A stretch of DNA of 64,000 nucleotides from Wenzhouxiangella sp. XN79A (GTDB lineage: Bacteria > Pseudomonadota > Gammaproteobacteria > Xanthomonadales > Wenzhouxiangellaceae), in contig NZ_JAAWWS010000145.1 of the NCBI RefSeq assembly GCF_012272825.1, positions 124,001 through 188,000 on the forward strand, read 5' to 3'. The translations under genes and the position numbers were made by a program. Of the stretch, positions 1 to 64,000 are shown piece after piece. Each line of letters opens with the position of its first letter. Within the stretch, counting starts at the first letter, position 1. The notes beneath the pieces are model-generated. The model was not told the origin of the DNA. It saw only the letters and a program-made list of their open reading frames with translations, and did not search any database.

Positions 1-1045
1 GCAGCAGCACCAGGGCGACGGTGGCCACACCGATGCCCAGCGAACGGCCCAGTTCGGACAGCCGCTGCTCGACCCAGCGCGGTTGGTAGAACATTTCCTC
101 GATCGCCAGCGGCGCATAGCTCGGCCGGAGTTCGTCGACGAGCGCGCGGACCTGGCGACCGAAGTGGACCGCGTTGACCGTGTCGTCCGGGATCACGATG
201 CCGAGGCCGACCGCGGCGCGGCCGTCCATCCACATCCGCTCGGTGGCCGGTTCGCTCGGCACGACCCGGACCGAGGCCAGCTCCGACAGCGGCACCAGGC
301 TGCCGTCGGCAAGCCGGATCGGCGTGCCGGTCAGCTCGCTCAGCGATTCGAAGTCGCTGGCCGGATTGATCAGCAGCGAGCGGCCATCGACATCGAGACT
401 GCCGCCGGCGACGGTCTCGTTGCGCTCGGCCAGTTGCTCGATCAGTGCGCCGGGCGACAGCTCGGCGGCGCTGGCCCGGGCCGGGTCGATGCGGACCAGC
501 AGCTGTTCGCCGGGGTCGGCCAGCAGCTCGATGCGAGCGATGTCGGTGATCCGGAACAGGTCGCGCCGGAGCTGGCGCGCGGCCTCGAGCAGCTCGAGCA
601 GGTCATCGGAACCGGTGATCGCCAGCACGATGCCGTGGGCGTCCATCGAGCGGTCGTCGAGCCGGGTCTCGCCGGCGTCGGGCGGAAAGCGCGCCTCGGC
701 GCGGTCCAGCGCCACCCGGACCCGGTCCCATGCTGTATCGGTGTCGTAGACCGACTGGTCGAGCCCGACGGTGAGGACCGCCACGCCGAGCCGCGCGGCA
801 CCGATGATCTCGACCACGTGCTCGACCTGGGCCAGCTCTTCCTCGAGCGGATCGAGGATCAGGCGCTCGACCTCGGCCGGCTCGGCGCCCGGCCACTGGA
901 CGACGACCTGGGCATAGCGGTACGGGAAGAACGGGTCCTCCTGGCGGTCCATCGTGAACCAGGCCAGCGCGCCGAGCAGGGACAGCAACAGCACGGTGGC
1001 CAGGACCAGCCGGCGCCGATCCAGCGCAGCGCGGATCCAGCTCAC
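1..1045 (-). CDS. RND efflux pump inner-membrane permease (N-terminal part, cut by window edge)
   Basis: This is the N-terminal third of an AcrB/MexF-type resistance-nodulation-division permease, which uses the proton gradient to push drugs, metals or lipids out through a tripartite pump. The GTG start overlaps the stop of the membrane-fusion gene (GTGA), the normal gene pair for such pumps. The visible protein starts with a short basic stretch, one membrane helix (about residues 14-32) and the typical QEDPFFPYR segment. The periplasmic porter domain follows (V.WPGA.P.EVE...DPLE). The second membrane helix begins at the edge. The rest of the gene lies outside the window, so substrate class cannot be judged. 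Confidence 0.93.
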   Translation of the reverse strand, partial: MSWIRAALDRRRLVLATVLLLSLLGALAWFTMDRQEDPFFPYRYAQVVVQWPGAEPAEVERLILDPLEEELAQVEHVVEIIGAARLGVAVLTVGLDQSVYDTDTAWDRVRVALDRAEARFPPDAGETRLDDRSMDAHGIVLAITGSDDLLELLEAARQLRRDLFRITDIARIELLADPGEQLLVRIDPARASAAELSPGALIEQLAERNETVAGGSLDVDGRSLLINPASDFESLSELTGTPIRLADGSLVPLSELASVRVVPSEPATERMWMDGRAAVGLGIVIPDDTVNAVHFGRQVRALVDELRPSYAPLAIEEMFYQPRWVEQRLSELGRSLGIGVATVALVLL

Positions 1046-2196
1046 TCGGTGCGCCCGGCGTCGAGCAGCCGCACCGGCTCGCCGTCGAGCAGCTGGGCGT
1101 GGCCGCTGACGATGACCGGATCGTCGACGGCCAGGTCGCCGAACACCGTCGCGTACCGGCCCTGCAGACGGCCGACGTCGACGGCGACGTGCTCGGCCCG
1201 GCCGTCCCGCACACGGACCACCCGACTGACCCGGGTGCCGGGGTTGAGGACGGCCGCCAGCGGCACGCCAACGCCGGCCGGCGCAGCGAAGGCCAGCTCG
1301 ACGTCGACCGCATCACCGGGAACGAGCTCGGCATCGGCGTCCAGCGCCAGCACCGCCGGCGCGGTCCGGCCCGGCGCGGCCTGGCCCAGGCCGGTCAGCC
1401 GCGCGCCGAAACGGCGGCCATCGTCGATCCGACGCACCGGGCGGTCGAGTGGATCGCGCAGGGTCGCTGCGCGGTGCGCGGGTAGCCGGATCTCGACTTC
1501 CAGGGCATCGGCATCGGCCAGGTCCAGCACCGGCTGGCCGGCCGCGGCGAAGTCGCCGGGCTCGAGGTGCAGCTCGCTGACCCGGCCGGCGAACGGCGCG
1601 CGCAGGCCGGCCTCCTCCAGCTGGGCCACCGCTTCGTCGAGCCGCGCGCGGGCCTGGTCCAGCGCCGCGGCGGCGGCGTCACGCTGGGCCCGGACCTGCT
1701 CCAGTTCGTCCGGTGCGATCAGCTCGCGTTCGACCAGTCGCCCGAGTCGTTCGGTATCGCGCTCCAGCTGATCACGTCGCGTCTCGGCTTCGGCCACCGC
1801 GGCGCTCGCAGCGGCCACGCCCGGCTGCAGCGCGGGATTGTGCAGCACCGCCAGCAGCTGGCCGGCGGCAACCCGTTCGCCGCGCTCGACGCGGCGTTCG
1901 GCCAGGTAGCCGGACTGCAGGAAGGCCAGCGAGGCACGCTCGGTGGCCCGGACCACGCCGGGAAAGCGAACGATGTCCACGGCCGGCAGTTCGATCGCCG
2001 GTTCGACCCGAACCGGGCGGGGCGGAGGCGGGTCCGCCTCATCGTTCGGCGGTCCACTGTCGCAGCCGGTCGCCAGCAGCGCGATCGAAAGGGCGACGAG
2101 ACCGTTCACTAGCAGTCCGCGGAGCGGGCCTGGCAACAAACTGGCCGGCCGGTCAGTAGCCGGTCGTCGGGAAACGGGGTGGAGGCGTCTGCTCAT
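1042..2196 (-). CDS. RND efflux membrane-fusion lipoprotein (HlyD/AcrA family)
   Basis: Periplasmic adaptor that links the RND permease to an outer-membrane channel. The order is a signal segment ending in a lipobox (LLATGC), a lipoyl half-motif, a coiled-coil hairpin rich in Ala/Glu/Arg, the second lipoyl half (LRAPFAGRVSEL), a beta-barrel and a membrane-proximal domain. Length from the ATG at 2196 is 384 residues, usual for the family. The start is doubtful: a near-palindromic operator (2141-2156) would lie inside codons 14-19. In-frame TTG codons near 2135-2140 or a GTG near 2100 would give a shorter lipoprotein signal with the operator upstream. The gene lies 29 bp after tetR and overlaps the permease by 4 bp, so the three probably form one regulated unit. 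Confidence 0.92.
   Translation of the reverse strand: MSRRLHPVSRRPATDRPASLLPGPLRGLLVNGLVALSIALLATGCDSGPPNDEADPPPPRPVRVEPAIELPAVDIVRFPGVVRATERASLAFLQSGYLAERRVERGERVAAGQLLAVLHNPALQPGVAAASAAVAEAETRRDQLERDTERLGRLVERELIAPDELEQVRAQRDAAAAALDQARARLDEAVAQLEEAGLRAPFAGRVSELHLEPGDFAAAGQPVLDLADADALEVEIRLPAHRAATLRDPLDRPVRRIDDGRRFGARLTGLGQAAPGRTAPAVLALDADAELVPGDAVDVELAFAAPAGVGVPLAAVLNPGTRVSRVVRVRDGRAEHVAVDVGRLQGRYATVFGDLAVDDPVIVSGHAQLLDGEPVRLLDAGRTE
2141..2156. promoter_or_regulatory. Putative TetR operator, copy 1 (efflux genes)
   Basis: CTGGCCGGCCGGTCAG is palindromic at 14 of 16 positions. It matches the core of a second copy 5' of tetR (2855-2872); no third copy was noticed. Two identical palindromes, one by the regulator gene and one at the start of the pump genes, is what is expected of an autoregulated TetR repressor. 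It lies within the annotated N-terminal codons of the membrane-fusion gene, which argues for a later start there. Confidence 0.6.
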
Positions 2197-2225
2197 CGGG
2201 GTCGGGTCTCGCTGCGAGCGGCGGG

Positions 2226-2837
2226 TCAGTCGGCGGGGGGCGGCGCCAGACCATCCATGTAGATCGCGAGGAAATCGCTGAGGAATTCCTCGTCGCTGCC
2301 CATGCCCGGCCACTGGGCATGGTGGCTGCGGGCCTGGAACCACTGGGTGCAGACCAGCACGAACATCGTCACCACGTGCATCGGGTTGACGTCGCTTCGG
2401 AACACGCCGCCCTGCTGGGCCTGGCGGACGCGCTCGGCGCCGAGCCGGGCCAGCGCGGCGTCCATTTCGCCGCAGGTCGCGTCGCCTTCCATATGCGTCC
2501 AGGCCAGCAGCCGGACGACCTGCGGGTTGTCCTGCAGGAACCGGAAGTACTTGATCACGCCGTCGCGCAACAGCGAGCCGTCGACGGTGGTGGCCTGCTC
2601 GAGTTCCTGCATCTGGTCGGCCACGTAGCGCGACAGCGCCGCTTCCTTGGTCGCTTCCCACAGCGCGTCCTTGGAGCCGAAGTGATGGTGGATCAGGCTC
2701 TTGGTCACGCCGCTTTTTTCGGCGATCTGGCGCATCGAGACGTCGGCGAAGCCCTGGTCGACGAACAGCTCCAGCGCGGCGGCCAGGATCTGGCGCCGGG
2801 TCAGTTCCGGATCGCGCGTAGTCGCAGCGGTATTCAT
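2226..2837 (-). CDS. TetR/AcrR-family transcriptional regulator
   Basis: 203-residue repressor. Residues about 12-58 form the TetR helix-turn-helix domain (ILAAALELFVDQGFADVS, then GVTKSLIHHHFGSKDALW). The rest is an all-helical ligand-binding domain with several Trp/Met residues (for example LLAWTHMEGD). The start ATG is the first after the operator and gives a standard family length. It sits directly 5' of the efflux genes in the same direction, so the likely role is repression of the pump, relieved by a pump substrate. An operator-like palindrome lies 18 bp upstream of its start codon. Confidence 0.93.
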   Translation of the reverse strand: MNTAATTRDPELTRRQILAAALELFVDQGFADVSMRQIAEKSGVTKSLIHHHFGSKDALWEATKEAALSRYVADQMQELEQATTVDGSLLRDGVIKYFRFLQDNPQVVRLLAWTHMEGDATCGEMDAALARLGAERVRQAQQGGVFRSDVNPMHVVTMFVLVCTQWFQARSHHAQWPGMGSDEEFLSDFLAIYMDGLAPPPAD

Positions 2838-2854
2838 GCGCGGAGTTTCGCATG

Positions 2855-2872
2855 AACTGGCCGGCCGGTCAA
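2855..2872. promoter_or_regulatory. Putative TetR operator, copy 2 (tetR promoter)
   Basis: AACTGGCCGGCCGGTCAA lies between the divergent tetR and VKOR genes and shares at least 15 identical bases with the copy at 2141-2156. On the minus strand its first six bases read TTGACC, close to a -35 hexamer, so binding would block tetR transcription. It is also about 80 bp upstream of the VKOR start and could affect that gene. Confidence 0.6.
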
Positions 2873-2952
2873 TTGCCGCACATCGCATCGCGACAGCCGC
2901 GCGCGGCTTGAGTAGACTGGCCAGCCTTTCCGGATCACGAGAGACTGCATCC

Positions 2953-3843
2953 ATGAGCCGCAAGCGCAAGACGGCCGCATCGGCCCGCTCGTCCCGTCCC
3001 GCCTCGAAACCGGCGTCGAGCCCGTCGCCGAAACTGCAGCCCGACCGCGTGGTCGCAGTGCTGGCCGGCCTGGGCGTGCTGATCACCGCCTTCCTGACGT
3101 TCACCGGCCTGACCGCGCAGGCGCCGCTGTTCTGCGGCCCCGATTCCGGCTGCGACCTGGTCCAGAACAGTCGCTATGCCACGCTGCTCGGCCTGCCGGT
3201 CGCGCTGTGGGGCCTGCTGATGTACCTGGCGATCCTGTGGTCGGCGGTGCTGCTGCCGCCGCGTCTGAAGCGCTGGCGCCGACTGGCCTGGCTGACGACC
3301 ATCGGCCTGGCCATCAGCGTCTATTTCACCCTGACCGGTTGGTTGGCCCTCGACGCCTGGTGCGGCTGGTGCCTGGCATCGCAGGTAGTGATGCTGGCGC
3401 TGCTGATCGTGGTCTTCGCCCGCCGGCCCGAGTCGGCCCCGGGTGAGCCGTGGCCGCGTTTTGCCGGGGCACTGGTGCTGGTGGCCGTATTCGCCGCCGG
3501 CGGCCTGCACGCCTGGCAGAACGGCTGGCTGCTGCCGCCGGAGGATCCGCAGCTGCGGGGCCTGGCCGAGCACCTGGAGGCGCGTGGAGCGAAGTACTAC
3601 GGTGCGTTCTGGTGCCCGAACTGCCAGGACCAGCGCCAGATGTTCGGCCGTTCGGCCGACCGTCTGCCCTACGTCGAGTGTTCGCCGAACGGTCGCCGCG
3701 GTTCGGTTGCGGTCGAGTGCGTGATCAACGACATCGACAGCTACCCGACCTGGGTCATCGATGGTCGCCAGCATCAGCGCGTGCTGTCGCTGGACGAGCT
3801 GGCCCGCCTGTCGGGCTACCGGGAATGGAACCGGGAACCATGA
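2953..3843 (+). CDS. Vitamin K epoxide reductase (VKOR) family protein fused to a thioredoxin-like domain
   Basis: 296-residue inner-membrane protein of the bacterial VKOR type, which replaces DsbB in reoxidising periplasmic disulfide-forming proteins with quinone as acceptor. An N-terminal basic Ser/Pro-rich tail (1-30) precedes four to five membrane helices. The loop cysteine pair is C61 and C67, and the active-site CxxC is C137-G-W-C140. A periplasmic thioredoxin-like domain from about 195 carries C221-P-N-C224 and a cis-Pro motif (YPTW). All family cysteines are present. The ATG at 2953 was chosen because upstream codons run into the tetR promoter region. It overlaps the next gene by 4 bp (ATGA). 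Confidence 0.93.
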   Translation: MSRKRKTAASARSSRPASKPASSPSPKLQPDRVVAVLAGLGVLITAFLTFTGLTAQAPLFCGPDSGCDLVQNSRYATLLGLPVALWGLLMYLAILWSAVLLPPRLKRWRRLAWLTTIGLAISVYFTLTGWLALDAWCGWCLASQVVMLALLIVVFARRPESAPGEPWPRFAGALVLVAVFAAGGLHAWQNGWLLPPEDPQLRGLAEHLEARGAKYYGAFWCPNCQDQRQMFGRSADRLPYVECSPNGRRGSVAVECVINDIDSYPTWVIDGRQHQRVLSLDELARLSGYREWNREP

Positions 3844-5621
3844 CCTCCGTGCTGCGCGGCCTGGTCCTGGCGCTGCTGTTGTCGTCCGGGAGTGCGGCCG
3901 CCGATCGCCAGGTCTCGGCCGAGGCCGTGCGGGCCTTCGACCGGCTGGTCGCCGACTACGAGTCCTGGCGGCTGGCCGAGAACCCGATCGAGGCCGGTCG
4001 GCGCGGTGACCTCGAGGCGCTGGCGCGCTGGCCCGAGGCCGGTCCGACGGCGGTCGATCGGCGCCGCGCGCGATCCCGCCAGTTCCTGGCCCGGCTCGAT
4101 GCGATCGATCCGGCCGAGTTGCCGGCCGGCGACCGGACCAGCCATGCGGTGCTGGCCTACCTGCTGGGCTCGGCGGTGGCGCGTGCTTCGTTCGACGAGG
4201 AGCGGATGCCGTTCGTCAACGACTCCGGCTTTTTCACCATGCCGCTCTATGTCGCCGCCTCGACCCGGCCGAAGAGCCGGGCCGAAGCCGAGGCCTGGAT
4301 CGCCCGGCTCGACGCGCTGCCGGCCTGGCTGGACACGCACGTAGCGTGGATGCAGCGCGGCGTGGCGGCCGGCTTCGTGCAGCCGGCGCTGGTCGTCGAA
4401 GCGGTGCTGGCCCAGCTCGATACGGTAATCGCCACGGCGCCGGAAGACAGTCCGCTGCTGGCCCCGATCGAGGCGCTGCCGCCGCGCGTGGCCGCGGTCC
4501 ATGGCGAGACGCTGCGGGCCGAGACACTGGCGCGGATCGAGTCCGGCGTGCTGCCGGCCTACCGGCGTATCGCGGCGTTCTTCCGCACCGACTATCTGGC
4601 CGAGCCGCGCCGCTCGATCGGCATTTCCGAGGTGCCGGACGGCCGCGCCTACTACCGTGCGCTGGTCCGCCACCACACCACCCGCGACACCACGCCGCAG
4701 GCGGTCCACGAGCAGGGCCTGGCCGAAGTTGCGCGCATCCGCGCCGAAATGGAAGCGATCGTCGCCGAACTGGAATTCGACGGCAGCTTCGCCGACTTCC
4801 TGCACTTCCTGCGCACCGATCCGCGGTTCTACGCCGAAACGCCCGATGAGCTGATCATGCACGCGTCATGGATCGCCAAGCGCGCCGACGACGCGATGCC
4901 GAGATTCTTCGGTCGCCTGCCGCGCCTGCCCTACGGCGTGCGGCCGGTGCCGGACCACCTGGCGCCGACCTACACCACCGGACGCTACTGGCCCGGCGAT
5001 CTGGAAAACGGCGTGGCCGGGGGCTACATGGTCAACACGCACGCCCTGAACCAGCGTCCGCTCTACGCGTTGCCGGCGCTGACCCTGCACGAGGCGGTGC
5101 CCGGTCACCACCACCAGGGCGCGCTGGCCCAGGAACTCGAGGACGTGCCGGACTTCCGCCGCACGACCTACATCACGGCCTTCGGCGAAGGGTGGGCGTT
5201 GTACACCGAGCATCTCGGCATCGAGATGGGCATCTACCGCACGCCCTACGAGCACTTCGGCCGCCTGACCTACGAGATGTGGCGGGCCTGTCGGCTGGTC
5301 GTCGACACCGGCATCCACTACTTCGGCTGGAGCCGCGAGCAGGCCGAGGCCTGCCTGCTCGAGAACTCGGCGCTTGCGCCGCACAATGTCCGGACCGAGG
5401 TCACCCGCTACATCGCCTGGCCCGGCCAGGCGCTGGCCTACAAGACCGGCGAGCTCCTGATCCGGCAGCTGCGCGCCGATGCCGAGGCCCGACTCGGCGA
5501 CGGCTTCGACCTGCGCGCCTTTCACGATCACCTGCTGGGCCAGGGCGCGATGCCGCTGGACGCGCTGGAATCGAGAATGCGCGACTGGATCGAGTTGCAG
5601 CACATCGCCGCCGGGCCCTGA
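3840..5621 (+). CDS. DUF885 family secreted metallopeptidase-like protein
   Basis: 593-residue protein with an N-terminal signal peptide (MTSVLRGLVLALLLSSGSAAA). DUF885 proteins are predicted zinc peptidases of the gluzincin type. The family's signature is present: H417-E-A-V-P-G-H-H in a helix, and about 30 residues later GEGWALYTEHLG, whose glutamate is the expected third metal ligand. No biochemical substrate is known for most members. It is translationally coupled to the VKOR gene (ATGA), which hints at export to the periplasm, where disulfides form. Length is normal for the family. Confidence 0.88.
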   Translation: MTSVLRGLVLALLLSSGSAAADRQVSAEAVRAFDRLVADYESWRLAENPIEAGRRGDLEALARWPEAGPTAVDRRRARSRQFLARLDAIDPAELPAGDRTSHAVLAYLLGSAVARASFDEERMPFVNDSGFFTMPLYVAASTRPKSRAEAEAWIARLDALPAWLDTHVAWMQRGVAAGFVQPALVVEAVLAQLDTVIATAPEDSPLLAPIEALPPRVAAVHGETLRAETLARIESGVLPAYRRIAAFFRTDYLAEPRRSIGISEVPDGRAYYRALVRHHTTRDTTPQAVHEQGLAEVARIRAEMEAIVAELEFDGSFADFLHFLRTDPRFYAETPDELIMHASWIAKRADDAMPRFFGRLPRLPYGVRPVPDHLAPTYTTGRYWPGDLENGVAGGYMVNTHALNQRPLYALPALTLHEAVPGHHHQGALAQELEDVPDFRRTTYITAFGEGWALYTEHLGIEMGIYRTPYEHFGRLTYEMWRACRLVVDTGIHYFGWSREQAEACLLENSALAPHNVRTEVTRYIAWPGQALAYKTGELLIRQLRADAEARLGDGFDLRAFHDHLLGQGAMPLDALESRMRDWIELQHIAAGP

Positions 5622-5642
5622 GACGGCCCGGTCCGCGCGCGA

Positions 5643-6956
5643 TCAGAGCCCGATCGCGAACAGTCCGAGGCACAGGATCAGGCCGGCCAGCGGCACCAGC
5701 ACGGTCAGCGCGGCCATCGCCGGATAGGCCGCGGCGTGGGTCTCGCCGCAGATCGCCCGGATCGTGGTGACCACGTAGCCGTTGTGCGGCAGCGAGTCCA
5801 GCGCGCCGGACGAAATCGCGACCACGCGATGCAGCTGGTCGGGGTCGACGCCCTGGTCGATGTAGTGCGGCCCGAGGATCGGCAGCGCGATGGCCTGGCC
5901 GCCCGACGCCGAACCGGTCATGGCCGCGATCGCCGAGACGGCCACGGCGGCACTGACCAGTCCGCTGCCCGGCAGGTGGGTCACCCAGTCGACCGCGACT
6001 TCGAAGGCCGGCGCGGCCTTGGCCACGGTGCCGAAGCCGACCACCGCGGCGGTATTGCCGATCGCGATCAACGCGCCGGTGCCGCCCTCGGCCAGCGCTT
6101 CGCCGGGCGCATGGAGATGACGCAGGTTGATCGCCGCGGCCGCCAGGCAGCCGGCCAGCAGCGCGACGATCAGCGCCGAGGTTCCGAGCGCATCGTGCGT
6201 CGTGAACGAGATGCCCAGCACGACCAGGAGCGGGATCGTGGCCAGCGCCGGATGCGGAAGGTCGCCGCGCCCGGTCTCCGGATCGAACGGCCGTCCCTCG
6301 AAGGATTCGCCGCGCGCCACGGCGCGGTCGAGCATCCATTTCAGCCAGACGTAGCCGACCACGGCCATGAACACCGCGACGACCAGGCTGGCCTGCCACG
6401 CCGCCAGCGGGCTGGTGCCGAGAAACTCGACCGGAATCCAGTTCTGGATCTCCGGTGAGCCGGCCGAGGTCATCGTGAAGGTCACCGAGCCGAACGCCAT
6501 CGTGGCCGGGATGAACCGGCGCGGCAGGTCGGCGTCGCGGAACAGCGCCAGCGCCATCGGGTAGACCGAGAAGGCGACCACGAACAGGCTGACCCCGCCG
6601 TAGGTCAGCACCGCGCAGGCCAGCACCACGGCCAGCGCGGCACGCGCGCTGCCGAGCCGGCCGATGATCCAGTGCGCCACGCTCTCGGCGCCGCCGGACG
6701 ATTCCATCAGCTTGCCGAACAGCGAGCCGAGCAGGAAGATGAAGAACCACGAGGCGATGAAGCCGGTGAAGCCGCTCATGTACTGGCCGACCAGGTCGAC
6801 CCCGCCGTCCTCGGCCAGCGGCGGCAGCAGCGCGATGTCGCTGGTCAGCGCGACCAGCAGCGCGCACAACGGGGTGGCGACGAACAGGCTCATCCCGCGC
6901 ATGGTCAGCACGATCAGCAGGGCAAGGCCGCCGAGCAGCCCGATCAGACTCAACAT
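5643..6956 (-). CDS. GntP-family permease (gluconate or related organic acid)
   Basis: 437-residue polytopic inner-membrane protein with about 12 hydrophobic segments and family motifs: FVATPLCALLVAL near the N-terminus, YGGVSLFVVAFSVYP, ITGSASGG-like AMTGSASGGQAIALP, and SGALDSLPHNG near the C-terminus. GntP proteins import gluconate, other sugar acids or hydroxybutyrate-type anions with protons; the substrate here is not decided. An upstream in-frame ATG at 7019 is less likely because it adds a polar, proline-rich tail. It is divergent from a TonB receptor, and the shared intergenic space carries two palindromic sites. This suggests outer- and inner-membrane uptake of the same compound. Confidence 0.9.
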   Translation of the reverse strand: MLSLIGLLGGLALLIVLTMRGMSLFVATPLCALLVALTSDIALLPPLAEDGGVDLVGQYMSGFTGFIASWFFIFLLGSLFGKLMESSGGAESVAHWIIGRLGSARAALAVVLACAVLTYGGVSLFVVAFSVYPMALALFRDADLPRRFIPATMAFGSVTFTMTSAGSPEIQNWIPVEFLGTSPLAAWQASLVVAVFMAVVGYVWLKWMLDRAVARGESFEGRPFDPETGRGDLPHPALATIPLLVVLGISFTTHDALGTSALIVALLAGCLAAAAINLRHLHAPGEALAEGGTGALIAIGNTAAVVGFGTVAKAAPAFEVAVDWVTHLPGSGLVSAAVAVSAIAAMTGSASGGQAIALPILGPHYIDQGVDPDQLHRVVAISSGALDSLPHNGYVVTTIRAICGETHAAAYPAMAALTVLVPLAGLILCLGLFAIGL

Positions 6957-7047
6957 GTGGCGCGTCCGCTCCGAGGATGGGTCGAGGCCGGCGCGCGGAT
7001 CGGCGGCCGGCGACCTCATGGTGCGCAGGTCCGGCATCGCCAGCCAC

Positions 7048-7095
7048 TGTACCAAGGTCCAAGCCGCTCGCCCTGCGGCCCTGTACCTTGGTCCA
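7048..7095. promoter_or_regulatory. Pair of 14-bp palindromic operator candidates between GntP permease and TonB receptor
   Basis: TGTACCAAGGTCCA at 7048-7061 and TGTACCTTGGTCCA at 7082-7095 differ only in the two central bases and start 34 bp apart, about three helical turns. Each is an imperfect palindrome of half-sites TGKACC. A pair in helical phase between two divergent transport genes points to a dimeric repressor or activator shared by both. No regulator gene lies next to them. Half-sites of this sort are seen for several families (for example GntR/FadR types), so the protein is not named. Confidence 0.55.
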
Positions 7096-7203
7096 ATTCC
7101 CCTGCGGCGGTCGGTTCGTAGACTGCGATGAAGCCCGTCGCACCGCGACCCCTCTGCGCTTGCGGTGCGCACCCACCACAAGAACATCGATCCCGAGGTC
7201 GCC

Positions 7204-9621
7204 ATGAAGCCTTCCGTTACCGAATCGCCGTACCGCCGCCGCGCGTTGGACCGGGCCATCCGGCTGGCGCTGATCACCGGCCTGAGCCTGGGCTTGGGCC
7301 TGGCCCAGGCGCAGGACACCGACAACGAAGACGAGACCGCGAATGCCGAAGAGGCTGCCGATCTCGGTGCCGTCGAAGTCACCGCCCGGCGACGGGCCGA
7401 AACGCTGCGCGACGTGCCGATCTCGGTGACCGCGATCAGCGGCGAGGATCTCGAAGACCGCGGCGCGCAGGACATCACCTACCTGAACCAGGTCGTGCCG
7501 AACGCGACCATCGAGATCTCGCGCGGGACGACCAACACGCTGACCACGTTCATCCGCGGCGTCGGCCAGCAGGACCCGGTCGCCGGCTTCGAGAACGGCG
7601 TCGGCATCTACCTCGACGATGTCTACCTGAACCGTCCGCAGGGGGTGGTGCTCGACATCTACGATGTCCAGCGGGTCGAAGTGCTCCGAGGCCCGCAGGG
7701 CACGCTGTACGGACGCAACACCATCGGCGGGGCGATCAAGTACGTGACCAGGCGGCTGGGCCGCGAGGCCACCGCGTCGCTGGAAGGATCGATCGGCAGC
7801 TTCTCGCAGACCGACTTCATCGCCTCCGGCGAGCTTCCGATCGGCGATACCTTCGCGGTCGGCGCCAGCGTCGCCTCGTTCGAGCGCGACGGTTTCGGCG
7901 ACAACCTGACCACCGGCAAGGACAACTACGACAAGGACCTGCTGGCCTTCCGCGCCAGCGCCGAGTGGACGCCGACCTACAATCTCTTCGTCCGCCTGGC
8001 CGCGGACTACACCGACGACCAGTCCAGCCCGACCGGCGGACATCGCCTGATTCCGGGCCTGTTTTCCGGGGCGCCGGTGCTCGACGACGTCTACGATTCG
8101 CGCGGTGGCCTGATCGGCCGCCAGGAGGCCGAGCAGATGGGGGTCGCGCTGACCGTCGAATACGACATCAACCCGAACTGGCTGTTCAAGAGCATCACCG
8201 CCTACCGCGAGGACGAGAACTGGAACCAGATCGACTTCGACGCGCTGCCGGCCGCCGACGTCGACGTGCCGGCCAACTACGAAAACGAGCAGTTCAGTCA
8301 GGAGTTCCAGCTGAACTTCACCAGCGAGCGCGTCGCCGGCGTGGCCGGCTTCTACTACCTCGACGCCAACGCCTTCAACCAGTTCGACGTGCTGCTGGCC
8401 ACGACCGGGGAGCTGATCGGCATCCCCGGTCTGGCCGCCAACACGGTGGGCGATGTCGATACCTCGTCGTGGTCGCTGTTCGCCGACGTCAGTTTCGACC
8501 TCGACGAGTACTTCGGCCTCGACACGGGCCTCGAACTGTCCATCGGCGGCCGGTACACCAGCGACGAACGCTCCTCGCGCGTGCTGCGCCAGAACTTCGC
8601 CGGCGGGATTTCCCCGGGACTCGGCGGTGAGGGGGTTCCGTTCGCGGTGACCTCCGATTTCCGCGGCGAAGAAGAATTCACCGAGTTCACGCCGCGGCTC
8701 AGCCTGGCCTGGCAGCCGAACGAGTTCCACAACCTCTATGTCAGCTACAGCCAGGGTTTCAAGGGCGGCGGCTTCGACCCGCGCGGTCTGACCACCGCGG
8801 CACCGGACTTCAACGGTGACGGCACGGTCAGCGACGACGAAGTCTTCGAGTTCATGAAGTTCGATCCCGAGATCGTCGACACCTACGAGGCCGGGATCAA
8901 GTCCAGCCTGTTCGACCGCCGCGTCTCGACCAGCCTGGCGGTGTTCTACAGCGACTACACCGACATCCAGGTGCCCGGTTCGATCGGTGTGGACACCGAT
9001 GGCGACGGCGTGTCCGATACCTTCGCCGGGGTCACGACCAACGCCGGTGAGGCCGTGGTCAAGGGCATCGAGTTCGAGGGCTCGGCGCTGCTGGGCCGCA
9101 ACATGATGACCGCCGGCGACTCGTTCACCGCGCGCACCGCGATCGGCTACATCGATGCCGACTACAAGGAGTTCATCGCCCTGGTCACCGACCCGGCCAC
9201 CGGCGGCCAGGCGCTGCAGGACGTGTCGGACCAGCGGGTGTTCCAGAATACCCCGGACTGGACCGCTCACCTGGGCCTGCAGTACGACGTACCGGTGAAC
9301 TGGTTCAACACGCCGGGTTCGTTCTCCGTGCTCGGTGCCTGGTCCTACCGCGGCGACACCAACCAGTTCGAGACGCCTTCGCAGTTCCTCGACCAGGACG
9401 CCTATTCGCTCTACGACCTGAGCCTGGTCTGGAAGCGACTGGACGGGAAATACGAGATCGGCCTGTACGGTCGCAACCTGGCCGACGAAGAGTACAAGGT
9501 CTCGGGCTACCTGTTCGCCACGCCCGACGGCAGTGCCTCGACGCTGGGCCTGGAAGGTATCGCCAACGCGTTCTACGGCCCGCCGCGGACGATCACGCTG
9601 ACCGGTCGGGTCAACTTCTGA
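7204..9621 (+). CDS. TonB-dependent outer-membrane receptor
   Basis: 805-residue receptor. A signal peptide (to about residue 35, ending GLGLAQAQ) is followed by a TonB-box-like segment (VEVTARRRAE), the plug domain (about 55-170, with FIRGVGQQDP and QRVEVLRGPQGTLYGRNTIG) and a 22-strand barrel ending in aromatic Phe (RVNF). It has no N-terminal STN signalling domain, so it is a plain transporter. The ATG at 7204 is preferred over the in-frame ATG at 7165 because GAGG sits at proper spacing and it begins the signal peptide directly. It is divergent from the GntP permease and is followed by a strong terminator. The ligand is unknown; a sugar acid or oligosaccharide would fit the neighbour. Confidence 0.93.
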   Translation: MKPSVTESPYRRRALDRAIRLALITGLSLGLGLAQAQDTDNEDETANAEEAADLGAVEVTARRRAETLRDVPISVTAISGEDLEDRGAQDITYLNQVVPNATIEISRGTTNTLTTFIRGVGQQDPVAGFENGVGIYLDDVYLNRPQGVVLDIYDVQRVEVLRGPQGTLYGRNTIGGAIKYVTRRLGREATASLEGSIGSFSQTDFIASGELPIGDTFAVGASVASFERDGFGDNLTTGKDNYDKDLLAFRASAEWTPTYNLFVRLAADYTDDQSSPTGGHRLIPGLFSGAPVLDDVYDSRGGLIGRQEAEQMGVALTVEYDINPNWLFKSITAYREDENWNQIDFDALPAADVDVPANYENEQFSQEFQLNFTSERVAGVAGFYYLDANAFNQFDVLLATTGELIGIPGLAANTVGDVDTSSWSLFADVSFDLDEYFGLDTGLELSIGGRYTSDERSSRVLRQNFAGGISPGLGGEGVPFAVTSDFRGEEEFTEFTPRLSLAWQPNEFHNLYVSYSQGFKGGGFDPRGLTTAAPDFNGDGTVSDDEVFEFMKFDPEIVDTYEAGIKSSLFDRRVSTSLAVFYSDYTDIQVPGSIGVDTDGDGVSDTFAGVTTNAGEAVVKGIEFEGSALLGRNMMTAGDSFTARTAIGYIDADYKEFIALVTDPATGGQALQDVSDQRVFQNTPDWTAHLGLQYDVPVNWFNTPGSFSVLGAWSYRGDTNQFETPSQFLDQDAYSLYDLSLVWKRLDGKYEIGLYGRNLADEEYKVSGYLFATPDGSASTLGLEGIANAFYGPPRTITLTGRVNF

Positions 9622-9676
9622 CCCGGCGCTCCGCGCCGTTCGCTTCATCGGGATTCTCCCAACGACCCCCGATTCC

Positions 9677-9704
9677 GGGCCGGTTCTGCCGGCCCGTCTT
9701 TTTT
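9677..9704 (+). terminator. Rho-independent terminator after TonB receptor
   Basis: GGGCCGG, loop TTCTG, CCGGCCC, then GTC and six T. It is a clean 7-bp GC stem with a T-run, 55 bp after the receptor stop. Confidence 0.85.
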
Positions 9705-9806
9705 CGCCGGGGCGGCGTCGGGTGCGCCTGCATCGATTCGGTCGCGCCCGAGTACACTCCTCCAGTGCTTTCCTGAACGAGTGGCCACTGGCGCGATGAC
9801 GCTGCG

Positions 9807-12800
9807 ATGCCCACCGAACTGTCGGTGACCAAGGACCTGTCGCTCGGGCTGCTCGTCCTGGCCGGACTGGCCTGGCTGGGCCTGCTGTTCGCCGTGGCGC
9901 TGTGGGGCGAGAAAGCCAAAGCGCGTCCGCGACGCGCCTGGCCGGTGGTCTATGCGCTGTCGCTGGCCGTCTACTGCACCGCCTGGACGTTCTACGGCGT
10001 GACCACCCAGGCGGTGCGCTCGGGCTGGGCAGTGCCGCCGACCTTCATCGGCACCATCGTGCTGTTCGTGCTGTTCACGCCGTTCCTGGTCCGGCTGGTC
10101 CGCTTGGCCAAGCAGCACAACACCACCAGCATCGCCGATTTCATCGCCAGCCGGTTCGGCAAGTCCTCGGCGCTGGCGGCCGTGGTGACGGCCGTGGCGG
10201 TGCTCGGGATGGTGCCGTACATCGCGCTGCAGCTCAAAGCCGTGGCGATGAGCTTCGGCGCGGTGGCCGGGCTGCCCGATCGGGCCGACGGCCCGGCCAC
10301 CTGGCAGGACCTGGCCTTCTACGTGGCGATCTTCATGGCGCTGTTCGCGGTGCTGTTCGGGACGCGGCGCGCGGCGGCCACCGAGCACAACCGCGGGCTG
10401 GTGCTGGCGATGGGCTTCGAGAGCCTGTTCAAGCTGGTCGCGATGCTGGCGCTCGGCGCCTTCGTGGTGTTCGGACTCTACGCCGGCCCCGCCGATCTCC
10501 AGGCGCGGACCCCGTCGCTGGAGTTCCGCGAACCCGCCTCGTTCGTCACCCTGGCGCTGCTCGGCGCGCTGGCCATGTTCACCCTGCCGCACCAGTTCCA
10601 CATCGGCGTGGTCGAGTGCCGCGACGAACGCCACCTGGCCACCGCGCGCTGGCTGTTCCCGCTGTTCCTGCTGCTGATCGCGCTGCCGGTGCTGCCGCTG
10701 GCCCGGGCCGGCGTGGCGCTGCTCGGCGAGGCCGGGGTCGCGCCCGACCTCTACGTGCTGATGCTGCCGCTGGCCCACGAGCAGTCCGGCCTGGCGCTGT
10801 TCGCGTTCCTCGGCGGCCTGAGCGCGGCGACCGGCATGGTGATCCTGGCCAGCCTGACCTTGTCGATCATGCTCGGCAATCACTGGATCACGCCGCTGCT
10901 GCTCCAGCGTCGCTGGTCGCCGGGCCGCGAGCTGGCTGTGCCGGTGCGGGTCCAGCGGCGCGTCGGCATCGTGCTGGTGCTGCTGCTGGCCTATGCCTAC
11001 GGCCGCCTGGCCGGCACCGCCGAGGCGCTGGCCGACATCGGCGCACTGTCGTTCTCGGGACTGGCCCAGCTGGCCCCGGCAGTCGTGCTGGCGGTCTACC
11101 GGCCGAACCTTCCGGCGCGCGCGATCCTGGCCGGGCTGCTGGCGGGGGTCGCGGTCTGGGCCTACGTGCTGCTGCTGCCGCTGGTCGTCGCGTTCGATGG
11201 GCGGGTCGCGCTGCCGGTCTGGCTCAGTCCCGACGGACTGTTCGGCCTCGGCGGCATCGACGCGCTGCCGCGTGCGGTGGCCGCCAGCCTGCTGGCCAAC
11301 GGCCTGGCGATCGTGCTGACCGCGCTGGGCAGCGCGCGCCGTGGCGGCGTGCCGAGCGGCGATCCGGAAGGCAGTCCGCTGCCCGATGCGGTGCTGCACC
11401 GACTGGCCGAGCGCTTCCTGCCGCCGGACCGTCGCTCGGCGGTGCTCGGTTCGTCCGATGCCCTCGAGCGTGAACGTGCCCTGGAGCACGAGCTGGCCGC
11501 CGTGGTCGGAGCCGCGTCGGCGCGGCTGCTGCTCGATGCCGCGCGCCGGCGCGCACCGGCCCCGCTGGACACCGTGGCCGAGCTGGTCGGCCAGGCGGCC
11601 GAGCAGGCGCAGTTCAGCCAGGCGGTGCTGTCCGGCGCGCTGGAGAACATGAGCCAGGGCGTCTGCGTGGTCGATGCCGAACTCAGGCTGGTGGCCTGGA
11701 ATCGGCCCTATCTCGACCTGTTCGATTACCCGCCGTCGCTGATCCGGGTCGGCCGACCGGTCGCCGACCTGCTTCGCCACAACGCCGTCCGGGGGCTGGT
11801 CGAGGCCGCCGATGTCGAGGCCGCCGTCCAGCGCCGGCTCGACCACAAGCGGGCCGGTTCACCGCATCGCATCGAGCGAAGCTGGCCGGACGGCCGGATC
11901 ATCGAGATCCGCGGCAACCCGATGCCGGGCGGCGGTTTCGTTGCCACGTTCAGCGACGTCACCGCGTTTCGCCGCGCCGAACAGGAACTCAAGCGCAGCA
12001 ACGAGACGCTGGAACAGCGCGTGGCGGCGCGCACCGTCGAGCTCGAGCAGGCCAAGATCGAGGCCGAGCGGGCCAGCGCGGCCAAGAGCCGGTTCCTGGC
12101 CGCGGTCAGCCACGATCTGGTCCAGCCGCTGAACGCGGCCCAGCTGATGACCCACTCGCTGGCCGCGCGGATCGAAACGCCTGCCGCGCAGCGCTCGCTG
12201 AAGCAGATCAGCGGCGCGCTCGGCGCGACCGAGGACCTGCTCGAGGCGCTGCTCGACATCTCGCGTCTCGACGCCGGCGGGCTGGAGCCGCGGGTGACCC
12301 GGTTCGCGCTCGACGAGTTGTTCGAGCAGCTGTCCGGCGAGTTCGCGATGCTGGCCGAGGCGCGCGGGCTTCAACTGCGCTGGCGACGCAGCGGCGCGTG
12401 GGTCGAGACCGATCCGCAGCTGCTGCGCCGGATCCTGCAGAACTTCCTGTCCAACGCCGTGCGCTATACCCGGAAGGGCGGCATCCTGCTGGCCGCCCGG
12501 CGGCGTGGCCACCGCGTGCTGGCCGGCGTCTGGGATACCGGGCCCGGCATCCCGGACGCCGCTCGCTCGGTGGTGTTCGAGGAGTTCCGCCGGCTCGATC
12601 CGGAAGACGCTGCGCCCGGCCTGGGCCTGGGGCTGGCGATCGCCGAGCGGATGGCCCGGCTGCTGGACCACCGTCTGCTGCTCGACTCCCGCGAACGGCA
12701 TGGAACGCTGTTCGGCGTCGAGCTGCCGGTGGTCGAGGTGGACGCGAGCCGGTCGGCCGACGGCATCCAGGGCGTTGCGCGGACCGCAACGACGGACGAC

Positions 12801-13238
12801 GAACCGGCGCGGGTCCTGGTGGTCGATAACGAACCGGCCATGCTCGATTCACTGGCCGCGCTGCTCGGCGACTGGGGGCTGGCGGTGGTCGCACGGTCCG
12901 ACGAGGCCGCGGCCCTGGCCGCGCTCGAGGTCGATGGCTCCTTCGACCTGCTGCTGCTCGACTATCATCTCGACGGCGGTCGGACCGGGCTGGAACTGCT
13001 GCGATCATTGCGCGCGGCCGGTTGCCACGCACCGGCGGTGCTGGTCAGCGCCGATCACGCCGCCGAGCTGCGCGGCGCGGCCCGTGCGGCCGGTTGCGCG
13101 CTGCTGCACAAGCCGATCCGCCCGCTGGCGCTCAAGAGCGTGCTGCGCCACCTCCGCGCTGCCGCGACGGCCGCCGGGCCGACGCCGGCACCGGGCGGTG
13201 ATTCGCCCCGCGCATCGAGCGCCGATCCGCTACCCTGA
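9807..13238 (+). CDS. SSS-transporter-type hybrid sensor histidine kinase/response regulator
   Basis: 1143-residue fusion. Residues 1 to about 500 form a sodium:solute symporter-like bundle of about 13 helices (LAVYCTAWTFYG, NTTSIADFIASRFG). A cytoplasmic PAS domain follows (about 610-720, GVCVVDAELRLVAWN), then HisKA with phosphoacceptor H769 (FLAAVSHDLVQPLNA), HATPase (N-box LQNFLSNAVRYT, G1 DTGPGIP, G2 GLGLGLAIAERMA), and a C-terminal receiver with D1052 (LLLLDYHL). This is the architecture of CbrA-like kinases, thought to sense or couple to a transported nutrient such as an amino acid. No separate output regulator lies beside it; the attached receiver probably relays to a phosphotransfer protein elsewhere. 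The H-box form SHDLxQPLNA is typical of this subgroup. Confidence 0.93.
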   Translation: MPTELSVTKDLSLGLLVLAGLAWLGLLFAVALWGEKAKARPRRAWPVVYALSLAVYCTAWTFYGVTTQAVRSGWAVPPTFIGTIVLFVLFTPFLVRLVRLAKQHNTTSIADFIASRFGKSSALAAVVTAVAVLGMVPYIALQLKAVAMSFGAVAGLPDRADGPATWQDLAFYVAIFMALFAVLFGTRRAAATEHNRGLVLAMGFESLFKLVAMLALGAFVVFGLYAGPADLQARTPSLEFREPASFVTLALLGALAMFTLPHQFHIGVVECRDERHLATARWLFPLFLLLIALPVLPLARAGVALLGEAGVAPDLYVLMLPLAHEQSGLALFAFLGGLSAATGMVILASLTLSIMLGNHWITPLLLQRRWSPGRELAVPVRVQRRVGIVLVLLLAYAYGRLAGTAEALADIGALSFSGLAQLAPAVVLAVYRPNLPARAILAGLLAGVAVWAYVLLLPLVVAFDGRVALPVWLSPDGLFGLGGIDALPRAVAASLLANGLAIVLTALGSARRGGVPSGDPEGSPLPDAVLHRLAERFLPPDRRSAVLGSSDALERERALEHELAAVVGAASARLLLDAARRRAPAPLDTVAELVGQAAEQAQFSQAVLSGALENMSQGVCVVDAELRLVAWNRPYLDLFDYPPSLIRVGRPVADLLRHNAVRGLVEAADVEAAVQRRLDHKRAGSPHRIERSWPDGRIIEIRGNPMPGGGFVATFSDVTAFRRAEQELKRSNETLEQRVAARTVELEQAKIEAERASAAKSRFLAAVSHDLVQPLNAAQLMTHSLAARIETPAAQRSLKQISGALGATEDLLEALLDISRLDAGGLEPRVTRFALDELFEQLSGEFAMLAEARGLQLRWRRSGAWVETDPQLLRRILQNFLSNAVRYTRKGGILLAARRRGHRVLAGVWDTGPGIPDAARSVVFEEFRRLDPEDAAPGLGLGLAIAERMARLLDHRLLLDSRERHGTLFGVELPVVEVDASRSADGIQGVARTATTDDEPARVLVVDNEPAMLDSLAALLGDWGLAVVARSDEAAALAALEVDGSFDLLLLDYHLDGGRTGLELLRSLRAAGCHAPAVLVSADHAAELRGAARAAGCALLHKPIRPLALKSVLRHLRAAATAAGPTPAPGGDSPRASSADPLP

Positions 13239-13268
13239 GGCGCATTCACGAGGCCTCGCGAGGACACC

Positions 13269-14414
13269 ATGATCACGATTTCCAGCCGCTTCGACGGCGG
13301 TAACATCGAGGTGGTCGATGCCACCGATCCCGCTGACCTGCGCCTGAAGATCCGCCGCGATGTCGGCGGTCGACACGCCCAGTGGTTCTACTTCCAGCTC
13401 GGCAACGCCCGCGGCCGTGCCTGCCGGATGGTCATCGAGAACGCCGGCGAGATGTCCTATCCCGACGGGTTCGAGGGCTACCAGGCGGTCGCCTCCTCCG
13501 ACGGCACGACCTGGTTTCGCGTGCCGACGAGTTTCGACGGCGAGCAGCTGGTCATCGAACACACCCCGGAATCCAACCAGCTGTTCTTCGCCTATTTCGC
13601 GCCCTACAGCTACGAGCGTCACCAGTGGCTGATCGCCACCGCCGCAGAGTCGCCGCAGGTCGCCGACGAGGTGCTGTGCCTGACGCCTGACGGACACGCG
13701 CTGACGCTGCTGACCATCGGCGATCCCGGGTCGCCGGCCGCGGATGGTTCGGCCAGGGTGCCGGTGTGGATCACCGCCCGCCAGCACCCCGGCGAGACGA
13801 TGGCCGAGTGGTGGGTCGAGGGCTTTCTCGACCGCCTGCTCGACGTCGAGGACGGCGCGGCGCGCGAGTTGCTCGATCGGGCGGTGATCTACCTGGTGCC
13901 GAACATGAACCCGGACGGCAGCGTGCGCGGTCATTTGCGGGTCAATGCGCGGGGCGTGAACCTGAACCGGGCCTGGCGCGATCCGGACGAGACCGATTCG
14001 CCCGAGGTGTATCACGTCCGCGCAAGGATGCACGAGACCGGTGTCGGTTTCGCGCTCGACGTGCACGGCGACGAGGGGCTGCCGTACAACTTCATCGCCG
14101 GCGGCGAGGGTGTGCCGCGCTGGAACGACGCGATGCAGGCCGAGCTGGACGCCTTCAAACGGCTGCTGGCCGACCTGACGCCGGACTTCCAGACCGAGTT
14201 CGGCTACGCCGTCGACCCACCGGGTTCGGCCGACCTGCGCAAGTGCACCGACTACATCGCCGAGACCTTCGGCTGCCTGGCGATGACCCTGGAAATGCCG
14301 TTCAAGGATGCCGCCAACCATCCGCTGCCGGAGCTCGGCTGGTCGCCCGGGCGGGCGGTCAAGCTCGGGGCGGTGTGTGTGGATGCGATCCGGATGGCGA
14401 TTCGGCAGGGGTGA
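13269..14414 (+). CDS. M14-family zinc carboxypeptidase, cytosolic carboxypeptidase-like
   Basis: 381-residue protein without a signal peptide. Residues 1-120 form a beta-rich N-terminal domain of the kind found in CCP-like M14 enzymes (WFYFQL.NARG...IENAG). The catalytic domain carries the zinc set H173-P-G-E176 and H266 (DVHGDE), the substrate motif NPDG.VRGHLRVNARGVNLNR, and the general base E342 (TLEMPF). These enzymes remove C-terminal residues from peptides or protein tails; the bacterial substrate is unknown. All active-site residues are intact. It begins 30 bp after the sensor kinase with the same orientation and could be in its transcript. Confidence 0.9.
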   Translation: MITISSRFDGGNIEVVDATDPADLRLKIRRDVGGRHAQWFYFQLGNARGRACRMVIENAGEMSYPDGFEGYQAVASSDGTTWFRVPTSFDGEQLVIEHTPESNQLFFAYFAPYSYERHQWLIATAAESPQVADEVLCLTPDGHALTLLTIGDPGSPAADGSARVPVWITARQHPGETMAEWWVEGFLDRLLDVEDGAARELLDRAVIYLVPNMNPDGSVRGHLRVNARGVNLNRAWRDPDETDSPEVYHVRARMHETGVGFALDVHGDEGLPYNFIAGGEGVPRWNDAMQAELDAFKRLLADLTPDFQTEFGYAVDPPGSADLRKCTDYIAETFGCLAMTLEMPFKDAANHPLPELGWSPGRAVKLGAVCVDAIRMAIRQG

Positions 14415-14509
14415 TGGTCGTACCGGCGTTCCGGGGGTCGAGCGTTCGGCCCTCGGGGGGTGTTGTTTTCTGTTGCGGTTGGTGCTGCAGTTTCCGCTTC
14501 GACTTCGAA

Positions 14510-15014
14510 TTCGACTTCAAAGGCGTTTCGCCGCCTGCTTCGCAGGCTGATGCGACCTGCTTTTGTCGCAAATAGAAGTAGGCAAACGTGCTTCCTGATT
14601 ACGCACGTTGCTCAGCCGGTAGTACAGCCCTCCGGAGGCGTGCAGGAAACTCGAGAACAGCAAGCAAGGACCCTTCGAAAGCGCTTTTTTGCCCGGCTTT
14701 GCCTGTTGGAGGGCGCTTGCGCGCGAAGGGTGGCCGCTTCCGAAGTCGTTCGCGCGCAAGCGCCCTCCACCAGGCGGTCTTTCTGCCAGTCCGGCGTCGG
14801 GCTGGAATCTCGCTTGGGATGGAAACCCGTCCTTCGAATCCGATCGGACGATCCAACGGCTCGCCTGTATCGCCTGCCGCGACGCTCCGATGGCGGGACG
14901 CTACCCGACCGTGGCCGAGATTCATGCGTAATCAGGAACGCCTTTGAAGTTGAACCCGAATCCTCGAGACCGTCGGCTGCATCAGTCCGCGAGGCAAGCG
15001 GAGAAACGCTTTCG
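14510..15014. repeat. Long imperfect inverted repeat enclosing a REP pair
   Basis: The left arm (14510-14551: TTCGACTTCAAAGGCGTTT and onward) pairs with right-arm sequences in two places: AACGCCTTTGAAGTTGAA at 14937-14954, and the GAAACGCTTTCG-ending stretch at 14980-15014. A separate exact 14-bp pair is TTCCTGATTACGCA (14592-14605) with TGCGTAATCAGGAA (14925-14938). No transposase-like frame lies between the arms. It could be a decayed non-autonomous mobile element or nested palindromic repeats. Confidence 0.5.
14704..14770. repeat. REP-like inverted pair, locus 1
   Basis: A GGAGGGCGCTTGCGCGCGAA unit at 14708-14727 is repeated exactly in inverted orientation ending at 14768, about 20 bp away. 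Related units occur in inverted pairs at 56021-56085 and 57434-57521, always between genes. This resembles bacterial interspersed mosaic elements built of repetitive extragenic palindromes. Confidence 0.7.
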
Positions 15015-15110
15015 ATCCCGGATGTGGATCCGGAATCCGCCCGTAAGGCCGGCCGGACGACCACGCTCGGGCAAGGGCCACCTCGAAGCCCACGCCGACC
15101 GCGCTGCGGC

Positions 15111-15881
15111 TCAGTCGTCCGACGCCTCCGCGTCTTCGCGAGCGTCCCGGTCGCGAACCACCATCCGCGAGAACACGATCCCCAGCTCGTAGAGCATCCA
15201 GACCGGGATCGCCAGCAGGGTCTGCGAGATCACGTCCGGCGGCGTGATCAGCATGGCCACGAAGAACACGCCGACCACCACGTAGCCGCGGGCCTTCGCG
15301 AGCTGCTCCGGCGTCACCAGGCCGATCGCGACCAGGACCACGGTGACCACCGGCACTTCGAAGGCGAAGCCGAAGGCCAGGAACAGCACCATGACGAAGT
15401 CGAGGTAGCGGGTGATGTCGGTCATCACCGCCACGCCCTCGGGTGCGATCTTGGTGATGAAGGCGAAGATCAGCGGCAGGACCAGGAAATAGGCGAACAG
15501 GCAGCCGATGTAGAACAGTGCGGTGGCCGCGAACAGCAGCGGCCGGGCGATGCGCTTTTCGTGCTGGTACAGCCCCGGCGCGACGAAGGCCCAGAGCTGG
15601 TAGATGATGTAGGGCATGGCCAGCAGCAGGGCCAGCACCATGACCAGCTTGAACGGCGCGAAGACCGGCGAGGCGACGTCGATCGCGATCATGCTGGCGC
15701 CTTCCGGCAGGCGCGAGACCAGCGGCTCGGAGACCGCCGAGTACAGCGTGCGCGCGAACGGCACCAGCGCCAGCATGCAGACCACGACCGCCAGCACCGC
15801 GCGAATCAGTCGAGTGCGCAGTTCCAGCAGGTGGTCGATCAGGCTCAGTTCCTGGTCGGTGTCGTCAGCCGGCGTCGTCAT
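15111..15881 (-). CDS. tatC: Sec-independent protein translocase subunit TatC
   Basis: 256-residue inner-membrane receptor for twin-arginine signal peptides. The conserved N-terminal segment LIDHLLELRTRLIRAV contains the Glu/Leu/Arg residues that bind the signal peptide. Six membrane helices follow, with FAPFKL, YQLWAFVAPGLYQHEK and FAFEVPV, all TatC hallmarks. The start overlaps the tatB end by 17 bp, as often seen in tat operons. With TatA and TatB it exports folded, often cofactor-bearing proteins. Confidence 0.97.
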   Translation of the reverse strand: MTTPADDTDQELSLIDHLLELRTRLIRAVLAVVVCMLALVPFARTLYSAVSEPLVSRLPEGASMIAIDVASPVFAPFKLVMVLALLLAMPYIIYQLWAFVAPGLYQHEKRIARPLLFAATALFYIGCLFAYFLVLPLIFAFITKIAPEGVAVMTDITRYLDFVMVLFLAFGFAFEVPVVTVVLVAIGLVTPEQLAKARGYVVVGVFFVAMLITPPDVISQTLLAIPVWMLYELGIVFSRMVVRDRDAREDAEASDD

Positions 15882-16326
15882 CGCGTTTCGGTCCGCGTTC
15901 GCGGTCGGTCACTGGGTCGTCGGACGCGGCATCGTCCGATCCGGCCGCTGATGGAAGCTCGTCCGATCGCATATCCGATCGCGTAGCCGGTGCGGAGCCG
16001 GGTTGCTTGCCGGGTTGCTTGCCGGGCGGGGCGGTTTCGGAGTCGCCCGATGCGTCGGACCGATCGGAGGCCGCGTCGGACTCGCGCGCGCCAGTCTCCT
16101 CCGGCCCGGGCTCGACGTCGCGGCCGGCCGTCGCTTCCATGATCCTGCGGTTGTGGTCGGCGTCGAGTTCGGACTGAAGCTCCGACTGCAGGCTCTGCCA
16201 CGCGCGGCGGGCCTGGCGGGTCAGTCGGCCGGCGGTGCGGGCCATGGGCGGCAGCCGCTCCGGCCCGAGCACGATCAGCGCGACGACCGCCAGCAGCAGC
16301 AGCTCGGTGAAGCCGACGCCGCCCAC
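15865..16326 (-). CDS. tatB: Sec-independent protein translocase subunit TatB
   Basis: 153-residue single-pass protein. Its short N-terminal helix (GFTELLLLAVVALIVLGPERLP, with the conserved E8 and the GPERLP hinge) and amphipathic helix are typical of TatB. The C-terminal half is a long, acidic Ser/Asp/Gly-rich tail containing a duplicated GKQP unit. It is the second gene of tatABC, starting 2 bp after tatA. Confidence 0.96.
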   Translation of the reverse strand: MGGVGFTELLLLAVVALIVLGPERLPPMARTAGRLTRQARRAWQSLQSELQSELDADHNRRIMEATAGRDVEPGPEETGARESDAASDRSDASGDSETAPPGKQPGKQPGSAPATRSDMRSDELPSAAGSDDAASDDPVTDRERGPKRDDDAG

Positions 16327-16328
16327 GG

Positions 16329-16550
16329 TCAGTGCCGGGTCGAGCCGGAATCGCTGTCGTCGGAGGAGGTCTTCTTCGAGGACGTGTCCTTGTCGCTCTC
16401 GCCGTCGGCATCGCCGTCGCTGAGTCCCTTGCGGAAATCCTTCATCGCACCACCGAGGTCGCCACCGATGTTGCGCAGCTTCTTGGTGCCGAAGATCAGC
16501 AGGACGATCAGCAGGATGATCAGCAACTGCCAGGGGCTGATGTTGGCCAT
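16329..16550 (-). CDS. tatA: Sec-independent protein translocase subunit TatA
   Basis: 73-residue pore-forming Tat subunit. An N-terminal transmembrane helix ([18 protein letters not shown]) is followed by the [14 protein letters not shown] hinge, an amphipathic helix and a charged Ser/Asp/Lys tail. It is the first gene of tatABC. In the genome order it is divergent from nothing: the upstream gene (16592) is also leftward, 41 bp away. Confidence 0.96.
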
Positions 16551-16591
16551 GGGCGGTTCGCTCCGGGGGCAGGGCGGAAAGGACCGCTAGT

Positions 16592-17533
16592 CTACCGCCG
16601 CTGCGTCAGCAGCGTCCAGCCGATCGCCAGCAGCAGCAGGGCCAGTACCCCCAGCCCCGTCCGGTCGAGGGTGGGCACGACCACGGCCGGGGGGGCGCCG
16701 CGATCGCAGCCGCCGGGCGGCGCGATGGCCAGCGATTCGAAGCCGACCACGTCGGCGTCGGCAACCTTGGTGGCCGCGCCGGTGTCGAGGTCGATCCGGA
16801 GGATTTCCGACGGCAGGTCGGGGCTGCCGTTGTCGCGCCGGTCGGTCAGCGCCCAGAGCACGCCATCGGCGTCGAAGGCCAGTCCGGCGTTGGCGTACGG
16901 TGCGACCGCGCTGCCCAGGGGGCCGATCACCTCGGCGGTGCCTGCCTCGGCGTCGATCGCGTACAGGAACGGACTGTCGCTGTTGCCGCTGCCGTCCAGG
17001 CCCTGGCCGATGCCGTAGACGGCCTCGCCCCAGGCCGCGATATCGGTGATCGGCGCACCCAGACCGCCCTCGTCGCCGATCCGGGTCAGCATGCCGTCGG
17101 TCGGGTCGGCGGTGAACAGGGTTTCCCGCTGGTCGGAGCTGACCAGCAATTCACCGTCGCAGGTAAACGTCATGCCCAGGTCGAGCACCTCGGCGATCGG
17201 CACACCGAAGTTGGCGCGCTGGTTGGCGATCGCCACCGCCAGCCCGGATTCGGTGCTGACGGTGACCAGCGTCTTGCTTTCGTCGTCGGCGCCGTAGAGC
17301 GTTCCCTCCGCGTCCAGCGCGAGGCCTTCCATATCGAGGAACGAGGTCCAGCCCACGTAGTCGGACTCGCCCGTGGCCAGGTCGATGCGCCAGAGCGCGT
17401 GGACCTGCTGGTCGTCGGGCAGGTTGCCGCGCGAATTCACGCCCCAGGCGAACGGTTCCGCATGCAGCACGCCGTGGCCGGCCAGAAGGGCCAGCAGCAG
17501 GCCGTGCACAGCGCTGCGGAATGCGGAGTTCAT
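16592..17533 (-). CDS. Secreted propeller-like protein with IPTL-CTERM-type (VPTL) sorting signal
   Basis: 313-residue protein of unknown function. A signal peptide (1-25) leads into repeats of the type LA.D..G.LYG..D..T/ LYAID..TG.A..IG, as in beta-propeller proteins that compute times or values from stored data (DUF4394/PQQ-like style). The last 28 residues begin V286-P-T-L, continue with a hydrophobic helix ([15 protein letters not shown]) and end TQRR. That is the tripartite layout of the IPTL-CTERM sorting tag, which is thought to be handled by an exosortase-like enzyme. No such enzyme is in the window. A promoter-like TTGTCC-16-TATGCT lies upstream on this strand. Confidence 0.75.
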
Positions 17534-17577
17534 GGCGTCGGCGGACTCTCTTCAAGATGCGAACACAGGTCGGCAAG

Positions 17578-17605
17578 AGCATAGCAGAAAGTGGATGTTG
17601 GACAA
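17578..17605 (-). promoter_or_regulatory. Putative sigma-70 promoter for the VPTL-tagged secreted protein
   Basis: On the minus strand TTGTCC (17605-17600) and TATGCT (17583-17578) are separated by 16 bp and lie about 45 bp upstream of the start codon. Confidence 0.5.
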
Positions 17606-17700
17606 ACTCCTACAGGAATCCGGGTTGTTTGCCGACGCGACGCGCCTGCCGCGGACGGTACACTCCGGCCCTGCATCGAAGAAAACAACGGAGACCCAGC

Positions 17701-18834
17701 ATGGCCAGGGATCGCATCGACGGACGGGCCCGCGTCCGCAAGATCAACGCACACGCCGAGCCGCCGCGGGCCGGCGTGCTGCTGGCCAATCTGGGCACGC
17801 CGGATCGGCCCGACGCCAAGGCGTTGCGCCGCTACCTGCGCGAGTTCCTGTGGGACCCGCGCGTGGTCGAAGTGCCGCGGCCGATCTGGTGGATGATCCT
17901 GAATTTCGTCATCGTGCCGTTCCGGGCGCCGAAATCGGCCGAGGCGTATCGCCGGGTCTGGACCGAGCGCGGCTCGCCGCTGCTGTATCACACCCGCGAC
18001 CTGGCCGAGGCGATGGAACGGGAGTTCGAGCGCAACCATCCCGCGGTCAGGGTCTACCCGGCGATGCGCTACGGCAGGCCCTCGATCGCCGAGGCGCTGG
18101 AGAAGATGCGCGAGGACAACGTCCAGCGGCTGATCGTGCTACCGATGTACCCCCAGTACTCGGCGACGACCACGGCCAGCGTGTTCGACGGCCTGGCCAG
18201 GGCCCTCGAGCGCGTGCGCTGGATCCCCGAGCTGCGCCTGATCACCCACTATCACTACGACGAGGCGTGGGTCGAGGCGGTCGCCGACCGGATCCGCGCC
18301 CACCAGGATGCCTTCGGCCGGCCGGAGAAGCTGGTGTTCTCGTTCCACGGCATTCCGAAGACCTACCTGCTCGACGGCGATCCGTACTATTGCGAGTGCC
18401 AGTCCTCGGCGCGACGGATCGCGGCCCGGCTCAAGCTCGAGCCCGACGACTGGCTGGTGACCTTCCAGTCGCGGCTCGGCAAGGCCGAATGGCTGAAGCC
18501 CTACACCGACCAGACCCTGCAGGGCCTGGCGCGCGACGGCATCAAGCATGTCCAGGTGGTCTGCCCCGGCTTCGCGGTGGACTGCCTGGAGACGATCGAC
18601 GAGATCGGTCTGGAGAACCGCGAAGAATTCGAGGAAGCCGGTGGCGAGACGCTGGAGTACATCCCGGCCCTGAATGCCGAGCCCGACCACGCCCGGGTGC
18701 TGGCCGAGCTGTGCTGGCGCCACGGCCAGGGCTGGCCGGAGTTCGGCGGCGGCGACGGTCCCGACGAGGCCCAGCTGGCCGAGCGGGTCAAGCGCGCCGA
18801 CGCCGCGGCGGCCCGACTCGGCCTGCCGGACTGA
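17701..18834 (+). CDS. hemH: Ferrochelatase
   Basis: 377-residue enzyme that inserts Fe2+ into protoporphyrin IX, the last step of haem synthesis. Motifs: [11 protein letters not shown] at the N-terminus, [14 protein letters not shown], the catalytic histidine in SFHGIPKTY, and [15 protein letters not shown] with the conserved glutamate. A GGAGA ribosome-binding site precedes the ATG. recQ starts 2 bp after the stop. hemE lies elsewhere in the window (62-63 kb), so haem genes are scattered, as usual. Confidence 0.97.
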
Positions 18835-18836
18835 CG

Positions 18837-20664
<1,828 letters not shown>

Positions 20665-20684
<20 letters not shown>

Positions 20685-20994
20685 TCGGCCAGGCCATCAC
20701 GGCCAGGATCGCACCGGCCGCCAGCAGCGCACCGAGCAGCTGAAGCGTGGCCAGCGGCGGGCGCGGTTCGGTCGACCGCCGGGCCCGTTCGGTCCACTCG
20801 GCCTGGAACCGATCGTAGGCCTCGCGCACCCGTGCGTAGTCGGCGTCGTTGCGGATCCAGATCCCGCCGGCGCTGAGGCCGAACGCGGTCGGCGGCGTCT
20901 CGTACCAGGCAACGTCGAGCTCTGCGAGCAATGCACGAACGGCATCGGCCTCGTCAGCCGGTACGTTGCGCAGGTTCATGATGCGTCGGGCCAT
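20665..20994 (-). CDS. DUF6164-like small membrane protein
   Basis: 109-residue protein. The N-terminal soluble part has a ferredoxin-like, DUF2007-style signature ([19 protein letters not shown], then [19 protein letters not shown]), and a single C-terminal membrane helix ([19 protein letters not shown]). Function is unknown. It is convergent with recQ, with a 20-bp overlap of the coding ends. Confidence 0.75.
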
Positions 20995-21073
20995 GACCGG
21001 ATTCTACCGGCCCGCCCGGTGCGCCATGGCTTCACGCGGTTCCTACCTGGGTGAATTCACGTCGGTCAAGACG

Positions 21074-21093
21074 CTGTTGATCTTGTTCAACAG
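21074..21093. promoter_or_regulatory. Inverted repeat upstream of rhodopsin (candidate operator)
   Basis: CTGTTGA, 6-bp spacer, TCAACAG: a perfect 7-bp inverted repeat 90 bp upstream of the rhodopsin start in a 189-bp spacer that otherwise shows no clear -35/-10 pair. It may bind a regulator of the rhodopsin-blh pair; the regulator is unknown. Confidence 0.4.
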
Positions 21094-21183
21094 CCCGTTC
21101 ATTGGGGGAGCGTAGCCTGCCGTCTCTGCCCCGTGACCGACTCACGGCGGAATCCCACACTGACTCGAAACGAGGGTTCGAAT

Positions 21184-21945
21184 ATGGATCTGCCAACGCT
21201 CACCATGGGCCAGTACAGCCTGGTCTTCAATGTCTTTTCGCTGACGCTGGCCACGTTCCTGGCCGCAACGATCTTCTTCTGGATGCAGCGCGGGCGGGTT
21301 GCGCCCGAGTACCGTACCGCGCTGACGATCACAGGGCTGGTCACCTTCATCGCCGCATACCACTATCTGCAGATCCTGTTCGACTGGAAAGCTGCATTCA
21401 CGCTGGTCGACGGCGCCTACGTCTCCTCGGGCACCCCGTTCAACGACGCCTATCGCTACGTCGACTGGCTGCTTACCGTGCCGTTGCTGTTGATCGAGCT
21501 GCTGCTGGTCATGCGCCTGTCGCGCGGTGAAACCGTCAGCAAGGGCTGGCTGCTCGGCGGCCTCGCGGCGCTGATGGTGCTGCTCGGCTACCCGGGCGAG
21601 ATCTCCGACGACCCCGGTACGCGCTGGCTGTGGTGGAGCCTGTCGATGATCCCGTTCCTGATCATCCTGTACCAGCTGTTCATCGGTCTCGGCGACGCCA
21701 TCGCGCGGCAGCCGGAGAGCGCGCGCGGCCTGGTCAGCATGGCCCGGTACCTGACCATCGCCGCCTGGCTGTTCTACCCGGTGGTGTTCATCTTCCCGAT
21801 GATCGGGCTGGACGGTGCCGGGGCCGAAACGGCCGTGCAGGTCGGCTATTCGATCGCCGACATCGTGGCCAAGGCCGTGTTCGGTCTGCTGATCTACACG
21901 ATCGCGGTCCGCAAGTCGGACGCCGAGGCCGGGCAGGCGGCCTGA
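21184..21945 (+). CDS. Xanthorhodopsin-like light-driven proton pump
   Basis: 253-residue seven-helix microbial rhodopsin. The Schiff-base lysine is K230 (SIADIVAKAVFG) with counter-ion partner D226. Helix C reads RYVDWLLTVPLLLIELLLVM: acceptor D94, T98 and donor E105, the DTE set of proton pumps. Leucine at the spectral-tuning position predicts green absorption. H60 pairs with the acceptor. The sequence is much closer to Salinibacter xanthorhodopsin (LPTLT.GQYSLVFN, FNDAYRYVDWLL, LGYPGE) than to SAR-type proteorhodopsin. The glycine that makes room for the carotenoid antenna (G156 there) is W151 here, so an antenna is not expected at that site. The ATG at 21184 follows a GAGGG. blh lies 61 bp downstream. 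Confidence 0.96.
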   Translation: MDLPTLTMGQYSLVFNVFSLTLATFLAATIFFWMQRGRVAPEYRTALTITGLVTFIAAYHYLQILFDWKAAFTLVDGAYVSSGTPFNDAYRYVDWLLTVPLLLIELLLVMRLSRGETVSKGWLLGGLAALMVLLGYPGEISDDPGTRWLWWSLSMIPFLIILYQLFIGLGDAIARQPESARGLVSMARYLTIAAWLFYPVVFIFPMIGLDGAGAETAVQVGYSIADIVAKAVFGLLIYTIAVRKSDAEAGQAA

Positions 21946-22006
21946 TCCGGCCGGCCCCGATCGACCATCGACCCGGGCCGGCCCGGGTCGAGCGCCCGAT
22001 GGAACC

Positions 22007-23005
22007 ATGAGTCGCACGACCGCTTCGCTCGCCGTCGATCCGTCGCTGTCGTCCGGTCGGCGCAGCTGGCAACGGCTGCACGGTCGGATCGCACTGATCC
22101 TGATGGCCGCCATGCTGCCGCTTGCCGAGCCGCTTGCCGCGGCGTCGATCGTCGACCAGCTCTACCTGGTGCTGGTTCCGATCGCGCTGCTCGGCATTCT
22201 GCACGGCGGTGCCGATCCCTGGGTCGGGCGGGCGCTGACCCGGGCACTGGGTGTGCCGCGCCCGCGCGCTTCGTTCTACGCGACCTACATCGCCCTGATG
22301 GCCACGGTGCTGCTGGCCTGGTGGTGGTTTCCGCTGACCACACTGACGGTGTTCCTGCTGATCTCGATCGTTCATTTCGGCGACCAGGACGCCACCACCT
22401 TCGGCCTGCCGACGCGGCCGTTGGACGTCATGGTGCTGGGCAGCCTGCCGGTTCTGGGGCCCGCGGTCGGGCATTCCGGCGATGTGGCGACGCTGTTCGG
22501 ATGGCTCACGGGGACATCGGCCGATTCGCTCGAGTCCTGGCTGCAGGCGGTGCTGGCGCCGTTGGTCTGCCTCTGGCTGATCGGCATCGGGATGGTCGTC
22601 GGTCGAGTGGCGCTGGAGCGCGGTCGGCGACGGGCCCGTCGACTGGCGCTGGCAGTGGCGGTGATCGCACTGGTGGTCACTCGGCTCCCGCCACTGGTGG
22701 CCTTTGCGGTCTACTTCTGTCTGCTGCACAGCGTCGGCCACCTGCTCGACATGGCCACCGCACGCGATGGACCCTGGACGCGCTGGACGCTCGGCCAGTG
22801 GGCTCGTCGGCTGTGGCCGGCGACGCTGGGCGCGATCCTGTTCGGTGTGCTCGGCGCCGGGGTGCTCGGGCTGCTGCAGCCCGACGCCGCGCCGCCCGGT
22901 GCCGACGCCGTGCGCGTTCTGTTCTGGGGCCTGGCTGCGCTGACCGTGCCGCATGTCCTGCTGCACGCTGCCTGGCACCGCGCGCGCCGCCGCGGCGCCG
23001 CTTGA
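22007..23005 (+). CDS. blh: Brp/Blh-family beta-carotene 15,15'-dioxygenase
   Basis: 332-residue polytopic membrane enzyme that splits beta-carotene into two retinals, the chromophore of the upstream rhodopsin. The family's histidines are present in LHGGADPW, IVHFGDQD, LLHSVGHLLD and TVPHVLLHAAWH, the putative iron ligands. It is 61 bp after the rhodopsin gene in the same direction, the common two-gene pump/chromophore arrangement. No carotenoid genes (crtE, crtB, crtI, crtY) are in the window, so beta-carotene must be made from genes elsewhere. Confidence 0.95.
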   Translation: MSRTTASLAVDPSLSSGRRSWQRLHGRIALILMAAMLPLAEPLAAASIVDQLYLVLVPIALLGILHGGADPWVGRALTRALGVPRPRASFYATYIALMATVLLAWWWFPLTTLTVFLLISIVHFGDQDATTFGLPTRPLDVMVLGSLPVLGPAVGHSGDVATLFGWLTGTSADSLESWLQAVLAPLVCLWLIGIGMVVGRVALERGRRRARRLALAVAVIALVVTRLPPLVAFAVYFCLLHSVGHLLDMATARDGPWTRWTLGQWARRLWPATLGAILFGVLGAGVLGLLQPDAAPPGADAVRVLFWGLAALTVPHVLLHAAWHRARRRGAA

Positions 23006-23373
23006 GCGCGGCGTGCCGTGATCCGGACAGCGCCCGAAAGGGCAGTGCGTCGTGCCCGCCCCCGGCTCGGTCGCTCTCTCGACCCTTCCTGCGAGGGGGT
23101 GGCGCGAAGCCGGTGCAGCCGGGCCTGCAGCACGCGCCGACAACACCGTCGACGGCGGCCGAGAGGCAGGTCCTGCAGGGGCTCCGGACGGATCCGCCTG
23201 CGGTGCGCGAGCGGCTTGACGTAAAATGTCGATGCCTTCGCCTGTCTGCCGTGGGGGGCAAATCCGTCCGGAGTCCTGAATGCATCGAGATCGAGGGTGT
23301 TCGAAGCCAGGGATGCGGACCCGAACCGGGTCCGGCGTCGCCGGACGTTCACCGTCAATCCGGGAGTCAATCG
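23006..23373. promoter_or_regulatory. 368-bp leader of the borosin-like operon with a 12-bp inverted repeat
   Basis: No gene is seen here. CTCCGGACGGAT at 23182-23193 and its exact complement ATCCGTCCGGAG at 23262-23273 flank a 68-bp segment. That segment includes TTGACG (23216) and an AT-rich TAAAAT (23222-23227), the only obvious -10-like hexamer. Transcription starting there would place the right arm in a 5' leader of about 140 nt before the precursor gene; starting further upstream would let both arms pair as a long stem. Either way the arms are candidates for regulation, as an operator pair or RNA structure. Confidence 0.45.
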
Positions 23374-23586
23374 ATGGGCAAGCTCAAGAACCTCCTGTTC
23401 GACCTGGGCGCCGATGCCGAACTGGCCAGGAACTTCGAAACGGATCCCGATGCGGTCCTGGCGAAGTACTCGATCGACGAAAAGGCCGCCGAGGCGATCA
23501 AGGCCGGAGATCTCGATGCCCTGCGTCGGTTCAGCGGGCTCGACGAGCTGCACCTGACCAAGAGCACGATCAAGGCCTATCGCTGA
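23374..23586 (+). CDS. Putative split-borosin RiPP precursor (borosin-binding domain plus C-terminal core)
   Basis: 70-residue protein. Residues 1-55 resemble the borosin-binding domain of the Shewanella precursor SonA position by position: LGADAEL.., then DPDAVLAKYSID, then AIKAGDLDALRRFSG against SonA LGQDAQL, NPEAVMRAHGLT, AVMTGDMEKLKTLSG (recalled family knowledge). This helical fold is related to LigA/Nif11-type small domains. The last 15 residues (LDELHLTKSTIKAYR) would be the core whose backbone amides are N-methylated. It has an RBS (GGGAG) 8 bp before the ATG. It is the first gene of an operon, 20 bp before a diguanylate cyclase and about 1.8 kb before a borosin-type methyltransferase. 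No protease or exporter is adjacent. Confidence 0.8.
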   Translation: MGKLKNLLFDLGADAELARNFETDPDAVLAKYSIDEKAAEAIKAGDLDALRRFSGLDELHLTKSTIKAYR

Positions 23587-23606
23587 TCCGGGCGGACCGC
23601 GCCCTC

Positions 23607-25376
23607 GTGCTTCGGCTCCGGGCAGGGTGGCTGGGCCTGGTCCTCGCGGTCCTGCCGGCCGCGGGCATGGCCGACGAGACGGCCGAGCCCACCCTCGACG
23701 ATCGCATCGACGCGATCGTACGACTGAACGCCGAGCAGCCGTGGCCGGTGTCGCAGGGCGCTCTGGAGGCCCTGCGACAGGCACCTGAATTCCGGGCGGC
23801 CACGCTCGATCAGCGCAGCCGGCTGGACCTGGTCGAGGCGCGTAACCGGATCATCGACGGTCGCCACGAGGCGGCGCTCGACCAGCTCGAACAGGTGCTG
23901 GCTCGCCCGATCTCGATCGACCGGCGGTTGCGTGCGCTGGAGCTGGCGGCCAACCTGTCGGGCATCGAGCAGGACTACGCGCCGGCCTTCAGCTACCTCT
24001 ACGAAGGCCTGAAGCTGCTGCCGCAGTCGCGCAACGTCGCTCGTCGTGCCGATCTGCTGGTGCTGGCGTCGCGGTTCCACGCCATGGCCGGCGAGCAGGC
24101 GCTGGCGATGAAATACATCTCCGAGGCGCTCGACGCGGCGCGCGATGGCGATGACGTGCGCACGCGCTGCAACGCCGAGCAGGACCTGGTCTTCCTGCAG
24201 TTCCGGGCCGGGCTGGACGGACTGGCGCTGCAGACCGCCGATGCAATGTGGACCACCTGCCAGCAGCGCGCCGATCCGGTGCTGAACGGGACCGGGATGA
24301 TGACGATGGGCGCGGCGCTGCTCAACGCCGGTCGCTATTCCGAAGCCGCGGGGTGGCTGGAACGGGCAATTGCCCAGCACGGCGAAAACGGCTTCGCGAT
24401 CGGCGTGGCCGAATCGCGCTACTACCTGGGCCAGGCGCTGCTGCGCGGTGGCGACGCGCAACGCGGAATTCCACTGCTGCTCGACTCGGTCGAGCATTTC
24501 GAGCAACGCGAAGGCTGGCAGACGCTGATCGACCTCCATGCAGAGCTGGCCGAGGCCTTCGAGGACCGCGGCGATCACGAGCGTGCGCTGGCCCAGCTGC
24601 GCGCGCTGCTCAGCGCCGATGCGCGCTTCAACGATGTCCAGCGCAGCCTGCGGGTGGCCTACCAGCAGGCCGAGTTCGAGAATCAGCGCCAGCAGCAGGA
24701 ACTGGCGCTGCTGCGTCAGCGCAACCAGCTCTACGAGCTCGAGCGTGAAGCCCAATCGTCGCGGCAGTTCGCGCGGACCGTGGCCACGGCCATGGCCGGG
24801 CTGATCGCGCTGCTGCTGATCGGCCTGCTGATCCGCTTCCGGGCCGATCGTCGTCGCTTCCGGCGGCTTTCCGAACGCGACGGGCTGACCGGACTGCTCA
24901 ATCACAGTCGCTTCCATCGGCGCGCCGATCTCGCGCTCCAGGACGCGCGGCGGGCGGGCCGGCCGTGCACCCTGGTCGCGGCCGATGTCGATTTGTTCAA
25001 GCAGGTCAACGACCGACACGGCCACCAGGCCGGCGACGCGGTCCTGCGCTACCTCGGCGAGTTGCTGACCGACGTGTTCTCGCCGCCGTGCATCGTCGGT
25101 CGGGTCGGCGGCGAGGAGTTCGCGGTGTTCCTGCCCGGCGAGAATCGCCTGCAGGCCCGCCAGCGGGTCGAAACCCTGCGCGGACGGCTCGAGCCGGTCG
25201 TCGTCGGCGCCGAGCGTATCCGGATCACGCTGAGTTTCGGCATCGCCGAGGCTCGCCGCGAGGGCCGCCTGGAGCGCTTGCGATTGCGTGCCGACGATGC
25301 GTTGTATCGGGCCAAGCGATCCGGGCGCGACCAGTTGATCGACGCCTCGGAACTGTTCGGGGAGGCGCCGGAGTGA
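23607..25376 (+). CDS. Membrane-bound TPR diguanylate cyclase (GGDEF)
   Basis: 589-residue predicted enzyme making cyclic di-GMP from two GTP. A GTG start (GGGCGGA 12 bp upstream) gives a signal peptide (LRLRAGWLGLVLAVLPAAGMA). Residues about 30-370 are helical TPR-like repeats facing the periplasm, then a coiled segment (QRQQQELALLRQRNQLYELE), one membrane helix (about 392-412) and a cytoplasmic GGDEF domain. The active site is G501-G-E-E-F505, with DVDLFKQVNDRHGHQAGD intact. The RxxD inhibitory site expected five residues before it is absent, so product feedback is unlikely. It lies between the borosin-like precursor and methyltransferase and overlaps the latter by 4 bp (GTGA), so co-expression is nearly certain. 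Confidence 0.92.
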   Translation: MLRLRAGWLGLVLAVLPAAGMADETAEPTLDDRIDAIVRLNAEQPWPVSQGALEALRQAPEFRAATLDQRSRLDLVEARNRIIDGRHEAALDQLEQVLARPISIDRRLRALELAANLSGIEQDYAPAFSYLYEGLKLLPQSRNVARRADLLVLASRFHAMAGEQALAMKYISEALDAARDGDDVRTRCNAEQDLVFLQFRAGLDGLALQTADAMWTTCQQRADPVLNGTGMMTMGAALLNAGRYSEAAGWLERAIAQHGENGFAIGVAESRYYLGQALLRGGDAQRGIPLLLDSVEHFEQREGWQTLIDLHAELAEAFEDRGDHERALAQLRALLSADARFNDVQRSLRVAYQQAEFENQRQQQELALLRQRNQLYELEREAQSSRQFARTVATAMAGLIALLLIGLLIRFRADRRRFRRLSERDGLTGLLNHSRFHRRADLALQDARRAGRPCTLVAADVDLFKQVNDRHGHQAGDAVLRYLGELLTDVFSPPCIVGRVGGEEFAVFLPGENRLQARQRVETLRGRLEPVVVGAERIRITLSFGIAEARREGRLERLRLRADDALYRAKRSGRDQLIDASELFGEAPE

Positions 25377-26191
25377 ATGCCTCGGGCGGGTCGCTGGTCG
25401 TGGTCGGCAGCGGCATCCAGCTCGGCCGCGACCTGACCCGGCGCGCGGAGTCCGAACTGCGCGCTGCCGATCGCGTCTTCGTGCTGGCCGATGCCTTCGC
25501 CGTCGACTGGGTGGAATCGGTCCGGCCCGACAGCACTCGGCTGTCCCGGCATTACCGCGCAGGGCGGGATCGGCGCGAGACCTATCGGGCAATGGAGGCC
25601 GAGCTGGTCGACGCGGTGCGCGCAGGACAGGCCGTCTGCGCGGTGTTCTACGGTCACCCCGGCGTGTTCGCCGACGTGCCGCACGGCGCGATTGCCGCGG
25701 TCCGGGCGCTGGGCCTTCCGGCGCGGATGGAACCGGGCATTTCCGCCGAGGCCTGCCTGTATGCCGATCTCGGACTGGACCCGGGCCGCAGCGGGGTCCA
25801 GTCCTGGGAAGCGACCCAGTTCCTGATCGAACGTCGCTGCCCCGATCCGACGGCACTGCTGATCCTGTGGCAGGTCGCGCTGACCGGCGACCTGGCGCTG
25901 GACCGGTTCCATGCCGAGCCCGAGCCGCTGGCGCTGCTGGTCGAGAAACTCCGGCGCTGGTATCCGGCCGACACCGAGGTGGTGCTCTACGAAGCCGCGC
26001 AGCTACCGATCGAGCGCGCTCGGGTCGAGCGCTTGCGGCTGGACGCATTGCCGCGGGCGACCTACCGCGAGCACAGCACGCTGGTGGTCCCGCCGATCCG
26101 GCCGGCGAGCGAGGACGGTGAATGGCTGGAGCGGCTTCGGCGGCTCGACGCGAGCGGCCGGGTCCAGGGGGGCAGGCGGACGACCGGGTAA
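25373..26191 (+). CDS. Borosin-type peptide backbone alpha-N-methyltransferase (tetrapyrrole-methylase fold)
   Basis: 272-residue stand-alone SAM enzyme. It keeps the fold motifs of tetrapyrrole methylases (VVVGSGIQLG at 9-18; VFYGHPGVF at 91-99), but the match is to the borosin subgroup. YGHPGVF, ARMEPGISAE..LYADL.LDPG..G.QSWEATQFLI and RRETYRAM line up with OphMA YGHPGVF, ARMLPGVSAEDCLFADL.IDP and RMDTYTQM (recalled). Of the OphMA catalytic residues, Y66, R72 and Y76 correspond to Y61, R67 and Y71; Y63 becomes S58. No clasp or core peptide is fused, so it is the split type acting on a separate precursor. GTG start with GGAGG 7 bp upstream, coupled to the cyclase gene (GTGA). CobA/CysG-type porphyrin methylation is less likely. 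Confidence 0.88.
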   Translation: MNASGGSLVVVGSGIQLGRDLTRRAESELRAADRVFVLADAFAVDWVESVRPDSTRLSRHYRAGRDRRETYRAMEAELVDAVRAGQAVCAVFYGHPGVFADVPHGAIAAVRALGLPARMEPGISAEACLYADLGLDPGRSGVQSWEATQFLIERRCPDPTALLILWQVALTGDLALDRFHAEPEPLALLVEKLRRWYPADTEVVLYEAAQLPIERARVERLRLDALPRATYREHSTLVVPPIRPASEDGEWLERLRRLDASGRVQGGRRTTG

Positions 26192-26457
26192 CCCCGGGCG
26201 ATTGCGTTGTCGATCGATCGCCGCTGGGGCCGTCGGACGAGTCCGGGCCCTGCCCGGGCACGGATCGTCACCCGCTTGCCGGCCCACGGGCGTTCGGGGC
26301 CCGCGACCCGAACGCGAGGGTGATGACGACGGCCAGGGCGTGCCGGAACGAACGCCGGAGAATCCGCATCGCGCGCGAGTGGCACCGCGCGATCCGCGGA
26401 TCCTCCGACGGGAACGTGCTCCGGGCCGCGCCGTTCAGCGCGTGGCCCGGCGCAGGA

Positions 26458-26886
26458 TCAGCAGTCGCCGGTGCGCTTGCCGGAGATTTCGACCTTCATG
26501 GTCATCTCGCCCATGGCCGATTGCATCTGGCCATCGACGGTGCCCGACATGGACTCGCCGTCGAACGACATTTCGGCGTCCATGGTCATGGTGCTGCCGT
26601 CCGGGTTGCTGCAGCGCATCGAGTAGTTCATGCCGTCGTTGCGGATGTCCTTGTTGGTGATTTCGCATTCCTCGTTGTCATCGAGAAAGGCATCGCCCTG
26701 GGCGACGTCTTCGGCCGTGACGCAGTCCGAGCTGGACTGGGTCTGCGGCGGCAGCGAGAACTGGGGCGAATCCAGCGTGACCGTGCTGGTGGTCTCCCAC
26801 ATCCCCGGCTCGATGTTCGGGTCGTCGGCGAGTGCGGTGGTCGACAGGCCGGCGATGGCCAGGGCGGTCAGGCAGTGCTTGATCAT
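26458..26886 (-). CDS. DUF3617-family secreted protein
   Basis: 142-residue protein with a signal peptide (MIKHCLTALAIAGLSTTALA). The mature part has the DUF3617 pattern: PGMWETTSTVT near the start, CVTAEDV, EECEITNKDI, and M.CSNPDGSTMTMDAEMSFDGESMSG. Four cysteines probably form two disulfides. DUF3617 proteins are periplasmic or outer-membrane associated and of unknown function. A GGAGA ribosome-binding site precedes the ATG. It is convergent with the borosin operon; the 266-bp gap contains an 8-bp hairpin (26291-26314) without a T-run. Confidence 0.82.
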   Translation of the reverse strand: MIKHCLTALAIAGLSTTALADDPNIEPGMWETTSTVTLDSPQFSLPPQTQSSSDCVTAEDVAQGDAFLDDNEECEITNKDIRNDGMNYSMRCSNPDGSTMTMDAEMSFDGESMSGTVDGQMQSAMGEMTMKVEISGKRTGDC

Positions 26887-26898
26887 TGGAGGTCTCCT

Positions 26899-26931
26899 TG
26901 GGCGATCGAGTCGCCTGGGCGATCGAGTCGC
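26899..26931. repeat. Tandem 17-bp direct repeat
   Basis: TGGGCGATCGAGTCGC occurs at 26899-26914 and again at 26916-26931, just upstream of the DUF3617 gene's ribosome-binding site. It could be a duplicated binding site or a recent slippage. Confidence 0.6.
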
Positions 26932-27053
26932 GCCGGACTCGGCCCGGCGCAGCGAGTACGGTGGTCTACCGTGTCCGACCAGAATACGCGAAACGGCGCT
27001 GGACCTGGACAGCGATCCGATCGCCGCGCCCCGATCGGGACCCCGCGGGCGGC

Positions 27054-27266
27054 TCAGCCCTCGTCGTCCTCGATCCGCTCGCGCTGGCGTTCGACGGCCT
27101 CGGCGAGGTCGTCCTCGACCCCGCGTGCGCGCTCGATGGCCTGGCGCTGCGGCTCGAGTACCCCGGCGCCCTCGGGCGGCGCGTCGCCGCTGTCGTCGTC
27201 GGCGCAGCCGGTCAGCACGGCGGCCAGCAGGAAAATCGGCAGGAAACGGACAGGACGGAGTGTCAT
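27054..27266 (-). CDS. Small lipoprotein
   Basis: 70-residue predicted lipoprotein: n-region with two Arg, hydrophobic stretch and lipobox LTGC (cysteine at residue 21), then an acidic, helical tail (PQRQAIERARGVEDDLAEAVERQRERIEDDEG region) that may form a short coiled coil. No family recognised. The gene is between DUF3617 and a PLD-like gene. Its size and coding pattern are consistent with a real gene; function is unknown. Confidence 0.65.
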   Translation of the reverse strand: MTLRPVRFLPIFLLAAVLTGCADDDSGDAPPEGAGVLEPQRQAIERARGVEDDLAEAVERQRERIEDDEG

Positions 27267-27352
27267 CGGCAAGGCTCCCGGAGGGTTCGTGAACCACTCT
27301 ACGCCGGCGCCGATCGCATGACCAGCCCCGCGGCGCGCACTACACTCGGGCG

Positions 27353-28825
27353 ATGAACGAAATCGCCACAGCACATCCGAATCGTCGTGCACGCGGGCGC
27401 CGGGCGCTTCGCCTGGCCCTGCTTGCGCTGCTGGTCGCCTGGATCGGCACGGCGACCGTGCATCGCTACAAGCCGCTGCCGCCCGGGATCAGCGTCGCGA
27501 TGCCCGCCCGGTCGGCCGAAGCGGTGGTCTTCCTGGCCGACCTGACCTGGATCGACGAGCGTGGGGCGCGCCGGCTCGATCACCGCATCTTCGAGCGCGC
27601 ACTGGCCCGGATCGGGCAGGCACGTCGCCTGGTCGTGCTGGACATGTTCCTGTTCAATGACTTCGCCGGCAGCGCCGACGGCGACGGCATGCGGCCGTTG
27701 TCGGACCAGCTCGAGCAGGCGCTGGTCGCCCGCAAGCGCGCGGTGCCGGGCCTGCGCGCCGTGCTGATCACCGATCCGATCAACGGTCTCTACGGCGGTG
27801 TCGAATCCGACCGGCTCGACCGGCTGCGCGCGGCCGGGATCGACGTGGTGGTCACCGCGCTGCCGCGCCTGCGCGATTCCAATCCGGCCTGGTCGGGCCT
27901 GTGGCGATTGTGCTGCCGGTGGGCCGGCAACGACGACGACGGTGGCTGGTTGCCCAATCCGGTCGGTCCGGGCGAGGTGACCCTGCGCACCTGGCTGCGG
28001 CTGGTCAATTTCAAGGCCAACCACCGCAAGACGCTGGTGGTCGATTCGCCCGAGGGCTGGATCGGCCTGGTCACCTCGGCCAATCCACACGATGCCTCCA
28101 GCGCGCACGGCAACGTGGCGCTGGAGTTCCGCGGGCCGGCGGCGCTGGACCTGCTGGCCACCGAGGCGGCCGTGGCGGCCTTCTCGGGCGCGCCGCTGGA
28201 CGGGCTGCCGGCGCCGCCGCCGGCCCGGCCGGTGAACGGTGCTGTGCTGCAGGTCCTGACCGAATCGGCGATCCGCGACGCGGCAATCGACGCGATCGAT
28301 GCGGCCGGCCTCGGCGACCGGGTCGACCTGGCGATCTTCTACCTGTCGCACCGCGGCGTGATCGTCGCGCTGAAGCGGGCGGCGGCGCGTGGGGCGACGG
28401 TGCGCGTGCTGATGGATCCCAACCGCGATGCCTTCGGGGCCGAGAAGGACGGCATCCCCAATCGGCCGGTCGGTCGCGAACTGGTCGATGCCGGCGTTAC
28501 GGTGCGCTGGTGCGCGACCTCCGGCGAGCAGTGTCACAGCAAGTCGCTGCAGGTCATCCGGGCCGATGGCTCGTCGGAATGGATCGGCGGCTCGGCCAAT
28601 TTCACCCGGCGCAATCTCGATGATCTGAACCTGGAAACCAACGCGCGCCTGGCCGGGCCGGCCGGGCATCCGGCCCTGAGCGAGGCCGCGGCCTGGTTCG
28701 AGCAGCGCTGGAGCAACCGGGCAGGGCGCCTTCATTCGCTGCCCTATGACGAGTTCGCCGAGGACAGCCGATTGCGCTACTGGCGCTACCGGGTGATGGA
28801 GTTCACCGGCCTGTCGACGTTCTGA
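27353..28825 (+). CDS. Phospholipase D-like (HKD) membrane-anchored protein
   Basis: 490-residue protein with one N-terminal signal anchor (LRLALLALLVAWIGTATV). There are two PLD active-site motifs: H224-R-K226-TLVVD followed by GLVTSANP, and H395-S-K397 followed by WIGGSANFTRRN. That is two half-sites making one catalytic centre, as in phospholipase D, cardiolipin synthases and some phospholipid-processing hydrolases. In place of the HxKxxxxD aspartate the second motif has HSKSLQVI, so that site is slightly divergent. A role in phospholipid turnover at the periplasmic face is likely but not proven. It is convergent with the acyl-CoA dehydrogenase gene, with a 7-bp gap. Confidence 0.85.
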   Translation: MNEIATAHPNRRARGRRALRLALLALLVAWIGTATVHRYKPLPPGISVAMPARSAEAVVFLADLTWIDERGARRLDHRIFERALARIGQARRLVVLDMFLFNDFAGSADGDGMRPLSDQLEQALVARKRAVPGLRAVLITDPINGLYGGVESDRLDRLRAAGIDVVVTALPRLRDSNPAWSGLWRLCCRWAGNDDDGGWLPNPVGPGEVTLRTWLRLVNFKANHRKTLVVDSPEGWIGLVTSANPHDASSAHGNVALEFRGPAALDLLATEAAVAAFSGAPLDGLPAPPPARPVNGAVLQVLTESAIRDAAIDAIDAAGLGDRVDLAIFYLSHRGVIVALKRAAARGATVRVLMDPNRDAFGAEKDGIPNRPVGRELVDAGVTVRWCATSGEQCHSKSLQVIRADGSSEWIGGSANFTRRNLDDLNLETNARLAGPAGHPALSEAAAWFEQRWSNRAGRLHSLPYDEFAEDSRLRYWRYRVMEFTGLSTF

Positions 28826-28832
28826 GCGGCGT

Positions 28833-30482
28833 TCAGCCGCCGCGCAGCGGCTCGAGCCGGAAGCGGAGGTCCTGGTAGTGGCGGGCCACGGCCAGCGGTC
28901 GATCGTCGCCCCTGCCCAGCCAGTGATCGGCCAGTGCCAGCAGCTCGACCAGGCCGGTCAGTCGGTACAGGTTCAGGGCCAGTCGTCGGGCCTGCGGCTC
29001 CAGCGCCTGCGGGTCGCCGGCCAGCCAGTGCGGGACGGCACCGAGCTGCTCGCGCGCCTGCTTTACGCGGGCGTTCAGCGCCGGCTGACGGCAGCCGTCC
29101 AGGCGGCCGTTCATGCGTGCCAGCCACGGCTCGATGCCGACCGCGGCCAGCGCGCGCAGCGTGTCGAGCGACAGCACGTTGGTCGTGCCTTCCCAGATCG
29201 ACAGCACCTGCACGTCGCGCAGCAGCTGGGGAATGCCGGTGTCCTCGATGTAGCCGGCGCCGCCGAAGGCCTCCAGCGCCTCCGACACGCCGGCCACCGC
29301 GTCGCGTGCCGTGCCGAGCTTGATCAGCGGTGTCAGCAGCCGCAGCGCGGCGGTATCGGCATCGTCGGGTTCGCCCTGTTCGACCGTGCCGAGCAGGTCG
29401 ACGGTGGCCAGCAGCGCCGACGAGGCCGCGGCATGGTCGGCTTCGAGGTCGGCCAGCGTTTCACGGTGCAGCGGCAGCTCGGCCAGCGGGCGGCCGAAGG
29501 CGATGCGCTTGCGCGCGTAGTCGCCGGCCAGGGCCAGCGCGCGCTGCATCAGGGCGCAGGCGGTGACCGCATTCCAGGTCCGGGTGATGTTGAGCATCGG
29601 GGCGATCGCCGCCACGCCGCGCTCCAGGCCGTTTACCGGGGTGGCCGGTGCGCCGTCCAGCCACAGCTCGGCGGTGGGCAGTTTGCGGGTGCCCAGTTTG
29701 TCCTTCAGGCGGAGGACCTCGATGTTCTGCAATCGGCCGGCCTCGTCGCGCGGCTCGAGGTAGAACAGGGCCAGGCCGCGTGATCCGTCCGGATTGCCGT
29801 CCGGTCGGGCCAGGGTCAGCGCGATCTCCGAGGTCGCCGCCGAGGTGAACCACTTGCGGCCGGTCAGCCGCCAGCGACCGTGCTCATCCCGTCGGGCGAT
29901 GGTTTCGGTGCGACCGACGTCGGAGCCGCCGACCGTTTCGGTCATCCACTGGCCCGAGGTCCAGAACGCGCCGGGGTCGGTGCTCAGCAGATGCGGCAGG
30001 GCGCGCCCGGCCAGTTCGTCGTTGCCGGCATCGGACAGGATCCGGGCCGCGCCGTCGGTCATCGCCAGCGGGCAGCCGTAGAAGTCGGTCGAGGGGATGT
30101 ACATCCAGGCCCGTGCGAACTGCAGCAGTCGGGCATGCCGGCCCAGCGAGGCGTCGTAGCCGGTCGCGACCAGGCCGTATTCGGCGGCCCAGCGGTGGGC
30201 CCGTCGCCACAGCGGGGTCAGCTCGATCTCGTCGATCCGCTCGCCCCAGGCGCTCCAGGAGGTCAGCCGCGGTTCGTTCAGGCGGTCCTCCAGCTGCATG
30301 CGATACCAATCCCCGCCGGACAGCCTGCCGAGTTCGGCCAGCACCGGGCGATGCTGCGCCAGCAGGTCCTCGGGTACGCTGCGGGCCAGCCAGGCCCGGA
30401 GCAGCCAGTTGCCCGGATGGTCCCAGCCGTCACCGGGCTCGGGCGGCGTCTGCAGCGTGGAAAGCGGTTCGTGTGCACTCAT
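28833..30482 (-). CDS. AidB-like acyl-CoA dehydrogenase family protein
   Basis: 549-residue flavoprotein. The long N-terminal region before the FAD core and the total length match the AidB subgroup (E. coli AidB is 541 aa) rather than ordinary 380-residue acyl-CoA dehydrogenases. FAD/substrate motifs: WMTETVGGSDVG, GRKWFTSAAT, LRLKDKLGTRKLPTAEL, AFGRPL, EAFGGAGYIEDTGIPQLLRD and SIWEGTTNVLSLD. AidB is linked to protection from alkylating agents and binds DNA; whether this one does so is inference. It could also be an isovaleryl-CoA dehydrogenase relative. No operon partner is apparent. Confidence 0.87.
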   Translation of the reverse strand: MSAHEPLSTLQTPPEPGDGWDHPGNWLLRAWLARSVPEDLLAQHRPVLAELGRLSGGDWYRMQLEDRLNEPRLTSWSAWGERIDEIELTPLWRRAHRWAAEYGLVATGYDASLGRHARLLQFARAWMYIPSTDFYGCPLAMTDGAARILSDAGNDELAGRALPHLLSTDPGAFWTSGQWMTETVGGSDVGRTETIARRDEHGRWRLTGRKWFTSAATSEIALTLARPDGNPDGSRGLALFYLEPRDEAGRLQNIEVLRLKDKLGTRKLPTAELWLDGAPATPVNGLERGVAAIAPMLNITRTWNAVTACALMQRALALAGDYARKRIAFGRPLAELPLHRETLADLEADHAAASSALLATVDLLGTVEQGEPDDADTAALRLLTPLIKLGTARDAVAGVSEALEAFGGAGYIEDTGIPQLLRDVQVLSIWEGTTNVLSLDTLRALAAVGIEPWLARMNGRLDGCRQPALNARVKQAREQLGAVPHWLAGDPQALEPQARRLALNLYRLTGLVELLALADHWLGRGDDRPLAVARHYQDLRFRLEPLRGG

Positions 30483-30513
30483 CGTCGACCGGATCGAGGG
30501 AGAGCGTCCCAGT

Positions 30514-30873
30514 CTACTGTGCCCCGTCCGACGTCTTGCGACGACGCCCGGGACGCGGCAGGGCGAGAAAATACAGCACCACCAGTACGATCTGCACCCA
30601 GGCGATCACGCGCACCGTCGGGTTGGCCCAGGCCTCGCCGACGGCAAAGCTGAAGTGCAGCAACAGCACCGTGCCGCCGATCACCAGGCCGTTCGGTTTC
30701 AGCGCCAGCACCCAGGGCGCGGGAAGCAGCAGCGGAACGGTGGCGATGACCAGGGCCGGCCAGTAGCCGAGGATGGCGGCGGGATACAGCCAGCCGAACC
30801 AGACCAGCTGCAGGACGATCAGCGCCAGCCAGGTCCAGCGCGCGACCGCGACCGGCAGCAGCAGCCCGGTCAC
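30514..30873 (-). CDS. DUF2069 family inner-membrane protein
   Basis: 119-residue protein with four predicted membrane helices and the DUF2069 pattern (WFGWLYPAAILGYWP, LLPAPWVLALKP, LHFSFAVGEAWA). The GTG start overlaps the wrbA stop (GTGA). arsC-wrbA-DUF2069 is a recurring gene order in gammaproteobacteria, although the membrane protein's role is unknown. The C-terminus is a basic cytoplasmic tail. Confidence 0.85.
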   Translation of the reverse strand: MTGLLLPVAVARWTWLALIVLQLVWFGWLYPAAILGYWPALVIATVPLLLPAPWVLALKPNGLVIGGTVLLLHFSFAVGEAWANPTVRVIAWVQIVLVVLYFLALPRPGRRRKTSDGAQ

Positions 30874-31457
30874 AATTTCACCGCCAGCGACGCCACCCGC
30901 CGTCCCAGCGCCCGGGCCAGGGCGATCTCGTGCGAATCGGCGGTGCGGTCGCTGTCGGGGCCCGACCAGTGGCTGGCCCCGTACGGGGTGCCGCCGGCGG
31001 CCGTCTGGCCGAGCGCCTTCTCGGTGTAGGGCAGGCCGACGATCAGCATGCCGTGATGGAGCAGCGGGATCATCATCGACAGCAGCGTGCTCTCCTGCCC
31101 GCCGTGCAGGCTCGAGGTCGAAGTGAACACGCCGGCCGGTTTGCCGGCCAGCGTGCCGGAGAACCATTCACTGCCGGTGCCGTCGAGGAAGAACTTGAGC
31201 GCCGAGGCCATGTTGCCGAAACGGGTCGGACTGCCGAGGATCAATCCGTCGCACTCGGCGAGGTCGCGATTCTCGGCCAGCGCGGGCCCGTCGTCGGGCC
31301 ATTCGACCGGCTTCGGGTCCAGGGCCGAGGTGATCGGCGCGACACCGCGCAGCCGCGCCGCGGCGCCGTCGACCGATTCCACGCCGCGCGCGATCTCGCG
31401 GGCCAGTTTCAGGGTGTTGCCGTGGACCGAGTGGACCAGGATCAGGATCTCGCTCAC
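30870..31457 (-). CDS. wrbA: NAD(P)H:quinone oxidoreductase, WrbA family
   Basis: 195-residue flavodoxin-fold enzyme that reduces quinones by two electrons with FMN and NAD(P)H, protecting from redox cycling. Motifs: ILVHSVHGNTLKLAREIARG (phosphate loop), GLILGSPTRFGNMASALKFFLDGTG, and FTSTSSLHGGQESTLLSMMIPLLHHGM, all WrbA signatures. The ATG overlaps the arsC stop and the stop overlaps the DUF2069 start, so the three are translated together. Confidence 0.94.
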   Translation of the reverse strand: MSEILILVHSVHGNTLKLAREIARGVESVDGAAARLRGVAPITSALDPKPVEWPDDGPALAENRDLAECDGLILGSPTRFGNMASALKFFLDGTGSEWFSGTLAGKPAGVFTSTSSLHGGQESTLLSMMIPLLHHGMLIVGLPYTEKALGQTAAGGTPYGASHWSGPDSDRTADSHEIALARALGRRVASLAVKL

Positions 31458-31816
31458 GGCAGGATGGCCTCGACGTCTTCGGGCGGGCGGCCGATCCGGG
31501 CGCGGGTGAGCGCGCCGTCGTCGACCACCACGATCGGCCGCTGGAGCAGGATGGGTTCGGCGGCGATGGCGTCGAACAGCTCGGCATCATCGGCCGCGTC
31601 GATGTCCAGCCCGGTTCGTGCCCACTCCGCCTGACCGGTCCGCACCAGATCGCGCGCCGGCCGGTCCAGCGCTTCGGCGAGTTTCTCCAGCGTGGCGCTG
31701 TTCGGCGGCGTCCTGAGGTAGTCGACGATCGTCGGCTCGAGGCCTCGCTCGGCGAGCAGCTTCAGAGTGGCCCTGCTTTTTGAGCAACGGGGATTGTGGT
31801 ACACAGTGACCTGCAT
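31454..31816 (-). CDS. arsC: Arsenate reductase (glutaredoxin-dependent ArsC family)
   Basis: 120-residue ArsC-fold protein. The catalytic cysteine is C11 in YHNPRCSKSRATL, followed by the family's LRTPP and the conserved arginines in the C-terminal half (RPIVVVDDGALTRARIGRPPEDV). It reduces arsenate to arsenite with glutaredoxin, though many chromosomal copies act in other thiol reactions. The ATG at 31816 has GGAG 12 bp upstream. It is divergent from the YihY gene with start codons that overlap by two bases. Confidence 0.9.
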   Translation of the reverse strand: MQVTVYHNPRCSKSRATLKLLAERGLEPTIVDYLRTPPNSATLEKLAEALDRPARDLVRTGQAEWARTGLDIDAADDAELFDAIAAEPILLQRPIVVVDDGALTRARIGRPPEDVEAILP

Positions 31817-33152
31817 GGCAGATTCAGACTCCAATTCGAAACCGTCGATCGTCGATTCTGACCGATCCGCGTCAAAACGGCCAATCCCGACCGCGCTGCA
31901 GGCGCTGACCGATCCTCGCTGGCTGAAGGCCTTCGGTCGTCACCTCGTGTCGCATTTCCGTCACGACCGCAGCTTCGAAACCGCCGGTGCGCTCAGCTAC
32001 ACCACGCTGCTGGCGCTGGTGCCGCTGCTCGCAGTGGTGATCGGCGTGATCTCGGCCTTTCCGGTGTTCGATGCCCGGGTCGAGCAGCTGCAGGACTTCA
32101 TCTTCAAGAATTTCGTGCCGGCCGCCGGCGATGTCGTGCAGCAGTACATCGACCAGTTCATCGAACGCTCGGCCGGCCTGACCGGCGCCGGCAGCCTGTT
32201 CCTGGTCGTGGCCGCGCTGCTGCTGATGGGCACGATCGAGAAGAGTCTGAACCGGATCTGGCGGGTCGATCGACCGCGCAGCCCGGCCAGCCGCCTGATG
32301 GTCTACTGGGCCGTGCTCACGCTGGGTCCGTTGCTGATCGGGGCCTCGGTCGGCATCACCTCGTACCTGGCCACGCTGCAGGCGTTTGCGCCGGAGTTCG
32401 TCCGCGGCTGGGTGCAATCGGCGCTGCTGGCGCTGACCCCGTTCGTGGTCGCGCTGCTGGCGTTCACGCTGCTGTTCAGCGTCGTGCCGAACCGACGGGT
32501 CAGGCTGCGGCACGCCCTGGCCGGCGCGACCTTCTCTGCGGTCGCCTTCGAAGTCTCGAAGCACGCTTTCGTGGTGTACCTGTCGAACGTTCCGACCTAC
32601 GAGAAACTCTACGGTGCGCTGGCGACCATCCCGATCTTCCTGGTCTGGATCTTCGTGACCTGGGTGGTGATCCTGCTCGGCGCCAGCGTGTCGGCATCGC
32701 TGACCACGTTCAACTATCGCCGTGCCGACTGGCGCTGGAACCCGCGCCACCACCTGCTGCTGGTCATGCGCTTGATCGACCACCTCGCCGCGGCCCAGCG
32801 CGAGGGGCGCGGACGGTCGTCGGCCGAACTGCTGGCTCTGGAAGAGGCCATGACCGACGACGAACTGCAGGCCCTGTTCGATCGCCTCGACCGGGCCGGC
32901 TGGATCCAGCGCGACGAAAGCGGCGACTGGTTCCTGACCGCCGACCTGGCCGACGTGACGCTGGGCGATCTCTATCGCGACGTGCCGCTGGTGCTGCCCG
33001 TGGCAGAATCGGAGGACCTGCCGGAGCGAACGGCCGGCGATCGTCGGCTGCGCGATGCGCTGAATGAAATCGCCGCCGCCTCCGGTCCCGTTCTCGACCG
33101 CTCGCTGAAGTCCCTGCTCGGCGACCGTTCATCGACCCACAACGGATCCTGA
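31815..33152 (+). CDS. YihY/virulence factor BrkB family membrane protein
   Basis: 445-residue protein with six membrane helices of the YihY family (formerly misnamed RNase BN): ETAGALSYTTLLALVPLLAVV, a central FVPAAGDVVQQYI loop, NRIWRVDRPRSPASRLMVYW and PIFLVWIFVTWVVILLGA. A C-terminal cytoplasmic winged-helix-like part (about 330-420) is found in the longer members. Function is not settled. The start is uncertain: the ATG at 31815 shares bases with the arsC start on the other strand and lacks a good RBS. An in-frame GTG at 31806 has GGGG upstream. Confidence 0.88.
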   Translation: MADSDSNSKPSIVDSDRSASKRPIPTALQALTDPRWLKAFGRHLVSHFRHDRSFETAGALSYTTLLALVPLLAVVIGVISAFPVFDARVEQLQDFIFKNFVPAAGDVVQQYIDQFIERSAGLTGAGSLFLVVAALLLMGTIEKSLNRIWRVDRPRSPASRLMVYWAVLTLGPLLIGASVGITSYLATLQAFAPEFVRGWVQSALLALTPFVVALLAFTLLFSVVPNRRVRLRHALAGATFSAVAFEVSKHAFVVYLSNVPTYEKLYGALATIPIFLVWIFVTWVVILLGASVSASLTTFNYRRADWRWNPRHHLLLVMRLIDHLAAAQREGRGRSSAELLALEEAMTDDELQALFDRLDRAGWIQRDESGDWFLTADLADVTLGDLYRDVPLVLPVAESEDLPERTAGDRRLRDALNEIAAASGPVLDRSLKSLLGDRSSTHNGS

Positions 33153-33155
33153 CCC

Positions 33156-33659
33156 ATGTATCGATTCCTGTTGTCCCTTGCCCTGCCGGCCCTGCTGCTC
33201 GCCGCACCGGCGCCGATCCGCGCCGATAGCGCTGCCTCGTCGGCCAGCTACCCGGAGTTCGAACTGCCCGACCTCGACGGCGTTCGGCACCGGCTCAGCG
33301 ACTGGCGGGGCGACTGGGTGGTCGTCAACTACTGGGCGACCTGGTGCGCTCCGTGCCGCAAGGAGATCCCCGATCTGTCGGAGCTTCACGACGAGCGCGA
33401 CGACATCACGGTGCTGGGCCTGGCCTTCGAGGATACCGACGTGGCCACGTTCCGGACCTTTCTGCAGGACTACCCGGCCAGCTACCCGATCCTGCGGGTC
33501 GACGTCTACGCGCCGCCGGAGGCCTTCGGTGCCCCGCGCGCGCTGCCGACCACCTACCTGATCGCGCCCGACGGCCGGCTGGCCGAGACCTGGATCGGGC
33601 CGATCACCGGCGATACCGTGCGCGAGCGCGTCGACCGCGAGACCGAGCCGACCTCGTGA
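33156..33659 (+). CDS. TlpA-like periplasmic thioredoxin-fold protein
   Basis: 167-residue protein with a signal peptide (to about residue 23) and a thioredoxin domain whose active site is W63-C-A-P-C67, with cis-Pro in LPTTYLI. TlpA/ResA-type proteins reduce specific disulfides in the periplasm, for example in cytochrome c or copper-centre assembly. The client is not evident. It starts 3 bp after the YihY stop and overlaps the acylphosphatase gene (GTGA). Confidence 0.92.
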
Positions 33660-33931
33660 GCTGCGCGCGCTTTCGCGTCACCGGCCGCGTCCAGGGCGTG
33701 TTCTTCCGCGCCTCGACCCAGCGCGTGGCCAAGCGTCTCGGCCTGACCGGCCATGCGATCAACCTCGATGACGGCAGTGTCGAGGTGCTGGCCTGCGGCG
33801 CGGCCGACGCACTGGACGATCTCCACGACTGGCTGCAGCGCGGCTCGCCGACCGCGCGCGTCGACCGCGTCGATCGCGAAGCGGTTTCTGCTGCGGATCA
33901 GAATCCTCCCGCCGACTTCACTACCGGCTGA
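33656..33931 (+). CDS. acyP: Acylphosphatase
   Basis: 91-residue enzyme that hydrolyses acyl phosphates. The signature [12 protein letters not shown] contains the phosphate-binding R18, and the catalytic asparagine is N36 in [15 protein letters not shown]. Family length is about 90 residues. The GTG start overlaps the TlpA-like stop. Confidence 0.93.
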
Positions 33932-34355
33932 CCGTGCAGAACGCGGGGAAGGTTCGCGTTGGATGTGGAAAGGCGTTCTCGTCCGCAGATGAACGCCGAT
34001 GAACGCGGACAAAAGGCAGAGGCGGATGCTGACCGCAGATGAACAGGAAGACGGAAGAACGAGCGGTGCGTCGCGATCGGGCCCTGGCGGCGGAAATACG
34101 CCCCGGCGCGATTGCAGTTTGCGGGTCAGGCGAGCGCCATGATCGCGGAAACCACGGGACATGGAACCCCCGGATCCCCGCCACTCATTGTGTAACGTAT
34201 AGCGAGCCGGAGAGCGTTTGGCTGCGGACAAGAAAATCGCCTTGCGCTTTTCGCCTTCCTCCTGCGCCCGCCAAGAAAAACGGCCCGCCGGGGGCGAGCC
34301 GTTTTCGGAGTCGAGCGTGGGGTGCTCGGGCCGAGGTGCTTCGGATTCGCCGAAC
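33932..34355. other. 424-bp non-coding spacer with CGCAGATGAACG repeats
   Basis: No gene is seen. CCGCAGATGAACGCCGATGA begins at 33983 and CCGCAGATGAACAGG recurs at 34033-34047, the second within a short CGGATG-rich tract. A bidirectional terminator follows at 34276-34305. Similar short CAGA-AACGCGGATGAA words appear at 56246-56265. Confidence 0.55.
34276..34305 (-). terminator. Terminator of the 34.4-35.6 kb gene, possibly bidirectional
   Basis: AAAACGGC (34277-34284) pairs with GCCGTTTT (34298-34305) with further GC pairing inside. On the minus strand the stem is followed by a run of five T, 50 bp after the stop codon. The symmetric A/T runs would also work for rightward transcription from acyP. 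Confidence 0.75.
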
Positions 34356-35645
34356 TCAGCGGACGAGTCGCAGGGCCTGCTGCTGGCGCTGCTGCTGGAA
34401 CATCCGACCCTGGTCGAACAGCTCCAGCCCGCGCACCTCGAACGGCGCGCCGAGGCCGCTTCCGGCCACAAGGTCGGCACCCACCGTCAGCTGCAGCATG
34501 CCGCCGCCGACCGGAAGGGTGGCCGCGCCCTGGGTCATGGCCAGCGGGCGGAGTTCACCGTCCGGAGCGGTGCCGAAGACCTGGGCGTTGACCTGGAATC
34601 GTCCGGCCACCGCGGTGTCGACGCCGATGTCGATGGCCAGGCCCTTGTCCAGGCGGGCCCGCGCGGTGCCGTCGAAGCGCGCCAGCGGCGGCGTGACCGC
34701 GAACGGAATCTTCAGGTCGCGGCGAACGGTCAGGCCTTCGGGCGTGCTGGTCTCGACCCAGGCATGGGCTTCGAACAGGCCGTCCTGACCGGTGACGCGC
34801 ACCGCCTTCGGCAGCGTGCCGCGCAGCACGCCGGTGGCCGGATCGAGGCTCAGGTCGAACTGCTCGCCGGCGCTCGGATCGGTGATCAGCGCGCGCACCG
34901 TGCCGAGTGGCAGCTGCGACTTGCCGTTGCCGACGCCGACGCCCAGCGAGATGGCCTCACCGGTGAACAGCGTGTGCTGCGGCAGCGTCAGCTGCCCGAC
35001 CCAGGCGCTTTCGGGTTCGAACACGTGGACGACCATGTGCCGCTCGGGCGGCAGCTCGGTCACGCCGAGCTTCAGCTGGCCGGCCCGGACATCGGGGCCG
35101 AGCTCGAACGCCAGCGAAGACTCGGGTACGTCCAGCCCGGCCGCCTTCAGCGACACTCCGTCGGCGAGGCGGGCGATGGCCGAGGCGCCCAGCGCGGCGC
35201 CGTCCAGCGCCAGCGCGATGTTCGCAGGGTCGATGCGGACCTTGGCGTCCGGTTCCAGCGGCGAGACGCGGATCACCGCGCCCGGCGCGGTCAGCGGCAG
35301 CTCGATGCCCTTGGCCAGCTCGGCGCCGGTGGCGTCGACCCAGTACTGGCGGCTGTCGACGCGCGGAATGTCCAGCGAAGCCGCCGGTGCCTCGGTCAGC
35401 GGCCAGGCGAACTGCACCGGGGCCGACTCCTGGTGGCGGCTGGCCGGCACCGCGGCCGGGTCGGCCGTGAGCTTGGCCGCGCCGAAATCGCCCGGGCCGG
35501 CGTCGAGCCAGGTCGCGTCGAGCACGTAGGCGGTGCCGAAGTCTGCGATGCCGAGACCGGGCTCGACGTCCTGGGCGTTCAGGGTCTGGACCGCGAGGGG
35601 CCCGGCCGCCAGTACGGCGGCGATGGTCAGAATACGAGTCTTCAT
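34356..35645 (-). CDS. Secreted protein of unknown function (DUF4785-like)
   Basis: 429-residue protein with a signal peptide (MKTRILTIAAVLAAGPLAVQTLNAQ). The mature part is beta-rich and repetitive. It has PEP-like segments, an Ig-like stretch (TLPQHTLFTGEAISLGVGV, then DPATGVLRGTLPKAVRVTGQDGLFEAHAW) and a Gln-rich C-terminal helix (MFQQQRQQQALRLVR). Size and layout resemble DUF4785 proteins of Legionella and xanthomonads, but I cannot prove that family from sequence alone. It lies 11 bp after the secreted hydrolase gene, so the two are probably co-expressed and may be a secreted enzyme and its partner or chaperone. Confidence 0.72.
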   Translation of the reverse strand: MKTRILTIAAVLAAGPLAVQTLNAQDVEPGLGIADFGTAYVLDATWLDAGPGDFGAAKLTADPAAVPASRHQESAPVQFAWPLTEAPAASLDIPRVDSRQYWVDATGAELAKGIELPLTAPGAVIRVSPLEPDAKVRIDPANIALALDGAALGASAIARLADGVSLKAAGLDVPESSLAFELGPDVRAGQLKLGVTELPPERHMVVHVFEPESAWVGQLTLPQHTLFTGEAISLGVGVGNGKSQLPLGTVRALITDPSAGEQFDLSLDPATGVLRGTLPKAVRVTGQDGLFEAHAWVETSTPEGLTVRRDLKIPFAVTPPLARFDGTARARLDKGLAIDIGVDTAVAGRFQVNAQVFGTAPDGELRPLAMTQGAATLPVGGGMLQLTVGADLVAGSGLGAPFEVRGLELFDQGRMFQQQRQQQALRLVR

Positions 35646-35656
35646 TCCGGGGCTCC

Positions 35657-36508
35657 TCACAGGTCGTTGCGCAGGATGACGTCCAGGCCGTGGCAATCAC
35701 GGCGGCTCTGGGCGTGCGAGAGACGGTCGCTGGAGACCTGATGGTCATAGAACCACAGGCTGCCGGCGCCGTTCTGGCTCGAGCAGTCGAGGAAGCCGTC
35801 GGAACAGCTGTCCAGCCAGTTCTGGGTGATCTCCAGGCCGACCTGGTTGAAGTACCCGCCGCAGTAGGCCGCACCGTCCCAGAACGCCGAGCGCACGTCG
35901 GTGCCGACCACGTTCCAGAAGCCCTTCGGCAGGCTCGGGCGGCCCGGGGTGCCGAGCAGCCAGGCCGAGTTGTAGAAGGCCATCCAGCTCGGCTGCTGCA
36001 TGCGCACCGCGTTGTTCTGGTAGCCCAGCAGCCAGCCCAGCGCGGCCTCGAACACGTTGCCCTGCATCACTGCCTCGGCCAGCGGCGTGCCGGTCGAGGA
36101 CGCGGCCAGCGCGTTGACCCAGCGCGTACGCTGGATGATCGTCGGATAGCGGCTGTCCCAGGTCGGGTTCGACAGGATCCAGCGCATCACGTTGCCGCCG
36201 TTGGAATGGGTCAGCACGACCAGGTCGGTGATGCCGCGGGCGTTGATGAACGTGGTCAGCTGGTCGGCCAGGCAACCGGCCGCGCGGCTGTCCCACATGT
36301 ATTGCTCGAAGTCGCAGTTGATGACCGTGTAGTTGGCGCTGTTGGCGAGGCCCTGGCGGACCGAGTCGACCATGTCGGTGGTCCAGTAGTCGTTCAGCGC
36401 GTCGGTCTGCTTGCCGGTGCCGTGGACGAAGGCCACGCCGGTGGCCGCGAGCGCGGCGCTGCTCCAGAACAACAGCGCGGCGCCCAGAAGGGCGATCCTG
36501 AATCTCAT
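35657..36508 (-). CDS. Secreted lipase-like alpha/beta hydrolase
   Basis: 283-residue exported protein (signal peptide MRFRIALLGAALLFWSSAALA). The start of the fold shows ATGVAFVHGTGKQTDAL (oxyanion HG), and the nucleophile elbow is THSNGGNVMRW, so serine in HSNGG is the likely catalytic residue. The later FYDHQVSSD supplies a histidine; the acid is not certain. Six cysteines suggest disulfides. RBS GAGGAGA precedes the ATG. Lipase or esterase activity is inferred. Downstream lies a second secreted protein in the same transcript. Confidence 0.82.
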   Translation of the reverse strand: MRFRIALLGAALLFWSSAALAATGVAFVHGTGKQTDALNDYWTTDMVDSVRQGLANSANYTVINCDFEQYMWDSRAAGCLADQLTTFINARGITDLVVLTHSNGGNVMRWILSNPTWDSRYPTIIQRTRWVNALAASSTGTPLAEAVMQGNVFEAALGWLLGYQNNAVRMQQPSWMAFYNSAWLLGTPGRPSLPKGFWNVVGTDVRSAFWDGAAYCGGYFNQVGLEITQNWLDSCSDGFLDCSSQNGAGSLWFYDHQVSSDRLSHAQSRRDCHGLDVILRNDL

Positions 36509-36962
36509 GGTGTCTCCTCTCTTTTCTTGTGGAACGGGATGGGCTCCCATGGATCGATGTGCCGATCGCCCCATCCCGGCCGTCTACCCGTGACAGCGTT
36601 TGCAGTATAGGCGGCCGGGCGCCGGGATTCAAACGGGTGTTTGAGGGTCAGGGGAAAAGGGGCGAGGGGCGAGTCGGGTGACTGGGGTCGGCGGGGGTCG
36701 GCGGGGGAGGGGGGCGGTTTCAGGGTTGAGGTTTTCAGTTGTCAGTTGTCAGTTGTCAGTTCTCAGTTCTCAGTTCTCAGTTGTCAGTTGTCAGTTGTCA
36801 GTTCTCAGTTCTCGGTTTCCAGTTCTCGGTTGTTCATTGCGGTCTTTGCCGCTTTGCGTTTTTTTCGTCCATCCTCTGCGGATCGAAGCCGCGGAGCAGC
36901 GGCGCCCGGGGAGCCGTCAGGACGCGCACGATGCTTGTCCCTGTCCCCTCTTGCCTGGCCCC
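36509..36962. other. 454-bp non-coding spacer with 7-bp-periodic array
   Basis: No gene is supported. It holds a G-rich stretch (36645-36720), the heptad array at 36736-36833 and a segment GCGGTCTTTGCCGCTTTGCG. Reading frames through the array exist only because a 7-bp repeat passes through all frames. Confidence 0.6.
36736..36833. repeat. Heptanucleotide tandem array 1 (CAGTTNT, 14 units)
   Basis: Fourteen contiguous 7-bp units in strict register. There are three CAGTTGT, three CAGTTCT, three CAGTTGT and two CAGTTCT, then CGGTTTC, CAGTTCT and CGGTTGT. The blocks of three identical units suggest duplication of multi-unit blocks. A related array lies at 56124-56235, in which ACAACTG, the complement of CAGTTGT, appears. 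Confidence 0.9.
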
Positions 36963-37556
36963 TCAGCAACCGAACAGCTCGTGCTGCCGGATCGGGCGGA
37001 AGCTCCTGCGGTGGATCGGGCAGGGGCCGAGGCGGTCGAGGGCGGCGAGGTGGGCGGGGGTGGGGTAGCCCTTGTGGCGGTCGAAGCCGTAGTCGGGCCA
37101 GCGTTCGTGGCAGGCGAGCATCAGGCGGTCGCGGTGGACCTTGGCCAGGATGCTGGCCGCGCCGATCGCCGTGCACAGGCCGTCGCCGCCGATCAGCGCC
37201 TCGCAGGACAGGCCGCCGAGGTCGGGTAGCCGATTGCCGTCGATGCGCACGTGGTCCGGCGCCGGGTCCAGTTGGCCGACCGCGCGGGCCATGGCGGTCA
37301 TCGTGGCCTGCAGGATGTTGAGCCGGTCGATGTCCTCCGGACCGACCTCGACGATGGCGAAGCCGGCGGCGCGTTCGCGGATCAGGTCGAACAGGACGTC
37401 GCGGCGCTCGGCGGTCAGCTTCTTCGAATCGTCCAGGCCGTCGATCGCGCGGTCGGGGTGGAGGATGACGGCGGCGGCGACGACCGGCCCGGCCAGCGGG
37501 CCGCGGCCGGCTTCGTCGACCCCGGCGATCCGGCGGACGGTGACGGACAGACTCAC
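36963..37556 (-). CDS. rnhB: Ribonuclease HII
   Basis: 197-residue enzyme that cuts the RNA strand at ribonucleotides embedded in DNA. Catalytic acidic residues: D14-E15 in [15 protein letters not shown]106 in RIDGN and D125 in [17 protein letters not shown] and [10 protein letters not shown] are also conserved. GTG start overlapping the lpxB stop (GTGA). It is the last gene of the leftward envelope cluster, the usual place for rnhB in gammaproteobacteria. Confidence 0.96.
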
Positions 37557-38695
37557 CGCTGCGCTCCGAACCGCTCGATCAGCGCTTCGGCGGCCCGGTC
37601 GGCCGCGCCGCGCGCCAGCGTGGCATGGAGTTCGTCGGCGGTGGCGTGGAAGGCGTCGCGCCGCTGGTCGTCGTCGAGCCAGTCGGCGATGTCGCGGGCC
37701 AGCCGCCCGGGCGTGGCCTCGGCCTGGATCCGCTCCGGCACCAGCGCGCGTCCGGCCAGGACGTTCGGCAGGCCGACGTGCGCGGTGCGGACCAGGCGCA
37801 GGGCGCGGGCGGTGGCATAGGTCATCGCCGGCAGCCGGTAGTAGACGACCATCGGCGTGCGGGTCAGCAGGGCTTCCAGCGTGACCGTGCCCGAGGCGGC
37901 CAGCGCCACGTCGGCGGCGGTCAGGCCGGTCCGGGTGTGGTCGGCGACGATCCGAAGACCGTCGAGGTCGCCCTCGCCGGCGGCGGCGAGGAAGGCCGCG
38001 CGCTGGTCGTCGCGGGCCAGCAGCACGACCCGTTCGACGTCGGGCCGGTCGCGGCCGATGCGGGCCGCGGTCGCCGCCAGCAGCGCGGCGTGGCGGGCGA
38101 TCTCGCCGCCGCGGCTGCCCGGCAGCAGGGCGACGATCGGCCGATCGGCGGGCAGGTCGAGCGCCCGCCGCGCCGCCGCGCGGTCGGGCGAGCGAGGCAG
38201 CGCATCGGCCAGCGGGTGGCCGACGAAGCGGCAGTCCAGGCCGGTCCCGGCGAAGCAGTCCGGTTCGAACGGGAACAGCGTCAGCATCAGGTCCAGCGAG
38301 CGCGCGATCTTCGGAATCCGGTAGCCGCGCCAGGCCCAGACCGAGGGGCAGACGAACTGGGCCGTCGGCAGGCCGGCGCGCCGCAGCTGTCGGGCCAGCC
38401 CGAGGTTGAAGTCGGGCGCATCGATGCCGACGAAGGCGCTCGGCGCGCGATCGAGGATGGTCCGTTTCAGCATGCGCCGGAATCGAATCAGCCGGGGCAG
38501 GTGGCCGAGCACTTCGAACAGGCCCATGACGTCGAGGCGGTCGATGCCGGCCAGGGCGTCGACGCCGGCCGAGCGCATCGCCGGTCCGGTCACCCCGGCC
38601 AGTCCGATCGTCGGATCGAGGCCGCGCAGGGACCGCGCCAGCGCCGCCCCGAGCTGGTCGCCGGAGGTTTCGCCGGCGCCGAGCACCAGCTGCAT
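37553..38695 (-). CDS. lpxB: Lipid-A-disaccharide synthase
   Basis: 380-residue peripheral membrane glycosyltransferase that joins lipid X and UDP-diacyl-GlcN to make the lipid A disaccharide. Motifs: [12 protein letters not shown] at the N-terminus, [34 protein letters not shown] and [11 protein letters not shown] with PMVV. ATG overlaps the lpxA stop (ATGA) and its stop overlaps the rnhB start. Confidence 0.97.
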
Positions 38696-39483
38696 CAGCG
38701 CAGCAGGCCCCGCTGGCCGGCCTCGATGCTGGCGACGAACTCGGCCAGTTCCGGCACCTTCGCGCTCTGCTGGCGCAGTTCGGCGAGCGCGTCCTCGAGC
38801 GGCCGGCCCAGCCGGTACACGGTCCGGTAGGCCTCGCGGATGGCGCGGATGGTGTCGGCATCGAAGCCGCGTCGCTTCAGGCCCTCGGCGTTGATGCCCC
38901 GCGGGCGCGGCGGACGGCCGGAGACCATGACGTAGGCGGGCACGTCCTGGCCGACGCCGCCGTACATGCCGAGGAAGGCGTGGCTTCCGATGGTCACGAA
39001 CTGGTGAGCGCCGGAGAAGCCGGCGAAGGTCACGAAGTCGCCGACCGTGACGTGGCCGGCCAGCGTGGCGCCGTTGGCGAACACGCAGTCGGAGCCGACC
39101 CGGCAGTCGTGGGCGATGTGGCTGTAGGCCATCAGCCAGTTGCGGTCGCCGAGCTCGGTCACGCCGCCGCCGTCGGCGGTGCCGCGATTGATGGTCACGT
39201 ACTCGCGAATCGTGTTGTCGCGGCCGATGACCAGCGCAGAGTCCTCGCCGCCGAACTTCTTGTCCTGCGGCTCCTCGCCGATCGAGGCGAACTGGAAGAT
39301 CCGGGTGCCGTCGCCGATCCGGGTCCGGCCGGTGATCACCGCGTGCGGACCGACCCGGCAGCCGAGGCCGAGTTCGACCCGGGCGCCGACGATTGCATAC
39401 GGGCCGATCTCGCAGCCGGCCCCGATCCTCGCGCCGTCCTCGACGATGGCAGTCGGGTGGATGGTGGCGTCGGGTGAGCTCAC
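38695..39483 (-). CDS. lpxA: UDP-N-acetylglucosamine acyltransferase
   Basis: 262-residue left-handed beta-helix enzyme for the first step of lipid A synthesis. Hexapeptide repeats ([26 protein letters not shown]) run through the first 190 residues. The catalytic histidine lies in AYSHIAHDC, and [16 protein letters not shown]...[12 protein letters not shown] leads into the helical C-terminus. GTG start overlaps the fabZ stop; the length equals that of E. coli LpxA. Confidence 0.97.
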
Positions 39484-39944
39484 TTGCCTTCGGGGCGCGC
39501 AGCGCAGAGCATTTCGCAGCCGGCAACCCGCTTGCCGTCGACGTGGGTTTCGGCCTCGTACAGGCCCATGCCTCGGACCATCCGCTTCTGGGTGACGTGG
39601 AAGTGCAGCTGGTCGCCGGGGACCACGGTCTTGCTGAATCGGGCCTTGTCGATCTTGACCAGATAGAACAGCTGGTCCTCGGCCCCCTGCTCCTCGCGTG
39701 CCAGGTGGGCCAGGCAGCCGGCGGCCTGCGCCATGGCCTCGAGGATCAGCACGCCGGGCATGACCGGGTGGCCCGGGAAGTGGCCCTGGAAGAACGGTTC
39801 GTTGATGGTCACGTTCTTCAGCGCATGGATGCGCGGCGCGTCGCCGAGCTCCCACTCCAGCACCCGATCGACGAGCAGGAACGGGTAGCGGTGGGGCAGC
39901 AGCGACAGGATGCGTTCGATGTCGACGGGTCGGGAGTCGGTCAT
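39480..39944 (-). CDS. fabZ: 3-hydroxyacyl-[acyl-carrier-protein] dehydratase
   Basis: 154-residue hot-dog-fold dehydratase of type II fatty-acid synthesis. It competes with LpxA for hydroxyacyl-ACP, explaining its conserved position between lpxD and lpxA. Active-site pieces: LLPHRYPFLLVDRV, QGHFPGHPVMPGVLILEAMAQ (catalytic His in HFPGHP and Glu in LEAMAQ). Confidence 0.97.
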   Translation of the reverse strand: MTDSRPVDIERILSLLPHRYPFLLVDRVLEWELGDAPRIHALKNVTINEPFFQGHFPGHPVMPGVLILEAMAQAAGCLAHLAREEQGAEDQLFYLVKIDKARFSKTVVPGDQLHFHVTQKRMVRGMGLYEAETHVDGKRVAGCEMLCAARPEGK

Positions 39945-39984
39945 GCCGGGGTCTCGTGTCGTGGTTTTGGAAAGCAGGGGGCGG

Positions 39985-41049
39985 TCAGTTCGTGCCGCGA
40001 CGGCGCAACAGCCGGTCGAGCTGACCCAGGCGCACCAGGATGCGCTGCCAGGCGCGCATCGGTCGCGCCGGAATGCCCGAGCCGTAGGCGCCGGGCCGGT
40101 CGATCGAGTCCAGCACCGTGCTCATCGCGGTGATCACGACATGATCGCAGATTTCGAGGTGGCCGCCGATGCCGGAGGCGCCGGCGATCATGCAGTAGCG
40201 GCCGATCCGGGTCGAGCCGGCGATACCGACGCAGCCGGCGATCGCGCTGTGGTCGCCGATCACCACGTTGTGGGCCACCTGCACCTGGTTGTCCAGCCGC
40301 ACGTCGTCGCCGAGCACGGTGTCGTCGATCGCGCCGCGGTCGATGGTGGTGTTCGCGCCGATTTCGCAGTCGGCCCCGATTCGCACCGAGCCGAGCTGGG
40401 CGACCTTGCGCCAGTGGCCTCGTCGCTTGTCCATCGCCAGCCCGAAGCCGTCGGCCCCGATCACCACGCCCGGGTGGACCAGCGTGCGCCGGCCCAGCAC
40501 GACCGCCGGTCCGAGCGTCACGTTGGCAACCAGCCGGACGTCCTCGGCCAGCTGCGCACCGGCACCGACCACGCAGCCGGGCCCGACCACGGCGCCGGCC
40601 GCGATCACGGCCTCGGCCTCGACGACCGCCATCGGCCCGATCTCGGCCCCGGGATCGACGTCGGCGGCCGGATCGACGAACGCGCGCGGATGAATGCCGG
40701 GCCGCGCCCGTGGGCTCGGCGCGAAACGATCCAGCGCGAGGCTCCAGGCCAGGTAAGGGTCGTCGACGACCAGCGCGGTGCACGGGCAGTCGGCAACGGC
40801 GTCGTCGGAAACGATTACCGCCGATGCGCCGGTCGTGCGCAGCTGGGAGCGGTACGCGGAATTGGCCAGAAAACCGAGCGCGCCGGGGCCGGCCGCGGCC
40901 AGCGTGGCCGGATGATTCAGTTCGACACCGCCGTCGCCGACCAGCCGGGCATCGAGGTGGCGCGCGAGCGCTTCAGCGCAGAGCGGTGTACGGGGCATTC
41001 CGGAATCCGGAGTCTGCCGGGCCGGCCCGGGGGGCGAGGTCGCGGTCAT
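39985..41049 (-). CDS. lpxD: UDP-3-O-(3-hydroxymyristoyl)glucosamine N-acyltransferase
   Basis: 354-residue third enzyme of lipid A synthesis. The N-terminal uridine-binding domain (LARHLDARLVGDG...PGALGFLAN) precedes a hexapeptide-repeat beta-helix with the catalytic histidine in QVQVAHNVVIG and the conserved GADGFG. The ATG at 41049 overlaps the skp stop; an internal ATG 17 codons later is possible because the first residues are Pro-rich and family-atypical. Confidence 0.95.
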   Translation of the reverse strand: MTATSPPGPARQTPDSGMPRTPLCAEALARHLDARLVGDGGVELNHPATLAAAGPGALGFLANSAYRSQLRTTGASAVIVSDDAVADCPCTALVVDDPYLAWSLALDRFAPSPRARPGIHPRAFVDPAADVDPGAEIGPMAVVEAEAVIAAGAVVGPGCVVGAGAQLAEDVRLVANVTLGPAVVLGRRTLVHPGVVIGADGFGLAMDKRRGHWRKVAQLGSVRIGADCEIGANTTIDRGAIDDTVLGDDVRLDNQVQVAHNVVIGDHSAIAGCVGIAGSTRIGRYCMIAGASGIGGHLEICDHVVITAMSTVLDSIDRPGAYGSGIPARPMRAWQRILVRLGQLDRLLRRRGTN

Positions 41050-41570
41050 TGCCGCTCGCGCCGGCTCCGCAGTTCGAAGTCGACTTCGAGGAACTCGAGC
41101 ACCTGGTCGGTGATGTCGATCCGGTCGGAGGCGAAGGCGACCGGACTGGACAGCACCAGGTCGTAGCCCTCGCGCCGGGCCACGGTCTGGACGGCCAGTT
41201 CGATTTCTTCGCCCAGCGACTTGATTTCGGCGTTGCGGCGGAAGTTCAGTTCGTCGGCCAGGTCTTCGCGGCGGCGGTCGATCGAGCGGCGCAGGTTGCG
41301 GATCTCGCGCTCGCGGGCCAGCAGCTGTTCGTTGCTGAGTCCGCTGGAATCGGCCAGCGCCTGCTCCATGTCGACCAGCCGTTGCTCGTCGGCCAGCAGG
41401 GCCTCGTTGCGGGGTCGGAACTCGATGTCCAGTTCGGCGCGGCCGGCAAGCACCTGGGGCGCATTGTCCAGCAGGCGCTTCATGTCGACGTACCCGATGC
41501 GCACGTCGGCCTGTCCCCAGGCGGGGCCGGCCAGCATCAACGCAAGCAGCAATGTCAGGGCACGGGCCAT
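41046..41570 (-). CDS. skp: Periplasmic chaperone Skp/OmpH
   Basis: 174-residue periplasmic chaperone for outer-membrane proteins. A signal peptide (MARALTLLLALMLAGPAWGQ) is followed by IGYVDMKRLLDNAPQ, a long charged helical hairpin (the tentacles) and the C-terminal EGYDLVLSSPVAFASDRIDIT. Located as usual between bamA and lpxD. Start chosen at the methionine that opens the signal peptide. Confidence 0.94.
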   Translation of the reverse strand: MARALTLLLALMLAGPAWGQADVRIGYVDMKRLLDNAPQVLAGRAELDIEFRPRNEALLADEQRLVDMEQALADSSGLSNEQLLAREREIRNLRRSIDRRREDLADELNFRRNAEIKSLGEEIELAVQTVARREGYDLVLSSPVAFASDRIDITDQVLEFLEVDFELRSRRERQ

Positions 41571-41662
41571 GGGCGGCGTCTTCTCCGAACGCTCAGGTAC
41601 CCGAGTATAGGCCTTCACGCGCGAAATTTCCTCCCCCGCCGGCGGTCGGATCGCCGCCCGCG

Positions 41663-44095
41663 TCAGAACTGGGCGCCGAACGAGAACTGGATCTCCTGCA
41701 CATCGTCGCCGGGACGATCCTTCAGCGGCGTGGAGAGGTTGATGATGATCGGACCGACCGGGGCTTCCCAGGTCAGCGACAGTCCGGTCGAGGCGCGCAG
41801 CAGGTTCTGGTCGAAGGTGTCGACGCCCTCGAACACGTTGCCGACGTCGACGAACCAGGCCATCCGGGTGCCGCTGATCTCGGCGAACGGCAGCGGAAAC
41901 GCGATCTCGACCCCACCGGTCACCTTGAAGTCGCCGCCGACCGAGCGGCAGAACTGGTCCTTCGGACCCAGCGAGTTGTCGTCGAAACCGCGCACGTCGG
42001 ATACACCGCCGGCGAAGAAATGTTCCCAGAACGGCAGACCGAAATCGGCGGTCACGATCTCGTCGAGCTGGCAGTTTCCGGCCAGGCGTTCCGGCTCGAT
42101 CTGCTCGATGTCGAGTTCCTCGTCGTCGTAGACGTCGCCGTAGGACACGTCGGCGCGCACGGCGAAGGCCAGGTTCTCGCCCAGAGGCCAGTACTTCCGA
42201 CCGCGATAGGCGACGGTGTAGTACTCGCGCGTGCTGCCCGGCGTGGCCAGGCTCAGCGACAGCCGGTTCAGCGAGCCGCGGGTCGGGGTCAGGAAGTGGT
42301 TGCGCGTGTCGCGGCCCCAGCTGCCGTTGAGCACGAAGGTCTCCACGTCGCGCTCGTCGCCGGACAGGAACCCGTCGCCGTTGCGATCCAGCGTGATGGC
42401 CAGCGGACGCGTGGCGGACAGTTCGATGGTCGATGGGCCGTCCGGGTCGTCGGGGTCGACCGGTACCGTCACGAAGCTGCCGATGTTGATGTCCAGGGCC
42501 TGGTAGCTGGCGCCGAGCCGGACGAAGTCGACCTCGGTCAGCGGGAAGCCGAAGTTGACGCCGGCCGCCGCCTGGCTGGTCGAGAACGCCGAAATGTTCG
42601 CGCGCGCCTGGTTGAATTCCGAGTAGTTCAGGAAGAACCCGCGCGATATGCCGTCGTCGGTCCAGTACGGATTGGTGTAGGACAGGTTGACCTGCCGGTT
42701 GATCCGGCTGCGGCTGACCGCGAAGCCGACCGTGCGACCGGAGCCGAGGAAGTTCTCCTGCTGCACCGAGATCGACGCGATCAGGCCCTGGAGCTGCGAA
42801 AAGCCGAGGCCGACCTGGAAGCTGCCGGTCGAGCGTTCCTCGACGCTGACGATGATGTCGACCTGGTCGTCCGATCCCTCGACGGCCGGGGTCTCGACGT
42901 TGACGTCCTCGAAGTAGCCGATCCGCCGCAGGCGCTGGCGCGAGCGGTCCACGGCGGCCTGCGAGAACCAGGCCCCCTCGAACTGGCGCATCTCGCGGCG
43001 CAGCACTTCGTCCTTGCTGACGGTGTTGCCCCGGAACTCGACGCGGCGCACGTAGACCCGCTTGCCCGGATCGACGAAGAAGGTCAGATCGACGCTCTTG
43101 GATTCCCGGTCGATCCGCGGCACGGGGTTGACGTTGGCGAAGGCATAGCCGAAGTTGGCCAGCAGCGCGGTGATGTTGTCGACCGTCTGCTCGACCTTTT
43201 CGCGCGAGAAGGTCGCGCCGGGCTCCAGCGCGACGAAATTCTCCAGCGTTTCCTGTTCGAACACCAGGTCACCGGTCAGCTGCACGTCGGAGACGCTGTA
43301 GACCTCGCCCTCGCGGACATTGGCGGTGATGTAGATGCCGGTGCGGTCGGGGCTGACCGAGACCTGGGTCGACTCGATCGCGAAATCCACATAGCCCCGG
43401 TCGAGATAGAAGGCGCGCAGGCGTTCGAGATCGCCGGACAGCTTCTCGCGGGTGTAGTTCGGTCGGCCCTGCCAGAAGAACAGGCCGCCCCAGGCGTTCT
43501 TCGTGTCCGATTCGAAGTCCTCGCGCAGTTCGTCCTCGTCGAAGCTTTCGTTGCCGACCAGGTTGATGTGGCGAATCCGGGCGACCTTGCCTTCCTCGAT
43601 CACGATGCCGATGTCGACGCGGTTGCGGTCGAGTCGGGTCAGCCGGGTATCGACTTCGACGTTGTAGTGGCCCTGTGCGTAGTACTGGCGGATGAGCTCC
43701 TGGGAGACCTGGTCCAGCGCCAGCCGGTCGAACACCTCGCCTTCGACGATGCCGATGTCCTCCAGCGCGGGCATCAAGGCCTCGTCGGGGATCTTCTTGT
43801 TGCCGGTGATGATGACCGTCGAGATGGCCGGGCGCTCGCTGACCTCGATGATCAGGATGTTGCCTTCGCGGGCCAGTTCGACATTCTCGAAGAAGCCGCT
43901 GCGGTACAGGTCGCGGATGCTCGCGCGGGCCGCGGCCGGTGTCAGCCGGTCGCCGACTTCCAGCGGCAGGAAACTGAACACCGTGCCCTCGGAAATCCGC
44001 TGCAGGCCGTCGACCCGGATCTCCTCGACAACGAAGTTCTGGGCGTACACCGGGGCGCACGCGAACAGCGCCAGCAGAAGAATGAGTTTTCTCAT
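41663..44095 (-). CDS. bamA: Outer-membrane assembly factor BamA
   Basis: 810-residue Omp85 protein, the essential core of the BAM complex that folds outer-membrane proteins. A signal peptide (ending APVYAQ) is followed by five POTRA domains (about 20-420; for example IRVDGLQRISEGTVFSFLPL, INLVGNESFDEDELR and VEFRGNTVSKDEVLRREM). A 16-stranded barrel follows with the lid-loop motif VRGFDDNSLGP and terminal SFGAQF. Length matches E. coli BamA (810). Confidence 0.97.
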   Translation of the reverse strand: MRKLILLLALFACAPVYAQNFVVEEIRVDGLQRISEGTVFSFLPLEVGDRLTPAAARASIRDLYRSGFFENVELAREGNILIIEVSERPAISTVIITGNKKIPDEALMPALEDIGIVEGEVFDRLALDQVSQELIRQYYAQGHYNVEVDTRLTRLDRNRVDIGIVIEEGKVARIRHINLVGNESFDEDELREDFESDTKNAWGGLFFWQGRPNYTREKLSGDLERLRAFYLDRGYVDFAIESTQVSVSPDRTGIYITANVREGEVYSVSDVQLTGDLVFEQETLENFVALEPGATFSREKVEQTVDNITALLANFGYAFANVNPVPRIDRESKSVDLTFFVDPGKRVYVRRVEFRGNTVSKDEVLRREMRQFEGAWFSQAAVDRSRQRLRRIGYFEDVNVETPAVEGSDDQVDIIVSVEERSTGSFQVGLGFSQLQGLIASISVQQENFLGSGRTVGFAVSRSRINRQVNLSYTNPYWTDDGISRGFFLNYSEFNQARANISAFSTSQAAAGVNFGFPLTEVDFVRLGASYQALDINIGSFVTVPVDPDDPDGPSTIELSATRPLAITLDRNGDGFLSGDERDVETFVLNGSWGRDTRNHFLTPTRGSLNRLSLSLATPGSTREYYTVAYRGRKYWPLGENLAFAVRADVSYGDVYDDEELDIEQIEPERLAGNCQLDEIVTADFGLPFWEHFFAGGVSDVRGFDDNSLGPKDQFCRSVGGDFKVTGGVEIAFPLPFAEISGTRMAWFVDVGNVFEGVDTFDQNLLRASTGLSLTWEAPVGPIIINLSTPLKDRPGDDVQEIQFSFGAQF

Positions 44096-44146
44096 GAAAC
44101 GAAGAGGTCCACGGTGGATGTCAGCGCCGCTGGCGCCGAGCCGAGT

Positions 44147-45508
44147 TTACTGGAAGAACCGTACTATATCGTTAAATACGGCCAGGCTCATGAGTCCGAC
44201 CACGGCGACCAGGCCGAGGGTCTGGCCGATCACCTGGCCGCGCTCCGAGACCGGGCTGCCCTTGATCGCCTCGATCAGGTTGTAGAGCAGGTGGCCGCCG
44301 TCGAGCACCGGGATCGGAAGCAGGTTGATGATTGCCAGCGACAGACTGATCAGGCCGAGGAAGAACAGGAATCGGGAAATTCCGAGCCGGGCCGAGTCCT
44401 GGGCCATCTGTGCGATCGTGATCGGACCGGAAAGGTTGGCCAGCGAGGCCTGGCCGGTGATCATCCGACCGAGGATGCCGAGCGTCCCGGCGGTCAGCCG
44501 CCAGGTCTCGTTGAAGGCCCGGCCCAGGCCTTCCAGCGGACCGAAGCGCAGGATCGCGAACGCACGCTCCATGTCGGCCTGCAGCGCGGCGTCGGGTGGC
44601 GGCGGGGTGATGCCGATGATCGGCCGCCCGTCCTGCATCGTCGGCTGCAGCTGGACCTCGAGTTCGCGGCCGTCGCGCTCGATCCGCAGCTCGATCGGCG
44701 CGCCGGTTCCGGCGGCGGCCGGGATGGCTGCGCTCAGCGCGTTCCAGCCGTCGATGGTCGTGTCACCCACCGCAAGCACGCGGTCGCCGGCGGACAGACC
44801 GGCCCGCGCGGCCGGGCCGTCGTCGGTGACTCCATCGATCACCGGGGGCAGGTCGGGGCGCCAGATCGACAGGCCGATCGATTCGAGCGTCCGGTCCTCG
44901 CGGAAGTCGGGACCCAGCCGGTCCAGCGCCAGCTCGGTCGTCTGCCGGAAGCCACCGGCGTCCTCGACCTCGACGGTGACTGCGCGGCGGTCCAGCGCCG
45001 GCGGAATCAGGGCCAGCAGTGCATGGGTCCAGGTCTGGACCTTCGCCTCGTCGATCCGGACGATCAGGTCCTGCTCCTCGAGGCCGGCTTCGGCGGCCAG
45101 TCCGGTGGTCGGTCCCAGCAGCGGGCGGGAATCGGCGATGCCGATCATGAACATCAGCCAGAACGCGGCCACCGCGAAGATCAGGTTGAATACCGGCCCG
45201 GCCGCGACGATTGCCGAACGCTGGCCGAGCGACTTGTGATTGAAGGCCTGATCGCGTTCGGCGGTCGGCACCGGCGTCTCGCGGTCGTCGAGCATCTTCA
45301 CGTAGCCGCCGAGCGGCACGGCGGCAACGACGAATTCGGTGTCCTCCTTGTTGCGCCAGCGCAGCAGCGGACGGCCGAAGCCGATCGAGAAGCGCAGCAC
45401 GCGAACGCCGCAGCGCCGGGCCACCCAGTAATGGCCGTATTCGTGGAAGGTCACCAGCAGTCCGAGCGCCACCACCAGCCAGAAGATCGCCGAAAGCACG
45501 TCGATCAT
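44147..45508 (-). CDS. rseP: Site-2 metalloprotease RseP
   Basis: 453-residue intramembrane zinc protease that cuts the anti-sigma factor RseA and so activates the envelope-stress sigma factor. The zinc motif H22-E-Y-G-H26 lies in the first membrane helix, with the third ligand in PIPVLDGGHLL. Two PDZ domains lie between (AEAGLEEQDLIVRIDE; PAARAGLSAGDRVLAVGD). ATG chosen over a GTG five codons upstream because GGAGCAGGA precedes it. cdsA is only 62 bp upstream: the usual intervening dxr is missing. Confidence 0.96.
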   Translation of the reverse strand: MIDVLSAIFWLVVALGLLVTFHEYGHYWVARRCGVRVLRFSIGFGRPLLRWRNKEDTEFVVAAVPLGGYVKMLDDRETPVPTAERDQAFNHKSLGQRSAIVAAGPVFNLIFAVAAFWLMFMIGIADSRPLLGPTTGLAAEAGLEEQDLIVRIDEAKVQTWTHALLALIPPALDRRAVTVEVEDAGGFRQTTELALDRLGPDFREDRTLESIGLSIWRPDLPPVIDGVTDDGPAARAGLSAGDRVLAVGDTTIDGWNALSAAIPAAAGTGAPIELRIERDGRELEVQLQPTMQDGRPIIGITPPPPDAALQADMERAFAILRFGPLEGLGRAFNETWRLTAGTLGILGRMITGQASLANLSGPITIAQMAQDSARLGISRFLFFLGLISLSLAIINLLPIPVLDGGHLLYNLIEAIKGSPVSERGQVIGQTLGLVAVVGLMSLAVFNDIVRFFQ

Positions 45509-45569
45509 GATGTCCTGCTCCACATCGCCGAAGGTCGGGGTACGGGTATGGGGGCGGCCGCGGCGAGTT

Positions 45570-46391
45570 TCATCCCGCCCCGGCGGTGGACAGCCAGACC
45601 AGCAGCGCGTAGGCCGGCGCGGCAGCCCCGAGGCTGTCGATGCGATCGAGGATGCCGCCGTGGCCCGGCAGCAGGCGGGAGGTGTCCTTCAGGCCCCGGT
45701 GGCGCTTCATCAGGCTGATCGTCAGGTCGCCGCCGATCGACAGCAGGGCCAGCGCGAGGCCGGCCAGAACACCGACCGCCGGTCCGTAGGGTGCGTCCGG
45801 CAGCAGGCTGCCGCCCAGCCCGGCGAGCCCGGCCGCGGCAATCCCGCCGAGCGCGCCGGAACGGGTCTTGCCGGGACTGATCCGGGGTGCGAGCCTGGTC
45901 CCGCCGATCGCGTGGCCGGTGAAGTAGGCGCCGATGTCGGCCGCCGCGATGATCAGCAGCAGCGCCAGCAGCAGCCAGGGGTTGACCACGTGCAGCCAGG
46001 CGAAGGCGATGAACGCGAACAGCAGGATCGCGCCGATCGCCGCCAGCTTGGTCGGCTGCAGTTCATCGCCGTGCGGTCGGCCGCGTTCGGGCACCGCCAG
46101 CCAGCCGCACAGCGCCACCCAGAACAGCGTGCCGAGCGCGAACAGCGCGCCGCTGGCCGCGCGCTCATGGGTCAGCAGCACCAGGCCGGCGCCGCCGGCC
46201 AGCAGCACCAGGATCCAGGCCACCCGGGCCACTGGACCCTGCAGGCCGGCCAGGCCGGCGCCCTCCCAGCCGCCGAGCACCAGCACCAGCAGCGCCAGCA
46301 GCAGGGTCAGCGGAACCGTCGAGAGTCCGAAGATCGCGCCGAGCAGGACAGCAGCGAGGACCAGCGAGGTCAGTACGCGCGATCTAAGCAT
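45570..46391 (-). CDS. cdsA: Phosphatidate cytidylyltransferase
   Basis: 273-residue polytopic membrane enzyme making CDP-diacylglycerol, the precursor of all phospholipids. The signature near the C-terminus, SIGGDLTISLMKRHRGLKDTSRLLPGHGGILDRIDSL, is complete, as is the ISPGKTRSG motif with the preceding DIGAYFTG. The start overlaps the uppS end by 8 bp. Confidence 0.96.
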   Translation of the reverse strand: MLRSRVLTSLVLAAVLLGAIFGLSTVPLTLLLALLVLVLGGWEGAGLAGLQGPVARVAWILVLLAGGAGLVLLTHERAASGALFALGTLFWVALCGWLAVPERGRPHGDELQPTKLAAIGAILLFAFIAFAWLHVVNPWLLLALLLIIAAADIGAYFTGHAIGGTRLAPRISPGKTRSGALGGIAAAGLAGLGGSLLPDAPYGPAVGVLAGLALALLSIGGDLTISLMKRHRGLKDTSRLLPGHGGILDRIDSLGAAAPAYALLVWLSTAGAG

Positions 46392-47115
46392 GTTTCAGGG
46401 CCGGTTCGCCCAGCCCGCCGAACCGGCGCTCGCGCCGAGCGAAGTCCTCAAGGGCGCGATCGAGATCGGCCTCGGAGAAATCCGGCCAGAGCGTATCGCA
46501 GAAGTACAGCTCGGTATAGGCCAGGTCCCAGGGCAGGAAGTTCGACAGGCGCTGCTCGCCGCCGGTCCGTATGAACAGATCGGGGGGCGGCTGGCCGGCC
46601 AGCGCGACCTGTTCGGCGAGCCGGTCCTCGTTGACCTCCTCGGGCCGCAGTTCGCCGCGCTGGACCCGCTCGGCCAGACCGCGCGCGGCGTCGGCCAGGT
46701 CGGCGCGACCGCCGTAGTTGGCCGCCACGTTGAGCTGCAGCCGCTGATTGTTGCGGGTCAGTTCCTCGGCTCGGGTCATGCCGCGCTGCAGCGATGGGGC
46801 GAAGGCCTCACGTCGGCCGATGAAGCTCAGCCGGACGCCGTTGTCGTGCAGCTTGCGCACCTCGCGGTCGAGCGCGTGCCGGAACAGCGACATCAGTCGA
46901 GTGACCTCGTGCCGGGGACGCGACCAGTTCTCGCTGGAAAAGGCGTAGACGGTCAGGACCGGGATCCCGCGTTCGGCCACCGCGCGGACGATCCGGCGGG
47001 CCGCTTCGGTGCCGGCCTGGTGACCGTAGGTGCGCGGTTTGCCGCGACGGGCGGCCCAGCGGCCGTTTCCGTCCATGATGATCGCCAGGTGGCGGGGGGG
47101 CGCAGGATGGCCCAC
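46384..47115 (-). CDS. uppS: Undecaprenyl diphosphate synthase (cis-prenyltransferase)
   Basis: 243-residue enzyme that makes the C55 lipid carrier of cell-wall synthesis. Signature IIMDGNGRWA with the catalytic Asp, GHQAGTEAARR, YAFSSENWSRP and, near the end, DLFIRTGGEQRLSNFLPWDLAYTELYF. GTG start, 3 bp after the frr stop. Confidence 0.96.
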   Translation of the reverse strand: MGHPAPPRHLAIIMDGNGRWAARRGKPRTYGHQAGTEAARRIVRAVAERGIPVLTVYAFSSENWSRPRHEVTRLMSLFRHALDREVRKLHDNGVRLSFIGRREAFAPSLQRGMTRAEELTRNNQRLQLNVAANYGGRADLADAARGLAERVQRGELRPEEVNEDRLAEQVALAGQPPPDLFIRTGGEQRLSNFLPWDLAYTELYFCDTLWPDFSEADLDRALEDFARRERRFGGLGEPALKHA

Positions 47116-47118
47116 CGC

Positions 47119-47676
47119 TCAGATCTCCATCAGCTCGTTTTCCTTGACCGCGACCATCTCGTCGACGCGGGCTACGTGCTGGTCGGTGAGTTGCTGGATC
47201 TCGGTCTCGCCGCGGCGCTGGTCGTCCTCGGAAATCTGCTTGTCCTTGACCAGGTCCTTGATGTGGCTGTTGGCGTCGCGCCGGATGTTGCGGATCGCCA
47301 CCTTCGCCTGCTCGCCCTCGGCGTGGACGATCTTGGTCAGGTCCGCGCGTCGTTCTTCGGTCAGCGGCGGCAGCGGCACCCGGATCACGGTGCCGGCGGT
47401 GGCCGGGTTCAGGCCCAGGTCGGAGGTCATGATGGCCTTCTCGATCTTCGAGACCATGCCCTTGTCCCACGCGGTCACGGCCAGGGTGCGTGAATCCTCG
47501 ACGGTGACGTTGGCCGCCTGGCTGATCGGTACGTCCGAGCCGTAGTATTCGACCGTGACGTGCTCGAGCAGGCTGGGGTGGGCGCGCCCGGTTCGGATCT
47601 TGGACAATTCGGCCTTCAGCGAATCGAGGCTCTTGTCCATGCGGGTAGCGGCATCCTTCTTGATGTCGGCAAGCAT
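47119..47676 (-). CDS. frr: Ribosome recycling factor
   Basis: 185-residue factor that, with EF-G, splits ribosomes after termination. Same length as E. coli RRF. Hallmarks: [61 protein letters not shown] and the three-helix bundle end [17 protein letters not shown]. Confidence 0.98.
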
Positions 47677-47801
47677 GTGCGTCTCACTCGGGAGGTGGTT
47701 GTGCGGAAGCGGCCATTCTAGCAGCCTCGATCGCACCGGATCGGGCATGAATGTGGCGTGAATCGGGCAGTGCGGGGGTCGGCGGTGAGCGCCGGCGGTG
47801 A

Positions 47802-48518
47802 TCAGTCGACCAGGGTGCCGACGTCCTTGCCGTCGAGCAGGTCGGCGAGCGCTCCGGGGACGTTGAGGTCGATGACCCGGATCGGCATCGACTGGTCGCG
47901 GCACAGCACCATGGCGTTGGTGTCCATGACGTTGAGCTTGTGCTCGATGACCTCGTCGTAGGTGATCCGGTCGTAGCGCGTTGCATCGGGGTGGGTCATC
48001 GGGTCGGCGGTGTAGACGCCGTCGACCTTGGTCGCCTTGATCATCAGGTCGGCGCCGATCTCGATGGCCCGCAGGCTGGCCGCGGTGTCGGTGGTGAAGA
48101 ACGGGTTGCCGGTGCCGGCAGCGAAGATCACCGCGCGGCCCTTTTCCAGGTGGCGCACGGCCCGCCGGCGGATGTAGTCCTCGCAGACCTCGCGGATCGA
48201 GATCGCCGACATCACCCGGGTGGTCACGCCGGCACGCTCCAGCGCGTCCTGCAGCGCGAGACTGTTCATGACCGTGGCCAGCATGCCCATGTGATCGCCG
48301 GTGATCCGGTCCATGCCGGCCGAGGCGAGGCCGGCGCCGCGGAAGATGTTGCCGCCGCCCACGACGATGCCCACCTGGACACCGTCGTTGGCCACTTCAG
48401 CCACTTCGCGGGCGATCCGCGAACTGACCTCGGGGTCGATGCCGTAGTCCTGCGAACCCAGCAGCGCCTCACCGCTGAGCTTGAGCAGGATCCTGCCGTA
48501 TCGAGCGGGGTCGGCCAT
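47802..48518 (-). CDS. pyrH: Uridylate kinase
   Basis: 238-residue bacterial UMP kinase of the amino-acid kinase fold (UMP to UDP). Motifs: [42 protein letters not shown], and [18 protein letters not shown]. Start at the ATG giving [11 protein letters not shown], standard for the family. 7 bp after the tsf stop. A 125-bp spacer separates it from frr. Confidence 0.97.
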
Positions 48519-48525
48519 CGTCGGA

Positions 48526-49401
48526 TCAGCCGCCGCGCGCCTGTTCCATGACTTCGGCCGCGAAGTCGGACTCTTCCTTCTCGATGCCTTCGCCGACCTC
48601 GACACGAACCATGCCGACCACTTCGGCGCCGGCGCTCTTGAGCAGCTGGCCGACGGTCTGGTCGCCGTCCTTGACGAACGGCTGGCCGACCAGCGTGATC
48701 TCGGCCAGGTGCTTGCGCAGGCGGCCCACGATCATCTTCTCGATGATCTCGGCCGGCTTGCCGGAATCCTCGGCCTGGGCCTTGAGAATGTTCTTTTCCT
48801 GCTCCAGCACATCGGCCGGAACGGCGTTCTCGTCGATGTATTGCGGGTTCAGGGCCGCCACGTGCATGGCGATGTCGCGGGCCAGGTCCTGCTCGCCGCC
48901 GGTCAGACCGACCAGCACGCCGATCCGGCCGCCGTGGATGTAGTGGCCGATGGTGCCGCCGTCGATGCGCATGTGCGCGATCCGGCGGACCTGGATGTTC
49001 TCGCCGAGCTTGGCGACCAGCTGCTGACGGCGGTCCTCGACCGTGTCGCCGTCGCCGAACTCGGTGCCGCTCAGCGACTCGACGCTGTCATGGCCGCTTT
49101 CCAGGGCCAGCTCCGCGACGCGGTGGGCGAAGCCGAGGAAGTTGTCGTCCTTGGCCACGAAGTCCGTTTCGCAGTTGATTTCGACCAGCACCGCGTTGCC
49201 TTCGTTGCCGGCCGCGATGACCACGCCTTCTGCCGCGACCCGGCCGGCCTTCTTGTCGGCCTTCGCCAGCCCGCTCTTGCGCAGGTGCTCGATGGCCGCT
49301 TCCAGGTCGCCGTCGGTTTCGACCAGGGCCTTCTTGCACTCCATCATGCCCGCGCCGGTGCGCTCGCGGAGTTCCTTGACCAGGGATGCAGTAATGCTCA
49401 T
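48526..49401 (-). CDS. tsf: Translation elongation factor Ts
   Basis: 291-residue guanine-nucleotide exchange factor for EF-Tu. N-terminal signature [20 protein letters not shown], the exchange motif [13 protein letters not shown] and later [21 protein letters not shown]. The start overlaps the rpsB stop by 4 bp, tighter than in E. coli where a spacer separates them. Confidence 0.98.
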
Positions 49402-50333
49402 GACTCGTCCTTGCTTTCCGTTTCGTTGCCGGCAGCGTCATCGGCTGCCTTCTCTTCGACCGCTGCGGTGGCTTCCGGCGCGTCGTCGGCGCTGGCTTCG
49501 GTCTTCGCGGCGGCCTTCTTCGCGACCTTCCTGGCCGTCTTCTTGGCGGTCTTCTTCTTGGCGGTCTTCCTGGCCGGGGCGGCCGACTCGACCGGGTTGC
49601 CTTCGGCGTCGAGCTCGACGAACTCGTCGTCGTTACCGCCCACCTGCGGCACCGAGGCCTTGCCTTCGAGCACGGCGTCGGCGGCCAGCTGGGCATACAG
49701 GCGGACCGAGCGGATCGCGTCGTCGTTGCCCGGAATCACGTAGTCGACCAGTTCCGGGTTGTGGTTGGTATCGACCACGGCGACGACCGGAATGCCGAGC
49801 TTGCGGGCCTCGGCGATGGCGATGTCCTCGTGGCCGATATCGATGACGAACATCGCATCGGGCAGGGCGTTCATGTTCTTGATGCCGCCGAGGCTCTGCT
49901 CGAGCCGATCGCGCTCGCGGGTCAGCTCCAGCACTTCCTTCTTGACCAGCTTGTCGAAGCTGCCGTCGGTTTCCATCGCCTCGAGTTCCTTCAGGCGGTT
50001 GATGGATTGGCGGATCGTGCGGAAGTTGGTCAGCATGCCGCCGAGCCAGCGGTGCGAGACATAGGGCATGCCGCAGCGGGCGGCTTCCTCGGCGACGGCC
50101 TGGCCGGCGGCGCGCTTGGTGCCGACGAACAGGATCGTGCCGCGCTTGCTGGCCATCCGGCTCAGGAAGTCCAGCGACTCCTTGAGCATCGGCAGCGTGC
50201 GCTCGAGGTTGATGATGTGGATCTTGCCCCGGGCGCCGAAGATGTAGGGTTCCATCTTCGGGTTCCAGTAGCGGGTCTGGTGACCGAAATGCACGCCGGC
50301 TTCGAGCATCTGGCGCATGGTGACGTTGGGCAT
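49398..50333 (-). CDS. rpsB: 30S ribosomal protein S2 with long charged C-terminal tail
   Basis: 311 residues, 70 more than E. coli S2 (241). Residues 1-235 are a normal S2 ([62 protein letters not shown]). Residues 254-278 are a lysine/alanine tract ([18 protein letters not shown]) like a histone H1 tail, and 279-311 are strongly acidic. Such block-charged tails are probably disordered and may bind RNA or partner proteins. A promoter-like TTGTCC-18-TATACT lies about 260 bp upstream, leaving a long leader where S2 could regulate its own operon. Confidence 0.97.
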
Positions 50334-50901
50334 GTCGTTTTCCTCGTTGTCCGGACGGCCGGGCACGTCGGTGCGTGCGGCGAAGGTCGCGTCCGTTCGG
50401 TTTGGGCCTCCGCACCCCCCATCCGGCGACCGGTCGGGGCGCTCCTGACGAGCGACGTGCCGAACCGGCAACCCCGCCGGATGTGACGGAATGCGTGTGT
50501 CGTTTTCCGGCAGGACCGACGTCCCTCCGGTTGATTTTCCTTGGAACTTCGACCGGCCGAGCAGGCCAGGGCCGCTCGACTGATCCGGTCAAGTATAACC
50601 TGTTCCTCGTGCCTCGGACAAGATCGGTCGGGGTTTCCGGTTCGCCGGACGGTGGCGTCCGCGAGTGGCGGAGTACACTCGCCCGCAGTGTTCATGAATC
50701 GCCGCGATGATTGCGCCGGGAATTGTTCGCACAGGGGATTTTCCGACCGGGCGGAATACCATGCTGTATTTCCGAGCGAGTGAAGATTCGCTGTGCGGAC
50801 GAGGACCAAGCAAGGGCGCGAGCTCATTCACCAATAATGCGGGCTAGAATGCGCAGGATGCGGCGCCCGTCCGCACCGCCCCACTTCAGCCAGGAAGATC
50901 G
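50334..50901. other. 568-bp spacer between divergent rpsB and tkt, with the rpsB leader
   Basis: No gene is supported. On the left are about 250 nt of probable rpsB-tsf leader RNA, long enough for autogenous control by S2. On the right is the tkt promoter region, with TAGAAT at 50845-50850 (its -35 is weak) about 50 bp before the tkt start. Confidence 0.55.
50592..50621 (-). promoter_or_regulatory. Putative sigma-70 promoter of rpsB-tsf
   Basis: On the minus strand TTGTCC (50621-50616), an 18-bp spacer and TATACT (50597-50592). It predicts a start near 50585 and a 5' leader of roughly 250 nt. Confidence 0.6.
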
Positions 50902-52917
50902 ATGACTGCAGCCCGTCCCTCGCGTCGCACCCTTGCCAACGCCATCCGCGCCCTTGCCATGGACGCCGTCCAGCGCGCCGAATCCGGCCACCCCGGCATG
51001 CCGATGGGCATGGCCGATATCGCCGAGGCGCTCTACAACGACACGCTCCGGCACAACCCGGCCAACCCGGGCTGGTGGGATCGCGATCGCTTCGTGGTCT
51101 CCAACGGGCACGGCTCGATGCTGTTGTACTCGGTGCTGCACCTGAGCGGCTACGGCCTGAGCCTCGAAGACCTGAAGAACTTCCGGCAGCTGCACTCGCC
51201 GACGCCGGGCCATCCGGAGTACGGCGAGGCGCCGGGCGTGGAAACGACCACCGGACCGCTGGGCCAGGGCCTGGCCAACGCGGTCGGCATGGCGCTGGCC
51301 GAGAAGCTGCTGGCCGCGCGGTTCAACCGTGACGATTTCGACCTGGTCGACCATTTCACCTGGGTGTTCGCCGGCGACGGCTGCCTGATGGAAGGGATCT
51401 CGCACGAAGTCTGCTCGCTGGCCGGCACCTGGCAGCTGGGCAAGCTGGTGGTGTTCTACGATGACAACGGCATCTCGATCGACGGCGAGACCCGCGGCTG
51501 GTTCACCGACAACACGCCGGAGCGCTTCCGTGCCTACGGCTGGCAGGTGATCGAGGCGGTCGATGGCCACGATGCCGAGGCGGTCCGGGCCGCGATCGAC
51601 GAGGCGCGTGCTGATCTCGACCGACCCACCCTGATCTGCTGCCGCACCACGATCGGCTTCGGCGCACCGAACAAGCAGGGCACCGCCGACACCCACGGCG
51701 CGCCCCTGGGCGACGAGGAGATCGCGGCCACCCGCGAGGCGCTGGGCTGGAACCACGCCCCGTTCGAGATTCCCGACGAGGTGCGCGCGGCCTGGGACGC
51801 GCGCGAGCGGGGCGCGGCGCTGGAAGCCGAGTGGAACGCGCTGCTCGACCGCTACCGCGAAGCCCACCCGGACGCCGCTGCCGAGTTCGAGCGCCGGATG
51901 CGCGGCGAACTTCCGGAGGACTTCGACGCCCGGGCCGCCGAGATCGTCGCCCGGATGCAGGCCGACGACGGCAAGGTCGCCACCCGGAAGGCCTCGGGAA
52001 TGAGCCTCGAGGCTTTCGGCCCGCTGCTGCCGGAGCTGCTCGGCGGCTCGGCCGACCTGACCGGCTCCAACAATACGAACTGGTCGGGCAGCGTCGACAT
52101 CATGGAGCGCCCGGCCGAAGGCAACTACATCTACTACGGTGTGCGCGAGTTCGGCATGACCGCGATCGCCAACGGCCTGCACCTGCACGGCGGGTTCATT
52201 CCTTATACAGGCACGTTCCTGGTGTTTTCCGACTATGCCCGCAACGCGGTGCGGATGTCGGCCCTGGTCCCGACCGGCGCGGTCCACGTCTACACCCACG
52301 ATTCGATCGGTCTGGGCGAGGACGGCCCGACCCACCAGCCGGTCGAACACGTCGCCAGCCTGAGGATGATCCCGAATCTCGAGGTCTGGCGGCCCTGCGA
52401 CAAGGCCGAGACCGCGGTGGCCTGGCGCGAGGCGCTGAAGCGGCGCCACGCGCCGACCGCGCTGGTGCTGACCCGCCAGGGGCTGGAGCACCAGCCGCGC
52501 AGCGACGAGCAGCTCGAGGCGATCGCCCGCGGCGGCTACGTGCTGCGCGACGGCGGCGAAGCACCGCAGGCGGCGATCCTGGCCACCGGATCGGAGGTGG
52601 CGCTCGCGGTGGCGGCGGCCGGGATGCTCGCCGGCGAGGGGATCGCGGTGCGCGTGGTCTCGATGCCCAACCCCGAACGCTTTGCCGAACAGCCCGCCGA
52701 CTGGCGCGAGCGTGTTTTGCCCGGCTCGCTGCGCGCGCGGGTCGCGGTCGAGGCCGGGGTCAGCGCCTACTGGCGCGGCCTGGTCGGGGATCGCGGTCGC
52801 GTGGTCGGCATCGACACCTTCGGCGCCTCGGCCCCGGCCGGGGAACTGTTCCGGCACTTCGATCTGACCGCCGAGCGGGTCGCGCGGGAGATCCGGGCCG
52901 TGATCGGGGCCGACTGA
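50902..52917 (+). CDS. tkt: Transketolase
   Basis: 671-residue thiamine-diphosphate enzyme of the pentose phosphate pathway. N-terminal ThDP domain: [42 protein letters not shown], and the Mg/ThDP motif [12 protein letters not shown]...NGISIDG. Middle domain: [17 protein letters not shown] with the catalytic glutamate region, [14 protein letters not shown] and [18 protein letters not shown]. The C-terminal domain ends in the usual [21 protein letters not shown] before the ATG. Monocistronic as far as can be seen; a TAGAAT -10 lies about 50 bp upstream. Confidence 0.97.
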
Positions 52918-53023
52918 CCCCGAGGTCCGCCGTCCCGGGGTTCGAAAAAACCCTTTCCCGTCAGCCGTCTGGGTTCCCGGGCGTGTGGCGAAATCCGAGC
53001 ATTCACCGATTCTTAACGAAACC

Positions 53024-53052
53024 TTTTCATTCCAAAACAACGGTGCTATGCT
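53024..53052 (+). promoter_or_regulatory. Putative promoter of the 53.2-kb TonB receptor
   Basis: TTTTCA (53024-53029), 17 bp, TATGCT (53047-53052), in an AT-rich patch that stands out in this GC-rich region. It leaves a leader of about 120 nt before the ATG at 53178. Confidence 0.5.
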
Positions 53053-53177
53053 CGCGACTGGACGATCTGCAGCCGTCCTGATCCGCCGGGGTCGGGGGCG
53101 GCCGTAGTGCAGTCCATCGACATGCCGTCGATACTAGTATCGAAAGCGATAAATCAAGACAAAATGGAGAGTCTTAG

Positions 53178-55835
53178 ATGAAAGACATTCGTAATCCACT
53201 TGCTGCGGCAATCCACTACGCGCTCGGCGCGGGCGTGGTTGCCGGCCTGGCAGTGACGGCCGCCCCGGCTTTCGCCCAGGACGAAGAAGCAGCAGACCTC
53301 GATCGCGTTGAGGTGACGGGTTCGCGCATCAAGCGCACCGACATCGAAGGCGCGCTGCCGGTCACGGTCATCGACCGCGAGCAGATCGAGTTCTCGGGCA
53401 AGACCTCGGTCGCCGACCTGCTTCGTGACACCCCGTTCAACAGCGCCGGTTCGTTCCGTCCGCAGTCCGGCTCGTCCGCTCAGTCGTTCGCCGGCGTTTC
53501 GCTGCGTGCCCTGGGCTCGGGTCGTACGCTGGTCCTGATCGACGGCAAGCGCGCACCGGTCGCGCCGAACGTCGGCGCAGGCCAGGACCTGAACTCCATC
53601 CCGCTGGCCGCCGTCGAGCGCATCGAAATCCTGTCCGACGGTGCATCGGCCATCTACGGTTCCGACGCCATCGGTGGTGTGATCAACATCATCACCCGCA
53701 AGGACTTCACCGGCGTCGAGCTGACCTGGGGCACTTCGGATCCGAAGCGTCCGGGCGGTGACCGCGAAGAAGCCTCGGCCATCTTCGGCGTGTCCGGCGA
53801 CCGCGGCCAGATCATGGTCGGTGTCTCCTACGACGAACGCGACATCGTGTTCGCTCGCGACAGGCCCTGGTCGCAGGGCGGCGCGTCGATCTTCTCGAAC
53901 AACTTCCTGACCTCGGGCTTCAGCTTCCTCGGCGGCCAGGGACCGAACGGCGGTCCGGGCAACGTTGCCGGCTGTAACGGTCCGGGCTTCGTGCTCGACG
54001 GTGGCTTCTGCTTCTACGACTTCACGCTGCAGTCCGCCGACGAAGCCGCGACCCGCAACGAGTCGCTGTTCACCCGTTCGCGCTACGACATCAACGCCGA
54101 CTGGAGCGTGTTCATGAACGCTCAGGTCAACCGCGTGAAGACCTTCGGCCGTTATGCGCCGGTGCCGTCCTCGCCGTGGCTGGTCGGTGGCTTCGGTGCC
54201 ATCGTTCTCGAGCCGGGCACGCCGAACCATCCGGCCACCCCGCCGAGCGCTGGCGGTCTGAACCCGTTCTTCGACACCTACCAGGGTGTGGCCGACGACA
54301 TCGTCCTGCTGACCCACCGCTTCGCGGCCAACGGTCCGCGCGACACGTCGACCGACGCACAGCTGTATGACGTCGACCTGGGTGCCCAGGGCCGTATCGG
54401 CAACTTCGACGTCGAGTTCGGCATGCGCCGCACCGAGTCGCAGTACACCGAAATCGGCCGGAACTACATCGTGTCCGCGCTGGCGCAGCCGCAGATCACG
54501 AACGGTAACTACAACATCTACGACCCGTTCAACGTTCCGCAGGACATTCTGCAGTCGTTCACCTCGACCATCGGTCGTGACGCGAACTACCTGGCCAAGG
54601 AGTTCTACGCGAACGCCGCCACCGACCTGTTCGACGTGCCGGCCGGCACGGTCGGCCTCGCGTTCGGTGCCGAGTATCGCGAAGAAGACTACCGCGACAT
54701 CTACGACGACCTGCAGGCCAACGGCAACATCACCGGTTCGGCCGGTAACTCCGCCTCCGGCGGTCGTGACCTGACGGCGGTCTTCGCCGAGGTCCTGGTG
54801 CCGATCCTGGACAACCTGGAGCTGTCCGGTGCGCTGCGTTACGACGATTACAGCGACTTCGGCGATGCCACGTCCCCGAAACTGGCCCTGCGCTACCAGC
54901 CGCTGGACATCCTGACGCTGCGCGCGTCGTGGGGTGAGGGCTTCCGTGCCCCGACCCTGGACATCCTGTCGGCCCGTCCGTCGTTCTCCGCTGATTCGGT
55001 CATCGACGATCCGACCTGTGTGGCCTTCGGCCAGCAGCCGGGTTGCGAAACCCAGATCACCGCGTTCGTCATCTCGAACCCGAATCTGGACGCCGAAGAC
55101 TCCGAGCAGTTCAACATCGGTGCGGCCTTCGAGCCGTTCGACTGGCTGTCCGGTTCCGTGGACTGGTGGAAGATCGAGGTCACCAACCGCGTTGCGGCCA
55201 TCGGTGCCCAGCAGATCATCAACTGCCTGAACGGCACGTCGCAGAACTGCCCGCCGGGCCTGTCCAACCTGGATCCGAGCCTGTCGCCGCCGAACGAAAC
55301 CGTCGGCCAGGGCCTGGGTGTCGCGCGTAACCCGGACACCGGCCAGATCGTCTACCTGCAGCGCGGTTTCGCGTCGCTGGGTACGATCGACACCGAAGGT
55401 TTCGACGTGAACCTGCGTGGTAACTGGAACTTCGGCGAGCTGGGCAGCCTGCGCGTCGATGCTCAGGGTACCTACACGGCCACGTTCGAAGTCGACAGCG
55501 GTGCCAACGTCGCCGGTGATGCCGGTCTGCCGCGCTGGCGTGCAGCCCTGAACACCGAGTACCGGATCGGTGACTTCGCGTTCGCCTGGGTCATGAACTA
55601 CATCGATGACCAGAACGACGCGCTGGATCCGAACCTGGACGGTCTGCCGAGCTGGACCACGCACGACCTCCAGGCCAACTGGTACACGCCGTGGAACGGT
55701 CAGATCACCGTTGGTGTCGACAACGTCGCCAACAAGGATCCGGTCCTGGATCCGGGTGAAGGCCGCGGCTTCAACTTCAGCCTGTACGACGGCTACGGCC
55801 GTATCCCGTACGTGCGGTACAAGCAGAGCTTCTAA
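53178..55835 (+). CDS. TonB-dependent outer-membrane receptor, probably highly expressed
   Basis: 885-residue receptor. A signal peptide (1-34, ending AAPAFAQ) is followed by TonB-box-like VEVTGSRIKR, a plug (about 50-175; LVLIDGKRAPV, VERIEILSDGASAIYGSDAIGGVINI) and a barrel ending VRYKQSF. No STN domain. The plug and VTGSRI form are typical of xanthomonad-type receptors for peptides or carbohydrates, but the ligand is unknown. Codon choice differs from neighbours: many GGT, CGT, GTT and TCC/GTC optimal codons, as in abundant proteins. It has its own promoter and a strong terminator. Confidence 0.94.
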   Translation: MKDIRNPLAAAIHYALGAGVVAGLAVTAAPAFAQDEEAADLDRVEVTGSRIKRTDIEGALPVTVIDREQIEFSGKTSVADLLRDTPFNSAGSFRPQSGSSAQSFAGVSLRALGSGRTLVLIDGKRAPVAPNVGAGQDLNSIPLAAVERIEILSDGASAIYGSDAIGGVINIITRKDFTGVELTWGTSDPKRPGGDREEASAIFGVSGDRGQIMVGVSYDERDIVFARDRPWSQGGASIFSNNFLTSGFSFLGGQGPNGGPGNVAGCNGPGFVLDGGFCFYDFTLQSADEAATRNESLFTRSRYDINADWSVFMNAQVNRVKTFGRYAPVPSSPWLVGGFGAIVLEPGTPNHPATPPSAGGLNPFFDTYQGVADDIVLLTHRFAANGPRDTSTDAQLYDVDLGAQGRIGNFDVEFGMRRTESQYTEIGRNYIVSALAQPQITNGNYNIYDPFNVPQDILQSFTSTIGRDANYLAKEFYANAATDLFDVPAGTVGLAFGAEYREEDYRDIYDDLQANGNITGSAGNSASGGRDLTAVFAEVLVPILDNLELSGALRYDDYSDFGDATSPKLALRYQPLDILTLRASWGEGFRAPTLDILSARPSFSADSVIDDPTCVAFGQQPGCETQITAFVISNPNLDAEDSEQFNIGAAFEPFDWLSGSVDWWKIEVTNRVAAIGAQQIINCLNGTSQNCPPGLSNLDPSLSPPNETVGQGLGVARNPDTGQIVYLQRGFASLGTIDTEGFDVNLRGNWNFGELGSLRVDAQGTYTATFEVDSGANVAGDAGLPRWRAALNTEYRIGDFAFAWVMNYIDDQNDALDPNLDGLPSWTTHDLQANWYTPWNGQITVGVDNVANKDPVLDPGEGRGFNFSLYDGYGRIPYVRYKQSF

Positions 55836-55876
55836 GCCCCGCTTGGCCGTTTGACACGGCTTGAAGCAGCACCATG

Positions 55877-55908
55877 AAACGGCCCGGCCTTCCGGGCCGT
55901 TTCTTTTT
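55877..55908 (+). terminator. Rho-independent terminator after TonB receptor
   Basis: AAACGGCCCGG, short loop, CCGGGCCGTTT, then CTTTTT: an 11-bp stem with T-run 42 bp after the receptor stop. Confidence 0.9.
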
Positions 55909-56020
55909 CTGGACAAGGGCGAGGGAAGAGGGGACAGGGGCGGGTGAAGTCCCGATCCCGAAACCGGCAACCGGAAAAGCGTTTCTCGCAGATCCTCAGC
56001 CCACTACGCTCGATCGATGG

Positions 56021-56085
56021 CCTGTTGGAGGCAGCGTGCAGGCCAAGGGCGGCCCGCCCGGTTCGCGCGGAATCCGCCCTCCCAC
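56021..56085. repeat. REP-like inverted pair, locus 2
   Basis: CCTGTTGGAGGCAGCGTGCA (56021-56040, continuing GGCCAAGGGC) is followed by an inverted unit TTCGCGCGGAATCCGCCCTC (from 56062). Both follow the pattern TGTTGGAGG(C/G)....GCGAA seen at loci 1 and 3. Confidence 0.65.
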
Positions 56086-56123
56086 AGTCGAACCCATCGC
56101 CGAGAAAAGCAGGAAAAGGGGAG

Positions 56124-56235
56124 CGGTGAACGGTGAACGGTGAACAGTGAACAGTGAACAGCAACCAACAACCAACAACCAACAACTGAAACCTGAAACC
56201 TGAAACCTGAAACCTGAAACCTTCAACCCGAAACC
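56124..56235. repeat. Heptanucleotide tandem array 2 (16 units, three sub-motifs)
   Basis: Sixteen contiguous 7-bp units in unbroken register: CGGTGAA x3, CAGTGAA x2, CAGCAAC, CAACAAC x3, TGAAACC x5, TTCAACC, CGAAACC. The motif changes twice but the 7-bp phase never slips, which suggests selection or copying by block rather than random drift. Confidence 0.9.
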
Positions 56236-56453
56236 TCTTTCGTTCACAGACAAACGCGGATGAAGGTCAACCCCTGCAGACCCGAGGGAGAAGAACCGCA
56301 CTCCATCTGCAGCCCTCGACCCTGGCCGCCGAACGCCGAGCACGGACGCCTGAAACGCCGCACCCGTGAACTAAAAAACCGAAAACTGGACCTCCCCTCG
56401 CCCCACCTTGCTATCCTCACCAACCGCCCGCTCTTGACGATGACACCGATTCC

Positions 56454-57422
56454 ATGCACGCCCCCGACGACGATTTTCGCCGCCGCAGCTGGAGCCGGTA
56501 CTGGGCCAGCGGCGCGCTGACGTCGCTGCCGGAGGATTTCCGTGCCAACTACGATGGGGAGATCCGATCGTTCTGGCATGGCCGCTGTGCAGACGTTCCC
56601 GATGGAGGGCGGGTGCTCGATGTGTGCACCGGTAATGGGGCGGTGGCGCTGCTGGTGGCCGAAGGCCTGGCGGCCATGGGGCAGACCGCGACGATCACGG
56701 CCGTCGATCTGGCCGACATCCAGCCGCAGCGGATCCGACAGCGCTTTCCCGCCCTGGCCAAGTACATCGACACGATTGGTTTCGTCGGCAATCAGCCGTT
56801 CGAGGCCGTTGCGCTGGATGATGCCAGCCAGGACCTGATCGTCAGCCAGTACGGCATCGAATACTGCGAGCCCGAGCCGGCGGCCCGGCAGTGCGCGCGG
56901 CTGCTGAAGCCCGGCGGGCGAATGGCGTTGGTGACCCACGCCACCGACAGCGCGATGCGGGCGACCATGCAGCAGGAGCTGGAGCAGTACGAAGTGCTGG
57001 CCGACAGCGGCCTGTTCCAGCGCGCTCGCGAATGGCGGTCCGGCTCTCTGGGTGCCGAAGGCTTCGTCCGGGCCCTGGCCCGGATCGACGCCGTGATTCG
57101 TGGCCGTCCGGACGCTTCGGGCTCGCCCCTGTTCGGCTACGTTCTGGGCCTGACCGGCCAGGTCGCTCGCTGGCAGGCTGCCCGGCTCCAGGCCCAGCGC
57201 GCTGCAGTCATCGACGCCGTAGTGCAGCTCGAGGACGGCCGCTCCCGGCTCGATCAGATGCTCGGCGTGCACCGCCTGCTCGAATCACCGGAGCGCTTTG
57301 CCGGACACTTCGAGCAGGCCGGCCTGGCGCTCGACGAACACGGCCCGCTGACCTATCGCGGTACCCACGCCGTCGGGCATCGGCTGCTGTTCTCGAAGCC
57401 CGACGACCCCGGTCGCGATTGA
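56454..57422 (+). CDS. Class I SAM-dependent methyltransferase
   Basis: 322-residue Rossmann-fold methyltransferase. Motif I is VLDVCTGNGAVALLVAEG (residues 54-71), motif II ITAVDLADI and motif III region SQYGIEYCEP, then LLKPGGRMALVTH. The C-terminal 130 residues are helical and unlike common families. The substrate is not recognisable. It stands alone between two repeat regions. No link to the borosin operon is implied: this is a different methyltransferase fold. Confidence 0.83.
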   Translation: MHAPDDDFRRRSWSRYWASGALTSLPEDFRANYDGEIRSFWHGRCADVPDGGRVLDVCTGNGAVALLVAEGLAAMGQTATITAVDLADIQPQRIRQRFPALAKYIDTIGFVGNQPFEAVALDDASQDLIVSQYGIEYCEPEPAARQCARLLKPGGRMALVTHATDSAMRATMQQELEQYEVLADSGLFQRAREWRSGSLGAEGFVRALARIDAVIRGRPDASGSPLFGYVLGLTGQVARWQAARLQAQRAAVIDAVVQLEDGRSRLDQMLGVHRLLESPERFAGHFEQAGLALDEHGPLTYRGTHAVGHRLLFSKPDDPGRD

Positions 57423-57433
57423 TCCACGACCGA

Positions 57434-57521
57434 TTCGCGCGCAAGCGCCCTCCAACACGCGATTCTCACGCGGTGCTCGAACGAGGGCCTGTTGGAGGCT
57501 GCTTGCAGGCGAAGGGTGGCC
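57434..57521. repeat. REP-like inverted pair, locus 3
   Basis: TTCGCGCGCAAGCGCCCTCC (57434-57453), matching the right arm at 14749-14768 exactly, and an inverted unit CTGTTGGAGGCTGCTTGCAG (57489-57508, continuing GCGAAGGGTGGCC). It fills the gap between two convergent genes. Confidence 0.75.
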
Positions 57522-57532
57522 GGGTCGGGACC

Positions 57533-58231
57533 TCAGGCGTGCGGCACCTGCGCCGGCTGGGCGCCGGCCAGCTTGAAGCGGGCATTGAAGGCCACGGTGA
57601 TCCGCTGCGTGTTGCCCTCGTAGGGCATGACTTCGTGCAGCAGCCAGGACGGGAACAGCACCAGCTGGCCCGGCACCAGGCGATAGCGCCGCATGCCGTA
57701 GCTGTAGGGCGGCTTGAGCTTGGCGATCGCGGTGTCGATGAAGGTCGTCGCCGTGGCCAGCGGGTTGATGAAGGTCAGTCGGCCGCTGTTGCTTTCCGGG
57801 TCGTCGCCGTCGTGCTGGACGCAGTACACGCCCGACCAGGAGTGCATCGGGTGGTTGTGCGCGCCGAAGAAACCGCCCTGGCGCGTGGTGTGGAACCATG
57901 ATTCGGTCGCGATGTGCATCCGCTGCAGCATCGCGGTGTCGTAGCCGTTCAGCTCGCCGATCGCCCGGTACAGGTTCTGCAGACAGAACTGCCGCAGCTG
58001 CTGCACGCAGGGCTGTTGCCATTCGAACAGTGTGAAATTGCTTTCGTACAGCGCCTCGTTGCGGGCGACGAACGGATCCGGGTTGCGGAACCGGTCGCCT
58101 TCGGCCTCGACCCGCGCGAACAACGCCTTGAGCTCGTCGTGCATCGCCTGGTGGTCCTTCAGGTGGCAGAACACCAGCGGGACGGCGAAGGCGGGGGCAA
58201 TCTGGAATTCGGGAAGATCGTGCTCGGACAT
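57533..58231 (-). CDS. Putative 2-oxoglutarate/Fe(II)-dependent oxygenase (TIGR02466-like)
   Basis: 232-residue protein with a double-stranded beta-helix pattern. FGAHNHPMHSWSGVYCVQHD supplies the first histidine and neighbouring acidic ligand region, and LVLFPSWLLHEVMPYEGNTQRITVAFNARF supplies the distal histidine and the 2OG-binding arginine. NSGRLTFINP lies between. This matches the TIGR02466/PF13759 group of putative 2OG-Fe(II) oxygenases, whose substrates are unknown. A GTG at 58288 would add 19 residues; neither start has a strong RBS. Divergent from the sensor kinase at 58309. Confidence 0.82.
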   Translation of the reverse strand: MSEHDLPEFQIAPAFAVPLVFCHLKDHQAMHDELKALFARVEAEGDRFRNPDPFVARNEALYESNFTLFEWQQPCVQQLRQFCLQNLYRAIGELNGYDTAMLQRMHIATESWFHTTRQGGFFGAHNHPMHSWSGVYCVQHDGDDPESNSGRLTFINPLATATTFIDTAIAKLKPPYSYGMRRYRLVPGQLVLFPSWLLHEVMPYEGNTQRITVAFNARFKLAGAQPAQVPHA

Positions 58232-58308
58232 GGTCGGGTGACGGCCGCTCTCTGGAATGCGCGCTGGCGTTTGGGTATCCTCGGACACAGGCGTTGGGAA
58301 TGGGAACC

Positions 58309-61300
58309 ATGCGAAGTATACGCGTCTGGCTTGTGGCCGCCGCGCTGGTCGGCTGCGTCTCGTCGGTGCACGCGCTTGATACCGATGGCGCCGAGGCCGT
58401 CGTCGCGCAACCGGCGGTGTCGTTTCTGAACGCGGCCGACGGTCTGCCGAGCGAGTCGGTCGAGGCGATCGTCCAGGACCGCTACGGGTATCTGTGGATC
58501 GGAACCCGCGGTGGGCTGGTTCGACACGAGGGACAGCGCCTGCGGGTATTCCGGCACGATCCCGAGCAGCCGGACTCGCTGCCGGGCAACAACATCATGA
58601 GCCTGCTCGCGGCCGACGACGGCAGCCTCTGGGCCGGCATTTCGGACCAGGGCCTGGTCCGGATCGATGATCTCGAAGTGACCCGACACTGGGCCACGAG
58701 CGCGGCCGGCGGGCCGCTCGAGGGCCGGTACATCTGGTCGATCGCTCAAGGCTGCGACGGCGCGATCTGGCTGGCCTTCGCGCGCGGCGGTGTGGCCCGG
58801 GTCGACCCGGGGAGCGGCGCGGTCGAGTCGTTTCCGGCCGGACGGGCCGGCATCCCCGATGACGAATTCAACCTCGAGATTCGCGTCGGTCCCGGCTGCG
58901 GACTCTGGTTGCTGACGGTCGGGTCGCTCTACCGGGCCGAGCCGGATTCGGCCATGCGCTTCGAGCCGGTCACCGCGGCCGACGGCTCGCCCGTGCCGCC
59001 GCGCCCGGCGCTGGCCTTCGACTGGCTCGGCGACAGCGGGCTGGTGACGGCCGGCATCCACGGGGTGCATCGCTTCGAGCGCGGCCCGCAGGGCTGGATG
59101 CCGACCGCATGGGCCGAGACCCGCAAGACGGTTACCGCGCTGGCGGTCGCCGAAGACGGCAGCCAGTGGCTGGCCGAGGCCGACCGCATTTCGCGCTGGG
59201 CGCCGGACGCGCCGGCGCCGGACGTCGTGCTGCATGCGCGGAGCGAGTCGGTCCGGGGCGATTTCATCCGCGGCCTGATGGTGCCTGCGCTCCGCGTGGA
59301 TTCCGAAGGCGGCGTCTGGATCGGCACCAACGGCCGGGGAATCGCCCGCCTCTCGCCGGGCTGGCGCGGCTTCCGCAACCTCCCGCTCGGCACCGGCGAG
59401 GACCGTCTGCTGCACCTCAGCGCCATCGAGCCGGACGGCGCCGGTGGGCTCTGGCTGCTCGACCCGAAGCGCGGCCTGCGCAGGCTGGCCGAAGACGGCA
59501 GCCTCGGGCAGCTGCATGCACGCAACGACCTCACCGACGAAGGGGATCTGCGCGATGTCGTTGTCGGACCGGACGGACTGCGTGTTCTGACCGACTACGA
59601 GCTGCTGCGCTATGAACCCGACCTTGGCCGGGTCGAGCGTCAGCAGATCGTGCCTCCGCCACAGCGCAGCGCGATGTTCCGGTTCATTCGGCCGGCGGGG
59701 GAGGGGCAGTACTGGTTGGGCACCCAGGACGAACTGCTTCGTATCGATGCCGACGGCCGGGTTCGCCAGCGCTGGGCGGTCGGTTCGGGCCGGCGCTCCG
59801 ACGGGATTGACGGCATCGTCGAAGCGCGGGCCCTTGAATCACGGCTGCTCGACGTACAGCGTGGTCCGGACGGTCGCTGGTGGTGGCTGGGGACGCGGAC
59901 GATCGCCCGGCTGGCAGCTTCGGGGGATTTCGAGTTCATTCAGGTTCGCGACCGGGCTTCGAACCACAGCTGGCTGTTCCACGCCGGCGAACTCTGGCTG
60001 GCCAGCGACTCGGAACTGCAGCGCTTCGTGCTGCGGGGCGAGGCACCGGAGGTCGGGCAGCGCTTCGTGGCGGGCAACGGTCTACCGCCCGGCCGGATCC
60101 AGCGTCTGCTGCCCGGCGACGAATCGATCTGGCTGTTGATCACCACGGGTCTGGCGCGACTGGATCCGCATGCCGGGGCGTTTCGGGTGTTTTCCGAGCG
60201 CGAGGGCCTTCCGGCCATGCGCTTCGTGTCGGATGCGGCCGCGCCGCTGGCCGGTGGGCGTTTCGCGGCGGCCAGCCAGGACGGAGTGCTGATCGTCGAT
60301 CCTTCGCGCATCGACCGTGCGCTGCGGCCGCCTCCGGTGCATCTGACTACCGTGCGCGCCGGCGATCGTCGGTGGCAGCTTCGCCCCGAGCAGCCGCATC
60401 GGATCGAGCTGGACTGGACCGAAACCTCGATCGAATTCGGCTTTGCCACGCTGTCGTTTCTCAACCCGGCGCGCAACCGCGTCCGGATGCGGCTGCACGG
60501 ATGGGATCCGGAATGGTCCGAGGTCGAAGCCACCGATCGGCGCTATTACGGCAACCTGGCGCCCGGACGATACCGCTTCGAGATCCAGGCGGCCAACGCA
60601 GCCGGTCTCTGGAACGGCACCGGCGATGCCGTGGACGTGGTGATCGCGCCGCCGCCGTGGCGCAGTCGCATGGCCTGGCTCGGCTATGCCGTTGCCGCGC
60701 TGGGCCTGTTCGCGATCGGCCTGGCCGGCGTTCGCCGTCGCCGGGAGCGTCTGCAGCTTCGAGAGCGATCGCGCAACCAGCGTGAACTCGTCGATGCCCA
60801 GCGTCGCGCGCTCGGTCGCCTGACGCGAAGCCTGGAGCCGCGCGCGCTGGGCGAAGCCGTGGTCGACCTGGTCGCTCAGCTGACCCGCGCGCGCTGGGTC
60901 GAACTGAGGTTTCGCCATCCGACGCTGGCCGGGCTGCCGCCGGTCGTGCACGGCATGCCCGACGCCGGACCGGCGCGGGTCGCTTTGCTGTGCGGCGACG
61001 CCGGTGAACTGGCCGAGCTCCGGCTCGTCGAGCCCGATCCACCGATGCCGCCGAACGTCCGGGCCCGGCTGGGGCTGCTCCGCGCCACGGCCGGCCAGCT
61101 GCTCGAACACTCCATGCTGCTGGTCCAGGGCCGTCAACTGGCCGAGGAGGCGGCCGATGCCAGCGCCGCCAAGTCGGAGTTCATCGCCACCGTCAGCCAC
61201 GAGATCCGCACGCCCCTGCACGCCCTCGGCGGCATGCTCTCGCTGCTTCGGGAAACCGACCTGGCGCCCGAGCAGGCCGAGATCGTCCAGACCCTGACGC

Positions 61301-62253
61301 GATCGACCGACCAGCTGCGGCAACTGCTCGACGACTCACTGGACCTGTCCCGGATCGAGGCGGGTGCGTTGAGCCCCGAGCAGGTGCCGTTCGAGCTGGT
61401 GCCGATGCTCGAGCGGGTCGTCGACCTGCACGCGCCGAATGCGCATTCCAAGGGCGTCGCGCTGCGGCTGCGCCTGCATCCGGAACTCCCCGCCGCTGGC
61501 GTCGGCGACGAGGGCCGGATGGCCCAGGTGCTGGGCAACCTGCTGAGCAATGCGATCAAGTTCACCGACTCCGGCGGGATCGACCTCGAGGCCCGGCGCG
61601 GCCGGGACGGCTGGCTGGTCTGCTCGGTGTCCGATACCGGGCCCGGCATTCCGCTCGAGGAGCGCGACCGGTTGTTCCGCCCGTTCGAACAACTCGAGTC
61701 GGCGCTGACCCGCCGGGTCGGCGGCGCCGGTCTGGGGCTTGCGATCTGCCGGCGCCTGGTGGCGGTGACCGGCGGTGAGCTGCGCGTCGAGACCCGCCGC
61801 TTCGGCGGGACGCGCTTCATCGTCGAATGGCCCGTTCTGCCGCCGCGCGCCGAGCCGCGCACCGGGATTGCCGCACTGGCCGGTCTGCGGGTGGCCGCCG
61901 ATCTGCCGGCGCCCGAGCTTCGTGTGCTGGGCTGGTTGGCGCGTTGCTGGGGCTTCTGCCTGGTCGACCTGCCGGACTCGCCGCCCGACTGGCGCTGTAT
62001 CGATGTTCTGATCCACGGGCCGGCCGGAGTGGCCGATCCGGCGCCGATCGCCGCGGCCCGCCGGGCCGGATGCGCGCGACTGTGCCTGTCGGCCGAGCCC
62101 GAGGCCGAGGAGGCGTGGCTGCGTGCGCCGCTGAACGAGTCGCGCCTGATCGGCGCGCTGCTCGCGTTGCGCTTCAGGCGGTCGGGCGTTCGCTTGCCCG
62201 ACGCACCGTGTCGACCAGCACCTGCACATGCTCCGGATCGACGTCCGGCGTGA
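58309..62253 (+). CDS. Two-component-regulator-propeller sensor histidine kinase with degenerate C-terminal receiver-like domain
   Basis: 1314-residue membrane sensor. A signal segment (RVWLVAAALVGCVSSVHA) precedes a periplasmic region of beta-propeller repeats (FLNAADGLPSESVEAIVQDRYGYLWIGTRGGL; VWIGTNGRGIARL), then a Y_Y_Y domain (RVRMRLHGWDPEWSEV...YYGNLAPGRYRFEIQAAN). One membrane helix lies near 787-806. HisKA follows with H964 (FIATVSHEIRTPLHAL), then HATPase (NLLSNAIKFTDSGG, DTGPGIPLEER, GGAGLGLAICRRLV). The last about 120 residues look receiver-like but lack a clear phospho-aspartate (CIDVLIHGPAG). This design is common in sensors of extracellular polysaccharide, but the ligand is unknown. 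ATG chosen for GGGAATGGGA upstream. The 3' end overlaps hemE by 80 bp. Confidence 0.9.
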   Translation: MRSIRVWLVAAALVGCVSSVHALDTDGAEAVVAQPAVSFLNAADGLPSESVEAIVQDRYGYLWIGTRGGLVRHEGQRLRVFRHDPEQPDSLPGNNIMSLLAADDGSLWAGISDQGLVRIDDLEVTRHWATSAAGGPLEGRYIWSIAQGCDGAIWLAFARGGVARVDPGSGAVESFPAGRAGIPDDEFNLEIRVGPGCGLWLLTVGSLYRAEPDSAMRFEPVTAADGSPVPPRPALAFDWLGDSGLVTAGIHGVHRFERGPQGWMPTAWAETRKTVTALAVAEDGSQWLAEADRISRWAPDAPAPDVVLHARSESVRGDFIRGLMVPALRVDSEGGVWIGTNGRGIARLSPGWRGFRNLPLGTGEDRLLHLSAIEPDGAGGLWLLDPKRGLRRLAEDGSLGQLHARNDLTDEGDLRDVVVGPDGLRVLTDYELLRYEPDLGRVERQQIVPPPQRSAMFRFIRPAGEGQYWLGTQDELLRIDADGRVRQRWAVGSGRRSDGIDGIVEARALESRLLDVQRGPDGRWWWLGTRTIARLAASGDFEFIQVRDRASNHSWLFHAGELWLASDSELQRFVLRGEAPEVGQRFVAGNGLPPGRIQRLLPGDESIWLLITTGLARLDPHAGAFRVFSEREGLPAMRFVSDAAAPLAGGRFAAASQDGVLIVDPSRIDRALRPPPVHLTTVRAGDRRWQLRPEQPHRIELDWTETSIEFGFATLSFLNPARNRVRMRLHGWDPEWSEVEATDRRYYGNLAPGRYRFEIQAANAAGLWNGTGDAVDVVIAPPPWRSRMAWLGYAVAALGLFAIGLAGVRRRRERLQLRERSRNQRELVDAQRRALGRLTRSLEPRALGEAVVDLVAQLTRARWVELRFRHPTLAGLPPVVHGMPDAGPARVALLCGDAGELAELRLVEPDPPMPPNVRARLGLLRATAGQLLEHSMLLVQGRQLAEEAADASAAKSEFIATVSHEIRTPLHALGGMLSLLRETDLAPEQAEIVQTLTRSTDQLRQLLDDSLDLSRIEAGALSPEQVPFELVPMLERVVDLHAPNAHSKGVALRLRLHPELPAAGVGDEGRMAQVLGNLLSNAIKFTDSGGIDLEARRGRDGWLVCSVSDTGPGIPLEERDRLFRPFEQLESALTRRVGGAGLGLAICRRLVAVTGGELRVETRRFGGTRFIVEWPVLPPRAEPRTGIAALAGLRVAADLPAPELRVLGWLARCWGFCLVDLPDSPPDWRCIDVLIHGPAGVADPAPIAAARRAGCARLCLSAEPEAEEAWLRAPLNESRLIGALLALRFRRSGVRLPDAPCRPAPAHAPDRRPA

Positions 62254-63247
62254 TGCCGTGGCCCAGGTTGAACACGTGGCCGGGGCCGTCGCCGAAGTCG
62301 GCCAGCACCTTCTCGGTCTCCGCGGCGATCACGTCGGGCCGGGTGGTCAGCACGGTGGGGTCGAGATTGCCCTGGAGCGCGACCCGGTCGCCGACCCGCG
62401 CCCGGGCGTCGGCCAGCGAGGTCGTCCAGTCCACGCCCAGGGCGGTGCAGCCGGTGTCGGCCAGCGCTTCGAGCTGGCTGCCGCAGCCCTTGGCGAACAG
62501 GATGATCGGCGTGGCCGGGCACTCGGCCCGAACCCGCTCGACGATCCGCGCCATGCTGTTCAGCGAGAAGCGCCGGAACAGCTCCGGCGACAGCGCGCCG
62601 CCCCAGCTGTCGAACACCATCAAGGCATCGGCGCCGGCGGCGACCTGGGCGACCAGGTAGTCGGCGGTGGATTCGGCCAGGTGGGTCATCAGTCGCTCGG
62701 CGGCCTCCGGGTGCTGCAGCAGCAGCCGCTTGGCCCGGGAAAAGGTCTTGCTGCTGCCGCCCTCGATCATGTAGGTGGCCACGGTCCACGGGCTGCCGGC
62801 GAAGCCGATCAGCGGCGTGCTGGCCGGCAGTTCGCGACGGATCATCCGGACCGCGTCCATGACGTAGCCGGTGGCGTCGTTCGGGTCCGGGCGCGGCAGC
62901 TTGTCGATCGCGGCCACCGAGTCCAGCGGCCGGTGGAAGCGCGGCCCTTCGCCGGTGACGAAGTGCAGCCCCAGGCCCATTTCGTGCGGCAGGATCAGAA
63001 TGTCGGAAAACAGGATCGCGGCATCGAAATCGTAGCGGCGGATCGGCTGCAGGGTGACTTCGCAGGCCAGCTCCGGGGTGCCGGCCAGGGTCAGGAAGTC
63101 GCCGGCCCTGGCGCGCACGGCGCGGTACTCGGGCAGGTAGCGCCCGGCCTGGCGCATCAGCCAGATCGGGGTGCGGTCGACCGGTTCGCGGCGCAGGGCC
63201 TTCAGGAACCGGCTGTCGTGGCGGGGCGAGTGGGTCGATTCGGTCAT
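62174..63247 (-). CDS. hemE: Uroporphyrinogen decarboxylase
   Basis: 357-residue enzyme that turns uroporphyrinogen III into coproporphyrinogen III in haem synthesis. Signature pieces: WLMRQAGRYLPEYR, FSDILILPHEMGL, GFAGSPWTVATYMIEGG, FDSWGGALSP, NLDPTVL and FNLGHGITPDVDPEHV. Its ATG overlaps the aroB stop (ATGA), so the two are co-translated. The 3' end overlaps the convergent sensor kinase for 80 bp. Confidence 0.97.
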   Translation of the reverse strand: MTESTHSPRHDSRFLKALRREPVDRTPIWLMRQAGRYLPEYRAVRARAGDFLTLAGTPELACEVTLQPIRRYDFDAAILFSDILILPHEMGLGLHFVTGEGPRFHRPLDSVAAIDKLPRPDPNDATGYVMDAVRMIRRELPASTPLIGFAGSPWTVATYMIEGGSSKTFSRAKRLLLQHPEAAERLMTHLAESTADYLVAQVAAGADALMVFDSWGGALSPELFRRFSLNSMARIVERVRAECPATPIILFAKGCGSQLEALADTGCTALGVDWTTSLADARARVGDRVALQGNLDPTVLTTRPDVIAAETEKVLADFGDGPGHVFNLGHGITPDVDPEHVQVLVDTVRRASERPTA

Positions 63248-64000
63248 GCGTGAAGGACCTCCAGGATCCGTTCGGGGGCAACGTCGTCGCGCACCCGGGC
63301 CTGGCCGAGCGCGTCGAGCAGGACCAGGCGCACCCGGCCGTCGCGGTTCTTCTTGTCCAGCCGCATCCGGGCCGCCAGCGCCTCGGGCGCGACGTCGTCG
63401 GGGCGCCGGGTCGGGAGCTCCAACCGCTGGAGCAGCGCAATCAGTCGCTCGGCATCGGCTTCGGCGAGATCGCCGAGCCGGGCGCCGAGGCGGACCGCCT
63501 GGGCCATGCCGACGGCCACCGCCTCGCCGTGCAGGAAGCGGGTGTAGCCGGTTTCGGCCTCCAGCGCATGGCCGAAGGTGTGGCCGAAGTTCAGCAGCGC
63601 GCGCTGGCCGGCCTCGCGTTCGTCGGCGGCCACGACCTCGACCTTGTGCCGGGCCGCGCGCAGGATCGCCCGGGTCAGCGGCTCGGCCTGGCGATCGAGC
63701 AGTGCCGGTGCTTCGGCCTCGAGCGCATCGAGGAAGTCGGCATCGCGGATCGCGCCGTACTTGACCACCTCGGCCAGCCCGGCGCGGAATTCGCGGCCGT
63801 CGAGCGTGGCCAGCGTGGTCGGATCGATCAGCACCCGCGCCGGCTGGTGGAAGGCGCCGACCAGGTTCTTGCCGGCCGGCAGGTTGACCCCGGTCTTGCC
63901 GCCGATCGAGGCGTCGACCTGGGCCAGCAGCGTGGTCGGTACCTGGACGACCCGGATGCCGCGCATGTAGCTGGCCGCGGCAAAGCCGGCCAGGTCACCG
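63244..64000 (-). CDS. aroB: 3-dehydroquinate synthase (C-terminal part, cut by window edge)
   Basis: The last about 250 residues of the second shikimate-pathway enzyme. Visible motifs: VPTTLLAQVDASIGGKTGVN, GKNLVGAFHQP, EFRAGLAEVVKYG, LNFGHTFGHALE (zinc-ligand His residues) and HGEAVAVGM. The C-terminal MRLDKKNRDGRVRLVLL is complete. The N-terminal NAD-binding part lies beyond position 64000. Coupled to hemE by a 4-bp overlap. Confidence 0.97.
   Translation of the reverse strand, partial: GDLAGFAAASYMRGIRVVQVPTTLLAQVDASIGGKTGVNLPAGKNLVGAFHQPARVLIDPTTLATLDGREFRAGLAEVVKYGAIRDADFLDALEAEAPALLDRQAEPLTRAILRAARHKVEVVAADEREAGQRALLNFGHTFGHALEAETGYTRFLHGEAVAVGMAQAVRLGARLGDLAEADAERLIALLQRLELPTRRPDDVAPEALAARMRLDKKNRDGRVRLVLLDALGQARVRDDVAPERILEVLHA

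Follow-up and report, generated by a model that had tools for sequence, protein, structure and literature searches.

Heptanucleotide Repeats in Bacteria

The short tandemly repeated repetitive sequences of cyanobacteria are heptanucleotide arrays. More generally, among long simple repeats heptanucleotides are cited as the class with the highest abundance in a majority of surveyed genomes, with polymerase slippage suggested as their source (Mrazek, 2007, cited in PMC4679880 and PMC4692102), and these two reports describe the repeats of many bacteria as mostly intergenic and again propose slippage. In the account of Rehm et al. (2015; PMC4692102), the GGGNATC repeats of Xanthomonas and Nostoc are mostly intergenic, lie between aligned or convergent genes and rarely between divergent ones, vary in length and sequence between species, and for the most part keep their neighbouring genes from one Xanthomonas species to a second. 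TAACTGA repeats have been described in marine Beggiatoaceae, cyanobacteria and Bacteroidetes, in a report which adds that heptamers are mixed in Microcystis and that two Cyanothece strains differ by indels that are multiples of 7 nt (MacGregor, 2015; PMC4679880).

The array considered here lies at positions 56124-56235 of the window, that is, the whole 64,000-nucleotide stretch of the genome of Wenzhouxiangella sp. XN79A that was analysed. It is an intergenic heptanucleotide simple-sequence repeat, a kind for which Xanthomonas, cyanobacteria and Beggiatoaceae provide earlier examples, and the known kind takes here a rich and varied form, with many words sharing one alignment and often swapping their variable letters. 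Many words on one beat, together with congener spacers that hold no tract, bear on the frequency of the unit of seven in long bacterial simple repeats and make it possible to ask whether the copying machinery, and not the sequence, sets the step, and the register and triplet-swap pattern offer a concrete target for testing this; if slippage explains everything, the arrays are a fast-evolving typing marker and little more.

Compared with the published description of the GGGNATC repeats (PMC4692102), the arrays of this genome are likewise made of 7-bp tandem units at many loci, mostly intergenic, rare between divergent genes and variable in length and sequence from species to species, and the AATCCCG units of L061 (5507-5562), which read GGGATTC on the other strand, fall within the (GGGANTN)n class of the same report. 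Unlike those repeats, the window array is A+C-rich, joins several words and has no GGG tract on either strand, one imperfect CCCG unit excepted, although GGG is present in several arrays elsewhere in the genome; moreover, whereas most of the described repeats keep the same spacer in two Xanthomonas species, six of eight tested congener spacers here are without a tract. With the TAACTGA repeats of PMC4679880, the unit length is shared, and TAACTGA becomes ACTGATA in the present register, a word found as units in L077. In the main genome of that report, however, one word is dominant and stands just upstream of start codons, whereas here many words occur at varied distances; TAACTGA is not among the units of the window array, whose core ends 231 bp, and not a few bases, before the start of the next gene.

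Organization of the Window Array

The two genes that flank the array are both on the + strand, and the elements of the spacer, together with the other heptad array of the window, are the following.

36731..36833, - strand: the first of the two heptad arrays, made of ACTGACA/ACTGAGA units, same register class (TRF, units)
53178..55835, + strand: TonB-dependent receptor gene, ending 288 bp before the array (Pfam PF00593, PF07715)
55922..55946, + strand: short degenerate AGGGNNN heptad tract, AGGGAAG AGGGGAC AGGGGCG (sequence)
56019..56087, + strand: REP-like inverted-repeat element, GGCCTGTTGGAGGC ... CCCTCCCACAG (sequence, similarity)
56124..56161, + strand: block 1, CGGTGAA x3, CAGTGAA x2, CAG (sequence, TRF 56126-56161, units)
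56162..56186, + strand: block 2, CAACCAA x3.6 (TRF, units)
56185..56191, + strand: junction unit ACTGAAA, overlapping the ACAACTG of the preliminary description (sequence, register reading)
56186..56236, + strand: block 3, CTGAAAC (TGAAACC) x5, then imperfect TTCAACC, CGAAACC (TRF, 86% matches)
56454..57422, + strand: methyltransferase gene, starting 231 bp past the array core, which ends at 56222 (Pfam PF13649)

The 112 bp at 56124-56235 consist of 16 heptads in three blocks, placed head to tail well beyond chance as in other bacterial heptanucleotide repeats: 91/105 positions (0.87) are identical to the base 7 further on, whereas offsets 5, 6, 8, 9 and 10 give fractions of 0.18-0.36, and the segment scores 65 when none of 40 first-order Markov copies of the window exceeds 12. 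TRF divides the segment into three period-7 arrays at 56126-56161, 56162-56186 and 56186-56236. The sixteen units and three sub-motifs given in the preliminary description are thus confirmed, the latter as GTGAAC[G/A], CAACCAA and TGAAACC. Its further statement, that the array passes through the three motifs without one base of slippage, is not confirmed as a whole and is half right: with the junction unit read as ACTGAAA, blocks 2 and 3 share one register (ACCAACA, the form of CAACCAA in the xCyGnnn register, then ACTGAAA and CCTGAAA). Continuity between blocks 1 and 2 cannot be shown, because block 1 belongs to the reverse-complement class (on the - strand it is an ACCGTTC/ACTGTTC word, ACYGTTC) and, in the xCyGnnn register, its run is displaced by 4 bases relative to block 2. 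At both block junctions, the in-phase rotation gives 3/7 identity, against 4/7 for another rotation.

A link to the other array of the window had been seen in ACAACTG, which is indeed the reverse complement of CAGTTGT, a unit at 36731-36833, and is present in the array at 56124-56235 as a single copy where block 2 meets block 3. No cyclic word in at least two copies is common to the two arrays of the window, and one ACTGAAA unit is found in each of them.

Pairing between the halves of the array could produce a ladder of 3-bp CAG/CUG stems. A structured RNA was considered and rejected, as no Rfam match was obtained for 55800-56500 and the RNA folding of either strand of the array is no better than that of shuffles (z -0.42, -0.97).

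Heptad Arrays Across the Genome

In 1,107,192 of the 3,750,446 bases (1.107 of 3.75 Mb), examined as stretches chosen partly for having hits, 33 period-7 arrays were found, dispersed over many loci and over-represented in non-coding DNA. None of the 33 lies inside a gene as predicted by a codon-usage finder of our own, whose performance is poor where G+C is low, and a protein-coding repeat is therefore ruled out. Among the 31 arrays with both neighbours known, 20 lie between co-directional genes, 10 between convergent genes and 1 between divergent genes; divergent spacers make up 26% of the spacer length (p = 0.001). A DNA search of the genome returned 44 matches across many contigs, and TGAAACCTGAAACC has 43 overlapping matches there while its reversed control has 0. 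Counted on both strands and with overlapping words included, 4-mers recurring at least four times form 730 runs at period 7 in the 1.107 Mb, the same count being 10, 60, 2, 26, 6 and 4 at periods 5, 6, 8, 9, 10 and 11. Contig C28, taken whole (279 kb), has 10 tandem segments with periods from 2 to 30, of which 3 are of period 7, and therefore the contrast is strongest in the stretches picked for hits.

The arrays are dense in contig C50, where 100 kb contain 12 of them, a number reached elsewhere over 819 kb (Fisher p = 2e-6), a comparison biased by choice since C50 was picked for its many hits; per 10 kb of predicted non-coding DNA the figures are 2.7 for C50 and 0.6-1.8 otherwise. The count for C40 is 3 or 2 depending on the procedure, periods 14-28 being merged.

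In the 20 co-directional spacers, A+C-richness falls on the sense strand 14 times. This bias of 14 to 6 is not significant (p = 0.12), and a Rho site or another strand-specific role in the transcript was set aside on that ground. On the A+C-rich strand, the A-content climbs from 5' to 3' (22 arrays, mean rho 0.36, p = 0.003, related arrays not being independent), a rise that slippage alone does not explain.

Shared Words and a Common Register

In 29 arrays, 25 distinct cyclic words occur in at least two tandem copies, where about 67 are expected for random words of the same composition; AAAACTG recurs in 10 of the 29, AAACCTG and AACCCTG in 9 each, while the maximum in 1000 simulations was 4. 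The earlier idea of one repeat family is upheld to this extent, that cyclic words are common to the arrays far beyond chance and that words near ACTGAAA keep their register within runs. The register, xCyGnnn, fits ACTGAAA, CCTGAAA, CCTGAAC, CCCGAAC, ACTGCTC, ACTGTTC, ACCGAGA and others. Among 82 distinct words near ACTGAAA from 49 loci, mismatches amount to 9% at position 2, 22% at position 4 and 39-50% elsewhere; since all positions had the same weight when loci were selected for their resemblance to ACTGAAA, the inequality is informative, but the words recur between loci and are not independent. Loci near ACTGAAA with at least four units number 77, a few of them by chance and one array counted on both strands, against 2 in a mononucleotide shuffle of 12 stretches. 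Five ACTG cores at a spacing of 7 have 77 overlapping matches in the genome, and their reversed control has 0.

Adjacent words differ by one base in 60 of 147 distinct steps, by two in 39, by three in 39 and by more in 9, and 15 of the 48 steps that change at least three bases change exactly positions 5-7. At block edges, 34 steps comprise 17 transitions and 17 transversions, a spectrum that does not lend itself to interpretation because the control alignment is of very different composition.

As for phase, 53 block-to-block junctions were compared. Identity in phase is at least 6/7 in 32 of them, which count as in phase by definition; in the remaining 21, which join words that differ clearly, no other rotation beats the in-phase one at 11, with 3.6 expected (p = 0.0002), and the beat therefore tends to hold through word changes. 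Neighbouring runs behave differently: where runs of at least three units, some of them possibly due to chance at three, are followed by another within 20 bp, 12 of 15 junctions are off register and 3 keep it, no better than random, and real phase shifts are present in L071 (9307-9537). The perfect phase of the preliminary description is thus too strong a claim, and an absolute period-keeping mechanism is not supported in view of the broken phase at the 12 run junctions, an outcome that the description had itself named as refuting. Nothing points to the protein that it imagined reading every seven bases, whereas template switching, its other suggestion, may act at short anchors and enters the origin preferred below; a common order of sub-motifs across arrays fails to emerge (12 concordant against 7 discordant word pairs, p = 0.16). 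By eye, the strand class switches in one direction in three arrays, L115 (12293-12476), L067 (9319-9606) and the window (56124-56222), with CAGTGAR- or TGAGCGG-type words on the left and CTGAAA-type words on the right.

Relatives and Orthologous Spacers

Among 299 genomes searched within the order, 25 contain TGAAACCx3, all but two of these 25 belonging to the same family (23), and it is missing from each of five congeners. In the samples read, the main words are CAACCAA in the congener G168, CTGAAAC in the family members G009 and G099, and AGGGNNN in G058. Two of the eight orthologous congener spacers hold a period-7 tract of other words and six hold no array. In G058 the window spacer has no heptad array, with a receptor gene 87% identical over 2.9 kb; the L069 spacer is without an array in G058, G104 and G065 and has one of other words in G168; and the L071 array is absent in G058 and G168, with a short GCCGACT tract (26 bp) in G104. 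The rnhB neighbourhoods of four congeners, left out of this count because the other neighbour was not found, contain no period-7 segment.

AGGGNNNx4AGGG matches 31 of 151 genomes of the order. GGGANNN, the reversed pattern, into which the class published for Xanthomonas also falls, matches 34 of 151 by our own count, although it is an unclean control, since words such as AGGGACT and AGGGGAC fit both patterns. Degenerate AGGGNNN heptads with many triads (CCC, TAT, CTC, CAC and others) are seen in G025, G038 and G052, where the reversed controls count 0, 0 and 2. That AGGGNNN is always degenerate was rejected, 6 of 14 arrays in the fetched loci showing at least two triads, as was ACTG as a phylum-wide core, which matches 12 of 397 other genomes against 15 for the reversed control (own count); the ACTG excess is confined to some genomes of one genus (g195). 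Loops of seven nucleotides escape mismatch repair. The loss of mutS as a cause of the arrays is ruled out, a full-length mutS1 match being present in 6 of 6 members of the genus.

Origin of the Arrays

The arrays probably result from slipped-strand expansion at a 7-bp step in tolerant spacers, with words that are mutated and exchanged at short anchors. Tracts would lengthen and shorten by strand slippage in whole 7-bp steps, mostly in spacers that do not separate divergent genes; new words would arise from single-base changes and from swaps of the variable triplet, the swaps through slippage or template switching at short anchors such as ACTG or CTGA, and would then be amplified locally into blocks of different words on one beat. 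Since the anchors recur every 7 bp, such exchanges would tend to keep the register, though not always, and tracts would be born and lost between species of one genus. Slippage and template switching would thus be the processes behind the period, the location, the shared vocabulary, the register and the turnover observed, in arrays that would have no function. Whole-unit slippage may well explain the period, the local blocks and the turnover. Slippage plus drift, on the other hand, predicts mostly one-substitution neighbours, yet 87 of the 147 steps change at least two bases, and independent births are disfavoured because the vocabulary is far too small. The two- and three-base steps, many of them confined to the triplet, and the common vocabulary suggest a further process, the exchange of words between tracts at short anchors. 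The step size of seven itself is explained by no result presented here.

The same triplet swaps lend themselves to a stronger reading, in which heptads locked in register (xCyGnnn here, AGGGnnn in some other genomes of the order) would have a fixed anchor and their last three bases would be exchanged as a cassette between tracts, by active or recombination-driven word swapping at a 7-base step, and not by plain microsatellite drift. We regard this as distinctly unlikely. No description of a fixed core with swapped triplets was found among the titles and abstract openings returned by literature searches, the nearest case being (GGGANTN)n (PMC4692102). Unequal conservation could also reflect selection by a DNA- or RNA-binding protein that recognises fixed letters, either C and G two apart or AGGG, every seven bases while the rest drifts. 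The low mismatch of C at position 2 and G at position 4, the spaced ACTG cores and the predominance of the A+C-rich strand as sense would suit such a protein, but the last of these biases is not significant, arrays are missing in most orthologous congener spacers, words differ between species, the position of the arrays relative to genes varies and the ACTG core is not favoured across the phylum, so that selection of this sort appears unlikely.

What is kept could instead be a structure, formed by quadruplexes of the G-rich strand, as proposed for the GGGNATC repeats, or by the pairing of inverted halves. AGGGNNN and AACCC words are indeed one-strand G-tract repeats, the former matching in 31 of 151 genomes of the order, and the window array can fold into the ladder of short stems mentioned above; the near absence of GGG from its blocks, the lack of any RNA folding excess and the frequent words without a G tract (AAAACTG, CAACCAA) nevertheless make a conserved structure quite improbable. 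A dedicated heptad writer, for instance a telomerase-like enzyme or a terminal polymerase, has to be considered as well, which would add CAGTnnn words to broken 3' ends, so that arrays with inverted halves (CAGTGAR on the left, ACTGAAA on the right) would be joined break ends. This would fit a fixed core with triplet swaps, the small common vocabulary and the identical strand-class order seen by eye in the window, L065/L115 and L067. Three arrays are, however, a small sample, 60 of the 147 steps are plain single substitutions, and a reverse transcriptase, which such a writer would require in every heptad-rich genome, is not seen in all of them: RVT_1 has one match in XN79A and none in the heptad-rich G009, G168 (85% complete) and G124. 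A writer of reverse-transcriptase type is accordingly not supported, and a dedicated writer in general seems highly improbable. Neither a dedicated protein nor a reverse transcriptase is indicated behind the arrays, and slippage with word exchange is retained as the preferred origin.

Elements Associated With the Arrays

The AGGGNNN tract at 55922-55946, upstream of the window array, belongs to a heptad class different from that of the array. In L069, an AGGGNNN-type tract stands, by eye, beside the array in both XN79A and G058 and is apparently an older layer. The REP-like element of the window spacer is similar to the array flanks in L076 and L166, the similarity spanning about 56007-56102, and in these two loci it recurs about every 95 bp; a typed REP pattern searched across the window gave 0 matches. 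In the form CCTGTTGGAGGC ... CCTCCAACAGG, the inverted repeat adjoins heptad arrays in the window (56019-56087), in L076 (1-270) and on the right flank of L166 (8192), and in the orthologous spacer of G058 CTGTGGGAGTGAGC-type elements stand in place of it. A CCGCAGATGAACGC-type element, possibly another dispersed repeat, is common to XN79A and G058 in the first part of the L071 spacer (L199, L200).

The C50 loci L061-L064 and L172 form a surface-polysaccharide locus with islands of low G+C, whose 100 kb account for 12 of the 33 arrays; the 10 proteins scanned there include a Wzz-type kinase, an O-antigen ligase, an ATP sulfurylase/APS kinase, a sulfotransferase and glycosyltransferases. Immediately downstream of mutS1 (G000:C36 32244-34784), L171 carries an array of about 19 ACTGAGA units (9822-9954, G000:C36 34822-34954).
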